A DNA stretch of 64,000 bases from Fimbriimonadaceae bacterium (lineage in GTDB: Bacteria > Armatimonadota > UBA10988), in NCBI GenBank assembly GCA_020850355.1, contig JADZEX010000033.1:49764-113763 (forward strand). The letters are read 5' to 3'. The stretch's first letter is position 1. Each line of letters starts with the position of its first letter. The position numbers and the translations under genes were made by a program. Under the pieces are notes generated by a model. It had not been told where the DNA came from. It saw only the letters and a list, made by a program, of their open reading frames with translations, and searched no databases. Of this stretch, positions 1-64,000 are shown in pieces.

Positions 1-446
1 CCCCCGGGGCCGACCTGGTGCCAGTCCTCCCACTTCCGCCCGTGGTGCTCCAGGCCGCCGAGGCTGGTGCCCAGGAGCTGCTCCCAGCCGCAGTCCTCAG
101 GGTCGCGGTGCTTCGTGACGTGCCACTTGCCCGACCACTTCAGGTCGTACCCGGCGTCGCGCAGCAGGTCGCCGATGGTCGGTACGCCCGCGTAGAGGTC
201 GGTGTGCAGAGCGGCGTGGTTGAGAATGTTGTTGTAGACGCCGTGCCCGCTGGGGTTGAGGCCGGTCTGGAACGTCGCCCGCGCCGGGCAGCAGTGCGCC
301 GTCGGCGTGTAGCAGCGCGTGAAGCGTAGCCCTTCGGCCGCCAGGCGGTCGGCGTGCGGCGTGCGGCAGGGGTGGTCCGGCTGGGTGACCTGGAACTGCT
401 CCTGATCGTTCATGAAGATCAGGATGTTCGGGCGGCGTGGTGGCAT
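1..446 (-). CDS. Sulfatase, N-terminal part (3' end runs off the left edge of the window)
   Basis: Reverse strand from ATG at 446 reads MPPRRPNILIFMNDQEQFQ..., with RCYTPTAHCCPARATFQTG giving the C-x-P-x-R sulfatase active-site motif. Open at the window edge, so absent from the ORF track. Confidence 0.88.
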   Translation of the reverse strand, partial: MPPRRPNILIFMNDQEQFQVTQPDHPCRTPHADRLAAEGLRFTRCYTPTAHCCPARATFQTGLNPSGHGVYNNILNHAALHTDLYAGVPTIGDLLRDAGYDLKWSGKWHVTKHRDPEDCGWEQLLGTSLGGLEHHGRKWEDWHQVGPG

Positions 447-461
447 CGGCGGCTCCTCCGT

Positions 462-1481
462 TCAGGCCATCAGGTGCAGTCGTTCGATCGGGTAGCGGCT
501 GGTCACCGGCCGGCCCTGCAGGTGTTGGTCGAGACCCTCCATCACCAGATCGCCGACCAGCAAGCTGCCATACTGCCCGGTCCCGGCGCGGTGCGGCATG
601 ATCCAGACGTTCGGGCAGGCGCGCAGCGCGTGGTCGGCCGGCAGCGGCTCAGGCTCGGTGACGTCCAGGGCGATCTCAAAGCGCTGCTGCTGCGCCGCGG
701 CCAGCAGCGCGTCGGGGTCCAAAGCACGCGGGCGGGCGGTGTTGATGAACACGGCGCCGTCGCGGATCTGCGCGAACTCGGCCGCGCCGATCAGGCGGTC
801 GGTCTCGGGCGTCTGCGGGTGGTGCATCGAGATGATGTCGGCGCGGCTGAGCAGCTCGTGCAGCTCGACGCGCTCGACGCCCAGCCGGCCGGCCTCGCGG
901 TCGCTGAGGTAGGGATCGTAGACCAGCACCTGGCAGCGGAACGGGCGGAGCATCTCGATCACCATCTTGCCGATGGCGCTCGCCGCAACCAGCCCGACGG
1001 TGGCGCCCAGCAGCCCCTGCGGCTCGCCCGGCACGCTGTCGATCCGCCAGGCCCGCTCGTGCCGACAGGCGTGCCAGAGGGTGCCCCAACGGCGCGAGAG
1101 GGCAATCATCAACCCAATCGTCGCCTCGGCGACGTTGATCCCCAGGCCGATCTGGCCCGCCACGACGGTGATCTGGTGGTCCAGCAGATACTGCGGCGTG
1201 GGGTCCGGGAAGAAGTGCTTCACGCTGCCGGCACAGTGGCCGAAGAAGTGACACTCGGGATGCGCCTGCCAGAACTCGACCGGCACCGCTGGCGCGCCCC
1301 AGACCGTCAGGACCGCCGCCAGCTCATGGCCGGCGCCAAGCGCGATCAGCTCCGCGGTGGTCGGTTTGGTCGCCGGCCAGATCACTTCGTAAAGCGACTC
1401 CAGCCGGGCCGTTTCGCTCGCCCGCAAGGTGCGCGCGTAGGCCTCGCGCGGCATCGCCATCAGAACCGTCCGCTTGCTCAT
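462..1481 (-). CDS. D-isomer-specific 2-hydroxyacid dehydrogenase family protein
   Basis: MSKRTVLMAMPREAYARTL...; GATVGLVAASAIGKMVIEMLRPF Rossmann motif; GAVFINTARPRALD; IMPHRAGTG. Start overlaps the upstream gene stop. Confidence 0.85.
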   Translation of the reverse strand: MSKRTVLMAMPREAYARTLRASETARLESLYEVIWPATKPTTAELIALGAGHELAAVLTVWGAPAVPVEFWQAHPECHFFGHCAGSVKHFFPDPTPQYLLDHQITVVAGQIGLGINVAEATIGLMIALSRRWGTLWHACRHERAWRIDSVPGEPQGLLGATVGLVAASAIGKMVIEMLRPFRCQVLVYDPYLSDREAGRLGVERVELHELLSRADIISMHHPQTPETDRLIGAAEFAQIRDGAVFINTARPRALDPDALLAAAQQQRFEIALDVTEPEPLPADHALRACPNVWIMPHRAGTGQYGSLLVGDLVMEGLDQHLQGRPVTSRYPIERLHLMA

Positions 1482-2572
1482 CGCTGCCTGCCTTGCCTTC
1501 CCAGCGCATCCTGCCACCGCTCCAACGCGGCCAGCTCGCCAGCGTTCAGCCGGCGGCCCAAGGTCGCCTCGCCAACCGTGCGGTGCCAGGGCTCGTACTG
1601 CCCCAGCATTCGCGCCCGTACCCCCGGCACCTCCGCCAGGAACCGCGCCACCGGCTCCAGGCAACACGCGGCGTGTCCCGGCAGCGCCACGTGCCGCACG
1701 ATCAGCAGGGCGTCCTGCCGCGCCAGCGCCCGGATCGCGGCGGTCGCGTGCGTCCAGTAGTCGGTGCTTCCAGCCAGCCGGGCAGCGCAGGGCCCGGGGC
1801 CAAACTTGAGGTCGGCGACGTAGGCATCGACCACCCCCTCCAGCAGCGCCAGCACCGCCGGGGTGGCGTGGCTGTGGGTGTTCCAAACCAGCGGCCGGGC
1901 CACCCGCAGCGTCGCCAGCAGGTCCAGAATGGCCGGCAACTGCTCGTCGGGATTGCCGCCGGCCAGGTGCAAGTGACGGGCGTCACTGGCTGCGTCGAGC
2001 GCCGCCGCCAGGGCGGTCCGGTCGGTTGGTGGCCGCTGGCGGGCGTCCCACAGGTCGGGGCGGTAGCACCAGGCGCAGCGCAAGCCGCAACCGGCCAACG
2101 GCAACGCCACCCCGGGCCGCCCCAGCTCCGCTTCCTCGCCCCACCAGCGCTGCGGCGGGTCGCTGGCCAGGGCGGTGCCCAAGCCGCACCAACCCAGCTC
2201 ACCGTGCCGCCGGTCGACCGCGCAGCGGCGGGCGCAGAGGCGGCAGGTCGGCCCCCACAGCCGCGCCGCCAGGGCGCGCTTGACGGCGGTCCAGGCGACC
2301 TCGCCGCGGCCCCGCTGACCCCGCCGGAAGAGCGCCGCGCCGCGGGCGTGCCAACGCCACAGCAGCGGCTCGGGCAAGCCGTCCAAGTCGGCCGGCGCCG
2401 GCAGCGCCACCTGCCCGGCGGCGACCCAGCGCGGCGGACCCAGCAGTCCGTCCGCCGGCTGCGGCGGCGTGGCCCCCAGGGCAGTGGCGGTGACGGCCAG
2501 GGTGTCGGTCAGGTCGGGCAGCACGACGCTGCCGTCGGGGCGGATCAGCAGGGTCTGCGGCCAGCTGCTCAC
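1478..2572 (-). CDS. Radical SAM protein, PflX/PflA-like
   Basis: CX3CX2C cluster motif in GCGLRCAWCYRPDLW; upstream CRLCARRCAVDRRHGELGWCG as in PflX-like proteins. Confidence 0.8.
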   Translation of the reverse strand: MSSWPQTLLIRPDGSVVLPDLTDTLAVTATALGATPPQPADGLLGPPRWVAAGQVALPAPADLDGLPEPLLWRWHARGAALFRRGQRGRGEVAWTAVKRALAARLWGPTCRLCARRCAVDRRHGELGWCGLGTALASDPPQRWWGEEAELGRPGVALPLAGCGLRCAWCYRPDLWDARQRPPTDRTALAAALDAASDARHLHLAGGNPDEQLPAILDLLATLRVARPLVWNTHSHATPAVLALLEGVVDAYVADLKFGPGPCAARLAGSTDYWTHATAAIRALARQDALLIVRHVALPGHAACCLEPVARFLAEVPGVRARMLGQYEPWHRTVGEATLGRRLNAGELAALERWQDALGRQGRQR

Positions 2573-3330
2573 AGCCGGTTCTCACGCTCCAAGTCGGTGA
2601 CCATCAGCGTCCCGGCGATCACTGCCAGCGGCAGCGTCAGCAGCGACGCCAGCGGCACCAGCAGCACCAGCACGACGCTCATGCCGAGGCCTAAGAAGCG
2701 CGGCTTGTGGCGCCCGTAGACCTGCCAGCGGGCCTTGCCGTGGAGCCCGCGCCGGGACAGCGGCATACCGGCCACCGAGGCCCCGGCAAACACCGCGTTG
2801 GCCAGCCAGCCGAGCACCAGATGCACCACCGAGCCGATCCCCGGGATCAGGTGCAGCACCAGCAGCAGAGCCTGCACCAGCACAAACAGCGTCAGATCGA
2901 CCGCCACGTCGACGATCACCCAGCCGATCGACTTCGCCCAGCGCTTGAAGCCCCGCGCCCCGTCGCGCGGCGGCAGGCCGAGTTCGGTCTCGGTCCCCTC
3001 ACTGAGCAGGTCCACAAACGGCTCGGCGATTAGTTGCGAACCGAAGAAGAAGGCGGCGCCGCTGATCAGCAGCAGCAGCCCGGTCACGGCGGCCTGCGCC
3101 AGCCAGCGGCCGACGCGCTCCATGCCCTCCGCCTGCACCGTCAGCGGCCAGAGCCGGTTGAGCAGCGTGTCGCCCTGGGTCAGCGACAGCCAGACCATCG
3201 CCACCAGCAGCAGGGTGGAGATCACCACCGGCCAGACCGCCAGCTTCTGCAGCTTCGGGCTGCGCGCCAGCAGGCCGCCGGCCCGGAAGATGGCCCCCAG
3301 GCCTTGGTACCACTCGCGAAGGGCGCTCAT
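2569..3330 (-). CDS. EI24/CysZ-like multi-pass membrane protein
   Basis: MSALREWYQGLGAIFRAGGLLARSPKLQKLAVWPVVISTLLL..., several hydrophobic helices, GLPPRDGARGFKRW. Start reassigned to 3330 (ATGA overlap). Confidence 0.7.
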   Translation of the reverse strand: MSALREWYQGLGAIFRAGGLLARSPKLQKLAVWPVVISTLLLVAMVWLSLTQGDTLLNRLWPLTVQAEGMERVGRWLAQAAVTGLLLLISGAAFFFGSQLIAEPFVDLLSEGTETELGLPPRDGARGFKRWAKSIGWVIVDVAVDLTLFVLVQALLLVLHLIPGIGSVVHLVLGWLANAVFAGASVAGMPLSRRGLHGKARWQVYGRHKPRFLGLGMSVVLVLLVPLASLLTLPLAVIAGTLMVTDLERENRL

Positions 3331-3581
3331 TGGACCTCCTCTGGGCCTGGCGTGATCCACGCCAGCACCGTCTGCGGCGCGGCCGACTCCCCGGCAGCCA
3401 GGCACCGCTCGACCCGGCCGGCGCTCCAAGTTTCCAGCTCCAGAACCGCTTTCGGACCCTCGACCACCACCACGCCCGCCCCGGCCGCGACCACCTGGCC
3501 GTCGGCCACCAGCCACTCGCGCACCGTGCCGGGGCTGCCGTCGCGGTCGAAGCGCGGCATCAGCACCGGGTAGCGGCTCAT
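3327..3581 (-). CDS. Stand-alone biotinyl/lipoyl-like domain protein
   Basis: 84 aa: REWLVADGQVVAAGAGVVVVEGPKAVLELETWSAGRVERCLAAGESAAPQTVLAWI resembles a lipoyl domain with the conserved Lys in GPKA. Confidence 0.7.
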   Translation of the reverse strand: MSRYPVLMPRFDRDGSPGTVREWLVADGQVVAAGAGVVVVEGPKAVLELETWSAGRVERCLAAGESAAPQTVLAWITPGPEEVQ

Positions 3582-4099
3582 CGCACCAACCGCGAGATCT
3601 GCCGGAAGGCCGGGCTCCCGGCGACCTGCAACTGCTCGAAGAGCACGGCCTCGGTGGCCGCCACGCTGGCCCCGGCGTGGCGCAGGCGGGCCAGCGCCAG
3701 ATCACGCTGTGCCGTCTGCCGCGAGGTCACCGCGTCGGCCACCACCGTCACCGGATGCCCGGCAGCAAGCCCCTCGAGCGCCGTCTGCGTGACGCAGACG
3801 TGGGCCTCCAAGCCCGCCAGGACGAGGGCCCCGTGCGGCGGCAGGGCGGCCCCGAAGGACTCACACCCGAAACAACTGAAGGCCACTTTGGGCAGCGCGG
3901 TTCCCGGCAGGCGAGCAGCCAGCGAGCGAATCGTCGGCCCCAGGCCGGCGGGGTACTGCTCCGTCAGCAGCACGGGCAGCCCCAGCGCGGTCCAGCCGTC
4001 GATCAGCCGCGTGAGGTTGCGCCAGACCGGCCCGAAGGCCGCCATCGCCGGCACCAGCCGCTGCTGCACATCGATGATCACCAGGGTCGGAGCGGTCAT
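3578..4099 (-). CDS. Isochorismatase-like cysteine hydrolase
   Basis: TLVIIDVQQRLVPAM (catalytic D region) and LVLAGLEAHVCVTQTALEGLAAGHPVTVVADAVTSR (catalytic Cys region). Confidence 0.88.
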   Translation of the reverse strand: MTAPTLVIIDVQQRLVPAMAAFGPVWRNLTRLIDGWTALGLPVLLTEQYPAGLGPTIRSLAARLPGTALPKVAFSCFGCESFGAALPPHGALVLAGLEAHVCVTQTALEGLAAGHPVTVVADAVTSRQTAQRDLALARLRHAGASVAATEAVLFEQLQVAGSPAFRQISRLVR

Positions 4100-4105
4100 C
4101 GGCGG

Positions 4106-4762
4106 TCAGTCTCCCAGCCAGCCGGCGCAGTCGGCGGCGCTGATGCTCCACAGCCCGTCGCGAATCGCCGTGGCCTCGCCGAACCGCTCCGCCGGATGGT
4201 GCGTCGTCACCGCGATGCCGTGCATCCCGCCGCGCACCGCTGCCAGGATCCCGGCCGGGGCGTCCTCAAACACCAGGCAGCGCTCGGGAGCCACTTCCAA
4301 GTCGGCGGCGCAGGCCAGGAAGGTGTCCGGCTCCGGCTTGTGGCGCGAGACATCTTCCATGCCGACGGTGGTCTGGATGTACTGGTCGAGCCCCAGCAGC
4401 GGCAGCGCGAACGCCAGGTTGGCCCGCGGTGTCGAGGAGCCGATCGCCAGCCCCCAGCCCTCCCGCTGCAAGGCGGCCAGCAGCTCGAGGGCGCCGGGGA
4501 ACGGCTGCAGCGTCTCGGCCGCCAGCTCGCGGTAGAGCGCCTCTTTGCGGTCGCTGAGCCGCTGGATCTCGGCGTCGGGCACCGCGCCGCCGAGCATCTC
4601 GGGGATGATGTCGCGGTTGGCGCGGCCGAAGGTGTGCAGGAACCAGTCGGCCGGCAGCGTCAGGCCCAGCTCCGCGGCCAGCACGCGCCAGCTCGCGGCG
4701 TGGCTGGCGGCGCTGTCGATCAGGGTCCCGTCGAGATCGAAGATGGCAGCACGCGGCAGCAC
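4106..4762 (-). CDS. HAD-superfamily hydrolase, beta-phosphoglucomutase-like
   Basis: AAIFDLDGTLIDS motif I; IGSSTPRANL motif II; VFEDAPAGILAA motif IV. Confidence 0.9.
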   Translation of the reverse strand: MLPRAAIFDLDGTLIDSAASHAASWRVLAAELGLTLPADWFLHTFGRANRDIIPEMLGGAVPDAEIQRLSDRKEALYRELAAETLQPFPGALELLAALQREGWGLAIGSSTPRANLAFALPLLGLDQYIQTTVGMEDVSRHKPEPDTFLACAADLEVAPERCLVFEDAPAGILAAVRGGMHGIAVTTHHPAERFGEATAIRDGLWSISAADCAGWLGD

Positions 4763-4881
4763 GGCGACTCCTCACCGCCGGCGCAGCGGCGGCCGCTGAC
4801 AGTGTAGAGGCCCCGGCCGGCGACGGCAAGCGGGGAGGCCGGCCGCCGGTCACGGCGAAGTGACGGCCCGAGGACCTCGTC

Positions 4882-6117
4882 GTGATGAACCGCCAGCACT
4901 TCCTGCAGACCACCCTGGCCGCCGCGCTGACCGCCGCCGTCGGCGCCCAGACGCGCCGCCCGCGGCTCCTGCTGCGGTCGTCTTGGCAGACCGCCAACAT
5001 CGGCGACATCGCCCACACCCCCGGCGTGCTGCACCTGCTCGAGCAGCACTTGCCCGAGGTCGAGGTGCGGCTCTGGCCGTCCAAGGTGGACAACGGTGTC
5101 GACGCCCTGCTGCGCCGCCGCTTCCCGCAGGTGCCCATCGTCCAGTCGACCGCCGAGGTCGCCGCGGCGCTGGCCGAGTGCGACTTCCTGCTGCACGGAT
5201 CGGGCCCCTCGCTGGTTGCCCAGAAGGATGTCGCGCGGTGGGCCCAGGAGACCGGGAAGCCCTACGGGGTCTACGGCATCACCGTCGGCGGCCTCAACGA
5301 CGCGACCGTCGCGGTGCTCAACGGCGCCCGCTTCGTGTTCTACCGCGACACGGTCTCGCTGGCCCACGCCAAAGAGCGCGGCTGCACCTGCCCGGTCCAG
5401 GAGTTCGGCCCCGACGGCGCCTTCGCCACCGACCTCGCCGACGACGCCGCGGCCGACGCCTTCCTGGCCGCCCACGGCCTGCAGCCCGGCCAGTTCCTGT
5501 GCTGCATCAACCGCTTCCGCCTGACGCCCTACTGGCTGGTCAAGCCGAACGTCGCCTACGACGCCGCGAAGGACGCCCGCAACCAGGCCAAGAAAGAAGC
5601 TGACAGCGCGCCGCTGCTGGACGCCATCTGCCGGGTCGTGCGCCAGACCGACCTGCGGGTCTTGCTGTGCCCCGAAGACGCCACCCAGATGGCGATCAAC
5701 AAGGAGATGCTCTACGACCGGCTGCCCACCGACGTCCAGCCGCGGGTCGTCTGGCGGGAGCAGTACTGGCTGACCGCCGAGGCGCTGAGCACCTACCGCC
5801 GCAGTGCCGGGCTGTTCGGCCACGAGATGCACTCCCCGATCATGGCGATCGGCCAGGGCCTCCCGGCGATCGTCTGCCGCTGGGCCGAGCAGACCAGCAA
5901 GGGCTTCATGTGGCGGGACATCGGCCTGGGCGACTGGCTGTTCGACCTCGACCAGCCCGCCGAGGCCGCGCGCGTCGCCGACGCCGTGCTGGCGATGGCT
6001 CAGGATCTGCCCGCCGCCCGGGCCAAGGCCGCCGCGGCCCGCGAAGTGGTGCTGCGCCGGCAGCGCGAGACGATGGCCATCGTCGGGCAGCAGCTGGCCT
6101 CGACAAGCCACCACTAA
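4882..6117 (+). CDS. Polysaccharide pyruvyl transferase family protein with N-terminal signal-like segment
   Basis: SSWQTANIGDIAHTPGVLHLLEQHLPEVEVRLWP...CDFLLHGSGPSLVAQKDV...PYGVYGITVGG typical of the PPT family. Confidence 0.72.
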   Translation: MMNRQHFLQTTLAAALTAAVGAQTRRPRLLLRSSWQTANIGDIAHTPGVLHLLEQHLPEVEVRLWPSKVDNGVDALLRRRFPQVPIVQSTAEVAAALAECDFLLHGSGPSLVAQKDVARWAQETGKPYGVYGITVGGLNDATVAVLNGARFVFYRDTVSLAHAKERGCTCPVQEFGPDGAFATDLADDAAADAFLAAHGLQPGQFLCCINRFRLTPYWLVKPNVAYDAAKDARNQAKKEADSAPLLDAICRVVRQTDLRVLLCPEDATQMAINKEMLYDRLPTDVQPRVVWREQYWLTAEALSTYRRSAGLFGHEMHSPIMAIGQGLPAIVCRWAEQTSKGFMWRDIGLGDWLFDLDQPAEAARVADAVLAMAQDLPAARAKAAAAREVVLRRQRETMAIVGQQLASTSHH

Positions 6118-6216
6118 CTTGCCGCTCACCGCGATCGCTCTACTTCCTGACCAGTCGCTCGCTGGAGCTAAGCAGCCGCGCCGAACACTGCCTCCATCGC
6201 TCACGGAGGAGGCATC

Positions 6217-6978
6217 ATGCAGAGACAACGACGCGGCTTCACGCTGATTGAGCTGCTGGTGGTGATCGCCATCATCGCCATCCTGGCGGCGATCCTGTTC
6301 CCGGTCTTCGCCAAGGCTCGCGAGAAGGCGCGACAGACCTCGTGTTTGAACAACCAGAAGCAGATCGGCACGGCGATGCTGCAGTACATGCAAGACTACG
6401 ACGGCTACGTCGTCTACAACTGGTGGGAGTGGCATTGCGACCTGGATCCGTACGTCAAGAACGGTCAGATCTTCGCCTGCCCGAGTTCTGGTCACGCGCC
6501 GCCGGCGCAGGCCACGTTCACCAACTACCCCTTCTCCGACGGCTCGCGTCGCAGCGGCTCGTTCTGGTGCAATGCCCCGGCCTACGGCTCGTCGTGGCCC
6601 GAGATCTACGGCCACTACGGCAAGAACGAAGAGGCCCTCGGCAACTTCGGCGGCGGGTACAGCAGCGGCCTGGCGCAGGACGCCCAGGTTCGCGACCCTG
6701 CCAACATCATCATGATCGGCGAGGTGATCTCATTCGGTGAAGACACCGATGGCGATTGGCGGATCGGGACTTTCCAGAACCGACCCTACTTCGAGGTTGG
6801 CGGCACCTCCTGGAACGAGCTCTGGAACCAGGTCGCCGGCCGGCACAACAACGGCGCCAACGCCATTTTCATGGATGGTCATGCCAAGTGGTACAGCACA
6901 TCCTGGCACCGCTCGGCCGAAGGCAAGCATGCCTGGTGCCCGGCGCGGGAGACCTATGGCGACGCGACGGCGTGGTAG
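6217..6978 (+). CDS. Prepilin-type N-terminal cleavage/methylation protein, DUF1559/H-X9-DG family
   Basis: [48 protein letters not shown]-terminal [17 protein letters not shown] (H-X9-DG). Confidence 0.95.
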
Positions 6979-6989
6979 GAGGTAAGACG

Positions 6990-7196
6990 ATGCATCGGTG
7001 CAAGACTCGCCTGCTGCTCGGCTTGTGGCTGCTGGCGGCGCTGGCTGGCTGTGCTCCCCAGGGCGGCTCGCCACGTGAGGCGCTGCCGGTGACACCGGAG
7101 CACGCCAAGCAGAATCAGGACACCTCCAAGGGCAAGACCGAAGAGGTCAAGTCGACGCCGACGACCGCCAACCCGGACGCGGCTGAGAACCACTAG
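6990..7196 (+). CDS. Small putative lipoprotein
   Basis: MHRCKTRLLLGLWLLAALAGCAPQGG has a lipobox (LAGC); preceded by taggaggtaag SD; follows the prepilin gene. Confidence 0.65.
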   Translation: MHRCKTRLLLGLWLLAALAGCAPQGGSPREALPVTPEHAKQNQDTSKGKTEEVKSTPTTANPDAAENH

Positions 7197-7203
7197 TTCG
7201 CCG

Positions 7204-7235
7204 CAGGCGCCCGGCCGAAGCCGGCCGGGCGCCTG
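7204..7235 (+). terminator. GC-rich perfect hairpin downstream of lipoprotein gene
   Basis: caggcgcccggcc-gaagcc-ggccgggcgcctg: 13-bp perfect stem, 6-nt loop; no T-tract. Confidence 0.45.
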
Positions 7236-7250
7236 GCTGGAGAGCCCCCC

Positions 7251-8189
7251 ATGCGCCTCGATCGTCGAGCCCTGTTGACCGCCGGCCTGGCGTCGGCCGG
7301 CCTGCCGAGCCTGGCCCGTGCCGCCGAACCGCGGCGGGTGCTGCGCCTGGCGCACTTGACCGATTGCCACATCCAACCCGGGCCGGGCGAGTCCGGCCTG
7401 GTGCAATGCCTCCACCACGTGCAGGCGCAGACCGACCGGCCAACGCTGATCTTGAACGGTGGCGACAGCATCATGGACTGCTTCGGCCGCGACGAAGCTG
7501 CCACCAAGACGCAGTGGACGCTCTGGCAGACCCTGCTGCGGAACGAGTGCAGCCTGCCGCTGGAGTCCTGCATCGGCAACCACGACGTCTGGGGCGGCCA
7601 CAAGGGCAGCAGCAAGACGACCGGCGAGGAGCCCCTCTGGGGCAAGCGCTGGGCACTCCAGGTCCACGGCCTGAGCGAGCGCTACCGCAGCTTCGACCGT
7701 GCCGGCTGGCACTTCGTGGTGCTCGACAGCACCTACCTCACCGGCCACGGCTACCTCGCCAAACTCGACGAGCCGCAGTTCGAGTGGCTGGCCGCCGACC
7801 TGGCGGCGGTACCGGCGACGACGCCGGTGCTGGTGCTGAGTCATCAGCCGATCCTGGCCGCCTGCGCCTACTTCGATGGTCAGAACGAGAAGAGTGAGAC
7901 CACCTGGCAGGTCCCCGGCGCCTGGATGCACCTCGACGCCCGCCGCCTGAAGGACCTGTTCGTCAAGCACCCCAACGTCAAGCTCTGCCTCAGTGGCCAC
8001 ATCCACCTCGGCGACCGGGTCGATTACCTGGGCGTCAGCTACTACTGCAACGGCGCCGTTTCGGGCAACTGGTGGAACACCACGGCCAGGAGCTACCAGG
8101 AGTGCCCGCCAGGTTACGCATTGGTCGACCTGTTCGACGACGGCAGCCACCGCGTGGAGTACGTGGACTACGGCTGGAAGCCGGCCTGA
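7251..8189 (+). CDS. Calcineurin-like metallophosphoesterase with Tat-type signal
   Basis: RLDRRALLTAGLASAGLPSLARA signal; LTDCHI, NGGDSIMD, GNHDVWGG, LSHQP, CLSGHIHLGD metallophosphoesterase motifs. Confidence 0.92.
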   Translation: MRLDRRALLTAGLASAGLPSLARAAEPRRVLRLAHLTDCHIQPGPGESGLVQCLHHVQAQTDRPTLILNGGDSIMDCFGRDEAATKTQWTLWQTLLRNECSLPLESCIGNHDVWGGHKGSSKTTGEEPLWGKRWALQVHGLSERYRSFDRAGWHFVVLDSTYLTGHGYLAKLDEPQFEWLAADLAAVPATTPVLVLSHQPILAACAYFDGQNEKSETTWQVPGAWMHLDARRLKDLFVKHPNVKLCLSGHIHLGDRVDYLGVSYYCNGAVSGNWWNTTARSYQECPPGYALVDLFDDGSHRVEYVDYGWKPA

Positions 8190-8225
8190 GGTCGCGTCAC
8201 CCTACCGGCGGAGGGTGACGCGGCG

Positions 8226-8804
8226 ATGGGCAAGGGTCGGCTGGAAGCGTTCAGCGACGGGGTGATCGCGATCCTGATCACGATCATGGTGTTGGAGTTG
8301 CACGCCCCGGCGACGGCCGATTGGGCTGGACTGCGGCAGCTCGCGCCGGTCTTCGGCAGCTACCTGTTGAGCTTCGTCTACCTGGGCATCTACTGGAACA
8401 ACCACCACCACCTGCTGCACGCGGCGCGCCGGGTCAGCGGCGGCGTGCTGTGGAGCAACCTGCACCTGCTGTTCTGGCTCAGCCTGATCCCGTTCGGCAC
8501 GGCCTGGCAGGGCCAGACCAACTTCGCCCCGCTGCCGACGGCGGTCTACGGTGGCGTGCTGCTGCTGGCCGCGATGGCCTACTTCGTTCTACAAGGCGCC
8601 ATCATGCGCAGCGACGGCCTGGACTCGCTGGTCGCCCGGGCGGTCGGCCGCGACCTCAAGGGCAAGCTCTCGCTGGCGCTTTACAGCGTCGCGATTCCGC
8701 TGGCCCTGAGCACGCCCTGGCTGGCGACGCTGCTGTTCTGGGCCGTCGCGGTGATCTGGCTGGTGCCCGACCGGCGGCTCGAGCGGGAGCTGCAACCCGG
8801 CTAG
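8226..8804 (+). CDS. TMEM175/DUF1211-family membrane protein
   Basis: GRLEAFSDGVIAILITIMVLEL is the family signature (FSDGVIAI); multi-pass. Confidence 0.9.
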   Translation: MGKGRLEAFSDGVIAILITIMVLELHAPATADWAGLRQLAPVFGSYLLSFVYLGIYWNNHHHLLHAARRVSGGVLWSNLHLLFWLSLIPFGTAWQGQTNFAPLPTAVYGGVLLLAAMAYFVLQGAIMRSDGLDSLVARAVGRDLKGKLSLALYSVAIPLALSTPWLATLLFWAVAVIWLVPDRRLERELQPG

Positions 8805-8880
8805 CCCGACCGGCAGCAGGTTCCCACGAAGTGGCTCGCGGGCCCGCGGCAGGGTGTATGATGGGCCACGGAGATCTGTC

Positions 8881-9819
8881 GTGCGTTGGATTCTCTGTGG
8901 TTGCCTGTGGGGGGCGGGGTTGGCCGCGCAAGCGGCGCCGGATGCGGTCTTGTTCGTGCGTGAGGGGCGAGTGTGGGTCTTGCCGGCGGGGGCGACCGAG
9001 CCGCGGGCGGCGCTCAGCGACGACCCCGGTTGGGTCTATGCCCAGCCGACCTGGGTCGACGCTGAGACCTACTTCGTGATGCGCCTGAAGGGCGGCGAAC
9101 TGCGGCGGTCGCAGGTCGGTATGGCGGGGCTGCCCGAAGAAGGCGAGTATCCGGCCGCTGAGGTGCAGTGGATCGCGCCGGCTGGCGGCGCCTTCAACCT
9201 CGGCGCCAGCACGGCGCAGCGGCTGCTGGCGGTGACCAAGCTCGGCGACCCGAAGGAAGGTGTCTTCAAGGCCTTCTTGACCTGCGCGCCGTGGGACGGC
9301 GACTGGCCGAAGTCGAAGGTCTACCTGACCTTTGCCGAAGAGCAGTCCCGGCTGTTGGCCCGGGTGCGCTTCGCAGCCGATGGCAAGCGGGCTTTCGTGC
9401 CGAGCTTCACCGACGCCTTTGGCGTGCCCCTGGCGCTGCTCGACGTGGCCGCCAACAAGCTGCTGACGCCCTACTGGCTGGAGCACACCTGGCTGGTCGA
9501 CCACCTCGAGAGCCCGCGCGTGAGCTGCGGCGCCTGGCTGCGCGATGGGCGTCTGGTGCTGGGGGTCGACGGCCGCGGGGTCTTCCTGCTGGACGAGGCG
9601 AGGCGGGCGGTGGTGGCCCTCGACGTCGCCGCCGACGGGCGGACCAGTCCGCACGACCTGTGCGTCGGCGCCGATGGGCGGAGCCTCTACTACGGCGTCG
9701 ACGTGACCGACGAGGATGGTCGCGACCAGAGCGAGATCCGCTACTGGAACGGTAGCGACCCGCCGGTCAAGCTGTTGGCCAACGCCGGCTGGCCCGACGC
9801 CGCTCCGGCGGCGCAGTGA
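8881..9819 (+). CDS. Secreted TolB/beta-propeller-like protein
   Basis: VRWILCGCLWGAGLAAQAAPDAVLFVREGRVWVLPAG...; repeated propeller-like strands. GTG start chosen downstream of TATGAT at 8857-8862. Confidence 0.5.
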   Translation: MRWILCGCLWGAGLAAQAAPDAVLFVREGRVWVLPAGATEPRAALSDDPGWVYAQPTWVDAETYFVMRLKGGELRRSQVGMAGLPEEGEYPAAEVQWIAPAGGAFNLGASTAQRLLAVTKLGDPKEGVFKAFLTCAPWDGDWPKSKVYLTFAEEQSRLLARVRFAADGKRAFVPSFTDAFGVPLALLDVAANKLLTPYWLEHTWLVDHLESPRVSCGAWLRDGRLVLGVDGRGVFLLDEARRAVVALDVAADGRTSPHDLCVGADGRSLYYGVDVTDEDGRDQSEIRYWNGSDPPVKLLANAGWPDAAPAAQ

Positions 9820-9849
9820 CGCCAGCCTGGTGCGATTTGGGAGAGGCTG

Positions 9850-11151
9850 ATGGCGCTGGCCTGGTCGCTCTGGCTGAGCCTGGTGGCCGCGGTCGGCCCG
9901 ACTGCGACGGTGCTGCCCGCACTGCCGGCGATGGCCGAGCCGACGGTGCTGCTGCAGGGCGAAGTGCGCACCGCGCGGTCGGTCGGCGGCCGGGTCGAGC
10001 TGCTGCTGCGCGCCATCGGCCTTGACGATCAGCCGCCCCGGGAGCTGGCCACGCCGCTGCCAGTGCTGCTGCTGACGGGGCCCTTGGCCAGTCGGTGGGC
10101 CAGCGCCTGGGGCAACCCGGCTGACCTGCAGCCGGGCGCTGGCGTGGCGCTCCGCCTGGCCGCGACCGCCGCCGAGCCCCCGGCACTGCTGCCGCCGGTC
10201 GCCCTGGCGGTGCAGCGCGGGCCGGTCTGGCAGGCCCTCGACGAGCGGACCGCCGCCGGCCCGCCGGCCGAAGCCGACGGCATCACCAAGCTGGCGGTGA
10301 CGGTGCCACTGGTCTTCCCGGTGCTGGGCCGCGTCGACCTCAGCGACACCTTCCTGGCGGCTCGCGACGGCGGTCGGCGGCGGCATCACGGACAGGACCT
10401 GATGGCCCCCAAAATGCGCCCACTGCTGGCCTGCTTCGACGGCCTGGCCTACCCCCGGCGGGGGCGCGAGGCGGGCGGGAGTTGCTCGCTGGTGCTGCGC
10501 GGCGACAACGGCTGGGAGGCCTTCTACGTCCACGTCAACAACGACACCCCCGGCACCGACGACGGCCTGGGTGGGGCGGTCTACGCCTTTCCCGAGCGGA
10601 TCGCCGACGACGGCACCCGGGTCGCGGCCGGCGAGCTGATCGGCTGGGTCGGCGACAGCGGCAACGCTGAACAGACCGCTTCGCACTGTCACTTCGAGCT
10701 GGCCAACGGCGCGACCCGGGTGGTCTACAACGCCTTCCCGTCACTGCGCGCGGCGACCCGCCTGGCGCAGCCGCGGTCGCTGCTGCCGGCCGTCACGGCC
10801 GCGTTGCCGGCCGGCGAACAGGACTGGGACGGCGTGCTGCTGCCGCCAGCCACGGCGGACGGCCCCCCGCGGCTCTGTGTCCGCGCCACGCGCCAGGCCA
10901 AGGGCTGCCAGCCGACCCTGGTGCCGTTGACCGTGCCGGTCGACCTGCCGGCGGAGCTGCCCTGCGAAGTGCTCGGACAACCCGGCCTGCCGGCCCCGCG
11001 CGAGCTGCTCGCCGCCGGCGCCGCGGTGGTCCTGCGCGGCCGCCTGGCGACCGGCGTCCTGCGCCCGACAGCGGCCTGGGTCGAGGCCGTCGGCCTGGTC
11101 GCCACGCCAGCGCTGCAAGCAGCCTTGAGCGCCGACCGGCCGGAGCGCTGA
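9850..11151 (+). CDS. M23-family peptidase-like protein
   Basis: RRHHGQDLMAPKMRPLLACFDG, GDNGWEAFYVHV and ASHCHFEL (H-x-H) match the LytM/M23 layout. Confidence 0.72.
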   Translation: MALAWSLWLSLVAAVGPTATVLPALPAMAEPTVLLQGEVRTARSVGGRVELLLRAIGLDDQPPRELATPLPVLLLTGPLASRWASAWGNPADLQPGAGVALRLAATAAEPPALLPPVALAVQRGPVWQALDERTAAGPPAEADGITKLAVTVPLVFPVLGRVDLSDTFLAARDGGRRRHHGQDLMAPKMRPLLACFDGLAYPRRGREAGGSCSLVLRGDNGWEAFYVHVNNDTPGTDDGLGGAVYAFPERIADDGTRVAAGELIGWVGDSGNAEQTASHCHFELANGATRVVYNAFPSLRAATRLAQPRSLLPAVTAALPAGEQDWDGVLLPPATADGPPRLCVRATRQAKGCQPTLVPLTVPVDLPAELPCEVLGQPGLPAPRELLAAGAAVVLRGRLATGVLRPTAAWVEAVGLVATPALQAALSADRPER

Positions 11152-11155
11152 CCGC

Positions 11156-13282
11156 CTACGGCGCGACGTAGACCTCTCCCGGAGCGAGCTGCCGCCAGGC
11201 GCCAGCGATCCATCCGGCGGCCGGCGCGTTGCTGAGGTTGGCGGCGACCTGCTGGCCGCGGAAGCTGGCGCAGAGCACCCCCGGGGCGGGTTCGCTGGTT
11301 TGCAGGGTGGTCACGGCGGTGGCGTTGGCGGTCTGACCGGGCAGCAGCAGCAGGGCCTGGCTGGTCAGCAGCCGGCCGGCCGGCACCGCGCCGAGGTCGC
11401 GCTGGTAGCAGCCAGCCACGGCCTGTTCCAGGCGGGCCCGCTGGTAGCGGTGGGCGGCCCAGTAGTGCAGCCGCCCGCCGCTGCCGACGATGCCGAGGCG
11501 CTGATCGACATTGACCCAGGCCGAGTCCAGCGGCTGCCAGGCATCGGGCGCGGCCGTGGCGCCTGGGACCTCGAGCCAGCCGAAGCTGCCGCGTAGCCGG
11601 CGGACGTTGGGGTGCAGCGGGCCGGCGTCTTCGTTCAGCAGCGTCACCAGCCCGGTGGCCAGCTCGCGAACCGTCACCGCCTGCCGCGCGGCCAGGCGCT
11701 CCAGGTAGAGCACCGGCAGGCCCGGCAGGCTGACCAACGCCAGGCGCTGTTCCAGCCGCCCCTGGCAGCGGCTGACCACCGCACTGACAGCGATCTGGTC
11801 GGGGCCGGGTACCACTATCTTCGAGACCACCCGCGGCGCATCGTCGGGCGCCTCGGCGATGGCGATCCGCCCGATCAGGCCGCGTTCGCTGGGGCTGGTC
11901 AGCCAGGTATCGCCGTTCGCCCAGACCAGGCCCATGACGCCATTGGCCCAGGTGAAGCTGGCGGCCTTGGGCCCGCTGCGGTGCAGCGCGAAACCGCCCT
12001 TCTCAAAGACCTGCACGCCTGCTTGAGCGCGGTCGTAGGCGGCGGCGTGGAGTGGCTGCGGGCCGTCGCCAGCCAGCCGGTGCAGCAGCACCAGCTCGGC
12101 GTAGCGCGCGATCATCTCCTCTTCGGCATTCGGGTAGTTGAACTCCCGCGCGTCGTACAGCCGTCCGTCGTCGAAGCGGCGGTGCATCCGGCCGAGGTTG
12201 TCGAGGCAGGCCTGTTCGAGATAGGCTGAGGCGGGCTCGCCGCCGAGCACGCTGAGCAGCGCCGAGAGCAGCAACGGCACGTCCAGCCGGTGCGGCCACC
12301 AGTCCTGGCCGTTGACGTACAGACAGCCCCCATCGCGGGCAGTCAGGCGACGCAGCACCGCCGCGGTCTCGCCAGCGTTGAAGAAGCAGGCGGCCGGGAC
12401 CGGCCGGCCGGCGTGGAGATAGAGCAGCGCATTGCGCAGGTTCAGCGCGCTGGTCGAGAGATAGTCAGGATGCACCCGGCCGTGGTTCTCCAGCGTGAAG
12501 TCGTCGTGGATCGTCACCACGCTGAGCCGCTCGCGCAGCGGCCGGCCGTCAACCACCCGCGTCGAATCGCGGTCGGCGGCTCGCACGAAGCCGTTGAGCA
12601 TGTAGACGATGGCCCGCTCTTGCCAGGCCGCCGCGTGCGGATGCTGCGGCCAGGCGACCGCCGCCAGGGCCAGGACCTCGGAGTTCCAGGCGTTCTCCTC
12701 GGCTTTGGTGTCGCCCACCACGCCGTGGTCGGGCGGACGGGTCAGGAAGCGGTCGGCCTCGTGAGCCACAGCGCGGGCGACCAGGCGGCGGGTCTCGGCG
12801 TCGAGCAGATCGTCGGCCAGCCAGGCGGCCTGGCCAGCGATGGCGGCCCAGAACGCCGACTGCCAGGCGTCGCCCCAGGGCTGGCCATCACCGGTGCGCC
12901 CCCCATTGGCCCGGTGCGTGGCGCCGAGATAGCGCAACAGACCGCGCAAGTCGACCACCGCCTGGTCTCGCGAGCAACCGGTCAGCGCGGCGTCCCAGGC
13001 CTCGAGCAACAGCACGGCGTACCCCAACGCCACGGTGGCGTTCTGCCGCACGGCATGCTCGTTGTGGTCGTCGCGCTTGTGGAACCGCCCGCCCGGCACA
13101 CTCGGCGCCTCCCTGATCCGGGGCGCGGTCAGCCGCAGATACCGCGCCAACCGCGCCTGCGCCTCCCGCGCCAGCGGCGTCCAAGGCCCCAAGGCGACCC
13201 GTGGAGCCGGCCCCACACGGTCCAGCCCACCCTCCCCGGCCGTGGCAACCAGCGCGAAGGCAAGCAAAGGGGTCAGGACCAT
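11156..13282 (-). CDS. Secreted heparinase/alginate-lyase-like alpha-toroid protein (tentative)
   Basis: 708 aa with hydrophobic N-terminus; helical FWAAIAGQAAWLADDLLDAETRRLVARAV...; AEENAWNSEVLALAAVAWPQHP. The start codon lies inside a repeat element. Confidence 0.5.
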   Translation of the reverse strand: MVLTPLLAFALVATAGEGGLDRVGPAPRVALGPWTPLAREAQARLARYLRLTAPRIREAPSVPGGRFHKRDDHNEHAVRQNATVALGYAVLLLEAWDAALTGCSRDQAVVDLRGLLRYLGATHRANGGRTGDGQPWGDAWQSAFWAAIAGQAAWLADDLLDAETRRLVARAVAHEADRFLTRPPDHGVVGDTKAEENAWNSEVLALAAVAWPQHPHAAAWQERAIVYMLNGFVRAADRDSTRVVDGRPLRERLSVVTIHDDFTLENHGRVHPDYLSTSALNLRNALLYLHAGRPVPAACFFNAGETAAVLRRLTARDGGCLYVNGQDWWPHRLDVPLLLSALLSVLGGEPASAYLEQACLDNLGRMHRRFDDGRLYDAREFNYPNAEEEMIARYAELVLLHRLAGDGPQPLHAAAYDRAQAGVQVFEKGGFALHRSGPKAASFTWANGVMGLVWANGDTWLTSPSERGLIGRIAIAEAPDDAPRVVSKIVVPGPDQIAVSAVVSRCQGRLEQRLALVSLPGLPVLYLERLAARQAVTVRELATGLVTLLNEDAGPLHPNVRRLRGSFGWLEVPGATAAPDAWQPLDSAWVNVDQRLGIVGSGGRLHYWAAHRYQRARLEQAVAGCYQRDLGAVPAGRLLTSQALLLLPGQTANATAVTTLQTSEPAPGVLCASFRGQQVAANLSNAPAAGWIAGAWRQLAPGEVYVAP

Positions 13283-13289
13283 TTTCTGA
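13266..13289. repeat. 24-nt dispersed motif AAAGGGGTCAGGACCATTTTCTGA, copy A
   Basis: Exact 24-nt match to 13341-13364. Confidence 0.9.
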
Positions 13290-13294
13290 TCACC

Positions 13295-13336
13295 TCAGTC
13301 CAGCGGCAGGCCCGCGAGGCTGGTCACCCAGTCCCA
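13295..13336 (-). pseudogene. 3'-terminal remnant paralogous to the end of the adjacent alpha/beta hydrolase gene
   Basis: Reads WDWVTSLAGLPLD*, versus WNWVTSVTGLQLQ* at the end of the 13368-14264 gene; 34/42 nt identical by hand alignment. Confidence 0.7.
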
Positions 13337-13340
13337 CAGA

Positions 13341-13364
13341 AAAGGGGTCAGGACCATTTTCTGA
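13341..13364. repeat. 24-nt dispersed motif AAAGGGGTCAGGACCATTTTCTGA, copy B
   Basis: Exact match to copy A, 75 bp away, same orientation. Confidence 0.9.
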
Positions 13365-13367
13365 ATC

Positions 13368-14264
13368 TTACTGCAACTGCAGGCCCGTGACGCTGGTCAC
13401 CCAGTTCCAGGCGGTCTGCCGGGCCGGGCTGGGGCGCAGCAACCAGCGGTCGGTGTGGGGGTGGATGGCCAGGTCGTTGGGGAACGGGCCGAGGATCTGC
13501 GACACCGGGACATCGAGGAAGGTGAAGCTGGCCAGGTCGACCCGGCCGGTGAGGTAGTCGCGGAGGCCGGCGGTGCCGCCGTTCTGGCAGACCAACGCCG
13601 GCCGGCCGGCGTGGCGCTGCAGGCGTGCCGTGGCGGCGGCGCGGTAGGTGGCGAGCGGCGCGCCCCAGGTGGTGCCGCCCCACTCCCGTTCGCCGTCGTA
13701 ATGGTCGTGGCTCACCAGCCCGCACCAGAGTGGGGCGATGCGGTCGTCGTGCAGGCCGAGGTAGTTGACGCCGATGGCGCCGCGCGAGAAGCCGCACAGC
13801 AGCACGCGGGCCGGGTCACCGCCCCAGGCCGCGCAGCTCCGTGGCACCTCGCGCCGGGCGTAATCGAGGGTCGCGCCGACGTCGCCCCACCAGGTCTCCT
13901 GGTTGCGCTGGTGGTCGGCCGCGACGTAGGGCAGCACCAGCCAGATGGCCCGTCCGGCGGTCAGTCCGTAGCCCAGCGCGGCGCCCTCGACGAGGCCGCT
14001 GGAGCCGAGCGTCGGCGCCTGATTGCCGGTGTACTCGACGACCACCGGCCAACGCTGCCCGGCGGCGACGGCGGCCGCGGTCCAAGCGGGCGGCAGGTAG
14101 AGCAGGTGGTGTACCGCCGTGCCAGCGTACTCCGGCGCGGTCACGCTGACGCGCTGCCCGGCGGCGGGCGGCCCGGCGCCCAGCGGCGGCACCGTCAGAT
14201 CCCCCGGCGCGGCCAGTAGCAGAGCGCTCCAGAGCGGGTGGAGCAGGGGCAGCGCGGCGATCAT
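13368..14264 (-). CDS. Secreted alpha/beta-hydrolase (esterase-like)
   Basis: RWPVVVEYTGNQAPTLG, WWGDVGATLDYARREV, RVLLCGFSRGAIGVNYLGL (G-x-S-x-G nucleophile elbow). Start at 14264 overlaps the preceding gene. Confidence 0.72.
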   Translation of the reverse strand: MIAALPLLHPLWSALLLAAPGDLTVPPLGAGPPAAGQRVSVTAPEYAGTAVHHLLYLPPAWTAAAVAAGQRWPVVVEYTGNQAPTLGSSGLVEGAALGYGLTAGRAIWLVLPYVAADHQRNQETWWGDVGATLDYARREVPRSCAAWGGDPARVLLCGFSRGAIGVNYLGLHDDRIAPLWCGLVSHDHYDGEREWGGTTWGAPLATYRAAATARLQRHAGRPALVCQNGGTAGLRDYLTGRVDLASFTFLDVPVSQILGPFPNDLAIHPHTDRWLLRPSPARQTAWNWVTSVTGLQLQ

Positions 14265-15253
14265 TCGGGCCGCCGTAGCGCCGCCAGCCACTCGGCAGCC
14301 TGTTGTGGCGTCGGGTGACGCGGCGTGTCGCGCAGGCGCCATTCGACCTGCAACCAGGGCTGCTCACCGGCCCGAGCGACCGGTGAGGTGTGCTCCAGCT
14401 CCAGGTAGCCAACCACCCCGGCTGGGCGCGATCCATCGGGTTCGGGGCTGGCATAGATCTGGGCGCGGCTGCCCAGCGCCCAGGTGCGGTCGCCCGAGGC
14501 GGCCACGGTGCGCAGACTGAAGAAGCTGCGGCCGACGGTCACGGCGAGGCTTTCGGCGTCGACGAAGCTCTTCTGCGCGACGCCGCCGAGGCGCTGGAAC
14601 TGCAGCACGCGGCCGTCGCGCCGCGGCGCGGGGAGGGCCGGGTTGGGGCCGTTGTGGACGCCGTCGCCGCCGGCATCGGGAGCCAGGCGGGCCCAGACCG
14701 TGGCGACCGGCGGGACCTGCGCAATCGACCAGACCCCCAGCCCGCTGAGGTCGGCACCGTCGTGCGGCAGCAGCCGCGAGGTCAGCGTCACCGCCGTGCC
14801 CGCGGCGGACAGTTGGATCAGCCGCTCGGCGCGGCAGCCGTGGCCGTCGACCAGCGGCCCCTGCACCAGCAGGCCGTCCGGCCGGGCGGTGCAGGTGTAA
14901 GCCTGGCTGCTGCTGTCGCCCGGCGGCGGCCAGCCCTTGGCCCGCCGCGGCCAGCCGTCCTGCGGCCAGACCCAGACCTTCTCGCCACCCCAGTTCGGCC
15001 AGCCGGCGGCGTCCCAGACCGTGCCATCGGGCCGGCGGCCGATCCAGAGGACGTTCTCCCGGCCGACGAAACCGTAGCGCAAGACACGGCCCAGCCGCGG
15101 CACGAAGATCAGCTCGACCTGCGGGTTGGCGAGGCGCCAGGCGGGCCCGAGGCCCTCCCAGTCGTCCACCGCCGTCGGCGCCACCGGCGTGGCCAGCAGG
15201 GTCAGGGCAGTCCAGAACAGCATCGTGCGGCTCCGCCGGAGGCGTTCGGGCAA
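14261..15253 (-). CDS. Secreted DUF4380-like hypothetical protein
   Basis: LIFVPRLGRVLRYGFVGRENVLWIG...NWGGEKVWVWPQDGWP pattern; signal peptide after MLFWTALTLLATPVAP. Confidence 0.45.
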   Translation of the reverse strand: MPERLRRSRTMLFWTALTLLATPVAPTAVDDWEGLGPAWRLANPQVELIFVPRLGRVLRYGFVGRENVLWIGRRPDGTVWDAAGWPNWGGEKVWVWPQDGWPRRAKGWPPPGDSSSQAYTCTARPDGLLVQGPLVDGHGCRAERLIQLSAAGTAVTLTSRLLPHDGADLSGLGVWSIAQVPPVATVWARLAPDAGGDGVHNGPNPALPAPRRDGRVLQFQRLGGVAQKSFVDAESLAVTVGRSFFSLRTVAASGDRTWALGSRAQIYASPEPDGSRPAGVVGYLELEHTSPVARAGEQPWLQVEWRLRDTPRHPTPQQAAEWLAALRRPE

Positions 15254-15289
15254 GGGACGGGGGATCCTGCCGCGACGGCTGGCACCGGT

Positions 15290-15559
15290 CTACCTTCGCC
15301 GGTAGGCATCCCGGCGGTGGCCGACCCAGGTGATGGTCACTTGGCGGCTCCGGTCGTCCACAAGGTACACGACGCGCTACTCACTCCACCGCAGACGATA
15401 GCGCGGCGGCTCCCCGCGTAGCTTGCGCCCGAGCGGCGGCGCGGGGCGGGGCTCCTGGGCCAATGCTCGGATGGCCGCGACCAGTTCGCTGCGCACTTCT
15501 CGGGGGAGGTCGGCGAGCTGCCGTTCGGCGGGGCGGAGGATCCGCAAGTCGTAGGCCAC
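15290..15559 (-). pseudogene. RelE/ParE-type toxin interrupted by an in-frame TAG
   Basis: VAYDLRILRPAERQLADLPREVRSELVAAIRALAQEPRPAPPLGRKLRGEPPRYRLRWSE[TAG]RVVYLVDDRSRQVTITWVGHRRDAYRRR*; the frame is intact on both sides of the TAG at 15377-15379. Confidence 0.82.
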
Positions 15560-15563
15560 TGAC

Positions 15564-15815
15564 CTAGGTCTCGGCGAGGCGGCGCTCCGCCGCGGCCCAC
15601 GGCACGGGCTGCTCCCCGCGCTCCTGGACTGCCGCCTCGGCCGCCAGCGAGGCTGCCAGCAGGTCAGCATCCTCCTGTGCGTCGAGCTCCTCCAGACGCG
15701 CCAGGTCGTCGAGCGGCACCACGGCCAACTGCAGCCCTTCGCGCTGCACGACCGCCCGCCCACCAGCCGCCACCGTGCGACAGGCCGCCTCGAAATCCGC
15801 CATCGGTTGCGCCAT
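15564..15815 (-). CDS. Phd/YefM-like antitoxin
   Basis: MAQPMADFEAACRTVAAGGRAVVQREGLQLAVVPLDDLARLEELDAQEDADLLAAS resembles the Phd/YefM fold; immediately upstream of the RelE frame. Confidence 0.7.
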   Translation of the reverse strand: MAQPMADFEAACRTVAAGGRAVVQREGLQLAVVPLDDLARLEELDAQEDADLLAASLAAEAAVQERGEQPVPWAAAERRLAET

Positions 15816-15960
15816 CGTCCTGCCTCCGACCCCGCGCCTGTCGAGTAGTATAAAGCAACCCCGCCGGGCGCTGCCACTGCTCGTCCCGCCGGGAACTTCC
15901 AGCCCGCCCTCGACGCTGTCATCCTTGGTGACGCCGCCACCGGATCGCGGCGGAGGGCAA

Positions 15961-16743
15961 ATGAGCGAGAGCGAGTCCGCCCGGACCGCGCTGTTGCGCG
16001 TCGAGGGGTTGTCGAAGTCGTACCGCCGGCTGTTGGCCGTCAGCGAGCTCAGCTTCGAGGTCCACAGTGGCGAGTTGCTGGGGCTGCTGGGCCCTAACGG
16101 CGCCGGCAAGACGACCGTGCTGCGGTGCATTGCCGGGATCATCCGACCGTCGGCCGGGCGGATCACCATCGGTGGCCAGGATCTGGCGCGAGAGCCGCTG
16201 GCCGCCAAGCAGCAGTTGGCCTTCGTGCCGGAGGTGCCGAATCCGTACGAGCTGCTGACCGTCGGCGAGCACCTCGAGTTTGTCGCCCGCGTCTTTGGCC
16301 TGGCCGACGGGGCACCGCAGCGGGCGGCCGAGCTGCTGCAGCGGCTGGACCTGCTCGAGAAGCGCGACGAGCTGGTGCAGACGCTGTCGAAGGGCATGAA
16401 GCAGAAGCTGATGATCGCCTGCGGCTTCGTTCACGACCCGCAGGTGATCCTGTTGGACGAGCCGATCATCGGGATCGACCCGCGCGGGCAGCGGGCCATC
16501 AAGGACCTGCTCGACGAGGCGCGGCGGGCCGGCAAGGCCATCCTGATCAGCACCCACATTCTGGCGACCGCCGAGGAGCTCTGCGACTCCGTGCTGATAC
16601 TGAATCGCGGACGCAAACTGGTGATGGGCACCCTGGCCGACTTGCAGGAATCGTTGAAGATGAGCGCCGACGCGACGCTCGAGGAGCTGTTCCTGGAGTT
16701 GACCGAACCGGAGGAACCCGATGCGGCTGCTGCTTCAGCATAG
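15961..16743 (+). CDS. ABC transporter ATP-binding protein
   Basis: GPNGAGKTTVLR Walker A; TLSKGMKQKLMIACGFVHDPQVILLDEP signature and Walker B; ISTHI H-loop. Confidence 0.97.
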   Translation: MSESESARTALLRVEGLSKSYRRLLAVSELSFEVHSGELLGLLGPNGAGKTTVLRCIAGIIRPSAGRITIGGQDLAREPLAAKQQLAFVPEVPNPYELLTVGEHLEFVARVFGLADGAPQRAAELLQRLDLLEKRDELVQTLSKGMKQKLMIACGFVHDPQVILLDEPIIGIDPRGQRAIKDLLDEARRAGKAILISTHILATAEELCDSVLILNRGRKLVMGTLADLQESLKMSADATLEELFLELTEPEEPDAAAASA

Positions 16744-18340
16744 TCGACGCCAGTTGCAGCATGGGCTGCTGGCCTTTCGCCACTCCCGCCGGCGGCTCTG
16801 GACGCTGCTGCTGGCGGCGCCGCTGGTGTTGTTGATGCTCGCGGTGCTGGCGTTCCAGCAGTTCGCTCTGGCGCAGCGGCACGGTCTGCCCGCGGCCAAC
16901 CCGGAGCTGGCCCACGCCGCCAGTCTGGTGCTGCTGACCCTGATCACCGTGATCAAGCTGAGCATGGCCAGCCGCGGGCAGACGCTGCCGTTCACGGTCA
17001 GCGATGTCGACCTCCTCTTCAGCAGCCCCCTGCCGCCGCGGCAGGTGGTGCGCTGGAAGCTGCTCCACGATCTCGCCTCGACGGCTGGGGTGGCGCTGCT
17101 GGCAACCTTCTACGTGCGCGCCAACAGCGTCCCGGTCGGCATCGCGCCGGGCTGGCAGCCGCTGGCCCTGCTGTACCTCGGTCTGCTGCTCTACCTGGCT
17201 CTGCTGAGCCTCGGCAGCACCGTCGCGTTTCTGCTGCAGGAGCGGTTGGACGGCGAGCGGCGCTGGGTGGTCAAAGCGCTGTTGACGGCGCTGGCGGTCG
17301 GCGGTGGCTTGCTGGCGGCCGCACCGCTGCTGGCCGAGCAAGGTCTGGGCTGGCTGGTGCAGCCGCTGCAGGCGGGGCTGTCCGTCCTGCTGCAACCGCT
17401 GCTGGCGGCCAGCCGCGTCGCCACCGTCGGCTCGCTGGGCTGGCAGCCGGCGCTGCTCTGGGATTACGCCCTGCTGCTCGGCCTGAGCGGCCTCGCCTGG
17501 TGGTGGATCGAGCGCGGCGCCGAGGGGATCTGGGAGCCTGCCGCCAACACCGCGCCACTGCGGGCGACGCTGCGCCAGGCCGCCCGCACCGGCGATTGGC
17601 GCGCGCTGCGGCAATCCAGTGGTTGGCGCCCGGCCAGCCACACGCCGCAACGCCTGCACGCGACCGGCTGGCGCACGCTGGCGGCGCGGTTGCGGCTCGA
17701 CAAGGCCCGTAGCAGGACCCGCCTGGCTCGCCTGGTTGGCCCGCTGGGATGGTGCGGTCTGTTGCTGCTGGCCAACCGCCTGAGTGCGTCCCAAGATCCC
17801 GAGCTGGCGCTGCTGGCGCCGGGCCTGGTGGTCTACTTCGCGTTCCTCTGCAGCGCCGTCACCGGCACGGCGATGCAGCTCGAGTTGCGGCAGGTTGACA
17901 TCCTCAAACCCCTCCCGCTGCCGACCTGGCAGATCGTCGCGGTGCTCACCGCGGTGCCGCTGCTGCCGCTGATCGTGGGGCTGACCAGCCTCCTGCTGCT
18001 GTTGCCGCTCGCCGCGCCGGGGCTCAACGCGCCGCTCTGCCTCGGCCTGGCGGTGGCGCTGCCGGCCTTCGTGCTGGCCGAAGGCGTCCTGCAGGAGCTG
18101 GCCGGCGTGGTCTTCCCGGGCCTGGGCGACGTGTCGCAGCGGCTGGCGATGGGCATGGCGACGTTGGCGGGAATGGCCCTCTTCCTGCTGCCGGGCGCAG
18201 TGGTCGGGGGCGTCGCCAAGAGCCTCGGCTGCTCCTTCGTGCTCAGCGGCGCGGCGGCCGCGGTGGGCTTCCTGATTCCGGCCCTGCTCGGCCTGGGGGC
18301 CATTGTCTGGCTGCTCGGGCGGCACGATCCGACCGACTGA
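16721..18340 (+). CDS. ABC exporter permease
   Basis: 539 aa with many TM segments; overlaps and follows the ATPase gene. Confidence 0.8.
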   Translation: MRLLLQHSRRQLQHGLLAFRHSRRRLWTLLLAAPLVLLMLAVLAFQQFALAQRHGLPAANPELAHAASLVLLTLITVIKLSMASRGQTLPFTVSDVDLLFSSPLPPRQVVRWKLLHDLASTAGVALLATFYVRANSVPVGIAPGWQPLALLYLGLLLYLALLSLGSTVAFLLQERLDGERRWVVKALLTALAVGGGLLAAAPLLAEQGLGWLVQPLQAGLSVLLQPLLAASRVATVGSLGWQPALLWDYALLLGLSGLAWWWIERGAEGIWEPAANTAPLRATLRQAARTGDWRALRQSSGWRPASHTPQRLHATGWRTLAARLRLDKARSRTRLARLVGPLGWCGLLLLANRLSASQDPELALLAPGLVVYFAFLCSAVTGTAMQLELRQVDILKPLPLPTWQIVAVLTAVPLLPLIVGLTSLLLLLPLAAPGLNAPLCLGLAVALPAFVLAEGVLQELAGVVFPGLGDVSQRLAMGMATLAGMALFLLPGAVVGGVAKSLGCSFVLSGAAAAVGFLIPALLGLGAIVWLLGRHDPTD

Positions 18341-18383
18341 GTTGCTCGTGCTGGCCCTGGGCGGCGGGGCGGCGCCGTGCCGA

Positions 18384-21350
18384 TCAGATGTCGCCGGCTG
18401 ACACGACCACCTGGAAGTCTACCCCCAACGACTCAAAGTGCCGTTGGCCGCAGCGAACCTTGTCGGCCTCGCTGGTGCGCAGCTTCAGGAAATCGCGCGT
18501 GCCCTTCGTCTCACGCACCATGTACAGGGCCTGCCCATTCGCTTTGACGATGGCCCAGTCCGGGTTGTACTTGCCGACCGGCGTGTCGATCTCGAACCAG
18601 CGGGGCAGCTTCACGAAGAGCTTGATGTCCTCGCGCTGGTCGAGCTGGCGCGCGAACTCGAGCTCGACTTCCGAATCATAGACCACGTGGTCGTAGATCG
18701 ACTTCGCCACCTCCAGGGCGTTGAGGTAGTTGATCAGCTCCTCGTTCTCGAACAGCACCATTTCCCACTCGGCCCGCGAACCGTGGCCGTCGATCCGCTC
18801 GTACTTGATCCCATCGACCACCAGGCGGTGGAGTTCGTGCTTCAGGATCGTGGCCACTTGGTCGAGGAAGCGCTGCGGATTCTGGAACAGCTCGTCCAGC
18901 CGACCCGACTCCGTGAGGATGCGCACGAGCGTCGAGCGGGTCAACTCGGTCTCGTTCTGAAGGTACGCGAGGATGTCTGGGACCGGCGCCCGGCTGGCCA
19001 CGCGCTCCGCAGCGGCGCTCACTGCCGTGGTCGTAATCCCGCCTCGCTGGACGTGCAGCGCGCCGGTCTCCACCTGGATCTGCGGGGCGGCGACCCGCTC
19101 CATCTGCCTGACCGCGCGCACCGCCTGCCGCACCAGGTCGTCGGTCTTGAACTCCACGCGGTAGGTGGTCTTCGGTTTGATGCGGTCCCAGAGGGCCCGG
19201 AACTCCGGGCTCAACTGCGCTTCCTTGTTGAGCACGGCTCGGCCTTCCTGCTTCTCCCGGCGGATGTGGCGTTCGATCTGGTAGGACGACAGCAGATCGA
19301 CCACGGCGGGCACCAGGTCGTGGAAGGCGTCGGGCAGCTCGATCTTGAACCCCGGCCGGCGCGGGTCGAAGGCCGGCTGGATGCGACCGTCGCGGTCGAG
19401 CATCCGCTGCTCCACCAAGGACTGGTGGATCGCTCCGGCAGCGGCGCGGCCGATGGGTTGCTCCACGCCATCCACGACCTGCACCAGCCGCGCCAGCGCC
19501 GTCAGCGGCACCTTGCCAAAGGTCACGCCGCAGTCCTCTTCGTATTCGGTCTGGAGGGCCCTGGCGAACTCTTCGTAGCTCTCGTTGGCCATCACGTACA
19601 GCCTGTTGACCGCCTCGTCGAACACCCGCGCGCCCGTTTGGTCAACCGGCAGCCGCAGCCCGCGTCCGATCTCCTGCCGCTTCTTGAGCGTGCTCTTCGT
19701 CTCATTCAGCGTGCAGATCTGGAACACGTTGGGGTTGTCCCACCCCTCGCGCAAGGCCGAGTGGCTGAAGATGAAGCGTAGGGGCTCGTCCACCGAGAGC
19801 AGCCGCTCCTTGTGGCGCATGATCAACTCATACACGTCGTCGTCGGCCTGGGTGTCGCCGCGCGTGTCCTTGTAGCCGCCCTTCTTGTCTTCGGCGAAGT
19901 AGCCGTTGTGGAGCCGCTCAGGCGGCTCGGCCAGCCACGGCAAGGCGGCGCGATAGTGCTCCTCGCGAGCGAGGGCAGCCAACTCCTGCTCGAAGGCCAC
20001 CGCGAACTTGCCGGCGGCCCCGTCGCTGCCCCGGTAGTTGGCGACGCGGTCGATGAAGAACAACGACAGCACCTTGATGCCGCGCTCCCGCACCTGCAGT
20101 TCCTTGTCCAGGTGCCTCTTGATGGTGTGGCGGATCTGCGTGCGCCAGACGTCGTCGCGCAACCCGCCGTGCTCCTGCCCTGGTGCCAGCCGGAGGCCGT
20201 TGCTGAACAGGACATACTCGTTGCCCGGCTCGGCGCTGATCTCGGCCACCTCGAAGCCCGTCTGGTAGGCGGCGCGTTCGTTCGAGAGCGAGTGAAGGTC
20301 CGCCCCTTGGGTGACGGTGCGAGTGACCTCCTTCACCTTGCCGTCGCCCTGCTCGTGGAACCTCAGCCTGGCCTTGATGCCCTTGGTGTAGTCGATCCCC
20401 TCGACCCGGACGAACGCCTCGTTGGCCGCTCCATCCGCCATGGCGCTGGCGACCACAATCTGCTTCACCAGCCGCAGCTCGAACGCTCGCACCGGATCCA
20501 GCCGGTAGACCAGGTTGTACGGGTTGCGGTGCGTCGCCGAGTAGCGCAGGGTGCAAAGCGGGTTGAGCTCCTGAATGGCCTCCTGCGACTTCTCGGTCGA
20601 ATCCACCGACTGCGGCTCGTCGATGATCACGATCGGCCGCGCCGCCTGCACGTAGTGGATCCAGGCATGGCCGTTGGCCCCGTCCTGCTCGCGGTAGATC
20701 ACGTTGCTCTTCAACTCGTCGGCGGTGCCCGTGAAGTTCTTGCGGAAGGCGTCGATGTTGATCACCATCACCTGCAAGGTCGTGCCCGTGGCAAAGTGCC
20801 GCAGCCGGTTGACCCGCCTGGCGTCGTAGACGAAGTGCTCAAAGGGTGGGTTGTTGTAGAGCGCGCCGAAGTGGTCGGCGGTGATGGCGATGTTCTTCAG
20901 CACCCCTTCGCGAATGGCCACGCTGGGAACCACAATCACGAACTTCTGGAAGCCGTAGCGGTGCCACAGCTCGAAGATGGTACGCAGGTAGACGTAGGTC
21001 TTGCCCGTGCCGGTCTCCATCTCGACGGAGAAGTGCGGCACGCGGCGCGGCTGGTTGGCGACCGGGTCGAACAACTCCCACGCCGCCAGCGGCTCCGTGG
21101 GGTCCTGCACTTCGAGGTCGTGCCGCGCCTGCACCGTGCGGGTGTTCGCGTTCAGGCGATCGGCGGCCAGCAGCAGCCGGTTGCCGACGCCCAACTCGGT
21201 GCTCTCCTGCCCCGCCAACAGCCCGCCCCAGTCGCCCGTCCGGATGATGGCGTACTCCAGCGGCCCCTGGGGCTGCCCGTCGAACAGGTCGCAGACCGCC
21301 GCCACGGCGTCGAGCTGGAACTGCTGATTCGCGTCGAACTGGAGCTTCAT
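18384..21350 (-). CDS. Type III restriction enzyme Res-like subunit (DEAD/DEAH helicase with C-terminal PD-(D/E)xK nuclease)
   Basis: VEMETGTGKTYVYLRTI (Walker A), PIVIIDEPQSVD (motif II), FSHSALREGWDNPNVFQICTLNET and RQEIGRGLRLPVD (C-terminal motifs), NPDWAIVKANGQALYMVRETKG (nuclease). Confidence 0.93.
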   Translation of the reverse strand: MKLQFDANQQFQLDAVAAVCDLFDGQPQGPLEYAIIRTGDWGGLLAGQESTELGVGNRLLLAADRLNANTRTVQARHDLEVQDPTEPLAAWELFDPVANQPRRVPHFSVEMETGTGKTYVYLRTIFELWHRYGFQKFVIVVPSVAIREGVLKNIAITADHFGALYNNPPFEHFVYDARRVNRLRHFATGTTLQVMVINIDAFRKNFTGTADELKSNVIYREQDGANGHAWIHYVQAARPIVIIDEPQSVDSTEKSQEAIQELNPLCTLRYSATHRNPYNLVYRLDPVRAFELRLVKQIVVASAMADGAANEAFVRVEGIDYTKGIKARLRFHEQGDGKVKEVTRTVTQGADLHSLSNERAAYQTGFEVAEISAEPGNEYVLFSNGLRLAPGQEHGGLRDDVWRTQIRHTIKRHLDKELQVRERGIKVLSLFFIDRVANYRGSDGAAGKFAVAFEQELAALAREEHYRAALPWLAEPPERLHNGYFAEDKKGGYKDTRGDTQADDDVYELIMRHKERLLSVDEPLRFIFSHSALREGWDNPNVFQICTLNETKSTLKKRQEIGRGLRLPVDQTGARVFDEAVNRLYVMANESYEEFARALQTEYEEDCGVTFGKVPLTALARLVQVVDGVEQPIGRAAAGAIHQSLVEQRMLDRDGRIQPAFDPRRPGFKIELPDAFHDLVPAVVDLLSSYQIERHIRREKQEGRAVLNKEAQLSPEFRALWDRIKPKTTYRVEFKTDDLVRQAVRAVRQMERVAAPQIQVETGALHVQRGGITTTAVSAAAERVASRAPVPDILAYLQNETELTRSTLVRILTESGRLDELFQNPQRFLDQVATILKHELHRLVVDGIKYERIDGHGSRAEWEMVLFENEELINYLNALEVAKSIYDHVVYDSEVELEFARQLDQREDIKLFVKLPRWFEIDTPVGKYNPDWAIVKANGQALYMVRETKGTRDFLKLRTSEADKVRCGQRHFESLGVDFQVVVSAGDI

Positions 21351-21363
21351 TGGCGATCCTCTA

Positions 21364-21448
21364 TCTCACGCAGAGACGCTGAGCCGCAGAGAGGCCGAGT
21401 CCGAATGCCGAGATTCCCATAGTCGTTCTCTGCGCCTCCCCGTGAACA
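21364..21448. repeat. Palindromic CTCACGCAGAG-type element, copy 1
   Basis: tctcacgcagagacgctgagccgcagag ... gttctctgcgcctccccgtgaaca, inverted arms; lies in the Res/Mod intergenic gap. Confidence 0.7.
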
Positions 21449-21453
21449 ACCAC

Positions 21454-23373
21454 TCACACCGTCTTGAACTTCACCACGCCCTGGCTGCGGAAGATCTGCA
21501 CGGCGTTGGTCTTGAGCTGGTCGTTGCCGGCGAAGCCCGCGTCGAGGCAGACCACCCGCTCGGGCTGCCGCTCGGCGATCGCGCGGATCAGCTCCAGCGT
21601 CAGCTCACGCTCCAGGCACAACAGCAGCCCCCCGTCAGCCACGCTGTAGACCACCTTGCCCGCCACGGTCAGCGTCTCCACCGGTGCGGTCAGGGGGAAG
21701 CCCTCCTTCAGCAGTATCTCGAACAGCAGGTCCTGCTCGCCGCGCCCCTCGCGAATGTGGTCGACGTGGAGGCTGAGTTGCTGCGCCAGCCCGTCGGCAT
21801 CGTGCGACGCGTCCGCGTCCCAGGTGGTGAAGTTGGACTGGTCGAGCTTGAAGACCCGGAATCCCAGGTCCGCCGGGGCCGGCGCCGCCTCGAACAGACT
21901 GCCCTGCGGCGCGCTCGCTTCCGGCGTCAGACGCTGGATCACCCGGCGCACCCGCTCTTTGGTGATGTCGGCGATGGTCGGGTAGTCGTCCCGGCCGGTT
22001 GGTTCGGGGAGTTGGACAAGGACGAACTTCCGGCTGCCGCCATCCGCGCGGTTATGGGCGAGCACGGCGTGGGCCGTGGTGCCCGACCCGGCGAAGAAGT
22101 CGAGGACGATATCGCCCGGCCGGGTACAGAGTTGCAGTAGTCCCGTAAGCAACTCTACGGGTTTGGGGAAGCTGAAGGGACTGCCATCGCCAAAGAGATC
22201 TTGTAGCTGCTGCGTGCCTTTTGTTGCCGTGCCGTAGGTGGCCGCATCGAACCATGACGTAGGAACCTCGCCATATTCGCGCTTCTCTCTGTAGAACACC
22301 TTGAGTTGTGGACCGGCGTTGCCAGAAGAACCGAATACAATCCGCTTGTCCGCCAACAGTTCGTGATACTTCGGTTCCTCGGTCCGCCAACACCGCCCTT
22401 TGGGCGGCATTCGCCGCTCCCCGGTATTAGGGTTGACGATCTCGTACGTCAGGTTCGGGCGGATGTTGGGCGCATCGAACGGGTCGGCTTTCCACGGGCC
22501 GCGCGGGTCGTTGTCTGGATTGGTGTACCGCGATGGGTCAACAGGCGCGGGATACGCGGCGAAACTTGGCAGTCTGTGCCACACATCGCGGTTGGTCTCC
22601 TTGAGGCGGCGGTGCTCCTTCCGCCGCACCTTCGCGTAAGCGACGAGGTACTCATGCTGAACGCTCAGATCGGTATCGCCAGCGACGGATTCCCTCGACT
22701 TCCATGGAAGTTGTGCAACCAGGTTCTCGGCGCCAAAGACCTGATCGCAGAGAAGCCGTAGATTGGCAGCCTCGCCATCATCAATGCTCACCACGACAAT
22801 CCCGTTGTCGGCGAGCAGGTTCCTCGCCAGATACAGCCGCGGGTACATCATGTTCAGCCAGTTGGAGTGGAACCGCCCGTCGGCCTCCGTGTTTGTGCTG
22901 AAGGCGCGTCCGGCGGCGTCGACCTGTCCGGTCAGCGCGAGGTAGTTGCGCAGGCTGTCGGCGTAGTCGTCGGGGTAGATGAAGTCGTGGCCGGTGTTGT
23001 AGGGCGGGTCGATGTAGATCATCTTGACCTTGCCCAGGTAGGACTTCTGGAGCAGCTTGAGCACCTCCAGGTTGTCGCCTTCGATGATCAGGTGCTCGGT
23101 GGTATCGAAGTTGACACTCTCCTCGGGGCAGGGGCGGAGGGTGGCGAGCGTCGGGGTCTGAATAGCGCGGAAGCAGTCGGCCTTGCCGGGCCAGGTCAGG
23201 CCGTAGCGCTCCTTGCCGACATCGACCATCTCACCGAGGGCCAGGCGCAGGCGGTCGAAGTCGATCTGGCCGCCTTCGGTGCGAACCTCGGGGAACAGGC
23301 GGAGCAGCTCCGCGCGCTTGTCGGCGGTGAGGTCGTGGGAGCGGAGGTCGAGGGGTTCGGGCTGGTCGTTCAT
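21454..23373 (-). CDS. Site-specific DNA (adenine-N6-like) methyltransferase, type III Mod-like
   Basis: KVKMIYIDPPYNTGHDFIYPDDY (motif IV) precedes DIVLDFFAGSGTTAHAV (motif I), i.e. beta-class order. Start set at MNDQPEP. Confidence 0.95.
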   Translation of the reverse strand: MNDQPEPLDLRSHDLTADKRAELLRLFPEVRTEGGQIDFDRLRLALGEMVDVGKERYGLTWPGKADCFRAIQTPTLATLRPCPEESVNFDTTEHLIIEGDNLEVLKLLQKSYLGKVKMIYIDPPYNTGHDFIYPDDYADSLRNYLALTGQVDAAGRAFSTNTEADGRFHSNWLNMMYPRLYLARNLLADNGIVVVSIDDGEAANLRLLCDQVFGAENLVAQLPWKSRESVAGDTDLSVQHEYLVAYAKVRRKEHRRLKETNRDVWHRLPSFAAYPAPVDPSRYTNPDNDPRGPWKADPFDAPNIRPNLTYEIVNPNTGERRMPPKGRCWRTEEPKYHELLADKRIVFGSSGNAGPQLKVFYREKREYGEVPTSWFDAATYGTATKGTQQLQDLFGDGSPFSFPKPVELLTGLLQLCTRPGDIVLDFFAGSGTTAHAVLAHNRADGGSRKFVLVQLPEPTGRDDYPTIADITKERVRRVIQRLTPEASAPQGSLFEAAPAPADLGFRVFKLDQSNFTTWDADASHDADGLAQQLSLHVDHIREGRGEQDLLFEILLKEGFPLTAPVETLTVAGKVVYSVADGGLLLCLERELTLELIRAIAERQPERVVCLDAGFAGNDQLKTNAVQIFRSQGVVKFKTV

Positions 23374-23407
23374 CGGGGGCTCCTCTTCGCGCAAAGGCGC
23401 CGAAAGG

Positions 23408-23535
23408 ACTCACGCAGAGACGCGGAGACGCAGAGACTCAAGGTTCGGCCAAGAGCAACCGTCGCGGCAGCCCCACGAGGTGAGACCCGGTGACCCCAAC
23501 CCGGACCGGCCGTTCTTTGCGCCGCCGCGTGAGTC
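23408..23535. repeat. Palindromic CTCACGCAGAG-type element, copy 2
   Basis: actcacgcagagacgcggagacgcagagact ... tctttgcgccgccgcgtgagtc; lies in the Mod/SNF2 intergenic gap. Confidence 0.65.
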
Positions 23536-23536
23536 A

Positions 23537-26422
23537 TCAGTCCAGGCTCCAACGGATGGTGAAGAGCGTCGCCTGCTCCAGGCTTTGCTCCAGACGGCGG
23601 CTGATCTCGTCGAGCAGGGCGTCCTTCTGGTGCTCAATCTCGCGGACGGCCTGGTCGTAGGCGCGCCAGGCGTCGTCGCGCTGGCCTTCGAGCGTGCGTT
23701 TGGCGCGTTGGCGCTCCAGCTTCTCGGGCAGTGTCGGCGCGAAGCGTGCGGCCTTGGTGGCTTCCTTCAGCTCCAGGTCCAAGCCGTCGAGTTCAGCCTT
23801 CAAGGCAGCGCGGCGGTCCGCCGCCCAGCGGTCGAGCTTGTCCAGCTCGGTGTCGAACCAGCGGCCGTTGCGGGCCGCCAGGTCCTCCAGCAGCGCGGCG
23901 TGTTGGTGACCGAGGGCGGCTTGGAGCGTGTCCGCCACCTCGATCGGTACGGCGAGTTGGTCCCGGGCCGCCGCCGGCAGGTCGAAGAAGCGGCGGCACT
24001 GGTCGGGCTCCAGCAGGTCGCCGCTGTCGGTGACCCCGGCGAGCACCAGCAGTTCCTCGGTCTCAAGGGCGCGGAGCACGACGCGCGTCACCGTCAACCA
24101 GCCGCGCTGGCCACGGAGCGGCGTCAGGGCCGCGATGTTGCGGCCGCTGCCCGTGTAGTTGAAGACCACCTGCGCCGGGGGCACGGCCAGGGTCTTGCCC
24201 AGTTCCAGCACGCGCTGCGCCAGCGGATGGCCGACGCGGTAGGTGTTGGCGTCGTCGACGCCCTTGCCCAGACGGTACGGCCCGGGGTGGATCCGCTCGC
24301 CCGGGAACGGGTTGGTGTGCAGCGTGAAGCGGTAGCCCGTCGGGTCGAAGTGCGCGTAGGGGTCGAGCAGATAGCGGGTGAGCAGCCACAGCCGTTCGTT
24401 GAAGCGGTCGAGCAGGTCATGGCTCTGGATGCGGACCTTCTCGACCACCTCCTGGTCGAAGTTGTCCAGGAGCAGTTCGCGGGCGTCGCGCTGGCCCGCC
24501 GCGATCTGGTCGCCGAGTTCCCGTTGGAGCTGGTCGAACTCGAACTGGATCTGCTCCGGGGTGCGGCACTGCTGGTAGATGGCGGCGATGCGCTTCTCGA
24601 AGTCGACCCCGGACTCCACCACGCCCAACACCTCGTCGCTGGCCCCGAACACGCCGTCGAACAGGCGGAACTTCTCGTCGAGCAGTTGGTAGACGCGCTG
24701 GTCGGCGGCGTTCCGGCGGTTCAGGAAGTTGACCACCACCACATCGAACTGCTGGCCGTAACGGTGGCACCGCCCGATGCGCTGCTCGATCCGCTGCGGG
24801 TTCCAGGGCAGGTCGTAGTTCACCACCAGATTGCAGAACTGCAGATTGATGCCTTCGGCGGCGGCCTCGGTGGCGATCAGGATCGCCGCGTGATCGCGGA
24901 AGTGCTCGACCAGGGCGGCGCGCATGTCGGCGCTGGGCGAGCCGCTGATCCGGTCGGTGCCGGCGTGCCGCTGCAGCCAGTGCTGGTAGATCGCCTTGGA
25001 GGCGCGGTCGGCGTTGGTTCCGTTGAATAGCATCACCCGCCCCGCGAACTCCGTCGCTTCGAGCACGCGGCAGAGATACTCCTGGGTCCGGCGCGACTCG
25101 GTGAAGATCACGGCCTTCTGCTGCAGCGTGGCCGCGCCCTGGCGTTGTTGGGCTTCGGCGGCGGCAGCGAAGCCGCGGCGGAGGGCGGTCAGCAGCACCT
25201 CGCCCTTGGAGTTTCGGACAATGGAACGCGCGAGCTGGTGGAAGCGCTGCAGGCTTTCCTTTTCCCGGCGCAGGGCGGCCAGCGCCTCGGGCGGGAGGTG
25301 GACGATCGGCCGTTGCCCCGGCCGGTCGTCGTCCTCGTCCCACTCGTCAGCCAGCTCGTCGTACTGCTCCCACTCGTCAGCCAGTTGCTGCGGAGGCTGA
25401 TCGACCGCGGCCTGCTGGTCCTCGGCGGCCTGCAGCTTCTGCACCAGGCCTGCCAGGGTGGCCGTGATGGCGTAGGTGGAAGAGGCCAGTAGCTTGCGCA
25501 AGATCAGCGTCATCAGCGAGCGCTGACTGGCGGGCAGCGCGTAGAGTTGCGCGCCTTGGAGGTAGTCGGAAACGAGGTCGTAGAGCTCCTGTTCCGCGTC
25601 GCTGGGGACAAACTCCTGCACCAGGGCGTGCCGGTTGGTGTACTTGACGTACTCCAAGACCTGGCGGCGCAGCGTCCGCTTGCACAGGGGCCGGAGGCGT
25701 TCTTTCAACTCACTGAAGTCGTCGTCGCGGCCCAACCGCGCGAAGCGCGCGCGGTAGGTGCCCAGGTCGCCGAAGGCGAACTCGTCGATGATGCTGACCA
25801 GACCGTACAGCTCGAGCAGCGAGTTCTGGAGCGGCGTGGCGGTCAACAGCACCTTCGGAAACGGCTCGACCGACTGCTTGATCGAGGCGGCGATCTTGCT
25901 GGAGCCCTTGTACACATTGCGCAGCCGGTGTGCCTCGTCGACCACCACCAGGTCCCACTTCGTCTGGCGGATGTAGGGCTCTCTGGAACGCGCGAACTGG
26001 TACGAGCAGAGCACCACGGCGGGTTGCTGGAACGGGTTGAGGTTGCCCGCCTTGATGGTCTCGTTGAAAGTGCGGGCCTCCAGAATGGCGGTCGGCAGAA
26101 AGAACTTGTCCTCCAACTCCTGGGCCCACTGCTTGCGCAGGTTGGCCGGCAGGATCACCAGCAGACGCCGTCGGCGCTCCGCCCAGTTCTGCGCCAGCAG
26201 CATCCCCGCCTCAATGGTCTTGCCCAGGCCAACTTCGTCCGCGAGGATCGCACCCTTGGAGAACGGGTTGCGGAAGGCGAACAGGGCCGCCTCGACCTGG
26301 TGCGGGTTGAGGTCGACCTGCGCATCGGCCAGCACGGTCGCGAGCTTCTCAACGCTGTCGGAGGCGTGGCGACGGGTCAGTTCGTGTGCCAGATAGGTGG
26401 CATGGTAGTTCGTTAGAGTCAT
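23537..26422 (-). CDS. SNF2-family helicase/ATPase
   Basis: GAILADEVGLGKTIEAGMLL (motif I), DLVVVDEAHRLRN (motif II), LLTATPLQNSLLELYGL (motif III), EAAAEGINLQFCNLVVNYDLPWNPQRIEQRIGRCHRYGQ (V/VI). Start set at MTLTNYHATYLAHEL; the longer track ORF is antisense to another gene. Confidence 0.93.
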   Translation of the reverse strand: MTLTNYHATYLAHELTRRHASDSVEKLATVLADAQVDLNPHQVEAALFAFRNPFSKGAILADEVGLGKTIEAGMLLAQNWAERRRRLLVILPANLRKQWAQELEDKFFLPTAILEARTFNETIKAGNLNPFQQPAVVLCSYQFARSREPYIRQTKWDLVVVDEAHRLRNVYKGSSKIAASIKQSVEPFPKVLLTATPLQNSLLELYGLVSIIDEFAFGDLGTYRARFARLGRDDDFSELKERLRPLCKRTLRRQVLEYVKYTNRHALVQEFVPSDAEQELYDLVSDYLQGAQLYALPASQRSLMTLILRKLLASSTYAITATLAGLVQKLQAAEDQQAAVDQPPQQLADEWEQYDELADEWDEDDDRPGQRPIVHLPPEALAALRREKESLQRFHQLARSIVRNSKGEVLLTALRRGFAAAAEAQQRQGAATLQQKAVIFTESRRTQEYLCRVLEATEFAGRVMLFNGTNADRASKAIYQHWLQRHAGTDRISGSPSADMRAALVEHFRDHAAILIATEAAAEGINLQFCNLVVNYDLPWNPQRIEQRIGRCHRYGQQFDVVVVNFLNRRNAADQRVYQLLDEKFRLFDGVFGASDEVLGVVESGVDFEKRIAAIYQQCRTPEQIQFEFDQLQRELGDQIAAGQRDARELLLDNFDQEVVEKVRIQSHDLLDRFNERLWLLTRYLLDPYAHFDPTGYRFTLHTNPFPGERIHPGPYRLGKGVDDANTYRVGHPLAQRVLELGKTLAVPPAQVVFNYTGSGRNIAALTPLRGQRGWLTVTRVVLRALETEELLVLAGVTDSGDLLEPDQCRRFFDLPAAARDQLAVPIEVADTLQAALGHQHAALLEDLAARNGRWFDTELDKLDRWAADRRAALKAELDGLDLELKEATKAARFAPTLPEKLERQRAKRTLEGQRDDAWRAYDQAVREIEHQKDALLDEISRRLEQSLEQATLFTIRWSLD

Positions 26423-26605
26423 CAACTCCGGCCCGCCCGGCATCGGCCGCTCGGCCCACTGCTGCTGGTCCGGCTGGCGCGACCCTGCCCACGCGGTCCC
26501 GGTTCGCGTCCGGCGGCGCGTCTCCTCCCGCCGGCGGGGCGGACGCTCTACGCCGGTTCGCCCTCCGTAGCTCGCCGCAGGAGTCACCGGCGGCGGCGCG
26601 AAGTC

Positions 26606-28339
26606 ATGGGCAGGACGAACCCGATGGACACGCCTCCCGCCGACATCCGCTATCTGCCCACCGGCTGGGCGATTCCGAAGGAGCAGTACTGCGACCAGCC
26701 TTATGTGGTCGTTTGCCGCGACGGCACCTGGGTCTGTGTGTTGACCACCGGGCGCGGCGTCGAGGGGGAGCCGGGGCAGCATGTGATCTCGACCACCTCG
26801 CGCGATCAGGGGCGGACCTGGAGCGCGCCCGTGGACATCGAGCCGGCGGCCGGGCCGGAGGCGTCGTGGGTGATGCCGCTGCTGACCGACTACGGGCGGA
26901 TCTACGCGTTCTACGTCTACAACACCCACAACCAGCGCACTGTGATCAGCGAGAGCGGGCCGATCAAGCGGGTCGACAGCTTCGGCGACCTGATGTGCAA
27001 GTGGAGCGACGACCAGGGGCAGAGCTGGTCGGCCGAGCGGATCGCGGTGCCGATCCGCGAGTTCGCCTGCGACCGGCGCAACGTCTACCAGGGCCGGGTG
27101 CGCTTCTTCTGGGGCGTCGGCAAGCCCTGGACCGACCGCGGGCAGGCCTTCATCGGCCTGTCGAAAGTACACGGCTTCGGGTACGGCTTCTTCACCGGCA
27201 CCGAGGGGATCTTCCTGCGCTCCGACAACGCCCTTACCGAGCGGGATCCGCACCAGGTGGTCTGGCAAACGCTGCCCGACGGTGACGTCGGGCTGCTGTC
27301 GCCGCTGGGGCCGATCGCCGAGGAGCATAACGGCGTCGCGCTCAGCGACGGGTCGCTCTACTGCACCTATCGCACGATCGATGGCTGGCCCTGCCACGCC
27401 TACAGCCGCGATGGCGGGCACACCTGGACGCCGCCCGAGTACATGACTTACTCCCCCGGCGGTCGACGCGTGCGCCACCCGCGGGCAGCCAACTTCGTCA
27501 AGAAGGCGGCCAATGGCAAGTACCTCTACTGGTTCCACAACCACGGCGGCAAGTGGTACGACGACCGCAACCCGGTCTGGGTGCTCGGTGGCGTCGAGCG
27601 CGACGGGCTGCTGCACTGGTCGCAGCCGGAAGTGCTGCTGTACGACGACGACCCGCGGGCCCGGATGAGCTATCCCGACTTCATCGAGGACCAGGGCAAG
27701 TACTACTTCACCGAGACTCGTAAGGACATCGCGCGGGTGCATCCGGTGGACCCCGAGCTGCTGGAAGGGCTCTGGAACCAGGAGACCGCGGCGACGGTGG
27801 CCAGCAAGGGGTTGGTGGTGGACCTGGCGGGCGACGCCTGCGGCCCGAATGCCAAAGCCCCGGCGCCGCGGCTGGGCGACTTCGAGAAGCGGGCCGGCCT
27901 GGCCGTCGACTGCTGGGTGCGCTTCCGCGACCTCACCGCGGGGCAGGTGTTGGTCGATGCCCGCCGGCCGAGCGGCAAGGGCTGGGCGTTGGTAACAACC
28001 AGCGACGGCACGTTCGGCGTGGTGCTGAGCGACGGTCGCACACGGGCCAGTTGGGACGCGGATCCAGGGACGGTGACGCCAGGCAAGTGGCACCATGTGG
28101 CGGTGATCGTCGACGGTGGCCCGAAGATCATCTCGTTCGTGGTCGACGGTGTGTTCTGCGACGGCGGCGAGGTGCGGCAGTTTGGCTGGGGGCGCTTCAG
28201 CCCCCATCTGCGCGAGGTGAACGGCGACGAGCACCTGACGGTGGCGCCGCGGCTGCACGGCGAGTTGGCGCGGCTGCGGGTCTACAACCGGCTGCTGCGG
28301 ACCGCCGAGGCGGTCAGCAACTACCGCGCCGGGCGATGA
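26606..28339 (+). CDS. Sialidase-like beta-propeller protein with C-terminal LamG/concanavalin-like domain
   Basis: STTSRDQGRTWSAP, WSDDQGQSWSAE, YSRDGGHTWTPP Asp-box-like motifs; C-term WALVTTSDGTFGVVLSDGR...PGKWHHVAVIVDGGPKIISFVVDG. Confidence 0.85.
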   Translation: MGRTNPMDTPPADIRYLPTGWAIPKEQYCDQPYVVVCRDGTWVCVLTTGRGVEGEPGQHVISTTSRDQGRTWSAPVDIEPAAGPEASWVMPLLTDYGRIYAFYVYNTHNQRTVISESGPIKRVDSFGDLMCKWSDDQGQSWSAERIAVPIREFACDRRNVYQGRVRFFWGVGKPWTDRGQAFIGLSKVHGFGYGFFTGTEGIFLRSDNALTERDPHQVVWQTLPDGDVGLLSPLGPIAEEHNGVALSDGSLYCTYRTIDGWPCHAYSRDGGHTWTPPEYMTYSPGGRRVRHPRAANFVKKAANGKYLYWFHNHGGKWYDDRNPVWVLGGVERDGLLHWSQPEVLLYDDDPRARMSYPDFIEDQGKYYFTETRKDIARVHPVDPELLEGLWNQETAATVASKGLVVDLAGDACGPNAKAPAPRLGDFEKRAGLAVDCWVRFRDLTAGQVLVDARRPSGKGWALVTTSDGTFGVVLSDGRTRASWDADPGTVTPGKWHHVAVIVDGGPKIISFVVDGVFCDGGEVRQFGWGRFSPHLREVNGDEHLTVAPRLHGELARLRVYNRLLRTAEAVSNYRAGR

Positions 28340-29526
28340 GCTCGATTGCGGCGGGCGAGGCAGCCCTGGGTCTGTTGCGGCTGGTCCCGGCGCGGGCCTT
28401 GCAGCAGGTGGCTACGTGGCCGGCGGACCGTCGCGAGGCCACGCGCGCCGCGATCTTCATCCACGGTGCGGCCGGGGTGTTGTGGCAGCACCTGGCCCCG
28501 GCGGTGACCGGCGCGCCGGATCCCTGGGTGGCGGCGTTGGCGGAGCAGGCGGCGCGGCTGGCAACGCGGGTCGCCGCACTGCGTGAGGAGCTGCAGCGGC
28601 TGCTGACCGCCGCCCGTGCGCGCGGGTTGCGGCTGCTGCCGCTGAAGGGCTCACAACTGCTGCTCTGGCCCGACCTGCCGGTGACACTGCGGCCCCAGGC
28701 CGACACCGACGTACTGGTGCGACCGGCCGAGCTGCCGGCGACCTTGCGCCTGCTGGCCGACCTCGGCTATGCACCCTACCCTCGGCGGCACAAGCCGCGC
28801 GACCAACGCTGGTACCTGCAGTCCCGCGGCTGCGCGGTCCAGGACTGGCAGGGCGAGAACATCGCCAACCCGCACTGGCTGGAGGTCGGCTGCACCGCCG
28901 CGCACTGGCACGCCGGCCTCGGGGGCGACCTGACCGCCGCGCTGTGGGCTGGGGCCACCGTCGCCGGGCGACTTGACCCAGCCCGGCTGCTGCGACACCT
29001 GGTGCTCCACACCGCCCTCGACCTGCTGCGCCGTTCCGGGCGCTTTGCGCAGCTTATTGCCCTTGGCTGGGTGCTGCAACGGCTCGGACCGGCCGCGGCA
29101 GGCCGCCAGATGGCCACTTGGCAGCAGCCCGGCTGGGCCCGACTGGCCTGGGCGGTGTTGACCCTGCAGCAGCGCTACCGGCCGGTGGCGCTGCCGCCGG
29201 AACTGATCCCGGCCCTCGCCCGTGATGTGCCCCGGGCGCTCGGAGACCTGATCGCCGGGCAGCCGCTGAGCTACTTCAGCTACTGCGACCCACGGCGTGG
29301 CGAGTGGCACGCGGAGCGCGCCTGGCTCGACCCTGGCCTGCCCCGCTGGCGGGCGGCCCGCGGTCGTCTGGTGATGTCGCCGCGGGAGTTCGCCGGTACC
29401 CGACTGCCGCCGGTCATGCCGCACTACCCGGGCTACCTGCGGGAGCGACTGCTGGCCCTGCTCAGACCCCACCGCAGTTCGCGGCAGCCGGGCGCTCCAG
29501 GCACGGCCACCAGTACGCCTGGGTAG
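28336..29526 (+). CDS. Nucleotidyltransferase-family protein (NTP_transf_5-like)
   Basis: RGLRLLPLKGSQLLLWPDLPVTLRPQADTDVLV and LRHLVLHTALDLLRRSGRFAQLIAL. Confidence 0.75.
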   Translation: MSSIAAGEAALGLLRLVPARALQQVATWPADRREATRAAIFIHGAAGVLWQHLAPAVTGAPDPWVAALAEQAARLATRVAALREELQRLLTAARARGLRLLPLKGSQLLLWPDLPVTLRPQADTDVLVRPAELPATLRLLADLGYAPYPRRHKPRDQRWYLQSRGCAVQDWQGENIANPHWLEVGCTAAHWHAGLGGDLTAALWAGATVAGRLDPARLLRHLVLHTALDLLRRSGRFAQLIALGWVLQRLGPAAAGRQMATWQQPGWARLAWAVLTLQQRYRPVALPPELIPALARDVPRALGDLIAGQPLSYFSYCDPRRGEWHAERAWLDPGLPRWRAARGRLVMSPREFAGTRLPPVMPHYPGYLRERLLALLRPHRSSRQPGAPGTATSTPG

Positions 29527-29542
29527 CGGAACGGGTGGATGA

Positions 29543-29662
29543 TCTCACGCAGAGGCGCGGAGACGCAGAGTCCATCAAGAAGAAGGTAGCGGAAAGGTCA
29601 AGACGGCCGCTCCGCTAGCCTACTCCTTTCCGACCTCTGCGGCTCTGCGGCTCGGCGTGAGA
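29543..29662. repeat. Palindromic CTCACGCAGAG-type element, copy 3
   Basis: tctcacgcagaggcgcggagacgcagag ... ctctgcggctctgcggctcggcgtgaga; arms are near-perfect inverted repeats about 120 bp end to end. Confidence 0.8.
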
Positions 29663-30086
29663 CCGCCTGAATCACACCGCAACCACGAAGCGCGATTCCT
29701 TGGAGTCGTCACGCCGCCCAGCCGTTACCGGCGGCCGGAGTCGGCCGGGCCGCGAGTCGACAGCGGGTGGCAGCCGCGACCGCCGCAAGGCCGTCCGAGC
29801 GGCCTGGCAGCCGGGTTCGGCGCGGCGCGCCGGAGCGGCCGGTGGGACGTCGGCGCAACCCCCGGAGAGCCCACCAACCCGCTCCGGCTGTGGGTTACTA
29901 CCGCCCCGCGCGCGGCCGCGCCGAGGAGTCGACGGCGAGCACCGCGCAACCTCCGGTGAGATCCTCACCGTGTCGGCTCCGCCTGGCTTCCAGAGCGGAT
30001 CGGATGGGCCAGCCGGGGACCCGGCCGCGGACGGATTATGTTGACCGCACCGATCCGGGAGGAGGGCGATTCACGGTAGCCAAACA

Positions 30087-30115
30087 GAGCTTCGCCGGCG
30101 TCGTCGGCGAAGCTC
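30087..30115 (+). other. Perfect 11-bp hairpin in leader of the small ORF at 30194
   Basis: gagcttcgccg-gcgtcgt-cggcgaagctc. Confidence 0.6.
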
Positions 30116-30193
30116 GAAGGGTGGAGCGGAGGCGTCACCTCGGGTGGAGCGGGGTGTCTTATCCGGTAGAGCGAGCGCCATCAGGAGGCAGCG

Positions 30194-30409
30194 GTGACTC
30201 TCACAGCGCGCAGCGTACAGCGGTTCACACGCACCGAGCGGCGGGTCTACCAGGCCGCCGTGCAACTGGCCGCCGAGCACCCCACGGGGATCGACGCGCC
30301 GATGCTGGCCGGCAGCCTGGCGTGCGACGAAGAGCGCGCGGCGGCCTGGCTGCAGTGGCTGCGCGCGACCGGAGACTTCGGCCCGGCTGACGAACAGCCG
30401 GCCGCTTGA
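30194..30409 (+). CDS. Small hypothetical protein, helix-rich (possible winged-helix-like)
   Basis: GTG start preceded by aggaggcagcgg SD; 71 aa MTLTARSVQRFTRTERRVYQAAVQLAAEHP.... Confidence 0.5.
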   Translation: MTLTARSVQRFTRTERRVYQAAVQLAAEHPTGIDAPMLAGSLACDEERAAAWLQWLRATGDFGPADEQPAA

Positions 30410-30438
30410 GCGGACCGGTCGCCCGGCGGACCGGTCGG

Positions 30439-31437
30439 ATGCAGCCGATGGCGCGGCGCTACCTGCTGTTGGTGTTGCTGGGCTGCGGCGCGGCGGCCTG
30501 GGTCCGTCATCACCCGGCTCAACCGCGAGTCGTCGCGCCGCTGGCACCCCAGGCCACCCCAGCGCCCCGCGCTGACGGCTTTCCCCCACCCTGGTGGCCG
30601 GCCTACCTGGCCCACTACCTGCCCCCACGCGAGGGCCTGCGGTACCGCTTGACCACGCCGGACCAGATGCCGCAGGTTTGGGTGGCGGGCGGCACCTTCA
30701 CGATGGGCAGCAGCGCCGCCGAGATGCAGCAGGCCCTGCGACTGCGCCAGCACGACGCCCATGCCCAGACCGACGACCCCACCGACGAGCAGCCGGCGCG
30801 CCGCGCCGTGGTCAGCGGGTTCTGGGCGGACCTGCACCACGTCACCGTGCGCCGCTTCCGGGCGTTCGCCAAGGCCACCGGCAGCAAGATGCCAACGCTG
30901 CCCGAGTGGTGCGGCGAGGACCATCCGATGATGATGGTGACCTGGACCGAGGCGGCCGCCTATGCCCGCTGGGCCGGTCGCCGGCTGATCACCGAGGCGC
31001 AGCACGAGTACCTCGGCCGCGGGGGGCACCACGGTGAGCTGTACCCCTGGACCACCGCCGAGACGCCCGCCGTTGGCGGTGGCAGCGTGGCCGATGAGGC
31101 CTTCCTCCGCCGCTACCCCGGCCGCCTGATCTTCAAGGGCTACGACGACGGCTTCGTGTTCACCGCGCCGAGCGGCAGCTTCCGCCCCAATGCCTACGGC
31201 GTGCTCGACATCGGCGGCAACGTCTGGAGTTGGTGCCGCGACCTGTACGACACCGACTGGTACCAGCGACGTCCCGAGCGCGATCCGCTGAACCAGCGCG
31301 CCGGCCAGGTGCATAGCTGCCGCGGCGGGTCGTACTACCGCAGCCCCTACGACCTGCGGGTCGCCAACCGCGGCCACTTCACCGCCGCCACGCGGTACAA
31401 CTGCCTCGGCTTCCGGCTGGTCTCGCCCCCGGACTGA
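30439..31437 (+). CDS. SUMF1/FGE-sulfatase-domain protein lacking the FGE catalytic Cys pair
   Basis: VWVAGGTFTMGSS...; WADLHHVTVRRFRAFAKATG; VTWTEAAAYARWAGRRLITEAQHEYLGRGG; GVLDIGGNVWSWCRDLY; CRGGSYYRSPYDLRVANRG...NCLGFRLV. Confidence 0.85.
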   Translation: MQPMARRYLLLVLLGCGAAAWVRHHPAQPRVVAPLAPQATPAPRADGFPPPWWPAYLAHYLPPREGLRYRLTTPDQMPQVWVAGGTFTMGSSAAEMQQALRLRQHDAHAQTDDPTDEQPARRAVVSGFWADLHHVTVRRFRAFAKATGSKMPTLPEWCGEDHPMMMVTWTEAAAYARWAGRRLITEAQHEYLGRGGHHGELYPWTTAETPAVGGGSVADEAFLRRYPGRLIFKGYDDGFVFTAPSGSFRPNAYGVLDIGGNVWSWCRDLYDTDWYQRRPERDPLNQRAGQVHSCRGGSYYRSPYDLRVANRGHFTAATRYNCLGFRLVSPPD

Positions 31438-31440
31438 CGC

Positions 31441-33138
31441 TCACCAGGTCAGCGTGTAGTCCGGCCGGTCCGACAGCTCCACGACCGTCCGCGAGCGATC
31501 CCCGAAAGGCTCGGCCAGTTCGCTGGCCGGCACCCACTGCGTCGCCACGAGGTCGGCGCGGTAGATGTCGCGGGTCGGCTCGAAGCCGGGCACCTGCGAC
31601 CAGTGGCGCCACATGCCGTGGACCTCGCCCGCACGCACCAGCGGCTGCTCGCCCCGCCGGATGCGGTCTCCGACGCGGCGGGCGACCAGCACGCTGACCT
31701 GCTCTTCGCCGTGCCGGATGGCGACCAGGTCGCCGTCGTGGCGGCTGAGGATCGGTCGGCCGCTGAAGCAGCAGTGGAAGACCTGGCTTGGGGCTGGCCC
31801 GGCGGCCCCGCGCAAGGCGTTCTCGGCCTGCGTCAGGGCGGCGGCGGTCTCGTCGTAGAGACGGTTGGCGCGTTCGACGCGCGCGATGTCGGCGGTGCGG
31901 TCGGCGGCGGCGGCCGCCATCATGGCGGTCGCCTCGGCGTAGGCCTCTTCGGCCCGTTGCAGCGCGGCGCTGGCCGGGCGCGAGGTCTGCTGGTGCAACT
32001 GCTGCAGCACCGTCGCCAGCCGGTCGGCCAGCTCGCCGGCCCGCGGTGAGGCGGCGGCGAAGCTGCGTCCGAGCCGCCGCCGGGCGCCAGCCTTGACCAC
32101 CGCCCACCAGGCCACCAGGCCCAGCAGGACCGCCGCCAGGCCACCCACGACGGGTCCCAGCGGGAACGGTCGGGGCGCCGGCGGCGAGGTGGGCGGCGGC
32201 GCCGGCAGGGGCGTCGGCGGGGCGGTCGATTCCGTGGCTGGCGGCTGCGGCGGTGCTGGCAGGGCGTCGGCGACGGCCAGCGCGGCGCGGGTCAGGCGGG
32301 CCGCCAGGCTCTGCTCCTTGGCCGGCCTGGCCAGCGCCTGCTTGACCTGCTGGGCGGCCTGCTGCGGCGTCAGGGTCGGGTTGTAGACCGCCACCTGGCC
32401 ATCGGGGCGACCCGCCAGCAGCAGCACATCGTCGGCCAGCTCGGCGGCCTCAAACAGCCGTTTCGCTTCGCTGGCCACCGGCGCCGCCGCCGGCAGCAGC
32501 GCCACGCGGATCTGCAGTCGCTTGCCCTGCACCCGCTTCCCCAGCGCCCGGAGACTGCGCTGGTCGGCCGCGGTCGGCAACTTGATGCCCTTTGCGACCA
32601 CCAGGGTCTCGCCGCGGCGCAAGCCGGTCACCAGGGGATCGCCGCTGGGCTTGACTGGCTTGGCGGGCTTGACCGGCGCCGGTTTGGCCGCCGGCTGCCT
32701 CGCGGCTTTGGCCGGCGGCTGGTCGGGTGACGCCACGGGAGGGTCGAGCGCGGAGTCGAGGACCGTCATGGTGTTGTTGCGGGCGGTCTTCCAGGCGCCG
32801 TCGAACTCCGTCTTGGACTTCGCGAAGAGCAGCAGCGGGTCGATCTCCTTGGCCTTGGTCAGCTCGTCGCGCGCGACGGCGTACTCCTGCAGGCCCAGGT
32901 TGGCCAGCGCGTGCAGGTACCGCGCCTGCGGGTTCTGCGGCGACTTCTGCACCACCGCGGCGGCCTTGCTGGCGGCCGGCGCGTACTGCTTCTGATCGAT
33001 CAACTGGCGGACCTCGCGCAGCGTCGTCAGCGTCGCGGTGTCCTCGGCCTGCAGGGTCCCGCCGCAGCCCAACAAGGTGGCGGTCAGCCAGGCCAGCAGC
33101 GGCCAGCCGGCGCGCTGCCAGCGCCTCAGGATGCCCAT
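31441..33138 (-). CDS. TPR-containing putative lipoprotein with Pro-rich linker, TM helix and coiled coil
   Basis: LTATLLGCGG lipobox; AAVVQKSPQNPQARYLHALANLGLQEYAVARDELTKAKEIDP TPR-like; PFPLGPVVGGLAAVLLGLVAWWAVV TM. Confidence 0.65.
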   Translation of the reverse strand: MGILRRWQRAGWPLLAWLTATLLGCGGTLQAEDTATLTTLREVRQLIDQKQYAPAASKAAAVVQKSPQNPQARYLHALANLGLQEYAVARDELTKAKEIDPLLLFAKSKTEFDGAWKTARNNTMTVLDSALDPPVASPDQPPAKAARQPAAKPAPVKPAKPVKPSGDPLVTGLRRGETLVVAKGIKLPTAADQRSLRALGKRVQGKRLQIRVALLPAAAPVASEAKRLFEAAELADDVLLLAGRPDGQVAVYNPTLTPQQAAQQVKQALARPAKEQSLAARLTRAALAVADALPAPPQPPATESTAPPTPLPAPPPTSPPAPRPFPLGPVVGGLAAVLLGLVAWWAVVKAGARRRLGRSFAAASPRAGELADRLATVLQQLHQQTSRPASAALQRAEEAYAEATAMMAAAAADRTADIARVERANRLYDETAAALTQAENALRGAAGPAPSQVFHCCFSGRPILSRHDGDLVAIRHGEEQVSVLVARRVGDRIRRGEQPLVRAGEVHGMWRHWSQVPGFEPTRDIYRADLVATQWVPASELAEPFGDRSRTVVELSDRPDYTLTW

Positions 33139-33142
33139 CGGG

Positions 33143-34144
33143 TTACCCCTTGCGTCCGTAATGCTGCTCGAAGAAGGCGCGCCCGCGGGCCTTCATCTCG
33201 CGCCACCACTGCGGATGGTCGACGTACCACTGGACCGTCGCCCGCAGCCCGTCCTCGACCGGCACCACCGGCTCCCAGCCGAGGGCGCGCAGCTTGCGGG
33301 AGTCGACACAGTAGCGCACGTCGTGGCCGGGGCGGATCTTGTCCTGGTCGATGAACCGCAGCAGCTCCTCGCCCTTGCCCACCACCTGCAGCACCAGCCG
33401 GGCGTTCTGCACGATGTTGCGCTCGTTGTCGGCGCCGATGTTGTAGGCCTCGCCCGGCTCGCCGCGCTCCAGCACGGTCTCGATCCCGGCGCAGTTGTCG
33501 TCGACGTGCAGCCAGTCGCGAGTCGCCGAGCCGTCGCCATAGATCGTGATCGGCTGGTCCTCCAGGGCTTGCGTCGTGAAGAACGGCAACTGCTTCTCGG
33601 GGTACTGGTAAGGCCCGTAGTTGTTGGAGCTGCGGGTGATCAGCACCGGCAGCTTGTAGGTCACGAAGTAGCTGAAGGCGAGGCGATCGGCGGCGGCCTT
33701 GCTGGCGGCATACGGGCTGCTCGGCCGGAGCTCGTCGGTCTCGCCGCTGGAGCCGTGCGGCACGGGGCCGTAGACCTCGTCGGTCGAGATCATCAGGAAC
33801 CGCTCGACGCCCAGCGCACGCGCCGCCTCGAGCAGGGTGTAGGTGCCCATCACGCCGGTCCGCAGGAACTCCTGCCCACCGTACAGGCTGCGGTCGACAT
33901 GCGACTCGGCGGCGAAGTGGACGACCTGCTGGCAGCCAGCCATGGCGCGCTGCACCACCGCCGCGTCGCCGATATCGCCGGCGATGAAGGTGACCTGGTC
34001 GCCGAGCGGGTCGAGGTTCTCGCGGCGACCGGCGTAGGTCAGGGCGTCGAGCACGACCAGCTCGTCGGCCGGGTGGCGCTGCGCCCAACGCAACACGAAG
34101 TTGGTGCCGATGAACCCGGCTCCGCCAGTGACCAGCAGCCTCAT
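33143..34144 (-). CDS. rfbB: dTDP-glucose 4,6-dehydratase
   Basis: MRLLVTGGAGFIGTNFVLRW; FAAESHVDRSLYGG; STDEVYGP; SPYAASKAAADRLAFSYF; RDWLHVDDNC; GHDVRYCVDSRKLRALGWEP. Confidence 0.93.
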   Translation of the reverse strand: MRLLVTGGAGFIGTNFVLRWAQRHPADELVVLDALTYAGRRENLDPLGDQVTFIAGDIGDAAVVQRAMAGCQQVVHFAAESHVDRSLYGGQEFLRTGVMGTYTLLEAARALGVERFLMISTDEVYGPVPHGSSGETDELRPSSPYAASKAAADRLAFSYFVTYKLPVLITRSSNNYGPYQYPEKQLPFFTTQALEDQPITIYGDGSATRDWLHVDDNCAGIETVLERGEPGEAYNIGADNERNIVQNARLVLQVVGKGEELLRFIDQDKIRPGHDVRYCVDSRKLRALGWEPVVPVEDGLRATVQWYVDHPQWWREMKARGRAFFEQHYGRKG

Positions 34145-35412
34145 TGCGCCCTCCTCACCTCGACAAAGACCGGCTCCGAGACGACCGGCTCGAGACCGTC
34201 GCGGTGGACCTGCACCTGGACGCTGTAGCGCCCGGGCTCCAGCGCCCCGGGGTCCCACCGGATATGGTACGGCTGCCGGTTGGTCAGGTAACGACCCCGC
34301 CCATCGATCAGCAGCCCGACATACCGCACATCCCAGTCGGCCGGCACAAACACGCCGAGCTCCACCGGCCCGCTGACCACCTGGCCCTGGCGCAGGCCCT
34401 GCAACCCGAACAGCGGTGCCACCACGGGCGGCTCCGGCCGGCTCGGGGCCGGCGGCGGCGGCGTGGCGGCGACCTCGCCGATCACGCGGCTCCGCCAGTA
34501 GTCCCCACCGGTCAAAGCGCGGTAGGCTTCCAGCACCAGCGGCTCGTTGGTCAGGGCGTAGTTGTTGCCGTTGATCTTCTCGCGCGCGCCGTCCAGGCTG
34601 AACCAGTTGATGCCCTTGACCCGCGGGAACTGCGCCGGCAGGCTCTGGTAGAGCGCGCTCATCTTCTCCACGGCGAAGCTCGGCGTCGGCCCGCCCACCA
34701 CGTTGCAGAAACTGGTGGCCGCGTACTCGCAGACCATTACCGGCTTGCGCTCGGCGAAGACCTGGTAGAACGTCCGCAGCACGTCCCGCGGGTCGCGCAG
34801 CGCCGCCGGCTGGGCCCGGTCTTCGTTGTGGTAGACCACGCTGTAGAGGGTCACGCCGACCCAGTCGACCCACTCGTCGCCCGGGTAGTAGGGCAGGTAA
34901 GACTCCGGCGAGCCCGCCGCGACGCACCACACCAGCGCCACGTTGGGGGCCTCCTCGCGGATCACCCGCGCCAGGATCCGCCACTTGTCGACGTACGGGA
35001 TCGGATTGCCGCCGTAAGCCTCCCAGTCGCCATTCATCTCGCTCGCGAAGCGCAGGAAGATCGGCACCCCGGCCGCCCGGGCGGCGCGGGCCCAGTCGCG
35101 CAGGTAGGCGTTGTCGCGCACCGCGCCGAGGCCGGCGTTCGGCTCGAAGCCGATGTGAGCGGCCGCGTCCTGACGTTTGACGCGGCTGATCCAGGCCTCC
35201 GGGAAGGGCATCCCGTAGCCGCTGTAGGTCATGAAGCAGGCGTGCTTCTTGCCCGTCAGCCGTTCGAACAGGGCGAGGTCGCCGCGGCAGACCGGGTCGT
35301 TCTCGACGAACGCCCCAACATAGCACCCGACCGGAGGTTCGTACTTCGCCAACGCCTGCTGCGCCGCGGCCGCGCGCAGCAGCAGACCCAGGATCACGAC
35401 ATGTCGCAGCAT
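34141..35412 (-). CDS. Secreted glycoside hydrolase, GH26-like
   Basis: MLRHVVILGLLLRAAAAQQ signal; VPIFLRFASEMNGDWEAYGG acid/base-like region; KPVMVCEYAATS nucleophile-like region; C-terminal Ig-like domain. Confidence 0.75.
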   Translation of the reverse strand: MLRHVVILGLLLRAAAAQQALAKYEPPVGCYVGAFVENDPVCRGDLALFERLTGKKHACFMTYSGYGMPFPEAWISRVKRQDAAAHIGFEPNAGLGAVRDNAYLRDWARAARAAGVPIFLRFASEMNGDWEAYGGNPIPYVDKWRILARVIREEAPNVALVWCVAAGSPESYLPYYPGDEWVDWVGVTLYSVVYHNEDRAQPAALRDPRDVLRTFYQVFAERKPVMVCEYAATSFCNVVGGPTPSFAVEKMSALYQSLPAQFPRVKGINWFSLDGAREKINGNNYALTNEPLVLEAYRALTGGDYWRSRVIGEVAATPPPPAPSRPEPPVVAPLFGLQGLRQGQVVSGPVELGVFVPADWDVRYVGLLIDGRGRYLTNRQPYHIRWDPGALEPGRYSVQVQVHRDGLEPVVSEPVFVEVRRAQ

Positions 35413-35418
35413 GGCCCC

Positions 35419-35424
35419 ATTATA
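35419..35424 (-). promoter_or_regulatory. Perfect TATAAT -10 candidate, about 6 nt upstream of the GH26-like ATG
   Basis: Plus strand ATTATA at 35419-35424; start codon at 35412. Confidence 0.4.
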
Positions 35425-35504
35425 CCCGGCTGGCGCGTTGCGCGGTCTGAACAGCCTGTGGCCGCGAGCCGCGCGGTATGGCACAATGCCGCCCGGAGAC
35501 CGTG

Positions 35505-37955
35505 ATGCTGGCACTCGGCCTGGTGGCCGCGCTGTTCGCCGCGCCCGATGGCAACCTGTTGCTGAACCCCGACTTCAGCTTCCACAGCTTCGACAACTCG
35601 CGCAGCGGCAACGCCACGGCCTGGCGCAGCGGCAGCGTGCCTTGTTGGCAGAGCGACGGTTACGACCAGGTGCAGGTCCAGCGCGGCCCGCGCGTCAGCG
35701 GCTGGCGGACGGCCTTCCCGGTCGACGGCGTGGCGCAAATCCGACCCGGCCGCCGCCTGGCGCAACTGGTGCTGCTGGCCGAGGCCGGGCTCGACCACGG
35801 TGACCGCGTCAGCCTCTCGGTCCACGGCTTCCAGCGCGCCCCCGATTGCCTCGCCGTGCGCCTGCACCTGGTCCGGCTCGACAGCGCCAGCGGCGACTGG
35901 AGCCCGGCCGAGTTCGGCGTCGACGACCCGCGGCGCTTCCCGAAGCACAGCCGCGGCGACCTGATCTGGGGCCTGAGCAGCGAGCAGCTCTCCGGCGCCA
36001 GTGGCCACTTCACCACCAGGGTCGAGAACGTCGAGGTGGCGGGCGCCTTCACCGAGGCCGCCAACAGCTCCACTGACCAGCCCAACACCATCGGGCTGGC
36101 GGTCGAGCTGGTCAACCGCAGCACCGATCAGGACGTCTGGGTCTACGCCCCCTGCCTCGCCGCCGGCGCCACCGCCCGCGACCGCTTGCCGGCCGCGCGG
36201 GCCCTGCCCACCGCCTACCGCGGCCTGCCGAACACCATTCGCAAGCTCTGGCGCGGGGAGCCGCTGCACCTGATCGTGATGGGCAGCAGCATCGACCGCG
36301 CCAGCGCCAATCCGCCGCTTTACTACTACGACGAGAACCCCGCGTCGGCCACTTTCAAGCAGCCCCTGACCGGCCGCGACTTCGATGGGGCCCGCGTCGG
36401 GCATCCCGAGTGGAACCCCTACATCGCCCGCTGGCAACACTACTACGGCTACTCCGGCTGGCTGCGCCGGGCCCTGCTGGCGAAGTACGGCTACCCGATC
36501 CAGAAGCTCTTGCTGAACGTGATGGCCTGCGACGGCTCGTCGATCGGCGAGTCGCACTCCGGGCTGGCCAGCTATGCCGGCCTGGCGCTGCCGCCGAATC
36601 CCGAGTTCAACGGGCACGCCGCCGGCCAGACCTGGCAGGAACTCTATCCCGACCTCTTCGCTCGCCCGGGCGGGCCGCGGCCCGATCTGGTGATCTTCGG
36701 CAGCGGCGCCAACGAGAAGGTCGACACGCCCGACGAGGTCGCCGCCTTCGAGGGCGCCATCCGCTGGTTCCAGCGCCACTACCCGGGCCTCGAGTTCGTC
36801 TTCTGCATGTGGCAGAATCGCGAGAGTTACACCGCCAACACCGGCGCCCTGGCGGAGCTGGCCCTGCGCTACCAGATCCCGCTGCTGGACCTCGGGCAAC
36901 TGCTCAACCTGACCACGCGCTACTGCAACAGCTACGCCCTGGTGCCCTCCGACGGCCACCCGCAGGCCGCCGCTCACGAGCTCTGGGGCCGGCTGCTGGA
37001 GCGCGCCTTCGACGTCACCGATCCGGTCGCCGCCGGCACGGCGCAGGTGCTGCTGCCGGAACGGCTGAACCCCTACACCGTCGGCTGGGAGGGCGAGGCG
37101 ACCACCTACCCGGCGGCCAGCCCACGGATCCATGAGGGCACCGCGCTGATCTTGGACGACTGCACGGTGAATCTCTGGGCGGCGTCGACCGAGCCGGCGG
37201 TGGAGGTGCGGCTGGACGGTCAGACCGGACCGGGCGGCAGCCGGCGGCGACCCTCGCCACAGCGCGACGAACGCAACTCGACTTACGCCTACGGTCGCCT
37301 CAGCCTGGGCGACCGCCATCTGGTCGAGGTGCTGCCGCCGGCGAAGTTGGCGGCCGTCGACTGCAAGAGCGTCCTCAACCGGCAGTTCTGCTCCGTCGCC
37401 AGCGCCCGCTGGGAGAAGGGCCTGCTGACCCCGACGCCCCACGCCAGCGCCTGGGGCGCGCCGTACGGCGACCAGCAAGTGCTGCTGCCGGTCGGCGGCA
37501 CGTTGCGCCTGGAGACCGTCGGCACCGACCTGGCAGTGGCCTGGGTCGACCGCCCCGACGGCGGTACGCTGCAGGTCAGCGTGGATGCTGCCCCGCCCGT
37601 GGCGATCGCCACCAACCAGCCCTTCGCGGCGGTGGGCGGGCCGTTGTTCCTCGAGAACCGCCGCGGCCTGCGGGGCCTGCCGTACGGATGGCACGCCCTG
37701 ACCCTGACCGCCAGCGAGGCGCCGGTGGCAGTGTTGGGAGCGTTCAGCTACGACACCCGCCCGAACCGCGCCGCGGAGCGCGTGCAGCGGGGCTTCGCCG
37801 CGCCGGGCGAGCTGGTGCGCTTCGAGCCACCCTTCGCCAGCCGGCCAATGCTGCGGACCAGCGGCGGCCTGCAGGCCCGCCTGGCCGACGTCAGCGCCAG
37901 TGGTGCGACCTTCGCCGGCACCGCCGCCGGGAGCTGGGAGGCGGTCGGCGAGTGA
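35505..37955 (+). CDS. Large secreted SGNH/GDSL-like hydrolase with N-terminal carbohydrate-binding-like region
   Basis: LHLIVMGSSIDRAS (GxS block), PDLVIFGSGANEKVD (block III-like), LVPSDGHPQAAAHELWG (DxxH). Confidence 0.72.
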   Translation: MLALGLVAALFAAPDGNLLLNPDFSFHSFDNSRSGNATAWRSGSVPCWQSDGYDQVQVQRGPRVSGWRTAFPVDGVAQIRPGRRLAQLVLLAEAGLDHGDRVSLSVHGFQRAPDCLAVRLHLVRLDSASGDWSPAEFGVDDPRRFPKHSRGDLIWGLSSEQLSGASGHFTTRVENVEVAGAFTEAANSSTDQPNTIGLAVELVNRSTDQDVWVYAPCLAAGATARDRLPAARALPTAYRGLPNTIRKLWRGEPLHLIVMGSSIDRASANPPLYYYDENPASATFKQPLTGRDFDGARVGHPEWNPYIARWQHYYGYSGWLRRALLAKYGYPIQKLLLNVMACDGSSIGESHSGLASYAGLALPPNPEFNGHAAGQTWQELYPDLFARPGGPRPDLVIFGSGANEKVDTPDEVAAFEGAIRWFQRHYPGLEFVFCMWQNRESYTANTGALAELALRYQIPLLDLGQLLNLTTRYCNSYALVPSDGHPQAAAHELWGRLLERAFDVTDPVAAGTAQVLLPERLNPYTVGWEGEATTYPAASPRIHEGTALILDDCTVNLWAASTEPAVEVRLDGQTGPGGSRRRPSPQRDERNSTYAYGRLSLGDRHLVEVLPPAKLAAVDCKSVLNRQFCSVASARWEKGLLTPTPHASAWGAPYGDQQVLLPVGGTLRLETVGTDLAVAWVDRPDGGTLQVSVDAAPPVAIATNQPFAAVGGPLFLENRRGLRGLPYGWHALTLTASEAPVAVLGAFSYDTRPNRAAERVQRGFAAPGELVRFEPPFASRPMLRTSGGLQARLADVSASGATFAGTAAGSWEAVGE

Positions 37956-37961
37956 GCGCCG

Positions 37962-39002
37962 TCAGCGCTGCCAGTGCTCGCGCAGGTAATCGATGTAGAA
38001 CAGCGCGTTGTCGACCGGCACGTTGCTCGGGATGTGGTTGCCGACCGCCCAGATGAAGCCGGGGCAGTCCTTCACCACCGCCAGACTGCGGTCCATCTCG
38101 ACGCGGATGTCTTCGCGCGTGCCGAAGGTCAGCGTGCGACAGTCCACATGGCTCCCGACGATCGCCTTGGTCTGGCCGTACTTCTCGACGCAGTAGTCCA
38201 GCGAGGTCGTCGGCTCGAAGATCAAACCGTCGGCGCCGGCGGCGTAGATGTCGTCGATGAACTCGGTGAAGGTCCCGTCGCTGCAGTAGAGGACAATCTT
38301 GCCAGCCTCGTGGAGCGGCTCCCAGAGCTTGGCATAGCGCGGGAAGATGACCTCTCGGTAGAAGTCCGGGTGCATGAACGGGCCTTGCGTCCAGACCATG
38401 TCGTCGTGCTGGATGATCACCTCGACCGAGGTCTTGGCCCAGGCCTGCATGTGGTGCAGCGTCAGGCGGAAGAAGCCGTCGAGGACCTTCGTGAAGCGGT
38501 CGGGCTGGCTGGCCCCGAGCAGCAGCATCTCCCAGCCGAAGGTCTGGATGGCCCCGGAGACGATGCTCTTGTAGTAGCCCCCCGGCCAGACCTGGTGCGG
38601 CCGCGCCGCCTGGCTGGTGGTGTACCAGCGCTCGTAGTAGTCGACCAGCTCGTCCATGTTGGGCAAGCCGTATTCCTCGACAGCGTCAAACTCCAGGACG
38701 TCGTCAATGTCGACAAACGGGCACGGCGCCGCCTCGCGGCGGTCGACCCCATCCTCCAAGAACTCGGCGTGGCCCATGTCGGTGACCCGCCCGCGCGCGT
38801 GCCAGCCGACCGGCCCGTCGTTGACGGTCCAGATGAAGTCGTAGTCCCAAGCCTCCTCGAAGGCCGTCATCGCCCCCGAGTCGGTCCGCGGATCGCGCCC
38901 GGTGACCGCGCGCGCCAGGGCGTAGTTGCTGCAGTACTCCACATGCGCCAGCCGCGGCGTCGGCTCCAAGCGCAGCGTCCGGATCCCAATGTCGTAGCTC
39001 AT
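37962..39002 (-). CDS. Uroporphyrinogen decarboxylase (URO-D) family protein
   Basis: DFIWTVND, FVDIDDVLEFDAVEEYG, IIQHDDMVWTQGPFMHPDFYREVIFPRYAKLW, KIVLYCSDGTFTEFIDDI, GADGLIFEP. Confidence 0.88.
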   Translation of the reverse strand: MSYDIGIRTLRLEPTPRLAHVEYCSNYALARAVTGRDPRTDSGAMTAFEEAWDYDFIWTVNDGPVGWHARGRVTDMGHAEFLEDGVDRREAAPCPFVDIDDVLEFDAVEEYGLPNMDELVDYYERWYTTSQAARPHQVWPGGYYKSIVSGAIQTFGWEMLLLGASQPDRFTKVLDGFFRLTLHHMQAWAKTSVEVIIQHDDMVWTQGPFMHPDFYREVIFPRYAKLWEPLHEAGKIVLYCSDGTFTEFIDDIYAAGADGLIFEPTTSLDYCVEKYGQTKAIVGSHVDCRTLTFGTREDIRVEMDRSLAVVKDCPGFIWAVGNHIPSNVPVDNALFYIDYLREHWQR

Positions 39003-39172
39003 CGCCCGCTCCCGCCGCGCGCATGTACAACGTGCTTGCCAAACCGCCCGGCCGCCTGGGGTTGCGACACAGGGACGTCACCTTTTGGCATAGAGGAGGG
39101 TGGTAAGGGGGACTTAACCTGGTGGGGGCGCTGGGCGGGTAGACTTCCGCCGCGGGCGGAGCGTTGCGAAGC

Positions 39173-40012
39173 ATGACGGTGTCGGCGAGCAGCGGCGAAC
39201 TGACGGTCGAGGGCTGGGTCGTGGCGGGTGCGCCGCCAGCGACGGCGTTGCCGGTCCAGCGGCTGGGCCGTGAGGAGGTCTTGCAGCGCTACCCGCTGCT
39301 GGCCGGCTGCGACCTCAGCGGCGCCCGGCTGACCGGGTTGTGGCTCGAAGACGCCGACCTCCGCGGGGCCCTGCTGGCCGGCGCCGACCTCCGTGGCGCG
39401 GTGCTCCGCGGCGCCCTGCTGCGCGATTGCGACCTGCGCGGCTGCGATCTGCGGGGCGCCAGCATGGAAGGCGTCGACTTGCGCCGCGTGACCGCCGACG
39501 AAACCACGCTGCTCGACCCGAAGTGGCAGGTGGTGCTGCAACTGCTCTACACCGCCGACGGCGAGACGGCCGCCCTGGCCGGGCAGGACCTGACCGCCAT
39601 CAGCCTCCCCGGCGCCGACCTCTGCGACGCCGACTTGCACCAGGTCAGCCTCCGCTCGGCCCAACTCAAGGGCGCCGCGCTGCGTCGGGCGCGACTCTGT
39701 GGCAGCGACCTGCACTGCGCCAACCTCGTCGCCGCCGACCTGCGCCAGGCCGATCTGAGCGATGTCACGCTGAGCTGGGCCGACCTCAGCGGCGCGCGGC
39801 TGAGCTGCGCCCGGCTGATCGGCAGCCGGCTCGGCGGGGCCAACCTGCGCGGCGCCTGCCTCCACGCCGCCGACCTGCGCGGCGCCGATCTGAAGCTCGC
39901 CAACCTCACCCAGGCCGACCTCCGCCGCGCCGACCTCACCGGCGCCGACCTCAGCGGCGCCAAACTGACCGGCGCCCGACTGGCGTTGGCGGTCGGCCTA
40001 CCGGCAGACTGA
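39173..40012 (+). CDS. Pentapeptide-repeat protein
   Basis: Runs of A(D/N)LRGA-type pentapeptides: LRGALLAGADLRGAVLRGALLRDCDLRGCDLRGASMEG ... ADLRRADLTGADLSGAKLTGARLALAVGLPAD. Confidence 0.95.
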   Translation: MTVSASSGELTVEGWVVAGAPPATALPVQRLGREEVLQRYPLLAGCDLSGARLTGLWLEDADLRGALLAGADLRGAVLRGALLRDCDLRGCDLRGASMEGVDLRRVTADETTLLDPKWQVVLQLLYTADGETAALAGQDLTAISLPGADLCDADLHQVSLRSAQLKGAALRRARLCGSDLHCANLVAADLRQADLSDVTLSWADLSGARLSCARLIGSRLGGANLRGACLHAADLRGADLKLANLTQADLRRADLTGADLSGAKLTGARLALAVGLPAD

Positions 40013-40200
40013 GCGGCTGGACCCACCCCGCGCCCCGACAGCGCTGCCGGGGCCCGCCGCAGCCACCTGCCGCGAGCTTTGCATAGTGTCGCCGGCTGTA
40101 TTGCCCTTGTCAGTGGCAGGACACAACATGCGGGAAACCACTGATTGAGACCGCCAAGCCTGGAGTGCTAGACTAGCGACACCAAGGGTGGGTGAAGCCA

Positions 40201-40440
40201 ATGCAAGGCGGTGTCGCGATACGTCCGGGGGGGGGGGGCAAGTGCAAGGTCCTATCAATGGCGGAGACGCGGGCGTTGCAAGCGGTGGCCGACCATGGCT
40301 GCCTGCAGCGCGCGGCCGTGGCGCTTGGCGTCTCCTACAAGACGGTGGAGTCGCAGCTCATGGCATGTCGAAGCAAGCTCGATAGCATCTCGACGACGCA
40401 AGCCGTGGCCACGGGGCTACGCGAGGGCCTGATCACTTAG
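40201..40440 (+). CDS. Small LuxR-type HTH protein, copy 1, with 12-G tract in 5' region
   Basis: ETRALQAVADHGCLQRAAVALGVSYKTVESQLMACRSKLDSISTTQAVATGLREGLIT; paralogous to the 42380-42679 protein. Confidence 0.7.
   Translation: MQGGVAIRPGGGGKCKVLSMAETRALQAVADHGCLQRAAVALGVSYKTVESQLMACRSKLDSISTTQAVATGLREGLIT
40227..40238 (+). repeat. 12-nt homopolymeric G tract
   Basis: cgtcc(G)12caagtgc within the 5' part of the HTH ORF. Confidence 0.9.
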
Positions 40441-40588
40441 CCGAACCAGCCGCTGCGGTAGCACGTCACCCGGCCGGTCGGCCGCGCTGGCGATGGCGGT
40501 GGTGGGTCATCGGCGCCCTTGCTTGACCTGGCGCGAGCGCAGGCAGGCCCGCGCTCCTGGTAGCGGCAGCGACCCGTGGAGGTTAGCT

Positions 40589-42055
40589 ATGCAAACCAAA
40601 GTAGCCAGTTTTGCCTTTGCCAGTCTACTTCTGGCGATGGTCGGGCAACCCGGTGCGAGCGCTGCGGATCGGCTTCGATCCCCCGCTGTGTTCGTCGACG
40701 GCTCCGCGCTCGTACCGGTCCGCCAACTGGCGGAGACGCTGCAGGCCAGGCTGGAGTTCGTTGACCCGAGGATCACCATCGCCGTGGTGGGCTAGCGGAT
40801 CGACCTGCTGCTCGGTAGTGGTAGCGCCAGGGTCACCAACGAGGCGGGTACCTGGTCGTTGGCCTTGCCCGTCGCGCCGCGCGAGATCGGCAACGTGGCT
40901 TATGTGCCTCTGCGGGTCGTCGCCGAGCAGTTCGGTGCCAGCGTGAGGCTGCATGAGACCGAAGGCGTTCTCAGCGTTGTCGCCGGCGAGCAGACCGTGC
41001 TGATCGAGGTCGGCCCAGGCGGTCAGCGGCCGGCGCACGCCATCATCCAGGCCGACTACGCGGCTGCCCTGCGGAGCGACACCGTAGCGGCTTGGAAGGC
41101 CTTCCTGGCCAAGCGGCCGGACGCATCCCTGACGAACGAAGGCCGGCAGCATTTGGGGCAGGCGATCAAGCGACTGGCCGACGCGGACTGGCAGGCGGCG
41201 GAGAAGCAAGGCTCCGAAGACAGCCTGTACGGTTTCGCGGAGCAGCACAGCGACGACCCACGGGCATCCGCGGCTCGGCTCCGGGCTGGCGATCTGGCCT
41301 GGCAGGCGCTCGGTGCGAAGCCCGCTGAGGCCGGGTACGCCCGCTTCGTCGAGCGGTATGGACCTGACCCTCGGAGCCTGGAGGCGCGCGCCAAGCTGGC
41401 GGATTACGCCTGGACGCGCGCCACCGCAGCGGACACGCCTGAGGCCTACGACAACTTCCGACGCAAGCACGTGGGCGATCCGCGGGCAGCGATCGCAACC
41501 CAACGGATTGGGGGCGAGGAGATCACCGTCTACGAGGCACAGCAACGGGGGCTGGTGACCGCCCGAGTAACCGGCAGCGGCCTGGGCGAGGTCCGGCTGA
41601 GCCTGACGCGCACGACCAATCGGCGCCTGCGGGTCATTGTGCCTGCCGGCGCGTACTTCGTCTGCCAGGGCGGCGGTGCGCAGAACATGGTCGGCGGCCG
41701 GCAGACGACCGTGGACCTCGTCGGATCGGCAACCGCCTCGCTCAGCGTGCCGGCGTCGTGCGCCAACATGCACCTGGACACGCCCAACTGGTCCACCAGC
41801 TTCGCCATCCGTCCTTCGCCAGAGGGCAGCGAACTGGCGCGACTGATGGAAGTCATCGGCCGGGAGCAGCCATCCGAAGTCGTGGCGCAGGTAGCCGTGT
41901 GGGCGGTCACCGACAACCCGACGCGCGCCGAGCTGATGTCTACCTACGTCACAAACTTCGGAGGCCCAGCCGCAAGCCAGGCCGACCTGAATGCGGCCGC
42001 TCAGCTACTTCGCAAGGCCGGTATTGAGCCAACCGGCAAGCACCTGTTCTACTGA
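40589..42055 (+). pseudogene. Copper-amine-oxidase-N-terminal-like stalk-domain secreted protein with in-frame TAG
   Basis: MQTKVASFAFASLLLAMVGQPGASAADRLRSPAVFVDGSALVPVRQLAETLQARLEFVDPRITIAVVG[TAG]RIDLLLGSGSARVTNEAGTWSLALPVAPREIGNVAYVPLRVVAEQFGASV...; single frame, TAG at 40793-40795. Confidence 0.78.
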
Positions 42056-42183
42056 GGCACCAGCCGCGCACTACCAAACCACACCAGGGGGCCGGCGACT
42101 GGTGCCCACCTGGTCAGCGGCAATCGGCGCGGGGCCTGCTGCCACGGCGCCGGGCTCCGCGCCCGCTGGGTTGCCATCAGCCA

Positions 42184-42275
42184 GACCCACCCAGGCCGAC
42201 CTCCGCCGCGCCCACCTCACCGGCGCCAAACTGACCGGCGTCCGGCTGGCGCTGGCGGTGGGTCTCGAGTCCGGG
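42184..42275 (+). pseudogene. Duplicated 3' fragment of the pentapeptide-repeat gene
   Basis: TQADLRRAHLTGAKLTGVRLALAVGLES, matching TQADLRRADLTGADLSGAKLTGARLALAVGLPAD minus one pentapeptide (15 nt). Confidence 0.85.
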
Positions 42276-42379
42276 GGCAACCCGCAGCGCCCGCAGCGCG
42301 TCACAGGACACGCCGTGGGTTACCTGCAACAGGACTAGCCAGCATTCTCTGAAAGACTGCTACCTCCGGGAACTCACCC

Positions 42380-42679
42380 ATGGTCACCACCGAACCTGAT
42401 CAGACAAAACGGCGACGTCACGGGTGGGTGATCGCAGTGGAAGGCAATGCCGAGGAGGGCGCAGGGATGTTGGCTCAGACATGCGAAGCTCTGTCGGAGG
42501 CTGAGACCAAAGCGCTGCAGGCGCTTGCCGATCATGGCTGCGTGATGCGTGCGGCGAAGGCGCTGGGTGTCGCATACAAGACCGTGGAGTTGCAGTTGGC
42601 GGCCTGTCGTAGGAAACTCGACTGCGTCTCGACCGCACAAGCCGTGGCCAAGGGCCTGCGCCAGGGACTGATCAGGTGA
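42380..42679 (+). CDS. Small LuxR-type HTH protein, copy 2
   Basis: LSEAETKALQALADHGCVMRAAKALGVAYKTVELQLAACRRKLDCVSTAQAVAKGLRQGLIR. Confidence 0.75.
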   Translation: MVTTEPDQTKRRRHGWVIAVEGNAEEGAGMLAQTCEALSEAETKALQALADHGCVMRAAKALGVAYKTVELQLAACRRKLDCVSTAQAVAKGLRQGLIR

Positions 42680-42705
42680 GCAGCGGAGGTCGCGCGCACC
42701 TCACA

Positions 42706-42738
42706 GCGCCGGCCCGGCCGATCGGCCCGGGCCGGCGC
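42706..42738. terminator. Bidirectional hairpin between convergent genes
   Basis: gcgccggcccgg-ccgatcggc-ccgggccggcgc: 12-bp perfect stem, followed by gttt. Confidence 0.65.
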
Positions 42739-42754
42739 GTTTGGGTGTCGGTCG

Positions 42755-43774
42755 TTAGAGGAAGAGCAGGTCGTTGCCGCCGCCCACCCAGGCGACGGTC
42801 TGTCCGTCGAGGTCGCCGCTGATCGTCCCCAGGGTGGTTCCGTCGCTGGCGCGGAACGTGCCGCTGACGACGCCGCCGGCGGCGATGGTCAGATTGAGGG
42901 TCATCCCGCTGGCGTTGTCACCGTTGATGCTGCCCGTCACGGACAGCAAGTCGCCGTCCTCCACGCTCGAGATGGTCCGCAGGCTGGCGACGTAGCCGGT
43001 CCACCACAACTGGCCGTCCACGAGATCGCCGAAGCGGTGGTTGTCCGTCAGGTCGAGCGTGAGGTCGTCACCGCTCCAGGTGCCACCCAACTCGCCGCTG
43101 CTCTCCAGCCGGAAGAACACGGTCCCGGTCTCGCTGGCGGCGCGCTGGTTCCAGTGCTGGCTACCACGGATCGAGCCGCTGCCCTCGGATCCCGAAGCGC
43201 TCAGTGACAAGCCCATCGAGACAGACGCATTGCCGGTTTGACCGTCATACGTGAAGGGCACCGTGCCGCCGATACTCATGCTCAGTGACGCGGAGTTGGC
43301 CCCGGCGCGGATGTTGACGGTCACATTGACGCTGGTGGTCGCCGTGGTGCCGGTCATCGCCAAGTCGGCCGTGGTGTCGGTCTCGGTGTAGTTGCCGGTC
43401 CACGAGAACGACTCACCGTTGACGGTTGAGGTGAACTGAATCGCCTCGCGGCCGCGGGACGCGACGGGGCTGCCGGCAACCAGCCGGCGCGCCGCCAGCA
43501 GCGCCACGTCCGAGGCTGCCCGGTTACTGCCGCGCCGGCTCATTGCCGTGCTGATGGCGCTGCCTAGGGCGCCGGCGAACTGGCTCGGCGAGTCGAAGTC
43601 GCCCAGCCCGACCGTATCGTCGTTCAGGTCAATCGGCATCGCGATCGCCAACGCCTGCTCCTGCGCCGTGAGGCTGGTCGGGGTGAAGCTGGGCCATCCC
43701 TCGCCTCCACCGCCGCAGCCCGTCAGTCCACCACCCAGCACACAGCCGATCCAAAGCCAACTCAATCGTCGCAT
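42755..43774 (-). CDS. Putative lipoprotein, beta-rich hypothetical
   Basis: MRRLSWLWIGCVLGGGLTGCGGGGEG lipobox; Thr/Ser/Gly-rich beta pattern. Confidence 0.65.
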   Translation of the reverse strand: MRRLSWLWIGCVLGGGLTGCGGGGEGWPSFTPTSLTAQEQALAIAMPIDLNDDTVGLGDFDSPSQFAGALGSAISTAMSRRGSNRAASDVALLAARRLVAGSPVASRGREAIQFTSTVNGESFSWTGNYTETDTTADLAMTGTTATTSVNVTVNIRAGANSASLSMSIGGTVPFTYDGQTGNASVSMGLSLSASGSEGSGSIRGSQHWNQRAASETGTVFFRLESSGELGGTWSGDDLTLDLTDNHRFGDLVDGQLWWTGYVASLRTISSVEDGDLLSVTGSINGDNASGMTLNLTIAAGGVVSGTFRASDGTTLGTISGDLDGQTVAWVGGGNDLLFL

Positions 43775-44124
43775 CGCAGTATCCCTTCTGCGTGTCTGTT
43801 GCCACCGACGGCAGTCGATGGTCCGAGGCTGAGCCGCTTCCACCCCGGCCAGAATCGGGCGCCGCCCGACCCCGACGCTGGCTGAGCCGGAGTCTAGTCC
43901 CGAGGCGCCAGCCCGGGATAGTGGTGAAATCCCCTAACCTCAGCCACGCCGCTGCAGGCCGGGCCGGCGCTCCAGCCCAGGATCTGGACTCGCTCTGATT
44001 GGCGGTTCGTGGATTTCCCCAGTTGACCATCGGCTCTGGATGGGTACAGTTGGCCGCAGGCCGGGGCAGGGGCCTGCTTCGGTCGGTTTCAGACACTCGC
44101 AGGACGATGCCTAAGGAGGCTGAC

Positions 44125-44676
44125 ATGAAGCGAATCATCTCGCCGCTGCTGGCGCTGACGTGCGTGGCGCTGCTGAGCGGGCCGGTGCGGGCCGAAGGCG
44201 GCAAGAAGGACCCGACCATCTCGGGCTGTCTGTCGTTCTTCGTCGGCCTGGGGTCGGGGCACTACTATGCCCAGGACGGCAAGGCGCCGATCTTCACGGC
44301 GGTGGAGCTGGGCTTGCTGGGCGGTACTGTGGCCACCGCCAGCGACTCGCCGGGGCTGGCGGTCGGGTTGTGGACTGGCCTGTTCGCGTTTCGGATCTAC
44401 GAGGTGGTGGACGGCATCGGCGCCGCGAAGCGCTACAACGCACGGCACGGCCTGGCGTTTGACAGCCCGTTCCGGGCGCCGAAGGTGGGCGTGACGTTTG
44501 GCGAGGCCTTCGGCGGGGTCAACAGCGCCCGCTACTCGGCGCTGTACGCGACGGGTGGGGCGAATCGCGACCTGGCTCTCAGCATGGGCCAGTCGCGCAG
44601 CTACCTGCCGACCTGGCAGTTCACCATCCCGACTGACGCCCCGGGCGTGGGCTTGAGCTTCAACGGCTCGTTCTGA
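44125..44676 (+). CDS. Secreted/membrane hypothetical protein (DUF5683-like appearance)
   Basis: aaggaggctgac SD; MKRIISPLLALTCVALLSGPVRAEGGKKDPTISGCLSFFVGLGSGHYYAQDGKAPIFTAVELGLLGG. Confidence 0.6.
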   Translation: MKRIISPLLALTCVALLSGPVRAEGGKKDPTISGCLSFFVGLGSGHYYAQDGKAPIFTAVELGLLGGTVATASDSPGLAVGLWTGLFAFRIYEVVDGIGAAKRYNARHGLAFDSPFRAPKVGVTFGEAFGGVNSARYSALYATGGANRDLALSMGQSRSYLPTWQFTIPTDAPGVGLSFNGSF

Positions 44677-44709
44677 GGCCTACTGGGCAACGTACGCAAC
44701 GCATACCCT

Positions 44710-44746
44710 GGCCCGCCCGGCAACCTGCTGGGCGGGCCCTTTGTTG
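44710..44746 (+). terminator. Rho-independent terminator candidate
   Basis: ggcccgccc-...-gggcgggcc 9-bp stem followed by ctttgttgt. Confidence 0.7.
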
Positions 44747-44766
44747 TGCGGCGTGGTCGGCCGCGC

Positions 44767-45684
44767 CTAGAGGCGCCGCAGGCGCTTGGAGCGCGAGGCG
44801 GGGGCCGTGCCGCCGGGACCGCGGACCTGCTGGGAGAGCTTGACCAGCTCGTCCAGCGGGGTGTCGCTGGAGACCAGGCTGAGCTGCCAGGGCCCCTCGG
44901 ACCAGAGCGCGATCCGCACGCCGTCGCGTTCGGCGACCCGCACGGCGGGGTTGCTGGAGGGGCGGAAGCCCTCCAGCCGGGCAGCGCCCTGCGGGTCGTA
45001 GACTTCGACCAGGGTGAGGTCGGCGGGCTGCTCGCGCTGCATCACGAAGACCGCGGCGACCTGGCCGGGCACCACGGTGGGGCAGGTCGTGCAGCCGCTG
45101 ACCTGCGCCCCGAGGGCGACCGGGTTCGGCGCCGGCACGGGTCGTCCGACGCGCTGTTGGAGCGTTGCGGCGAGCTGTTCCGGGTCGGCCTGGCGGCCGG
45201 GCTGATTGGCGAACGACTCGCGCCAGCGGAGGTGGCCGGAGGCCAGGCTGGCAGCGCTGATCACGACTTGCGGCGGCGCCGGGCGTGACGTGCTGGCGCT
45301 GAAGGTGGCCGACAGGCTGCCGTGCCGCGGGAGGTTGGCCGGCACGAAGGTGGCGATGGCCGCGGCGGCGGCGGCGAAGGCCAGGAAGGGCTTCCAGCGC
45401 CGTGCCAGCGGGGCGCGGCGCGGCAGGGCGCTGACCTCTTGCAGCGGCTGCGCGTCGATCGCATCGAGGCCGGCCTGGACCTTCGCCAGCAACGCGACGG
45501 GGACCGCCTGGGCCGGCAGCGCGCGGCGCGAAACAGCCTTCACGGCGTGCAGCACCGACAGCTCGCGGGTCACTTCGGGATCGGCCAGCAGCCGCGACAG
45601 GGCGATCTGTTCAGCGGCCGTCAGCTCGTCGTCGACCGCGGCGGAGAGTAACTCGGGGTCCCAGGTCGAACGCGGCTCACTCAC
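44767..45684 (-). CDS. Anti-sigma-factor-like membrane protein (RseA/RseB-like)
   Basis: MSEPRSTWDPELLSAAVDDELTAAEQIALSRLLADPEVTRELSVLHAVK cytosolic part; RWKPFLAFAAAAAAIATFVPA TM; GTG start overlaps the sigma-factor stop. Confidence 0.75.
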   Translation of the reverse strand: MSEPRSTWDPELLSAAVDDELTAAEQIALSRLLADPEVTRELSVLHAVKAVSRRALPAQAVPVALLAKVQAGLDAIDAQPLQEVSALPRRAPLARRWKPFLAFAAAAAAIATFVPANLPRHGSLSATFSASTSRPAPPQVVISAASLASGHLRWRESFANQPGRQADPEQLAATLQQRVGRPVPAPNPVALGAQVSGCTTCPTVVPGQVAAVFVMQREQPADLTLVEVYDPQGAARLEGFRPSSNPAVRVAERDGVRIALWSEGPWQLSLVSSDTPLDELVKLSQQVRGPGGTAPASRSKRLRRL

Positions 45685-46273
45685 CGTCCATCTCCCGCAG
45701 GTACCCGCGCTCGCGGGCATACTGCTCCAGCGCCTGCCGCAGCAGGCGGCGGCCGCGGAACAACCGGGACCGCACCGTGCCGATCGGCACCTGCGCAATG
45801 TCGGCGATCTCCTGGTAGGTGTAGTCCTGCAGGTCCGACAGCACCACCACGATCCGGAACTCCAGCGGCAGGCTGGCGATCGCCGCTTCCACTTCCTCGT
45901 CCAGCAGGTCGTCGAAGATGGCCGGCTCGGGGGTGTCGGCAGCGGTCAGCAGCCGGGCCCCCGCCAGCTCGGCCTCGCGCTCGACGTCTTCGTAGGCAAT
46001 CGCGTCGACGGCGCGCTCGCTGCGGCGGAAGCGGTTGATGCAGTAGTTGGTCAGAATCCGGAACAGCCACGCTTTGAAGTTGGTGCCGGGCTGGAAGCCG
46101 CCGAAGGCGCGGTAGGCGCGCAGAACGGTGTCCTGCACGGCGTCTTCGGCATCGGCGGGATTGCGGACATACCCGAGGGCTGTGTTGTAGAGCGACTTCA
46201 GCAGCGGCTGCAGCAGGCGCTCGAACTCGGCGCGCCGCAGCTCCACCTCGCGCGGGGTGGCCGGCGGCTGCAC
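45677..46273 (-). CDS. ECF-type RNA polymerase sigma factor
   Basis: LYNTALGYVRNPADAEDAVQDTVLRAYRAFGGFQPGTNFKAWLFRILTNYCINRFR (region 2); LPLEFRIVVVLSDLQDYTYQEIADIAQVPIGTVRSRLFRGRRLLRQAL (region 4). GTG start after ggagcggagggg SD. Confidence 0.95.
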   Translation of the reverse strand: MQPPATPREVELRRAEFERLLQPLLKSLYNTALGYVRNPADAEDAVQDTVLRAYRAFGGFQPGTNFKAWLFRILTNYCINRFRRSERAVDAIAYEDVEREAELAGARLLTAADTPEPAIFDDLLDEEVEAAIASLPLEFRIVVVLSDLQDYTYQEIADIAQVPIGTVRSRLFRGRRLLRQALEQYARERGYLREMDGE

Positions 46274-46311
46274 AGAACCCCTCCGCTCCAGGCTGTCCGC
46301 CTGGCTGACCG

Positions 46312-46341
46312 AGTATAGCACACCGCTCCGCGGGCGGTCAC
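46312..46341 (-). promoter_or_regulatory. Promoter candidate for the sigma/anti-sigma pair
   Basis: Reverse strand GTGACC - 18 nt - TATACT with extended TG before the -10. Confidence 0.35.
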
Positions 46342-46484
46342 TGCTCGGCAGCCGCCGTGGCGCCGGCGCCGGCGCTGGCCGCGACATCACCTGCCATGCC
46401 CAGTCCATTGGCTCTACCTCATAGGGCAGGAAACCCCAGCAGCGGCGCGAAGTTCCCGCCTGCGGTGACCTGCAGGAGTTCTCG

Positions 46485-47981
46485 ATGGACAACCCCGGCG
46501 GCTTCGGCTTCGCCAACTACGCCACCCTGGTGCTCTACTTCGCGGCGATGCTCGGGGTCGGCGTCTGGGCCAGTCGGCGCGTCAAGAGCTCCGAGGGCTA
46601 CTTCATCGCCGAAGGCCGCCTGCCGGCGGTCTTGGTCGGCTTGTCGATGCTGGGCACCTACCTCTCGGCGACCACCATGATGGGCCTGCCGGGGAAGGCC
46701 TATGGGCCTGAGGACCTGACCTGGAGCATCCAACTCCCGTTCCTGCTGGTGACCGCCTTCGTGATCACCCGCTTCGTGCTGCCGGTCTTCCGCGCCGCTG
46801 GCGTGGTCAGCGTCTACCAGTTCCTCGAGCAGCGCATCCACCTGGCCGCCCGGCTGCTCGCCTCGGCCAGCTTCATCGCCCTGTCGGTCGCCCGGATGGG
46901 GCTGGCGGTCTACCTCCCGGCCCTCGCCTTCTCGCAGTGCGCCGGGCTCAGCCTGCACTGGTCGATCCTCGGGATGGGCGTCGTGATGACGGTCTACACC
47001 GTGATCGGTGGGATCGAGGCGGTGATCTGGACCGACGCCATTCAGGTGGTGATCTTCGTGGTCGCCGCGGTCTACAGCATCGCCGCCATCCTGGTGCGTT
47101 GCGCCGGGGGCGACTTCTGGGCGATCGCGGCCGAGCACCACAAGTTCCGGATGATCGAGCCGGGCTTCGACCTCTCCAAGCCGGTGACCCTCTGGCTGAT
47201 CGTCGAGACGATCTTCTCGACCATCCGGATCTACGGTTCGCAGCAGGACATGACCCAGCGCTACCTCACCACGGAGTCGACCAAGGAAGCCAACAAGTCG
47301 GTCTGGGTGGCGATTCTGGGGTACATCCCCCTGGGCTACCTGTTCTACTTCATCGGCGCGGCGCTGTTCGTGTTCTACCAGATCCACCCCGACCCGCGCC
47401 TCGCCGAGATCAAGCCCGACGCCATCTACCCCTACTTCGTCGCTACCCAGTTGCCGCCGGGGCTGGCCGGACTGGTCGTCGCCGGCATCTTCGCCGCCGC
47501 CATGTCGACGGTCAGCTCGCTGATGAACAGCACCTCGACGGTCTGCGTGCTGGACTTCTACAAGCGGCTCAGCAAGCGCGAACGGCCCGATGCCGACTAC
47601 CTCAAGGTGGCGCGCTGGTTGACAGTCCTGTGGGGTGTCTCGACCATTGTCCTGGCCTACGCGATGCAGAACATCAAGTCGGCGCTGGACACCTGGGTCA
47701 AGATCATGGGCTTCACCAGCAACGGCGTCCTGGCGCTGATGGTGCTGGCCTTCCTGCCGCCCAAGATCACCCTCTGGCCGGGTGTGATCGGCTTCGTCGT
47801 CGCCAACTTGACAGCCTGGCTGGTGACCTTGCCCGGCGTCACGCAGCCGCTCTTGGGGGTCGAGAAGGTCGCCCCGCAGATCCTGGTGCTGGTCGGCGCT
47901 CCGCTGGGGGTGATCGTCGGCCTGCTGGCGCAGACGCTGGCGAACGCCACCCGGCGGGCGCCGACCTTGGCCGACCAGTGA
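46485..47981 (+). CDS. Sodium:solute symporter (SSS) family transporter
   Basis: GVWASRRVKSSEGYFIAEGRLPAVLVGLSMLGTYLSATTMMGLPGKAY; GLAGLVVAGIFAAAMSTVSSLMNSTSTVCVLDFY. Confidence 0.95.
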   Translation: MDNPGGFGFANYATLVLYFAAMLGVGVWASRRVKSSEGYFIAEGRLPAVLVGLSMLGTYLSATTMMGLPGKAYGPEDLTWSIQLPFLLVTAFVITRFVLPVFRAAGVVSVYQFLEQRIHLAARLLASASFIALSVARMGLAVYLPALAFSQCAGLSLHWSILGMGVVMTVYTVIGGIEAVIWTDAIQVVIFVVAAVYSIAAILVRCAGGDFWAIAAEHHKFRMIEPGFDLSKPVTLWLIVETIFSTIRIYGSQQDMTQRYLTTESTKEANKSVWVAILGYIPLGYLFYFIGAALFVFYQIHPDPRLAEIKPDAIYPYFVATQLPPGLAGLVVAGIFAAAMSTVSSLMNSTSTVCVLDFYKRLSKRERPDADYLKVARWLTVLWGVSTIVLAYAMQNIKSALDTWVKIMGFTSNGVLALMVLAFLPPKITLWPGVIGFVVANLTAWLVTLPGVTQPLLGVEKVAPQILVLVGAPLGVIVGLLAQTLANATRRAPTLADQ

Positions 47982-48183
47982 TCACGGCGTCAGACGCGTC
48001 AGGTTGAGGTCGTCGCTGCCGAATCGTCCTGGTCGAAGTCGACCGCGGCGCCGGAGTCGCTGGCGGACGCCCCGATCTGGCGCTGCAGGCCGACGCCAGC
48101 AGCACCAGGCCGGTGCAACCCAATCCCAACGCCATCGCCCGACTCTGCCAGTTGCGGATTCGCATGGTCGTCCCTGCCCTCTT

Positions 48184-48696
48184 CTACTGCACCACCACGC
48201 CGACATCACCGCCCTGCCGGGGCACCACCACAGTGAGCGTGCCGCTGCGGCCGGACTCGCGTTCAGTTGCACGCACCGTGGCGGGCCCGGAGGCGACGCC
48301 AGTCACCTGGGTCGTGCTGCCGGTGCTGCTGTCGCGACTGAGGTTGCTGCCGCCAGCGGTGACCGGCCAGGTGATCGCGTTGCTGCTCCCCAGGGTCACG
48401 GGCTGGCCGTTGCTGTTGGTGGCCGTGGCGGTCAGGGTGAGGCTGCTGCCAACCGCCACGGAGGCCGGGTTCGGGGTGATCGCCAGGCTGGTGATCGTGT
48501 TGGCCCTCGCCAAGGTGCCGTCGTCGCGGTAGCCGGCCACCATGTCGATCGCCAACGTGCCGGTCGCCTGCGCCGTGCCGCTGGCATCGTTGCTGGGGAA
48601 GGCGGTCGCTCGCAGCGTCGCCGCAACCCGCCGGACCAAGCAGGACCAGCGCACCAGCCAGTCCAGCCAGGTGGTGCGTGAGCGAGGCCTCGTCAT
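48184..48696 (-). pseudogene. Bacterial Ig-like (Big_2-like) domain protein, N-terminus apparently frameshifted
   Basis: LAITPNPASVAVGSSLTLTATATNSNGQPVTLGSSNAITWPVTAGGSNLSRDSSTGSTTQVTGVASGPATVRAT; a lipobox-like [22 protein letters not shown] lies in another frame just upstream. Confidence 0.55.
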
Positions 48697-48865
48697 CAGT
48701 GCTCCCCTCACCCGACGGCGGCCCGCGACGGGCCAGATCAGGCAATGGCACGTGGTATGGCGATTAACGAGGCCGCTGTCAGGAATAGTCGCAGCGGCCC
48801 GCGAGCGGCGCCGCCGGTTGTCGTGGGTGGCCGTTGGCGTCACGCTGGCGGCTGAGAGTGGTGGC

Positions 48866-49732
48866 ATGGGAATCCTGCTGGGACGTCAGACACGGGTGCT
48901 GGTGCAAGGGCTGACTGGGCGTGAGGGCAGCTTTCACGCGCAGCAGATGATCGCCTACGGTACCAAGGTCGTGGCAGGGGTGACGCCCGGCAAGGGCGGG
49001 GGCACGCATCTGGAGGTGCCGATCTTCGACACCGTCGCCGGGGCGGTGGCCGCGACCGGCGCTGAGGCGAGTTGCATCTTCGTGCCGGCGGCCTTCGCGG
49101 GAGACGCTATCTGCGAAGCGGCGGAGGCCGGCGTGCCGCTGATCGTCTGCATCACCGAGGGCATTCCAACCGCCGACATGATCCGTGCCTGTGCCTACGT
49201 GAAGGCCCGCGGCGCGCGGCTGGTGGGGCCGAACTGCCCCGGTCTGTTGACCGTCGGCGAGGCCAAGATGGGGATCATCCCGCCGCAGATCGCCAAACCC
49301 GGAGTGGTTGGAATGGTCAGCCGCAGCGGCACGCTGACCTACGAGGCGGCCGACCTCTTGAGCCGCGCCGGACTGGGCTTGACGACGATTGTTGGAATCG
49401 GCGGCGACCCGGTGCTGGGCACCCGCTTCGCCGATGTGCTGCCCCTCTTCGAAGCCGATCCGGCGACCCGCGCGATTGTGCTGATTGGCGAGATTGGCGG
49501 CACCGACGAAGAGGCCGCGGCGGCGCTGGTGCCGCAACTCAGCAAGCCGGTGGTCGGGTTCGTCGGCGGGCGCAGCGCCCCCGAGGGCAAGCGGATGGGC
49601 CACGCCGGGGCGATTGTCTCGGGCAACCTGGGCACCGCCGCCAGCAAGGTGGCCGCGCTGGAAGCGGTCGGCGTGGCGGTGCCGCTGACGCTGGCCGAGA
49701 TTCCGGGCTGCGTCGCCAAAGCGCTGGGGTAG
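48866..49732 (+). CDS. sucD: Succinyl-CoA synthetase alpha subunit-like
   Basis: [86 protein letters not shown] (phospho-His). Confidence 0.95.
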
Positions 49733-49795
49733 ACGGCAGGAACCGCTGCCCGGCGTGCCGAAGCTCCCACCACCTGAACTCGGTGAGGTGAGCAG

Positions 49796-51283
49796 ATGGC
49801 GGCGGTCAAGACGTTCATGGCATTCGACCTCGGCGCGGAAAGCGGCCGCGGCATTCTCGGTCGGTTCGACGGCCGCCGGCTGGACCTGGAAGTCGTCCAC
49901 CGCTTCGCCAACCCGACGGTCAAGCTGTTGGGCACCCTGCATTGGGACACCCCGCGGCAGTTCAGCGAGCTGGTTGAAGCCCTGCGGATCTGCGCTCGCG
50001 AGCACACCACCGACCTGGCTGGGATCGGCGTCGACACCTGGGGCGTCGATTTTGGGCTGTTCGGCCGCGACGGCAGCTTGTTGGGCCTGCCGGTCCACTA
50101 CCGCGACGCCCGCACCGACGGCATGCTCGACGCGGCCTTTGCGGCGCTGGGACGCGAGCGGATCTTCGAGCGGACCGGCATCCAGTTCATGCAGCTCAAC
50201 ACGCTCTACCAGCTCCTGGCCCTGCAGCGGCAGGGCGCGCCGGCGCTGGAGGTGGCCGAGCGGCTGCTGTTCATGCCCGACATCATGAACTACTGGTTCA
50301 GCGGCGTGCAGACCAGTGAGGTCAGCATCGCCAGCACCTCGCAGTGCTGGGACCCGCGCGCCCGCGACTGGTGCCGCGACTTGCTTGACGACCTGCAGAT
50401 TCCCTCGCGGATCGTCCCGCCGGTGGTCGAACCGGGCACCGTGATCGGCGCGCTGACCGCCGAGCTGCAGGCCGACACCGGGCTCGGCGCGGTGCCGGTG
50501 ATTGCGCCGGCCTGCCACGACACCGGGTCGGCGGTGGCGGCCGTGCCGGCGATCGGCAACCGCCACGCCTACCTCAGCTCGGGCACCTGGAGCCTGATGG
50601 GCCTCGAGAGCCCGACCCCGCTGATCAGCCCGCAGACGCTGGCGCTCAACTTCACCAACGAGGGCGGGGTCTGCGGCACGGTGCGCTTCTTGAAGAACAT
50701 CATGGGCCTCTGGCTGGTGCAGCAGACGCGCGCCGCGCTGGCCCGCGCCGGGCAGGATCGCGACTACGCCACGCTGACCGCCGAGGCGGCCGCCGCGCCG
50801 GCCTTCGGGCCGTTGGTCGATCCGGACTCGCCGCTCTTCCTGAATCCGCCCGACATGCCCGCGGCGATTGCAACCTTCTGCCAGCAAACCGGCCAGCGGC
50901 CGCCGGAGAGCGTCGGCGCGACCGTGCGCTGCTGTCTCGAGAGCCTGGCGCTGAAGTACCGCTGGGTCGTCGAGCGGCTCGAAGAGGTGCGCGGCAGCCG
51001 CCTCGAACAGCTCAACATCGTCGGCGGCGGGACGCAGAACAAGCTGCTCTCGCAGCTCACCGCCGACGCCACCGGCCGCCCCGTGGTGGCCGGCCCGGTC
51101 GAGGCCACGGCCACTGGCAACCTCCTGTTGCAGGCCCTGGCGATCGGCGAACTGGGCAGCCTGGACGAGGTCCGCGCGGTGGTGCGGGCGTCGTTCGAGC
51201 TGGAGACCTTCACGCCCAACACCGCCACCGCGGGGGCGTGGGACGGCGCTTGGGAACGCTTCCAGAAGCTCCTCGGCGCGTAG
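49796..51283 (+). CDS. rhaB: Rhamnulokinase-like FGGY carbohydrate kinase
   Basis: FMAFDLGAESGRGILGRFDG; GIGVDTWGVDFGLF; YRDARTDG; FMQLNTLYQL; LNIVGGGTQNKLLSQLTADATGRPVVAGPVEATATGN. Confidence 0.9.
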   Translation: MAAVKTFMAFDLGAESGRGILGRFDGRRLDLEVVHRFANPTVKLLGTLHWDTPRQFSELVEALRICAREHTTDLAGIGVDTWGVDFGLFGRDGSLLGLPVHYRDARTDGMLDAAFAALGRERIFERTGIQFMQLNTLYQLLALQRQGAPALEVAERLLFMPDIMNYWFSGVQTSEVSIASTSQCWDPRARDWCRDLLDDLQIPSRIVPPVVEPGTVIGALTAELQADTGLGAVPVIAPACHDTGSAVAAVPAIGNRHAYLSSGTWSLMGLESPTPLISPQTLALNFTNEGGVCGTVRFLKNIMGLWLVQQTRAALARAGQDRDYATLTAEAAAAPAFGPLVDPDSPLFLNPPDMPAAIATFCQQTGQRPPESVGATVRCCLESLALKYRWVVERLEEVRGSRLEQLNIVGGGTQNKLLSQLTADATGRPVVAGPVEATATGNLLLQALAIGELGSLDEVRAVVRASFELETFTPNTATAGAWDGAWERFQKLLGA

Positions 51284-51349
51284 CGGAAGGTGCGCCGGCC
51301 GCCGGCGCGGGAGGGCACCCTGGGGTGCCGGTCTGACGAGGTAGACACG

Positions 51350-51733
51350 ATGCGATTGCACTGGATCCTGGCCTGCCTGGGCGCTCTGCTGCTGCTGGCT
51401 GCCTGCGGCCCGAAGGAAGAGACCGTCTCGGAGATTCCGACCCCGGCGCCCGGCGCCGTGCCCACCCCGCCGCCGTCGACGGTCGCCACGCCGGCCGCCG
51501 AGGGTGGTGTCTTCGCCGATGACAGCAAGGCCGCCCCGGCCGACCTGTCGGGCGAAGCCAAGGCGATGGGTGGGGCACCGGCGGCGGCTGGCGCCGCCCC
51601 CGCGGGTGCTGCTCCGGCCGCTGGCGGCGCGCCCGCTGCCGGCGGTCCCGTTGGTGACGAGGGCGGCAAGGCCGGCGCCCCGCCGGCGGGCACCGACCCG
51701 GGTGGCAAGCCTGAGCCGTTGGCCGGCGGGTAG
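51350..51733 (+). CDS. Small Ala/Gly/Pro-rich lipoprotein
   Basis: MRLHWILACLGALLLLAACGPKEE lipobox; low-complexity tail AGAAPAGAAPAAGGAPAAGG. Confidence 0.65.
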   Translation: MRLHWILACLGALLLLAACGPKEETVSEIPTPAPGAVPTPPPSTVATPAAEGGVFADDSKAAPADLSGEAKAMGGAPAAAGAAPAGAAPAAGGAPAAGGPVGDEGGKAGAPPAGTDPGGKPEPLAGG

Positions 51734-51829
51734 CCTGCCACGGACAGCAGCGTCCGACCGAGCTCGCCCGCGGCAGGCTCGGTCGGATGCTCTTGCCTGG
51801 ACTGGCCCGCTGGAGGCCGGCGAGGAGCG

Positions 51830-52258
51830 ATGCTGATGGCCCGCTGGAGCCTGCAACGACTGCTGACTGCTCTCCTGGCCGGCGGCTTCGCGATGCTCTG
51901 CGCAGACACGATCTGGGAGCACCGCGGCGAGCTGGCCGAGCACCCACCCGCCTGGCTGCCGATCGTCTGCAGCGGCCTGCTGACGGTGCTCTTGCTGGCG
52001 ACCGTCCTCGTCTGGCGGCCGGCGCTGCGAACCGCGGCCCGCTGGACCGCTGTCCTGCCGCTGCTGGTCGGCTTGACCGGCTGGGTGCTGCACAACGAGG
52101 ATCGCCTCGAGAGCGGCGACCTGACCGCCCTCCTGCCGCCGCTGCTGGCGCCGTTGGCGTTCTGCGGCCTGGCGGCGCTGACGTTCCTGGTCTCGTCCAC
52201 CCGCTGGCCGGAGAGTTGGCCCAGCGTGACCGCTCGAGCGGAGGAGCACGATGCCTAG
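51830..52258 (+). CDS. Small multi-pass membrane protein
   Basis: MLMARWSLQRLLTALLAGGFAMLC...; about four hydrophobic segments; overlaps the next gene. Confidence 0.6.
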   Translation: MLMARWSLQRLLTALLAGGFAMLCADTIWEHRGELAEHPPAWLPIVCSGLLTVLLLATVLVWRPALRTAARWTAVLPLLVGLTGWVLHNEDRLESGDLTALLPPLLAPLAFCGLAALTFLVSSTRWPESWPSVTARAEEHDA

Positions 52259-53954
52259 AATCTGGTGGCTGCCGCTGCTCGCCGCCGCGGCCGGCGGTGC
52301 TGCCGAACTGCCGAACGCCGGCTTCGAAGCCGCCGGCGCGGGCGGTTTCGACGCGTACGTCAGGAACGGCTGGCAGCCGGAAACGGGCGACAGCTTGCTG
52401 GGCTTGCCGAACCAGTGGAGTGCCTACCAGTGGGGCGACGTCGGGGCCGGCTGGAGCGTCACCGTCGAGCAGGGCGCCGGCCGCCAGGGCAGCGCTGCGC
52501 TACGTGCCTTGAACCGCGGCAGTGCCGCCCGTGCCGGAGCCTACTCGCGCGCCGCGCTGACCCCCGGCACCTGGCGCCTGGCGGTCTGGGCGCGCACCGC
52601 GCCGGGCCAGACCGGCAGTGCCGCCATCTACCTCGCCAACACCTACTCGCGGCCGACCAGGCTCAGCGAGCAGTGGCGGCAGATCACGGTCCAGGCGACC
52701 GTCGCCGAGGCCTCGGCGGCCGCCGAGGTCAACCTGCAGAGCCGCTCCAGCGGCGGCGTCACCGTGTGGTTCGACGACGTCACCCTGGAACTGGTCGCAG
52801 CGGGCACCTACCACTTGCAGGCCGACGACCGCGCCGACCGACCGCGGACGCTGCTGTTCTCGCCGATCAACGTCAACTACCTGCGCGACCACGCTCGCGA
52901 GGCGGCTGGCTGGGGCTTCCGCGGCTTCCTCTTCGACGACCTCTTCTGGAGCTGGGGCTCGGACGTCTGGGCGGTCGACAAGGACCCGGCCAGTCGCGGC
53001 GAGGACGACCGGCTGCTGGCCGAAGTGCGCGCCTGCAACGAGGCCTGCCGCGCCGTCGGGATTGACAGCAACTTCGTCAAGGTGGCCTTCTACCAGGAGC
53101 TGCCCGACTGGTTCGACGACGCCGCCTGGGCCGCCATCGGGCGCAACTTCCGGGAGGGTGCCCGCTTCGCCAAACTGGCCGGCTGCCTGGGCGTGGCGAT
53201 CGACACCGAGTACATCGCGCAGCAGTACAGCCCCGATTGGCCGGGCTACCAGGCCGCGCAGCGCCCGCTGGCCGACCTCAAGGCGAAGGTCCGGCAGCGC
53301 TGGCAGACCGTGATCGCGGGGATGTACGCCGAGTGGCCCGAGCTGGTGCTGCTGACGCTGCCGGAGGGGATGCTCTACTACGGCGAGCTGTACGGCGACC
53401 TGTTCCAGGGCTTCCTGGCGGCCGCCGCCGCGGCCGACGCGCCAGGCGGGCTGCACATCATGACCGAGGGCACCTACCATACCACCGACCCGGGTGGCCT
53501 GGCGGGGTATCCCGGCCGAATCGACGAGTGGATCGCCGACGAGTGCCCGGAGCCGTTGGTGACCTGGTGGCGCCGCCGCGGGAGCGTCGTGCTGGGGGCC
53601 TGGCCAATGGGCTACTACCGCGAAGTCCACGACGCCGCCGGCAAGATGCTCGGCTACAGCGGCCGGCAGGAGCAGTTTGGCGACCAGATCGTCGGGTCGT
53701 ACGCCGACAAGAGCGCCTGGTACTCGCCGGAGGTCTTCGCGAAGCAGATGGCCGGCCTCAACAGCTATTCGCCGCGCTTCAACTGGATCTACGGCCACGG
53801 CTGCGTCTGGTGGCAGTACAGCGAGGCGGACAAGGCCAAGTACACCGCCGGCGTCCACCAGGCCCTCTCGAACGCCCTGCTCCCGACCGCGCCGAACCTC
53901 GCCGCCTACGCCGCGGTGATCCGGGCCCCGCAGCGCCTCGTGCGGCAGCCGTAG
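52251..53954 (+). CDS. Secreted carbohydrate-binding/glycoside-hydrolase-like protein
   Basis: MPRIWWLPLLAAAAGGAAELPNAGFEAAG; CBM-like LTPGTWRLAVWARTAPGQTGSA...VWFDDVTLEL; TIM-barrel-like GWGFRGFLFDDLFWSWGSD. Confidence 0.6.
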   Translation: MPRIWWLPLLAAAAGGAAELPNAGFEAAGAGGFDAYVRNGWQPETGDSLLGLPNQWSAYQWGDVGAGWSVTVEQGAGRQGSAALRALNRGSAARAGAYSRAALTPGTWRLAVWARTAPGQTGSAAIYLANTYSRPTRLSEQWRQITVQATVAEASAAAEVNLQSRSSGGVTVWFDDVTLELVAAGTYHLQADDRADRPRTLLFSPINVNYLRDHAREAAGWGFRGFLFDDLFWSWGSDVWAVDKDPASRGEDDRLLAEVRACNEACRAVGIDSNFVKVAFYQELPDWFDDAAWAAIGRNFREGARFAKLAGCLGVAIDTEYIAQQYSPDWPGYQAAQRPLADLKAKVRQRWQTVIAGMYAEWPELVLLTLPEGMLYYGELYGDLFQGFLAAAAAADAPGGLHIMTEGTYHTTDPGGLAGYPGRIDEWIADECPEPLVTWWRRRGSVVLGAWPMGYYREVHDAAGKMLGYSGRQEQFGDQIVGSYADKSAWYSPEVFAKQMAGLNSYSPRFNWIYGHGCVWWQYSEADKAKYTAGVHQALSNALLPTAPNLAAYAAVIRAPQRLVRQP

Positions 53955-53978
53955 CTTCCGGCGGCAGGCCCGGCCGGC
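53916..53978 (+). repeat. Left copy of 63-bp direct repeat
   Basis: gtgatccgggccccgcagcgcctcgtgcggcagccgtagcttccggcggcaggcccggccggc; 60/63 identical to 56646-56708. Confidence 0.92.
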
Positions 53979-54290
53979 AGGCCTCCAGCTCGCTGTGTCA
54001 CAGCGTCCCCGGCTCGGTCGTGCCTGGACCAACCGCCCAGGTTACGACAAGAGTCGCGGCCCCACGTTAGGAGGTTGGCCAGCCGGTGCGAGGGCTTGCC
54101 GCGCAAGTCATTGACATGCCTCTCGCCAGCGTTGTACGCTCACCAAGCCACGGCGGCCATCGCGGCCACGATGCCTGGCAACGGGGAAGGGTCGGACGTG
54201 TGGCGGCGGTCCGCAACCACGTGCCGACCCGGTGCAGTGGGACCGCCGCAGCCAGCGAACGCTGGAGTCACGCCGGAAGGGGTTCGGACC

Positions 54291-55676
54291 ATGGCACTGA
54301 AGCTGCCGGACGAGGTCTTGCGTGATGCGACGATCTGGGGGTTCCGAGCTGGCTTCGACGACCAGGACTTCCTGAAGAGCCTCCACAGCCCGCGCTGGGG
54401 CGAGCGCTTTGGGGACGCCGCTCAGCCGCTGCCCACGGGTCGGCCCTTGCACGAACTGATCCGGGCGATCTGCCAGGAGCACGACATCGCGCAGCCCTTC
54501 GTCTGGGCCAAACTGGTTGGCGAGACGAGCTTCCTGACCGCGCCGGAGCCGCCGGGCAAGGGTTACAAGGCGCCGCTGGGGTTTGACTGCCCCGATGACG
54601 GGCGAGATCCGCGGCCGCAGTACTACGGCGTGCTCCGCAACCTCCAGGGCGGCATCGCGTGGTGGCGCCGGTTCCTGGACAAGTGGGACTGGCAACGGCG
54701 GCTGCGGTGCGGGCTGGCGGACATCAATGTCAGCGCTGAGGGCCAGCGGGTGCGCCGCCAGACTGTCAGCCCCCGGACCGCGGCCGAGGTCGCCTACCTG
54801 ATCTACACGCCGCATCTATACAGCCTGCACGACTTCCACACGATCTGGCGCCAGCGCTTCGCGGGGCAGCTTGAGCCGCCCGTGCAGGTTGTCCTGCCTG
54901 GGCTGCCGGCCAGTCGTTTCACCTGGCCGGTGGCCCAGATGCTCTCGCGCCGGGTCAATGTCACGCTTCACGGCCGGAGCGTGCATCGCCCTGGCGACGT
55001 CCGCCACCATAACGTCTTCAAGGGCTACACCGAGTGGGGCACCAACGGTCACCGCGGGGTCGGCGACGCCGTGGACCTGTTCTGCCCTGCCAACACGGAG
55101 GTCTTCGCGATTGGGGACGGTTTCCAGACCAGGTGGCGCAATGACCTGACCCGGCAAGAGGTGATCTACCTCGAAGGCGACGGTTGGCTGGCGGTCTACG
55201 CGCACATCGATGCCGTCCATGAGGGTCAGCAAGTGGCCGTCCAGCGCGGCGAGGTCGTGGGCCGCGTGCGACCCGACCTCGCCGACCCCCACCTGCACTT
55301 CGAGTTGTGGCTCGACGGCCAGGCGGTCGCAGCCCAGGATCCCGCCAGCCTCCGCGACCTGATGGCGCACCGCCTGGGGTTGGCTGAAGTGGCGCCGGTG
55401 CGGCAGGAGCCGCGAGTGATCGTCGCCAAGCCCGCCGGGAGCGAGCCGAGTGCTGACGGGCTGCTCTACTGCCCGCTGCCATCCCGTTGGGACAGCCAGG
55501 CCAACCAGGCCGAGGTCGACTCCGCGGCGTTGGCCGAGTGGCTGGGCACCTCCATCGGCGGTCTGCCGAAGTATGCGCCGCTCCGCGAGGCCCTGACAGC
55601 GATGGGCGTGACAGCGAGGTTCGACCTGACGCACCTGCACGCCGCCAACCCGCGGATCTACGTCTTCACGGGGTGA
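54291..55676 (+). CDS. Cell-wall-hydrolase-like protein with C-terminal M23 peptidase domain
   Basis: GTNGHRGVGDAVDLFCPANTEVFAIGDGFQTRW...IYLEGDGWLAVYAHIDAVHEGQQVAVQRGEVVGRV...DPHLHFELW; N-terminal globular helical domain. Confidence 0.75.
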   Translation: MALKLPDEVLRDATIWGFRAGFDDQDFLKSLHSPRWGERFGDAAQPLPTGRPLHELIRAICQEHDIAQPFVWAKLVGETSFLTAPEPPGKGYKAPLGFDCPDDGRDPRPQYYGVLRNLQGGIAWWRRFLDKWDWQRRLRCGLADINVSAEGQRVRRQTVSPRTAAEVAYLIYTPHLYSLHDFHTIWRQRFAGQLEPPVQVVLPGLPASRFTWPVAQMLSRRVNVTLHGRSVHRPGDVRHHNVFKGYTEWGTNGHRGVGDAVDLFCPANTEVFAIGDGFQTRWRNDLTRQEVIYLEGDGWLAVYAHIDAVHEGQQVAVQRGEVVGRVRPDLADPHLHFELWLDGQAVAAQDPASLRDLMAHRLGLAEVAPVRQEPRVIVAKPAGSEPSADGLLYCPLPSRWDSQANQAEVDSAALAEWLGTSIGGLPKYAPLREALTAMGVTARFDLTHLHAANPRIYVFTG

Positions 55677-55746
55677 GACGACCTGAGCAGCGCCGCAGGC
55701 GCCAGCCGCGCTCGGCCCACCGGACCGTGACAAAGGGGATCACACG

Positions 55747-56649
55747 ATGTCAGCGACCGTCGGTCAAGGGGATCTGCAAGTTACCACTCTGAACGGCCTG
55801 GGTCCGCCGCCCGGCTCGGCGGCGGACCTTGACCGGATCTACCAGTACGTCGTCCGAATCGGGGCGGAGGCGCAGGCCTGGTACCTGCAGAAGAAGTCCC
55901 GCCCGGCCACGTTCGCCTGTAGCTTTCGCTTGTGGGCGTCGTTGATGGCTGCCCTCGGGGCGCTGCTGCCGCTGATCGACGGGCTGGTGCAGAGCTACTC
56001 CAGCCACCGCATTCCCCCGATGTGGGCTTCGGTGGCGATCCTCCTGGCGGGGGCGTTGTTGGGCATGGACAAAGCCTTCGGCACCACCAGCCGCTGGATG
56101 CGGATGGTGACCACCGCGATGAAGCTGCGCAGCATCGGGGTCGCGTTCGAGCTGGATTGGGCGGCGGCGCGGGCGGCGCTGGGGGAGCGCGAGCCCACCG
56201 CTGCGGAGGCGGTCCAGTTGATCCACCTGGCGCGGCAGGCCGCGAGCCGGATCTGTGGGGCGATCGAAAGCGAGACGGCCTCCTGGGCGCAGGACCTGGT
56301 GGCGAGCCTCAAGGAGCTGGACAAGCCCCCAGGTGGGCGAGGCTGGACCGACCCGCCGCGGCCGGAGCCACCGACTGCGACCGTGGGACCAACCGGCGCG
56401 GTGCGAGTCGAGATCACCAACCACACCGCAGAGGATGACGGTTGGTCGCTGACCATCGGCGAGATCAAGGTGCAGTCGGTTGCGGGCGATCTGGTGGTGC
56501 TGGCCAACGTCCCGGAGGGCCAACTCGCGCTGCAGGCGTGCCCGGCACGCGATGGGGCCAGGCGAGCCGTCGAGCAGCAGGTGACCATCGTCGGCGGCGA
56601 GACCACCGTCGTCAAGCTGGAGTGGCCAGCCCTCCCGGCCGCGCCGTGA
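55747..56649 (+). CDS. SLATT-like two-TM membrane protein with C-terminal beta-rich domain
   Basis: DRIYQYVVRIGAEAQAWYLQKKSRPATFACSFRLWASLMAALGALLPLIDG...MWASVAILLAGALLGMDKAFGTTSRWMRMVTTAMKLRSIGVAFELDWAAARAAL; C-term VRVEITNHTAEDDGWSLTIGEIKVQSVAGDLVVLANVPEGQLALQA. Confidence 0.6.
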   Translation: MSATVGQGDLQVTTLNGLGPPPGSAADLDRIYQYVVRIGAEAQAWYLQKKSRPATFACSFRLWASLMAALGALLPLIDGLVQSYSSHRIPPMWASVAILLAGALLGMDKAFGTTSRWMRMVTTAMKLRSIGVAFELDWAAARAALGEREPTAAEAVQLIHLARQAASRICGAIESETASWAQDLVASLKELDKPPGGRGWTDPPRPEPPTATVGPTGAVRVEITNHTAEDDGWSLTIGEIKVQSVAGDLVVLANVPEGQLALQACPARDGARRAVEQQVTIVGGETTVVKLEWPALPAAP

Positions 56650-56708
56650 TCCGCTCCCCGCAGCGCCTCGTGCGGCAGCCGTAGCTTACGGCGGCAGGCC
56701 CGGCCGGC
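56646..56708 (+). repeat. Right copy of 63-bp direct repeat
   Basis: gtgatccgctccccgcagcgcctcgtgcggcagccgtagcttacggcggcaggcccggccggc. Confidence 0.92.
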
Positions 56709-57957
56709 GGATCGGCGGCACTGGCTGCAGGACCGCTGCCAGGTCGGGATCGAGGCGCTGCTGGTGGACCCGGTCGGCGAGCTCGGCGACCGCGGCGCAA
56801 GCCAGTTGGGTGGCGTCGCAGGCCGTCGTCGGGGGCAGGCTGCGGGGCAGGTCCCAGCGCTCGATGCCTGTGCCGGCGGGCAGTTCTGGCCAGGTCGCGG
56901 CGTGCTCGCCGGCCACTGCGGCCAGGTAGGCCCGGTCGGGATTCAGGCGCACCCAACGCGCCGCCGCGGCGCGCCAGCCGGACCAGGCGGCCCAGAGGTG
57001 CGGATGGTCGGGCGCCGCCTGCTGGTGATCCGGCTCCTGGCCCAGGACCATCGCCAGCAACTCCGGACGGTTGACCACCGCCCGCGCGAAGTTGCCCGCG
57101 GCGTTGCGGCGAGCCCAGAACTCAGCGGCTTCGGCCGCGCGCAGCAGGTGCGCCGGCCAGTCGGGCAGCAGTTGGCGCTGGGCGGCCGCCTGCAACAGGC
57201 CGGTCGGGTAGACGTAGCGCGGCAGCGCGCCGCCGCCCGGTGCCGGCAGCGCCGCCGGCACGAGGTCGGTCGGGCTGGCTTGCCCGTCGCGGTTGGTGTC
57301 GAGGTAGAAGGCCCCGTAGACCAGCCCCCCGCTGCCCGGCAGGGCCAGCCCCGGGGCGAAGCGCAGGACGGCCCAGTCGACCTCGCCGGTGAGCGGGTCG
57401 TAGGCACTCAGCGCGCCGTCGCCCAGGCCACCGCAGAGCACCGTCGGGGCGCCGTCGCCGACTGGCGTCTCCCAGGTGGCGACCCAGGCCACGCCCTGCA
57501 CAGCGCGGTCCTGCTCGGCCAGCACCAGCACGGCGCTGTTGCCGCCGTTGTCCCAGCCCAGCAGCCCGACGGCGCGGACCGCCGGCTGCAGCGGCGCGGC
57601 GATCTGCGGCAACCGCCGGCCGTCGCTGGCGGCCAGGTCGCCCTGGGCGAAGCGGATCACCTGCGCCAGCACGGCGGTGGCGCGCGGCCCGCGGAGGTCG
57701 GACAGCGTGCCGGCGGGGAACTCGAAGCGCAGGTCGACGCAGCCCAGGGCGGCCAGCGGGGCCGCCAGCCGGCGGCGGTCACCGGGCCCCCAGCCGCCCG
57801 GAACCTGCACCGCCACCGGCGCCACCGCGCCGTACCGGCCCGCGGCCGGCAGCGCCAGGCGGACGGCGATGCTGAGGTCGCCCGCGGGCAACGTCAGGTC
57901 GACCTCACGCACCGCGGGGGCCAGGCCGCAGAGCAACGCCAACAGGAGGCCGGTCAC
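56686..57957 (-). CDS. Secreted alpha/beta-hydrolase-like protein
   Basis: GTG start overlapping the preceding stop; LLALLCGLAPAVREVDLTLPAGDLSIAVRLALPAAGRYGAVAPVAVQVPGGWG; VGLLGWDNGGNSAVLVL nucleophile-elbow-like (atypical). Confidence 0.5.
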   Translation of the reverse strand: MTGLLLALLCGLAPAVREVDLTLPAGDLSIAVRLALPAAGRYGAVAPVAVQVPGGWGPGDRRRLAAPLAALGCVDLRFEFPAGTLSDLRGPRATAVLAQVIRFAQGDLAASDGRRLPQIAAPLQPAVRAVGLLGWDNGGNSAVLVLAEQDRAVQGVAWVATWETPVGDGAPTVLCGGLGDGALSAYDPLTGEVDWAVLRFAPGLALPGSGGLVYGAFYLDTNRDGQASPTDLVPAALPAPGGGALPRYVYPTGLLQAAAQRQLLPDWPAHLLRAAEAAEFWARRNAAGNFARAVVNRPELLAMVLGQEPDHQQAAPDHPHLWAAWSGWRAAAARWVRLNPDRAYLAAVAGEHAATWPELPAGTGIERWDLPRSLPPTTACDATQLACAAVAELADRVHQQRLDPDLAAVLQPVPPIRRPGLPP

Positions 57958-58943
57958 CGCGGGATCTCCATCCAAACCGCACGCTCGGCGGCCTCCCGCG
58001 CGCGCAGCACAACGTCGGTGAGCTGGTAGCAGTCGGCCGCGCTGATGGGGTGCTCGCCGCGGCCGGCGAGTTCGTCCAAGAAGGACCCGAACAGGCTGCC
58101 CGTGGCGTTGGCGGGCAGCTCCCGCGGCTCGCCCTGGGCCGGCAGCAGGGTCACCTTGCCGCCGATCGTCTCGATCACGCCCCGCTCGCCAGCCAGCCGC
58201 AGGCGGTCGTCGCCGTGGCTCGCGGCGCTGCCAGGTCGCAGGTAGTCCAGCCGCACATCGGCCAGCGCGCCATTGGCGGTCTGCAGCAGCAGCGTGGCGG
58301 TCTCCTCCATCTGGCCAGCCCCCGGCAGGCCGCTGTTGCGCTGCTGCGCGGCGACTCGCACGAACCGTTCGCCGCTGGTCCACTGCAGCAGGTCCAGCGG
58401 GTGGATGCCGATGTAGGGGATGGTCCCGCCGAAAGTCGCCGGCTGCTGCATCCAGGCCGGCCGCTGTCCGCGCTTGTAGGACTTCTGGCCGGACAGCAAC
58501 AACGGCCGGCCGATGGCCCCGGCCGTCACCTCGCGGCGGATCGCCTGATAGGGCCCCTCGAAGCGCATCGTCAGCAGCATCGACAGCCGCACCCCGGCCG
58601 CCGTGATGGCCGTGCGCACCCGGTCGAGGTCGGCCAACTGAATCGTCAACGGCTTCTCGGCGACGATCTGCCAGCCCCGTTGGGCCGCCGCGAGGAGGTG
58701 CTCCGCCCGTGAAGCGTTGTCTTCGGCCAGCACCACAATCTGAACGTCGCGGTGCGCCAGCAGTTCGTCCAAGTTGGGCGTCACCAGCGTCTGCGGATCG
58801 ACCGCCGGGTGGCTCTTGAAGCGGTTCAACGCGCCGCCGTCGTCATCCCAGACGGCCGCCAGCCGCACCTCCTCGCGGCGGACGATTTCGTCCAGGCAGG
58901 TGCTCTGGTGGCCCTTCAGGCCGATCAGCGCGACATTCGTCAT
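57954..58943 (-). CDS. Gfo/Idh/MocA-family oxidoreductase
   Basis: MTNVALIGLKGHQSTCLDEIVRREEVRLAAVWDDD; IVAEKPLTIQLADLDRVRTAI; GGTIPYIGIHPLDLLQWTSG. Confidence 0.93.
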   Translation of the reverse strand: MTNVALIGLKGHQSTCLDEIVRREEVRLAAVWDDDGGALNRFKSHPAVDPQTLVTPNLDELLAHRDVQIVVLAEDNASRAEHLLAAAQRGWQIVAEKPLTIQLADLDRVRTAITAAGVRLSMLLTMRFEGPYQAIRREVTAGAIGRPLLLSGQKSYKRGQRPAWMQQPATFGGTIPYIGIHPLDLLQWTSGERFVRVAAQQRNSGLPGAGQMEETATLLLQTANGALADVRLDYLRPGSAASHGDDRLRLAGERGVIETIGGKVTLLPAQGEPRELPANATGSLFGSFLDELAGRGEHPISAADCYQLTDVVLRAREAAERAVWMEIPR

Positions 58944-59860
58944 GAGCCCTTCTCCGTGGCCGCGGCCAGGTCACCGGCCAGCAGCTCGAGGTCGAACGCC
59001 TCCAACCGGACCCGACAATCGTAGTACGTCAGCGTCACGCCGACCAGCCGCAGCGGGTCGACCAGCAGGATCCCCAACTGCGTCGCCAGCGCGGTCAGCA
59101 GCGCGCTGCCGGGCGACCCATCGAGGCCAGCGGCGCCGCCCAGGAGCGTCGCGGGCAGGCGCACGTAGGCGGTCAGCAGCAACACCAGCAGTTGCAGCAC
59201 GCCGTAGAGCGCCAGGATCCGCCCGCGGCACGGCCAGGCCAGGTCGAGGCTGCGCCAGAGACCGCCCCAGCGACGCCCTTCGAGCACCACCGCCGCCGGC
59301 ACGAAGCCACAGACCGTGCTGTAGGCCAGCAGGACCAGCGCCAGCGCGGGCACCCACAGCACCGTCGCCAGCCCGACCACCGCGGCCAGTTGCTGTTCAC
59401 CACCGCTCCAGCGCAGCAACGCCAGGCTCGCCAGCACGACCAGCACCAGGACCAGCAGCAGCAGCCCGAGCAGCGGGCCGGTCAGCAGCGCCAGCAGCCC
59501 GACCAGCGGCCGCGCCTGCCGCCACACGCCGCGGTAAGCCGCCAGCACACTGGTCGGCCGGCCGAGGTAGCGCTCGGAGACCGCGATGGTCAGCGCGCCG
59601 GTCGCCAGCGGCGACAGCAGCACGGTGTGCAGCACGAACAGCGCCAGACCGAGGCCGGCGGTGAGCAGCGTCGCCGGCTCACCGGCGGCGCCGGGGGCGG
59701 TGGTCAGCGAGCGCACCATCAACGGCGTGGCCAGAGCCACAAACGGCAGCGCCGCGACGGCGTAGATGCCCAGGAAGGTGGGCAGGTTGCGACGGTACAG
59801 CTCGACGCTGTGGTCGAGCAGTTCCCCGACACTCCGTGGCCGCAGCCGCTGGGCGCTCAT
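58940..59860 (-). CDS. Multi-pass membrane protein (glycerophosphodiesterase membrane-domain-like)
   Basis: LRPRSVGELLDHSVELYRRNLPTFLGIYAVAALPFVAL; repeated TM helices; C-terminal DPLRLVGVTLTYYDCRVRLEAFDLELL. Confidence 0.75.
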   Translation of the reverse strand: MSAQRLRPRSVGELLDHSVELYRRNLPTFLGIYAVAALPFVALATPLMVRSLTTAPGAAGEPATLLTAGLGLALFVLHTVLLSPLATGALTIAVSERYLGRPTSVLAAYRGVWRQARPLVGLLALLTGPLLGLLLLVLVLVVLASLALLRWSGGEQQLAAVVGLATVLWVPALALVLLAYSTVCGFVPAAVVLEGRRWGGLWRSLDLAWPCRGRILALYGVLQLLVLLLTAYVRLPATLLGGAAGLDGSPGSALLTALATQLGILLVDPLRLVGVTLTYYDCRVRLEAFDLELLAGDLAAATEKGS

Positions 59861-59902
59861 CGCCGCCTGCTTCGGGCCGCCGCCCGGCAGCCCTCCTGCC
59901 GC

Positions 59903-61702
59903 TCAGGCCTGCAGCCGCCAGTAGGCGCCACGCGCGGCCAGCAGTTCGGCGTGGGTGCCGCGCTCGACGATCCGGCCAGCGTCGATCACCAGGATCTGGT
60001 CGGCCTGCCGAATCGTGCTCAGGCGATGCGCGATCACGAAGCTGGTACGGCCAGCCATCAGTCGCAGCATCGCCTCCTGCACCTGCACCTCGGTGCGCGT
60101 GTCGACGCTGCTGGTGGCCTCGTCCAGGATCAAGACCGCCGGGTCGGCCAGCAGGGCGCGGGCGATCGCCAGGAGCTGGCGCTGGCCCTGGCTGAGGTTG
60201 TTGGCTGCCTCCGACAGCGGCGTCTCATAGCCGTGGGGCAGGTGCCGGATGAAACCCGCGGCGTTGGCCAGTTCGGCGGCCTGCTCGACCTCGGCGTCGG
60301 TGGCATCGAGGCGGCCGTAGCGGATGTTCTCGCGGACGGTGTCGGCGAACAGGAAGGTGTCCTGCAGCACAATCCCCAGCGCTCGCCGCAAGTCGGCCTT
60401 CGGGATGGTCGCCAACGCGCGGCCGTCGATGCTGACGAGGCCGGCATCGATCTCGTAGAACCGCGTCAGCAGGTTGATGATGGTCGTCTTGCCGGCACCG
60501 GTGTGGCCGACCAGGGCGATCATCTGCCCCGGCGCGGCGCGGAAGCTGACCTCGCGCAGCACCGGCTGGGCCGGGTCGTAGCCGAAGGTGACGTCCTCGA
60601 AGACGACCTCGCCGCGGACCGCGCCGAGCGCGGCGACGGTCGGCGCGGCGTCGCAGTCGGCCGGCTCGTCGAGCACCTCGAAGACCCGCTCGGCGCCGGC
60701 CAGGGCCTGCTGCACCAGACCGTAAAGGTTGGCAATCTCCAGGACCGGCCGGGTGAACTGCTGGCTGTAACCGATGAACGCCGCGACCAGCCCGACGGTG
60801 GCCTGGCCACGGATCACCAGGTAGCCGCCAACGCCGGCCAGAATCGCGAACCCGCAGTTGCGCATGAACTGCATACTGGGCCCGATGATGCCGATCAGCA
60901 GGCTGGCCCGCAGGGCAACCTGCCGCAGCCGCTGGTTGGCCTCTTCGAACGCCGCAATGGCCTGCGGTTCGTGGCGGCAGACCAGGATCACGCGCTGCCC
61001 GGCGACGGTCTCCTCGACCAGCCCGTTGAGCTCGCCGAGCACCGCCTGGCGGTCGCGGAAGCCCTGCCGGGTGGCCTTCGCGAGGGCCCGCGTGGTGAGC
61101 AGGATCACCGGCAAGGTGACCACGCTGGCGAGCGCCAGATGCCAGTTCAGGCTGAGCATCACGACCGCCGCGCCGACGATGCTAAGCAGACTGGCGAAGA
61201 GCTGCGTGACCTGCTCGCCGAGCGTGCTGCTGACCAGTTCGGTGTCGTTGGTCAGGCGGCTCATCAAGTCGCCGTGCGGGCGCTGGTCGAAGAAGCGCAG
61301 CGGCAGCCGTTGGAGGTGGGCGAACAGCTCGCCGCGGATCTGCCGCACGGCGCGCTGCGAGACGCGGATCATCAGCAGCGCCTGCACCCAGCCGCAGAGC
61401 GTGTTGGCCAGGTGGACGCTCAGCAAGACCGCCAGAACGTGTGCCAGCCGGCTGAGATTGTGGGCCCGGATGCCCTGGTCGATGGCCTGGCTGACCAGAT
61501 AAGGCCCACCCAGGCTGAGCCCGGAGGTCACTGCCGTGAGCAGCAGCGCGGCCGCCAGCGGGGTGCGGTAAGGCAACAGGTAGCGCCCCAACCGGCGCGC
61601 CGCGCCACGGGCGTCGCTGGCGCTGGCGCCGCCGAACCCGGCCATGAACCGGCCCGGGCCGATGGCCGGCGCTTCGCGGCTGCGGCGGGGGGCGCTGCTC
61701 AT
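59903..61702 (-). CDS. ABC transporter, fused permease/ATPase (exporter half 1)
   Basis: ALVGHTGAGKTTIINLLTRFYEID; LSQGQRQLLAIARALLADPAVLILDEATSSVDTRTE; FVIAHRLSTI. Confidence 0.97.
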   Translation of the reverse strand: MSSAPRRSREAPAIGPGRFMAGFGGASASDARGAARRLGRYLLPYRTPLAAALLLTAVTSGLSLGGPYLVSQAIDQGIRAHNLSRLAHVLAVLLSVHLANTLCGWVQALLMIRVSQRAVRQIRGELFAHLQRLPLRFFDQRPHGDLMSRLTNDTELVSSTLGEQVTQLFASLLSIVGAAVVMLSLNWHLALASVVTLPVILLTTRALAKATRQGFRDRQAVLGELNGLVEETVAGQRVILVCRHEPQAIAAFEEANQRLRQVALRASLLIGIIGPSMQFMRNCGFAILAGVGGYLVIRGQATVGLVAAFIGYSQQFTRPVLEIANLYGLVQQALAGAERVFEVLDEPADCDAAPTVAALGAVRGEVVFEDVTFGYDPAQPVLREVSFRAAPGQMIALVGHTGAGKTTIINLLTRFYEIDAGLVSIDGRALATIPKADLRRALGIVLQDTFLFADTVRENIRYGRLDATDAEVEQAAELANAAGFIRHLPHGYETPLSEAANNLSQGQRQLLAIARALLADPAVLILDEATSSVDTRTEVQVQEAMLRLMAGRTSFVIAHRLSTIRQADQILVIDAGRIVERGTHAELLAARGAYWRLQA

Positions 61703-63435
61703 GCCAGCTCCTCCCCGACCGCCACCTGCGAGCGGACGATCTCCTGGTAGATCGCGCTGCCGGCGAGCAGTTCGTCGTGGGTGCCGGCCGCCACCAGGCG
61801 GCCATCGTCGAGCACCAGAATCGTGTCGGCCCGGCGCATCGTGTTGACCCGCTGCGCCACCAGCAGCAGCGTCGGATGGTCCGGCCAGGCCGCCAGGCCG
61901 TCCAGGATGGCCGCCTCGGTCAACGCGTCGACGGCGCTGGTGCAGTCATCCAGCAGCAGAATCTGCGGCTGCGCCACCAGCGCCCGGGCAATCGCCAGGC
62001 GCTGCTTCTGACCGCCCGAGAGGTTCACCCCGCGCTGCCCCAGCATCGTCTCGTAACCATCGGGCAGGGCGACGATGAACTCCTCGGCCTGCGCCAGGCG
62101 CGCCGCGGCCTGCAGGTCGGCGTCGCTGGCGGCGGGGTTGCCGTAACGCAGGTTGTCGCGGATGCTGCCCGAGAAGAGCACCGCCTCTTGCAGGCCCAGG
62201 CCGACCAGCCCCCGCAGATCGCGTTGCGCCACCGTCCGGACATCCAGGCCAGCCACCCGCACCGCGCCAGCGCTGACGTCGTAAAGGCGCGGCAGCAGGT
62301 AGAGCAAGGTCGATTTGCCCGAGCCGGTCGACCCGACCACCGCCACGGTGCTACCCGGGGCGAGCGTGCAGGTGAGGTCACTGAGCACTGGCGCCTCGCC
62401 GCCCGGGTGGGTGAAGCTGACGCCCGTCAACTGCACCTCGCGCCCGGCCGGCAGCGGCTGCGGCGAGGCCGGATCCTGCACGGCGGGGACCGTCTCCAGC
62501 AGCTCCAGCAGGCGGCTGGAGGAGGCCTCGGCGCGGGTCACCTGCATCAGCAACATGCCGACCCAGAGCAGCGAGAAGAGCATGTCGGTGAGGTAGTTCA
62601 GAAACGCCAGGATGGCGCCCACCGGCAACACGTTGCGGGCGACCAGGTGGCCGCCGAACCAGAGCGCGCCGACCAGGCCGGCGTTGACCAGCAGCATCAG
62701 CAGCGGTCGCAGCCCGGCCAGCAGACTGGCCGCCTCGACTCCGGCCGCCTGCAAGCTGCCGCTGGCCGTCTCGAAGCGGCCCACTTCGTGCTCGCTGCGG
62801 ACGAAGGCCTGCACCACCCGGACCCCCGCGAGGTTCTCCTGAACCACCGCGTTGAGGCGGTCGAGGCGCTCCTGGACGACCTTGAACAGCGGCTGGGCCC
62901 GCACCACGGTGAAGCCGAACAGCGCCACCACCGTCGGCAGCAGCACCGCCAGCAGCGGCCAGAGCTGCGGACAGGTGTGGATCGCCATCAGCAGCGACCC
63001 CAACATCAGCAACGGGGCGCGGACCAGGATCCGCAGGAACATGCCGACGGCGTTCTGGACCTGATCGACATCGTTGGTCAGCCGGGTGATCAGACTGCCC
63101 GTCTCGAAACGGTTGAGGTCGGCCAGGCTGAGCGCCTGGACCTGCCGAAAGACGGCCGCCCGGAGGTCGGTGCCGTAGCCCAGCGAGGCGAAGGTGGCCG
63201 CTACCGTGCAGCCGATCCCACCGACCGCACCCACGGCGGCGATCAGCAACATCAGCGCGCCGGTCCGGCCGATCAGAGCGACGTCGCCCGTGGTGATCCC
63301 CTGGTCGACAATCAACTGCAACAACCGCGGTTGGCAGAGGTCCATCGCCACTTCGAGCGCCATCAGCAGCGGCGCCAGCAGCGCAGCCGTGCGGTACGGT
63401 CGCAGGAATCGGCCGAGCCGGCGAAACGACTTCAT
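61699..63435 (-). CDS. ABC transporter, fused permease/ATPase (exporter half 2)
   Basis: AVVGSTGSGKSTLLYLLPRLYD; LSGGQKQRLAIARALVAQPQILLLDDCTSAVDALTE; overlaps half 1 by 4 nt. Confidence 0.97.
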   Translation of the reverse strand: MKSFRRLGRFLRPYRTAALLAPLLMALEVAMDLCQPRLLQLIVDQGITTGDVALIGRTGALMLLIAAVGAVGGIGCTVAATFASLGYGTDLRAAVFRQVQALSLADLNRFETGSLITRLTNDVDQVQNAVGMFLRILVRAPLLMLGSLLMAIHTCPQLWPLLAVLLPTVVALFGFTVVRAQPLFKVVQERLDRLNAVVQENLAGVRVVQAFVRSEHEVGRFETASGSLQAAGVEAASLLAGLRPLLMLLVNAGLVGALWFGGHLVARNVLPVGAILAFLNYLTDMLFSLLWVGMLLMQVTRAEASSSRLLELLETVPAVQDPASPQPLPAGREVQLTGVSFTHPGGEAPVLSDLTCTLAPGSTVAVVGSTGSGKSTLLYLLPRLYDVSAGAVRVAGLDVRTVAQRDLRGLVGLGLQEAVLFSGSIRDNLRYGNPAASDADLQAAARLAQAEEFIVALPDGYETMLGQRGVNLSGGQKQRLAIARALVAQPQILLLDDCTSAVDALTEAAILDGLAAWPDHPTLLLVAQRVNTMRRADTILVLDDGRLVAAGTHDELLAGSAIYQEIVRSQVAVGEELA

Positions 63436-63491
63436 GCGGACTTCCGCCGCCTAGCATAGCACGGCGCGGGGCTGCCGCCCCAACAAGCCGA

Positions 63492-63519
63492 CGCCCCGCT
63501 GGCAGTTGCCAGCGGGGCG
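63492..63519 (-). terminator. Hairpin downstream of the truncated prepilin gene
   Basis: cgccccgctggca-gt-tgccagcggggcg: 13-bp perfect stem. Confidence 0.6.
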
Positions 63520-63543
63520 CGCAGCATCACCAGGAAGTGTCCG

Positions 63544-63885
63544 CTAGTCGGCTTCGATGGTCTGAAGGGTGCGCACCTGCTGGGCGTTCTCCTTGACCAT
63601 CTCGGTCCGCTTCAGCCACTTCACGTGCCCGTCGCAGAAGGTCACGTTGAGGCCTTCGTTGTGGCGGTCGGGCCAGTAGGTCATCGGCTGATGCGCGGCG
63701 ATGTTGGCCCAGCCGTACTCAAACACACCGGTGAAGTCGACGATGATGGCTGTCCCCGCCACGTCAACCACCTGGGCCAGCGCCCGTCCGTAGGGCGGGT
63801 TGGCGTTGACCCCCGCCACGCCGCTGCCGGCATGGTAGCAGACATTGAAGGCGTAGCCGAGCGCGAGGGTGTGGGCGGGTGCGAG
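63544..63885 (-). pseudogene. C-terminal part of a DUF1559/H-X9-DG prepilin-like protein lacking its N-terminus
   Basis: LAPAHTLALGYAFNVCYHAGSGVAGVNANPPYG...RHNEGLNVTFCDGHVKWLKRTEMV; upstream in-frame TGA at 63886-63888 and no prepilin signal. Confidence 0.7.
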
Positions 63886-63898
63886 TCACAGCGTAGGG

Positions 63899-64000
63899 TC
63901 AGGCGGCGCGGGGCCGGCGGACGGCTGGGTCGGTCAGCTCGTCGGCCAGGACGGTCAGCAGGGCGGTCAGACCGTCGGGGCTCCAGTTCATGCCGGCTCC
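63899..64000 (-). CDS. 3' end of an unidentified gene entering from the right edge
   Basis: Reverse strand ...MNWSPDGLTALLTVLADELTDPAVRRPRAA* with TGA at 63899-63901; too short to classify. Confidence 0.35.
   Translation of the reverse strand, partial: GAGMNWSPDGLTALLTVLADELTDPAVRRPRAA

Follow-up and report, generated by a model that had tools for sequence, protein, structure and literature searches.

A predicted wall hydrolase and a SLATT_2 protein between direct repeats of a host gene end in an Armatimonadota genome

The locus and its direct repeats

The window analysed here, a stretch of 64,000 nucleotides (C34:49764-113763), belongs to a 95%-complete draft Armatimonadota MAG of 6,671,784 bases in 117 contigs. 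In this window, two convergent genes, here termed A and B, enclose a 2.7-kb block with two further genes, and the block is bracketed by two copies of the gene A 3' end. The features are as follows, in window coordinates:

52251..53954, plus strand: gene A, a secreted-type protein of 567 aa, which shares its last 13 codons with the left repeat
53912..53978, plus strand: left direct repeat, the live gene A 3' end and the next 24 bp
53979..54290, no strand assigned: stretch of 312 bp upstream of the cassette genes, in which no Rfam family, consensus promoter or terminator was found
54291..55676, plus strand: predicted wall hydrolase of 461 aa (PF01551, E 1.2e-12), with the M23 domain at aa 260-346
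55747..56649, plus strand: SLATT_2 two-TM protein of 300 aa (PF18183, E 1.8e-22; NF033633, E 2.9e-32)
56642..56708, plus strand: right direct repeat, an orphan copy of the gene A 3' end that overlaps the end of gene B
56686..57957, minus strand: gene B, 423 aa, convergent, whose stop and last 6 codons lie in the right repeat

These four gene positions are those of a sequence-only reading of the window, which had also claimed a match of 60 of 63 positions between 53916-53978 and 56646-56708; the match is borne out, and the full ungapped block (53912-53978 and 56642-56708) extends it to 63 of 67, with an exact core of 32 bp. Likewise, the left copy is the true 3' end of gene A and the right copy re-encodes the tail of gene A with no gene attached, as had been proposed. 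The calls of a wall hydrolase and of a SLATT-like 2TM protein both find their domains, an M23 peptidase (PF01551) and a true SLATT_2 (PF18183 and NF033633), and the interval between the repeats, claimed to be free of integrase and transposase, indeed contains neither in recognisable form. The SLATT gene ends in a stop codon (TGA, 56647-56649) that comes from the first bases of the right repeat.

The repeat pair scores 104 bits, against a best of 37.4 in a first-order Markov shuffle of 1.95 Mb from the same genome, in which no direct pair within 12 kb was found at 52 bits; the pair is real and far exceeds chance. A 96-base query against the whole genome recovers the two copies and one 22-base partial match elsewhere, which excludes the dispersed repeat that the earlier reading had weighed, and the two cassette genes likewise each occur once in the genome. 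A role of the repeat as a terminator hairpin is ruled out, the folding being ordinary and no consensus terminator being found. In the region as a whole, promoter consensus, terminator and Rfam family were searched and not found.

Neither gene A nor gene B has a match in Pfam or NCBIfam. Orthologues of gene A occur in two relative genomes (G003, 43%; G012, 35%) and those of gene B in two others (G001 and G002, about 50%). The gene A orthologues stop at about 'AVMRQR', and homology anchors just the first 3-4 repeat codons of gene A, while the gene B orthologues end a few residues short of the repeat. In none of the regions read in family-level relatives are A and B orthologues neighbours; they lie in unrelated places, and no empty site was seen. 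Both the short anchoring in gene A and the missing linkage would suit a local duplication or gene conversion that placed the gene A 3' end beside gene B, unconnected to the acquisition of the two genes; however, this genome shows the pattern again with unrelated cargo, the repeats being direct rather than inverted and lying away from contig ends, and such an origin is very improbable. A chimeric join at shared sequence in a strain-mixed metagenome is the least credible explanation of all: the assembly is a draft of 117 contigs and the copies differ in the manner of strain variants, but they are non-identical, with no exact match longer than 32 bp, the genes between them are intact and their sequence is unique, and repeats of other lengths show the same pattern elsewhere in the genome.

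Other repeats are also present in the window. A 26-bp dispersed repeat, TCACGCAGAGACGCGGAGACGCAGAG, lies in the same orientation between long genes at 21366-21391, 23410-23435 and 29545-29570. In addition, a direct repeat of 193 bp and 74% identity (40243-40435 and 42482-42674) occurs near neighbouring pentapeptide-repeat-type genes and is probably a tandem gene duplication.

Cassette genes and their relatives

The hydrolase consists of an uncharacterised N-terminal part, the M23 peptidase domain and a short C-terminal part. Its structure model has a mean pLDDT of 44; the M23 domain alone is moderately modelled, and the rest is of low confidence. M23 homologues occur on three IMG/VR contigs, and the closest relative (53%), located just downstream of tail-type genes on a viral contig (L063), shares a short insertion in the M23 domain with the cassette protein. 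Furthermore, the cassette gene shares 38-44% identity with M23 genes adjoining phage head genes in the phylum. In G019, where terminase, T4-type portal and Gp23-type capsid genes are all confirmed, the homologue stands between the first two and the capsid gene is close by, and the same gene order surrounds the homologue in G032; in G233 and G234, where the ORFs were read by eye, it lies near phage-head-type genes. Judged by these sequence relationships, the M23 domain of the cassette is of a phage family; with this hydrolase and a true SLATT_2 partner, the cassette looks foreign. The neighbours of the cassette hydrolase are host-type genes, whereas its relatives sit in a phage gene cluster. 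The GC3 of both cassette genes is 0.87, against 0.94 in gene A and 0.93 in gene B, and the overall GC of the insert is not significantly low.

In an alignment inspected by eye (window 54975-55080), the first-motif His (HxxxD) of this phage M23 family seems to be replaced, the motif reading G-D-A-x-D. An upstream invariant His (GHNV/HHNV) may substitute for the missing HxxxD His.

In the case of the second gene, the SLATT_2 domain scores 80.6 bits (PF18183) and 111.8 bits (NF033633), well over cut-off, and is accompanied by an extra C-terminal region without a known family. Among 60 related genomes, one other SLATT_2 is found, in the relative G001, beside a SIR2-like protein. That locus (G001:C177; L041 6699-9519) consists of a SIR2-like TPR protein directly followed by SLATT_2, a candidate defence pair in its own right. 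The SLATT gene has no match in phage records, and searches of the SLATT protein against genome contigs, and of the single cassette proteins against viral, phage and plasmid sequences, returned nothing close. According to published predictions, SLATT proteins are nucleotide-responsive pore-forming effectors (PMC7159879), and in antiviral systems they would govern how permeable the membrane is (PMC9503650). A nucleotide-signal sensor or synthase was found neither in the cassette, by Pfam and PADLOC, nor in the flanking genes, by Pfam.

The two cassette genes probably form an operon. An export signal is not recognised in the hydrolase when read by eye, and a wall hydrolase of this kind beside a membrane permeabiliser resembles the logic of endolysin and holin; for this reason, a captured lysis or abortive-infection module is tentatively proposed, as a possibility that we hold somewhat below even chances. 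In such a module, the SLATT protein would permeabilise the membrane and the M23 hydrolase would open the wall, together forming an attack on the envelope during phage conflict.

Similar inserts and the route of entry

Direct repeats spaced 0.4-12 kb apart were surveyed in 1.95 Mb (29%) of this one draft genome, and further inserts between such repeats were found. These parallel cases, picked after the data had been seen and including one near a contig end, have isolated direct repeats of 41-526 bp and 90-96% identity, several of which copy the end of a neighbouring gene:

G000:C34:39479-39611 and 46482-46614 (L047, L048; outside the window): 133-bp repeats, 95.5% identical, copying the 3' end of the neighbour gene, around a Hhe/PDC-S37 defence helicase of 2262 aa
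G000:C38:201013-203635 (L164 1013-1538 and 3110-3635): 526-bp repeats, 95.8% identical, of a gene 3' end, around a PIN toxin (PF01850) with an 80-aa upstream ORF
G000:C76, L139 4298-5511: 41-bp direct repeats around an AbiJ_NTD4/PDC-S32-like gene of 280 aa (weak matches)
G000:C81, L146 16997-18047: 142-bp copies of an amidohydrolase gene 5' end around a 183-aa gene without a known family
Near a contig end: 60-bp repeats around an AAA ATPase

The 2262-aa protein has a DUF4011/helicase/REase composition and matches PDC-S37 in PADLOC with 1362 bits over its 2155-aa C-terminal part and Hhe with an E-value of 1.5e-179. At the PIN locus, the left 526-bp copy is abutted by a 299-aa gene without a family match. 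The AbiJ-like insert and the insert with the 183-aa gene have a GC of 0.58 and 0.60, respectively, against 0.71, and are clearly foreign by composition. In the same 1.95 Mb, no equally strong inverted pair was found away from contig ends and outside single ORFs; such pairs lie at contig ends, save one within a single ORF. Two further candidates were set aside as not firm parallels: a 74-bp sulfatase case on the same contig, in which the middle of a response-regulator gene is copied with neutral differences, and a 540-bp case on C33, in which both copies lie inside an RHS-like coding sequence. Arrays of short tandem or inverted repeats are found at the ends of many contigs of this genome (including L055, L057, L082, L102, L128 and L138), and a likely CRISPR array occupies L138 1-900, with the translated repeat FQPRKAVIGSAD.

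We slightly favour horizontal acquisition of the 2.7-kb block, as an accessory cassette that is among several in this genome inserted together with a long duplication of host sequence, usually a gene end. In the sequence-only reading, a two-gene module entered and a gene 3' end was duplicated in the process; this part is supported by the phage-type cargo, the lower GC3, the uniqueness of the repeat and genes, and about five analogous inserts in the same genome. Its suggestion of an att-type footprint made by an integrase is not supported: a shared integrase would be expected to leave a shared core site, and the repeats have no common sequence, att core or length, the inserts themselves being mutually unrelated; a transposon or integrase reading is disfavoured by repeats without shared sequence. 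Replication slippage, which had also been raised, leaves the unrelated cargo between the copies unexplained.

A related possibility is that this particular block is what is left of a prophage or integrative element whose attachment site was the gene A 3' end and which has lost all but two of its cargo genes. The phage-type M23 gene would fit such a remnant, as would a repeat located at a gene 3' end with the gene left whole. However, the cassette has no integrase and the three tyrosine recombinases of the MAG are all off this contig, the parallel inserts lack a common core sequence or length, and the SLATT gene has no counterpart in phage records; moreover, the repeat core is absent from IMG/VR in an exact 23-mer scan, which a diverged attP would escape. 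On this evidence, a remnant is improbable.

The differences between live and orphan copies bear on how the inserts arrived. In four cases pooled, 28 of the 40 coding differences are synonymous and 12 are non-synonymous. Drift of the orphan copy only is rejected (p 2e-5 to 3e-8, by mutation model), and a model in which the orphan drifts while the live copy changes under selection is disfavoured (p 1e-2 to 6e-5, depending on mutation model and selection strength). The cassette locus alone has three coding differences, two synonymous and one non-synonymous, and is powerless for this comparison; the recombination route described below rests on the other cases. The opposite pattern, 2:5 synonymous to non-synonymous, is observed at the 74-bp sulfatase locus. 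Since the differences are mostly synonymous, the copies look like alleles whose divergence probably took place in different strains, where each was still a functional gene.

If a staggered cut had duplicated the target and the orphan had then decayed, changes at all codon positions would be expected, whereas a synonymous bias is seen; homologous-recombination entry of DNA carrying one copy is therefore favoured over staggered-cut duplication. A true target-site duplication, in which transposition or break capture with a 63-67 bp stagger at the A/B junction is followed by filling of the ends and drift of the orphan, is nevertheless consistent with the architecture and the variable repeat length (41-526 bp), which match 'insertion with long target duplication' as originally described (cited in PMC1643837 and PMC3031569). 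Apart from the synonymous bias of the orphan copies, a 526-bp stagger is hardly explained by cleavage, no transposase is recognised in the cassette, and Ku is not found in the 95%-complete MAG, which speaks against Ku-based break capture. Replacement of the live allele after a true target duplication would equally yield synonymous-biased differences. Taken together, a true target-site duplication is unlikely, though less so than a prophage remnant.

Along the favoured recombination route, whose steps and order we infer, the incoming DNA would hold the cassette together with a single allele of the host gene end, for example as a circle that had been excised by inter-repeat recombination in another strain and taken up free. 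A single homologous exchange, in the case of a circle, or a homology-anchored exchange with the lone chromosomal copy could then be carried out by host recombination, leaving gene A intact on the left, followed by the cassette and the orphan copy on the right. The MAG encodes both ComEC and DprA; together with the missing Ku, this fits recombination entry and is no proof of it. ComEC and DprA are common also in bacteria not known as transformable.

Comparison with known systems

Insertions of this architecture were reportedly first described by Nobusato et al. in 2000, for restriction-modification genes of Helicobacter pylori, and named 'insertion with long target duplication'. The cassette described here shares their traits: an unrelated insert, direct repeats that vary in length and sequence, and no integrase or transposase. 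The 2000 study is cited for this in PMC1643837 and PMC3031569. Six type II systems of H. pylori are flanked by repeats of 65-395 bp with an intra-strain identity of 86-98%, and strains without the restriction-modification system carry a single repeat copy (PMC10423294). Similarly, a small gene unit lies between direct repeats of variable length in the present genome (41-526 bp, 90-96%). There are significant differences as well. The cargo here comprises a phage wall hydrolase with SLATT, a helicase defence gene, a PIN toxin and others; single-copy empty alleles are known in H. pylori, whereas the present pattern is read from one genome, in the phylum Armatimonadota; and a synonymous-biased divergence of the copies and several cases in a single genome are noted here. 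In the literature that we found, repeat-bracketed insertions mainly concern the H. pylori restriction-modification genes, and the inserts of this genome add several other conflict-type genes.

A comparable arrangement is found among transposed genes of Arabidopsis with flanking direct repeats, for which excision of a circle and homology-driven reinsertion have been proposed (PMC2869330). In both cases the repeats correspond to the target site, which is mostly genic, and the proposed route is the one favoured here; the plant genes, however, are nuclear genes that move within one genome, whereas the present inserts are bacterial accessory genes that probably move between strains.

With regard to the cassette proteins, the hydrolase has the M23 domain in common with phage M23 endolysins (PHROG 6700 and 3084), and the signature TLHGRS...DVPGHNV...GDAxDxF is common to the cassette, prophage and viral M23 genes. 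In contrast to these endolysins, the cassette hydrolase has a long N-terminal extension without known relatives, and its gene is chromosomal, between repeats and outside a phage gene cluster. Compared with the SLATT_2 proteins of conflict systems (PF18183), whose domain it shares over cut-off, the cassette protein possesses its extra C-terminal region, has a wall hydrolase as partner and lacks a recognised nucleotide-signal gene.

The way in which solitary defence and toxin-antitoxin genes travel from strain to strain, with no mobile element to be recognised, is still a puzzle. The present inserts suggest that small defence-type genes need no integrase of their own for such transfer and rely on ordinary recombination instead, and the way in which orphan copies differ from live ones offers a simple, testable sign that cassettes arrive with another strain's allelic copy of the target gene. 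It is conceivable, although we consider it rather doubtful, that the small defence, toxin-antitoxin and phage-lysis genes of this lineage constitute a class of integrase-free mobile cassettes, with the repeats and not an enzyme as the mobility device; each such cassette would carry a copy of a host gene end, circularise via its repeats and re-enter naive strains at that gene end. The architecture itself is already known and not categorically new, and it is the cargo and the phylum that are new.
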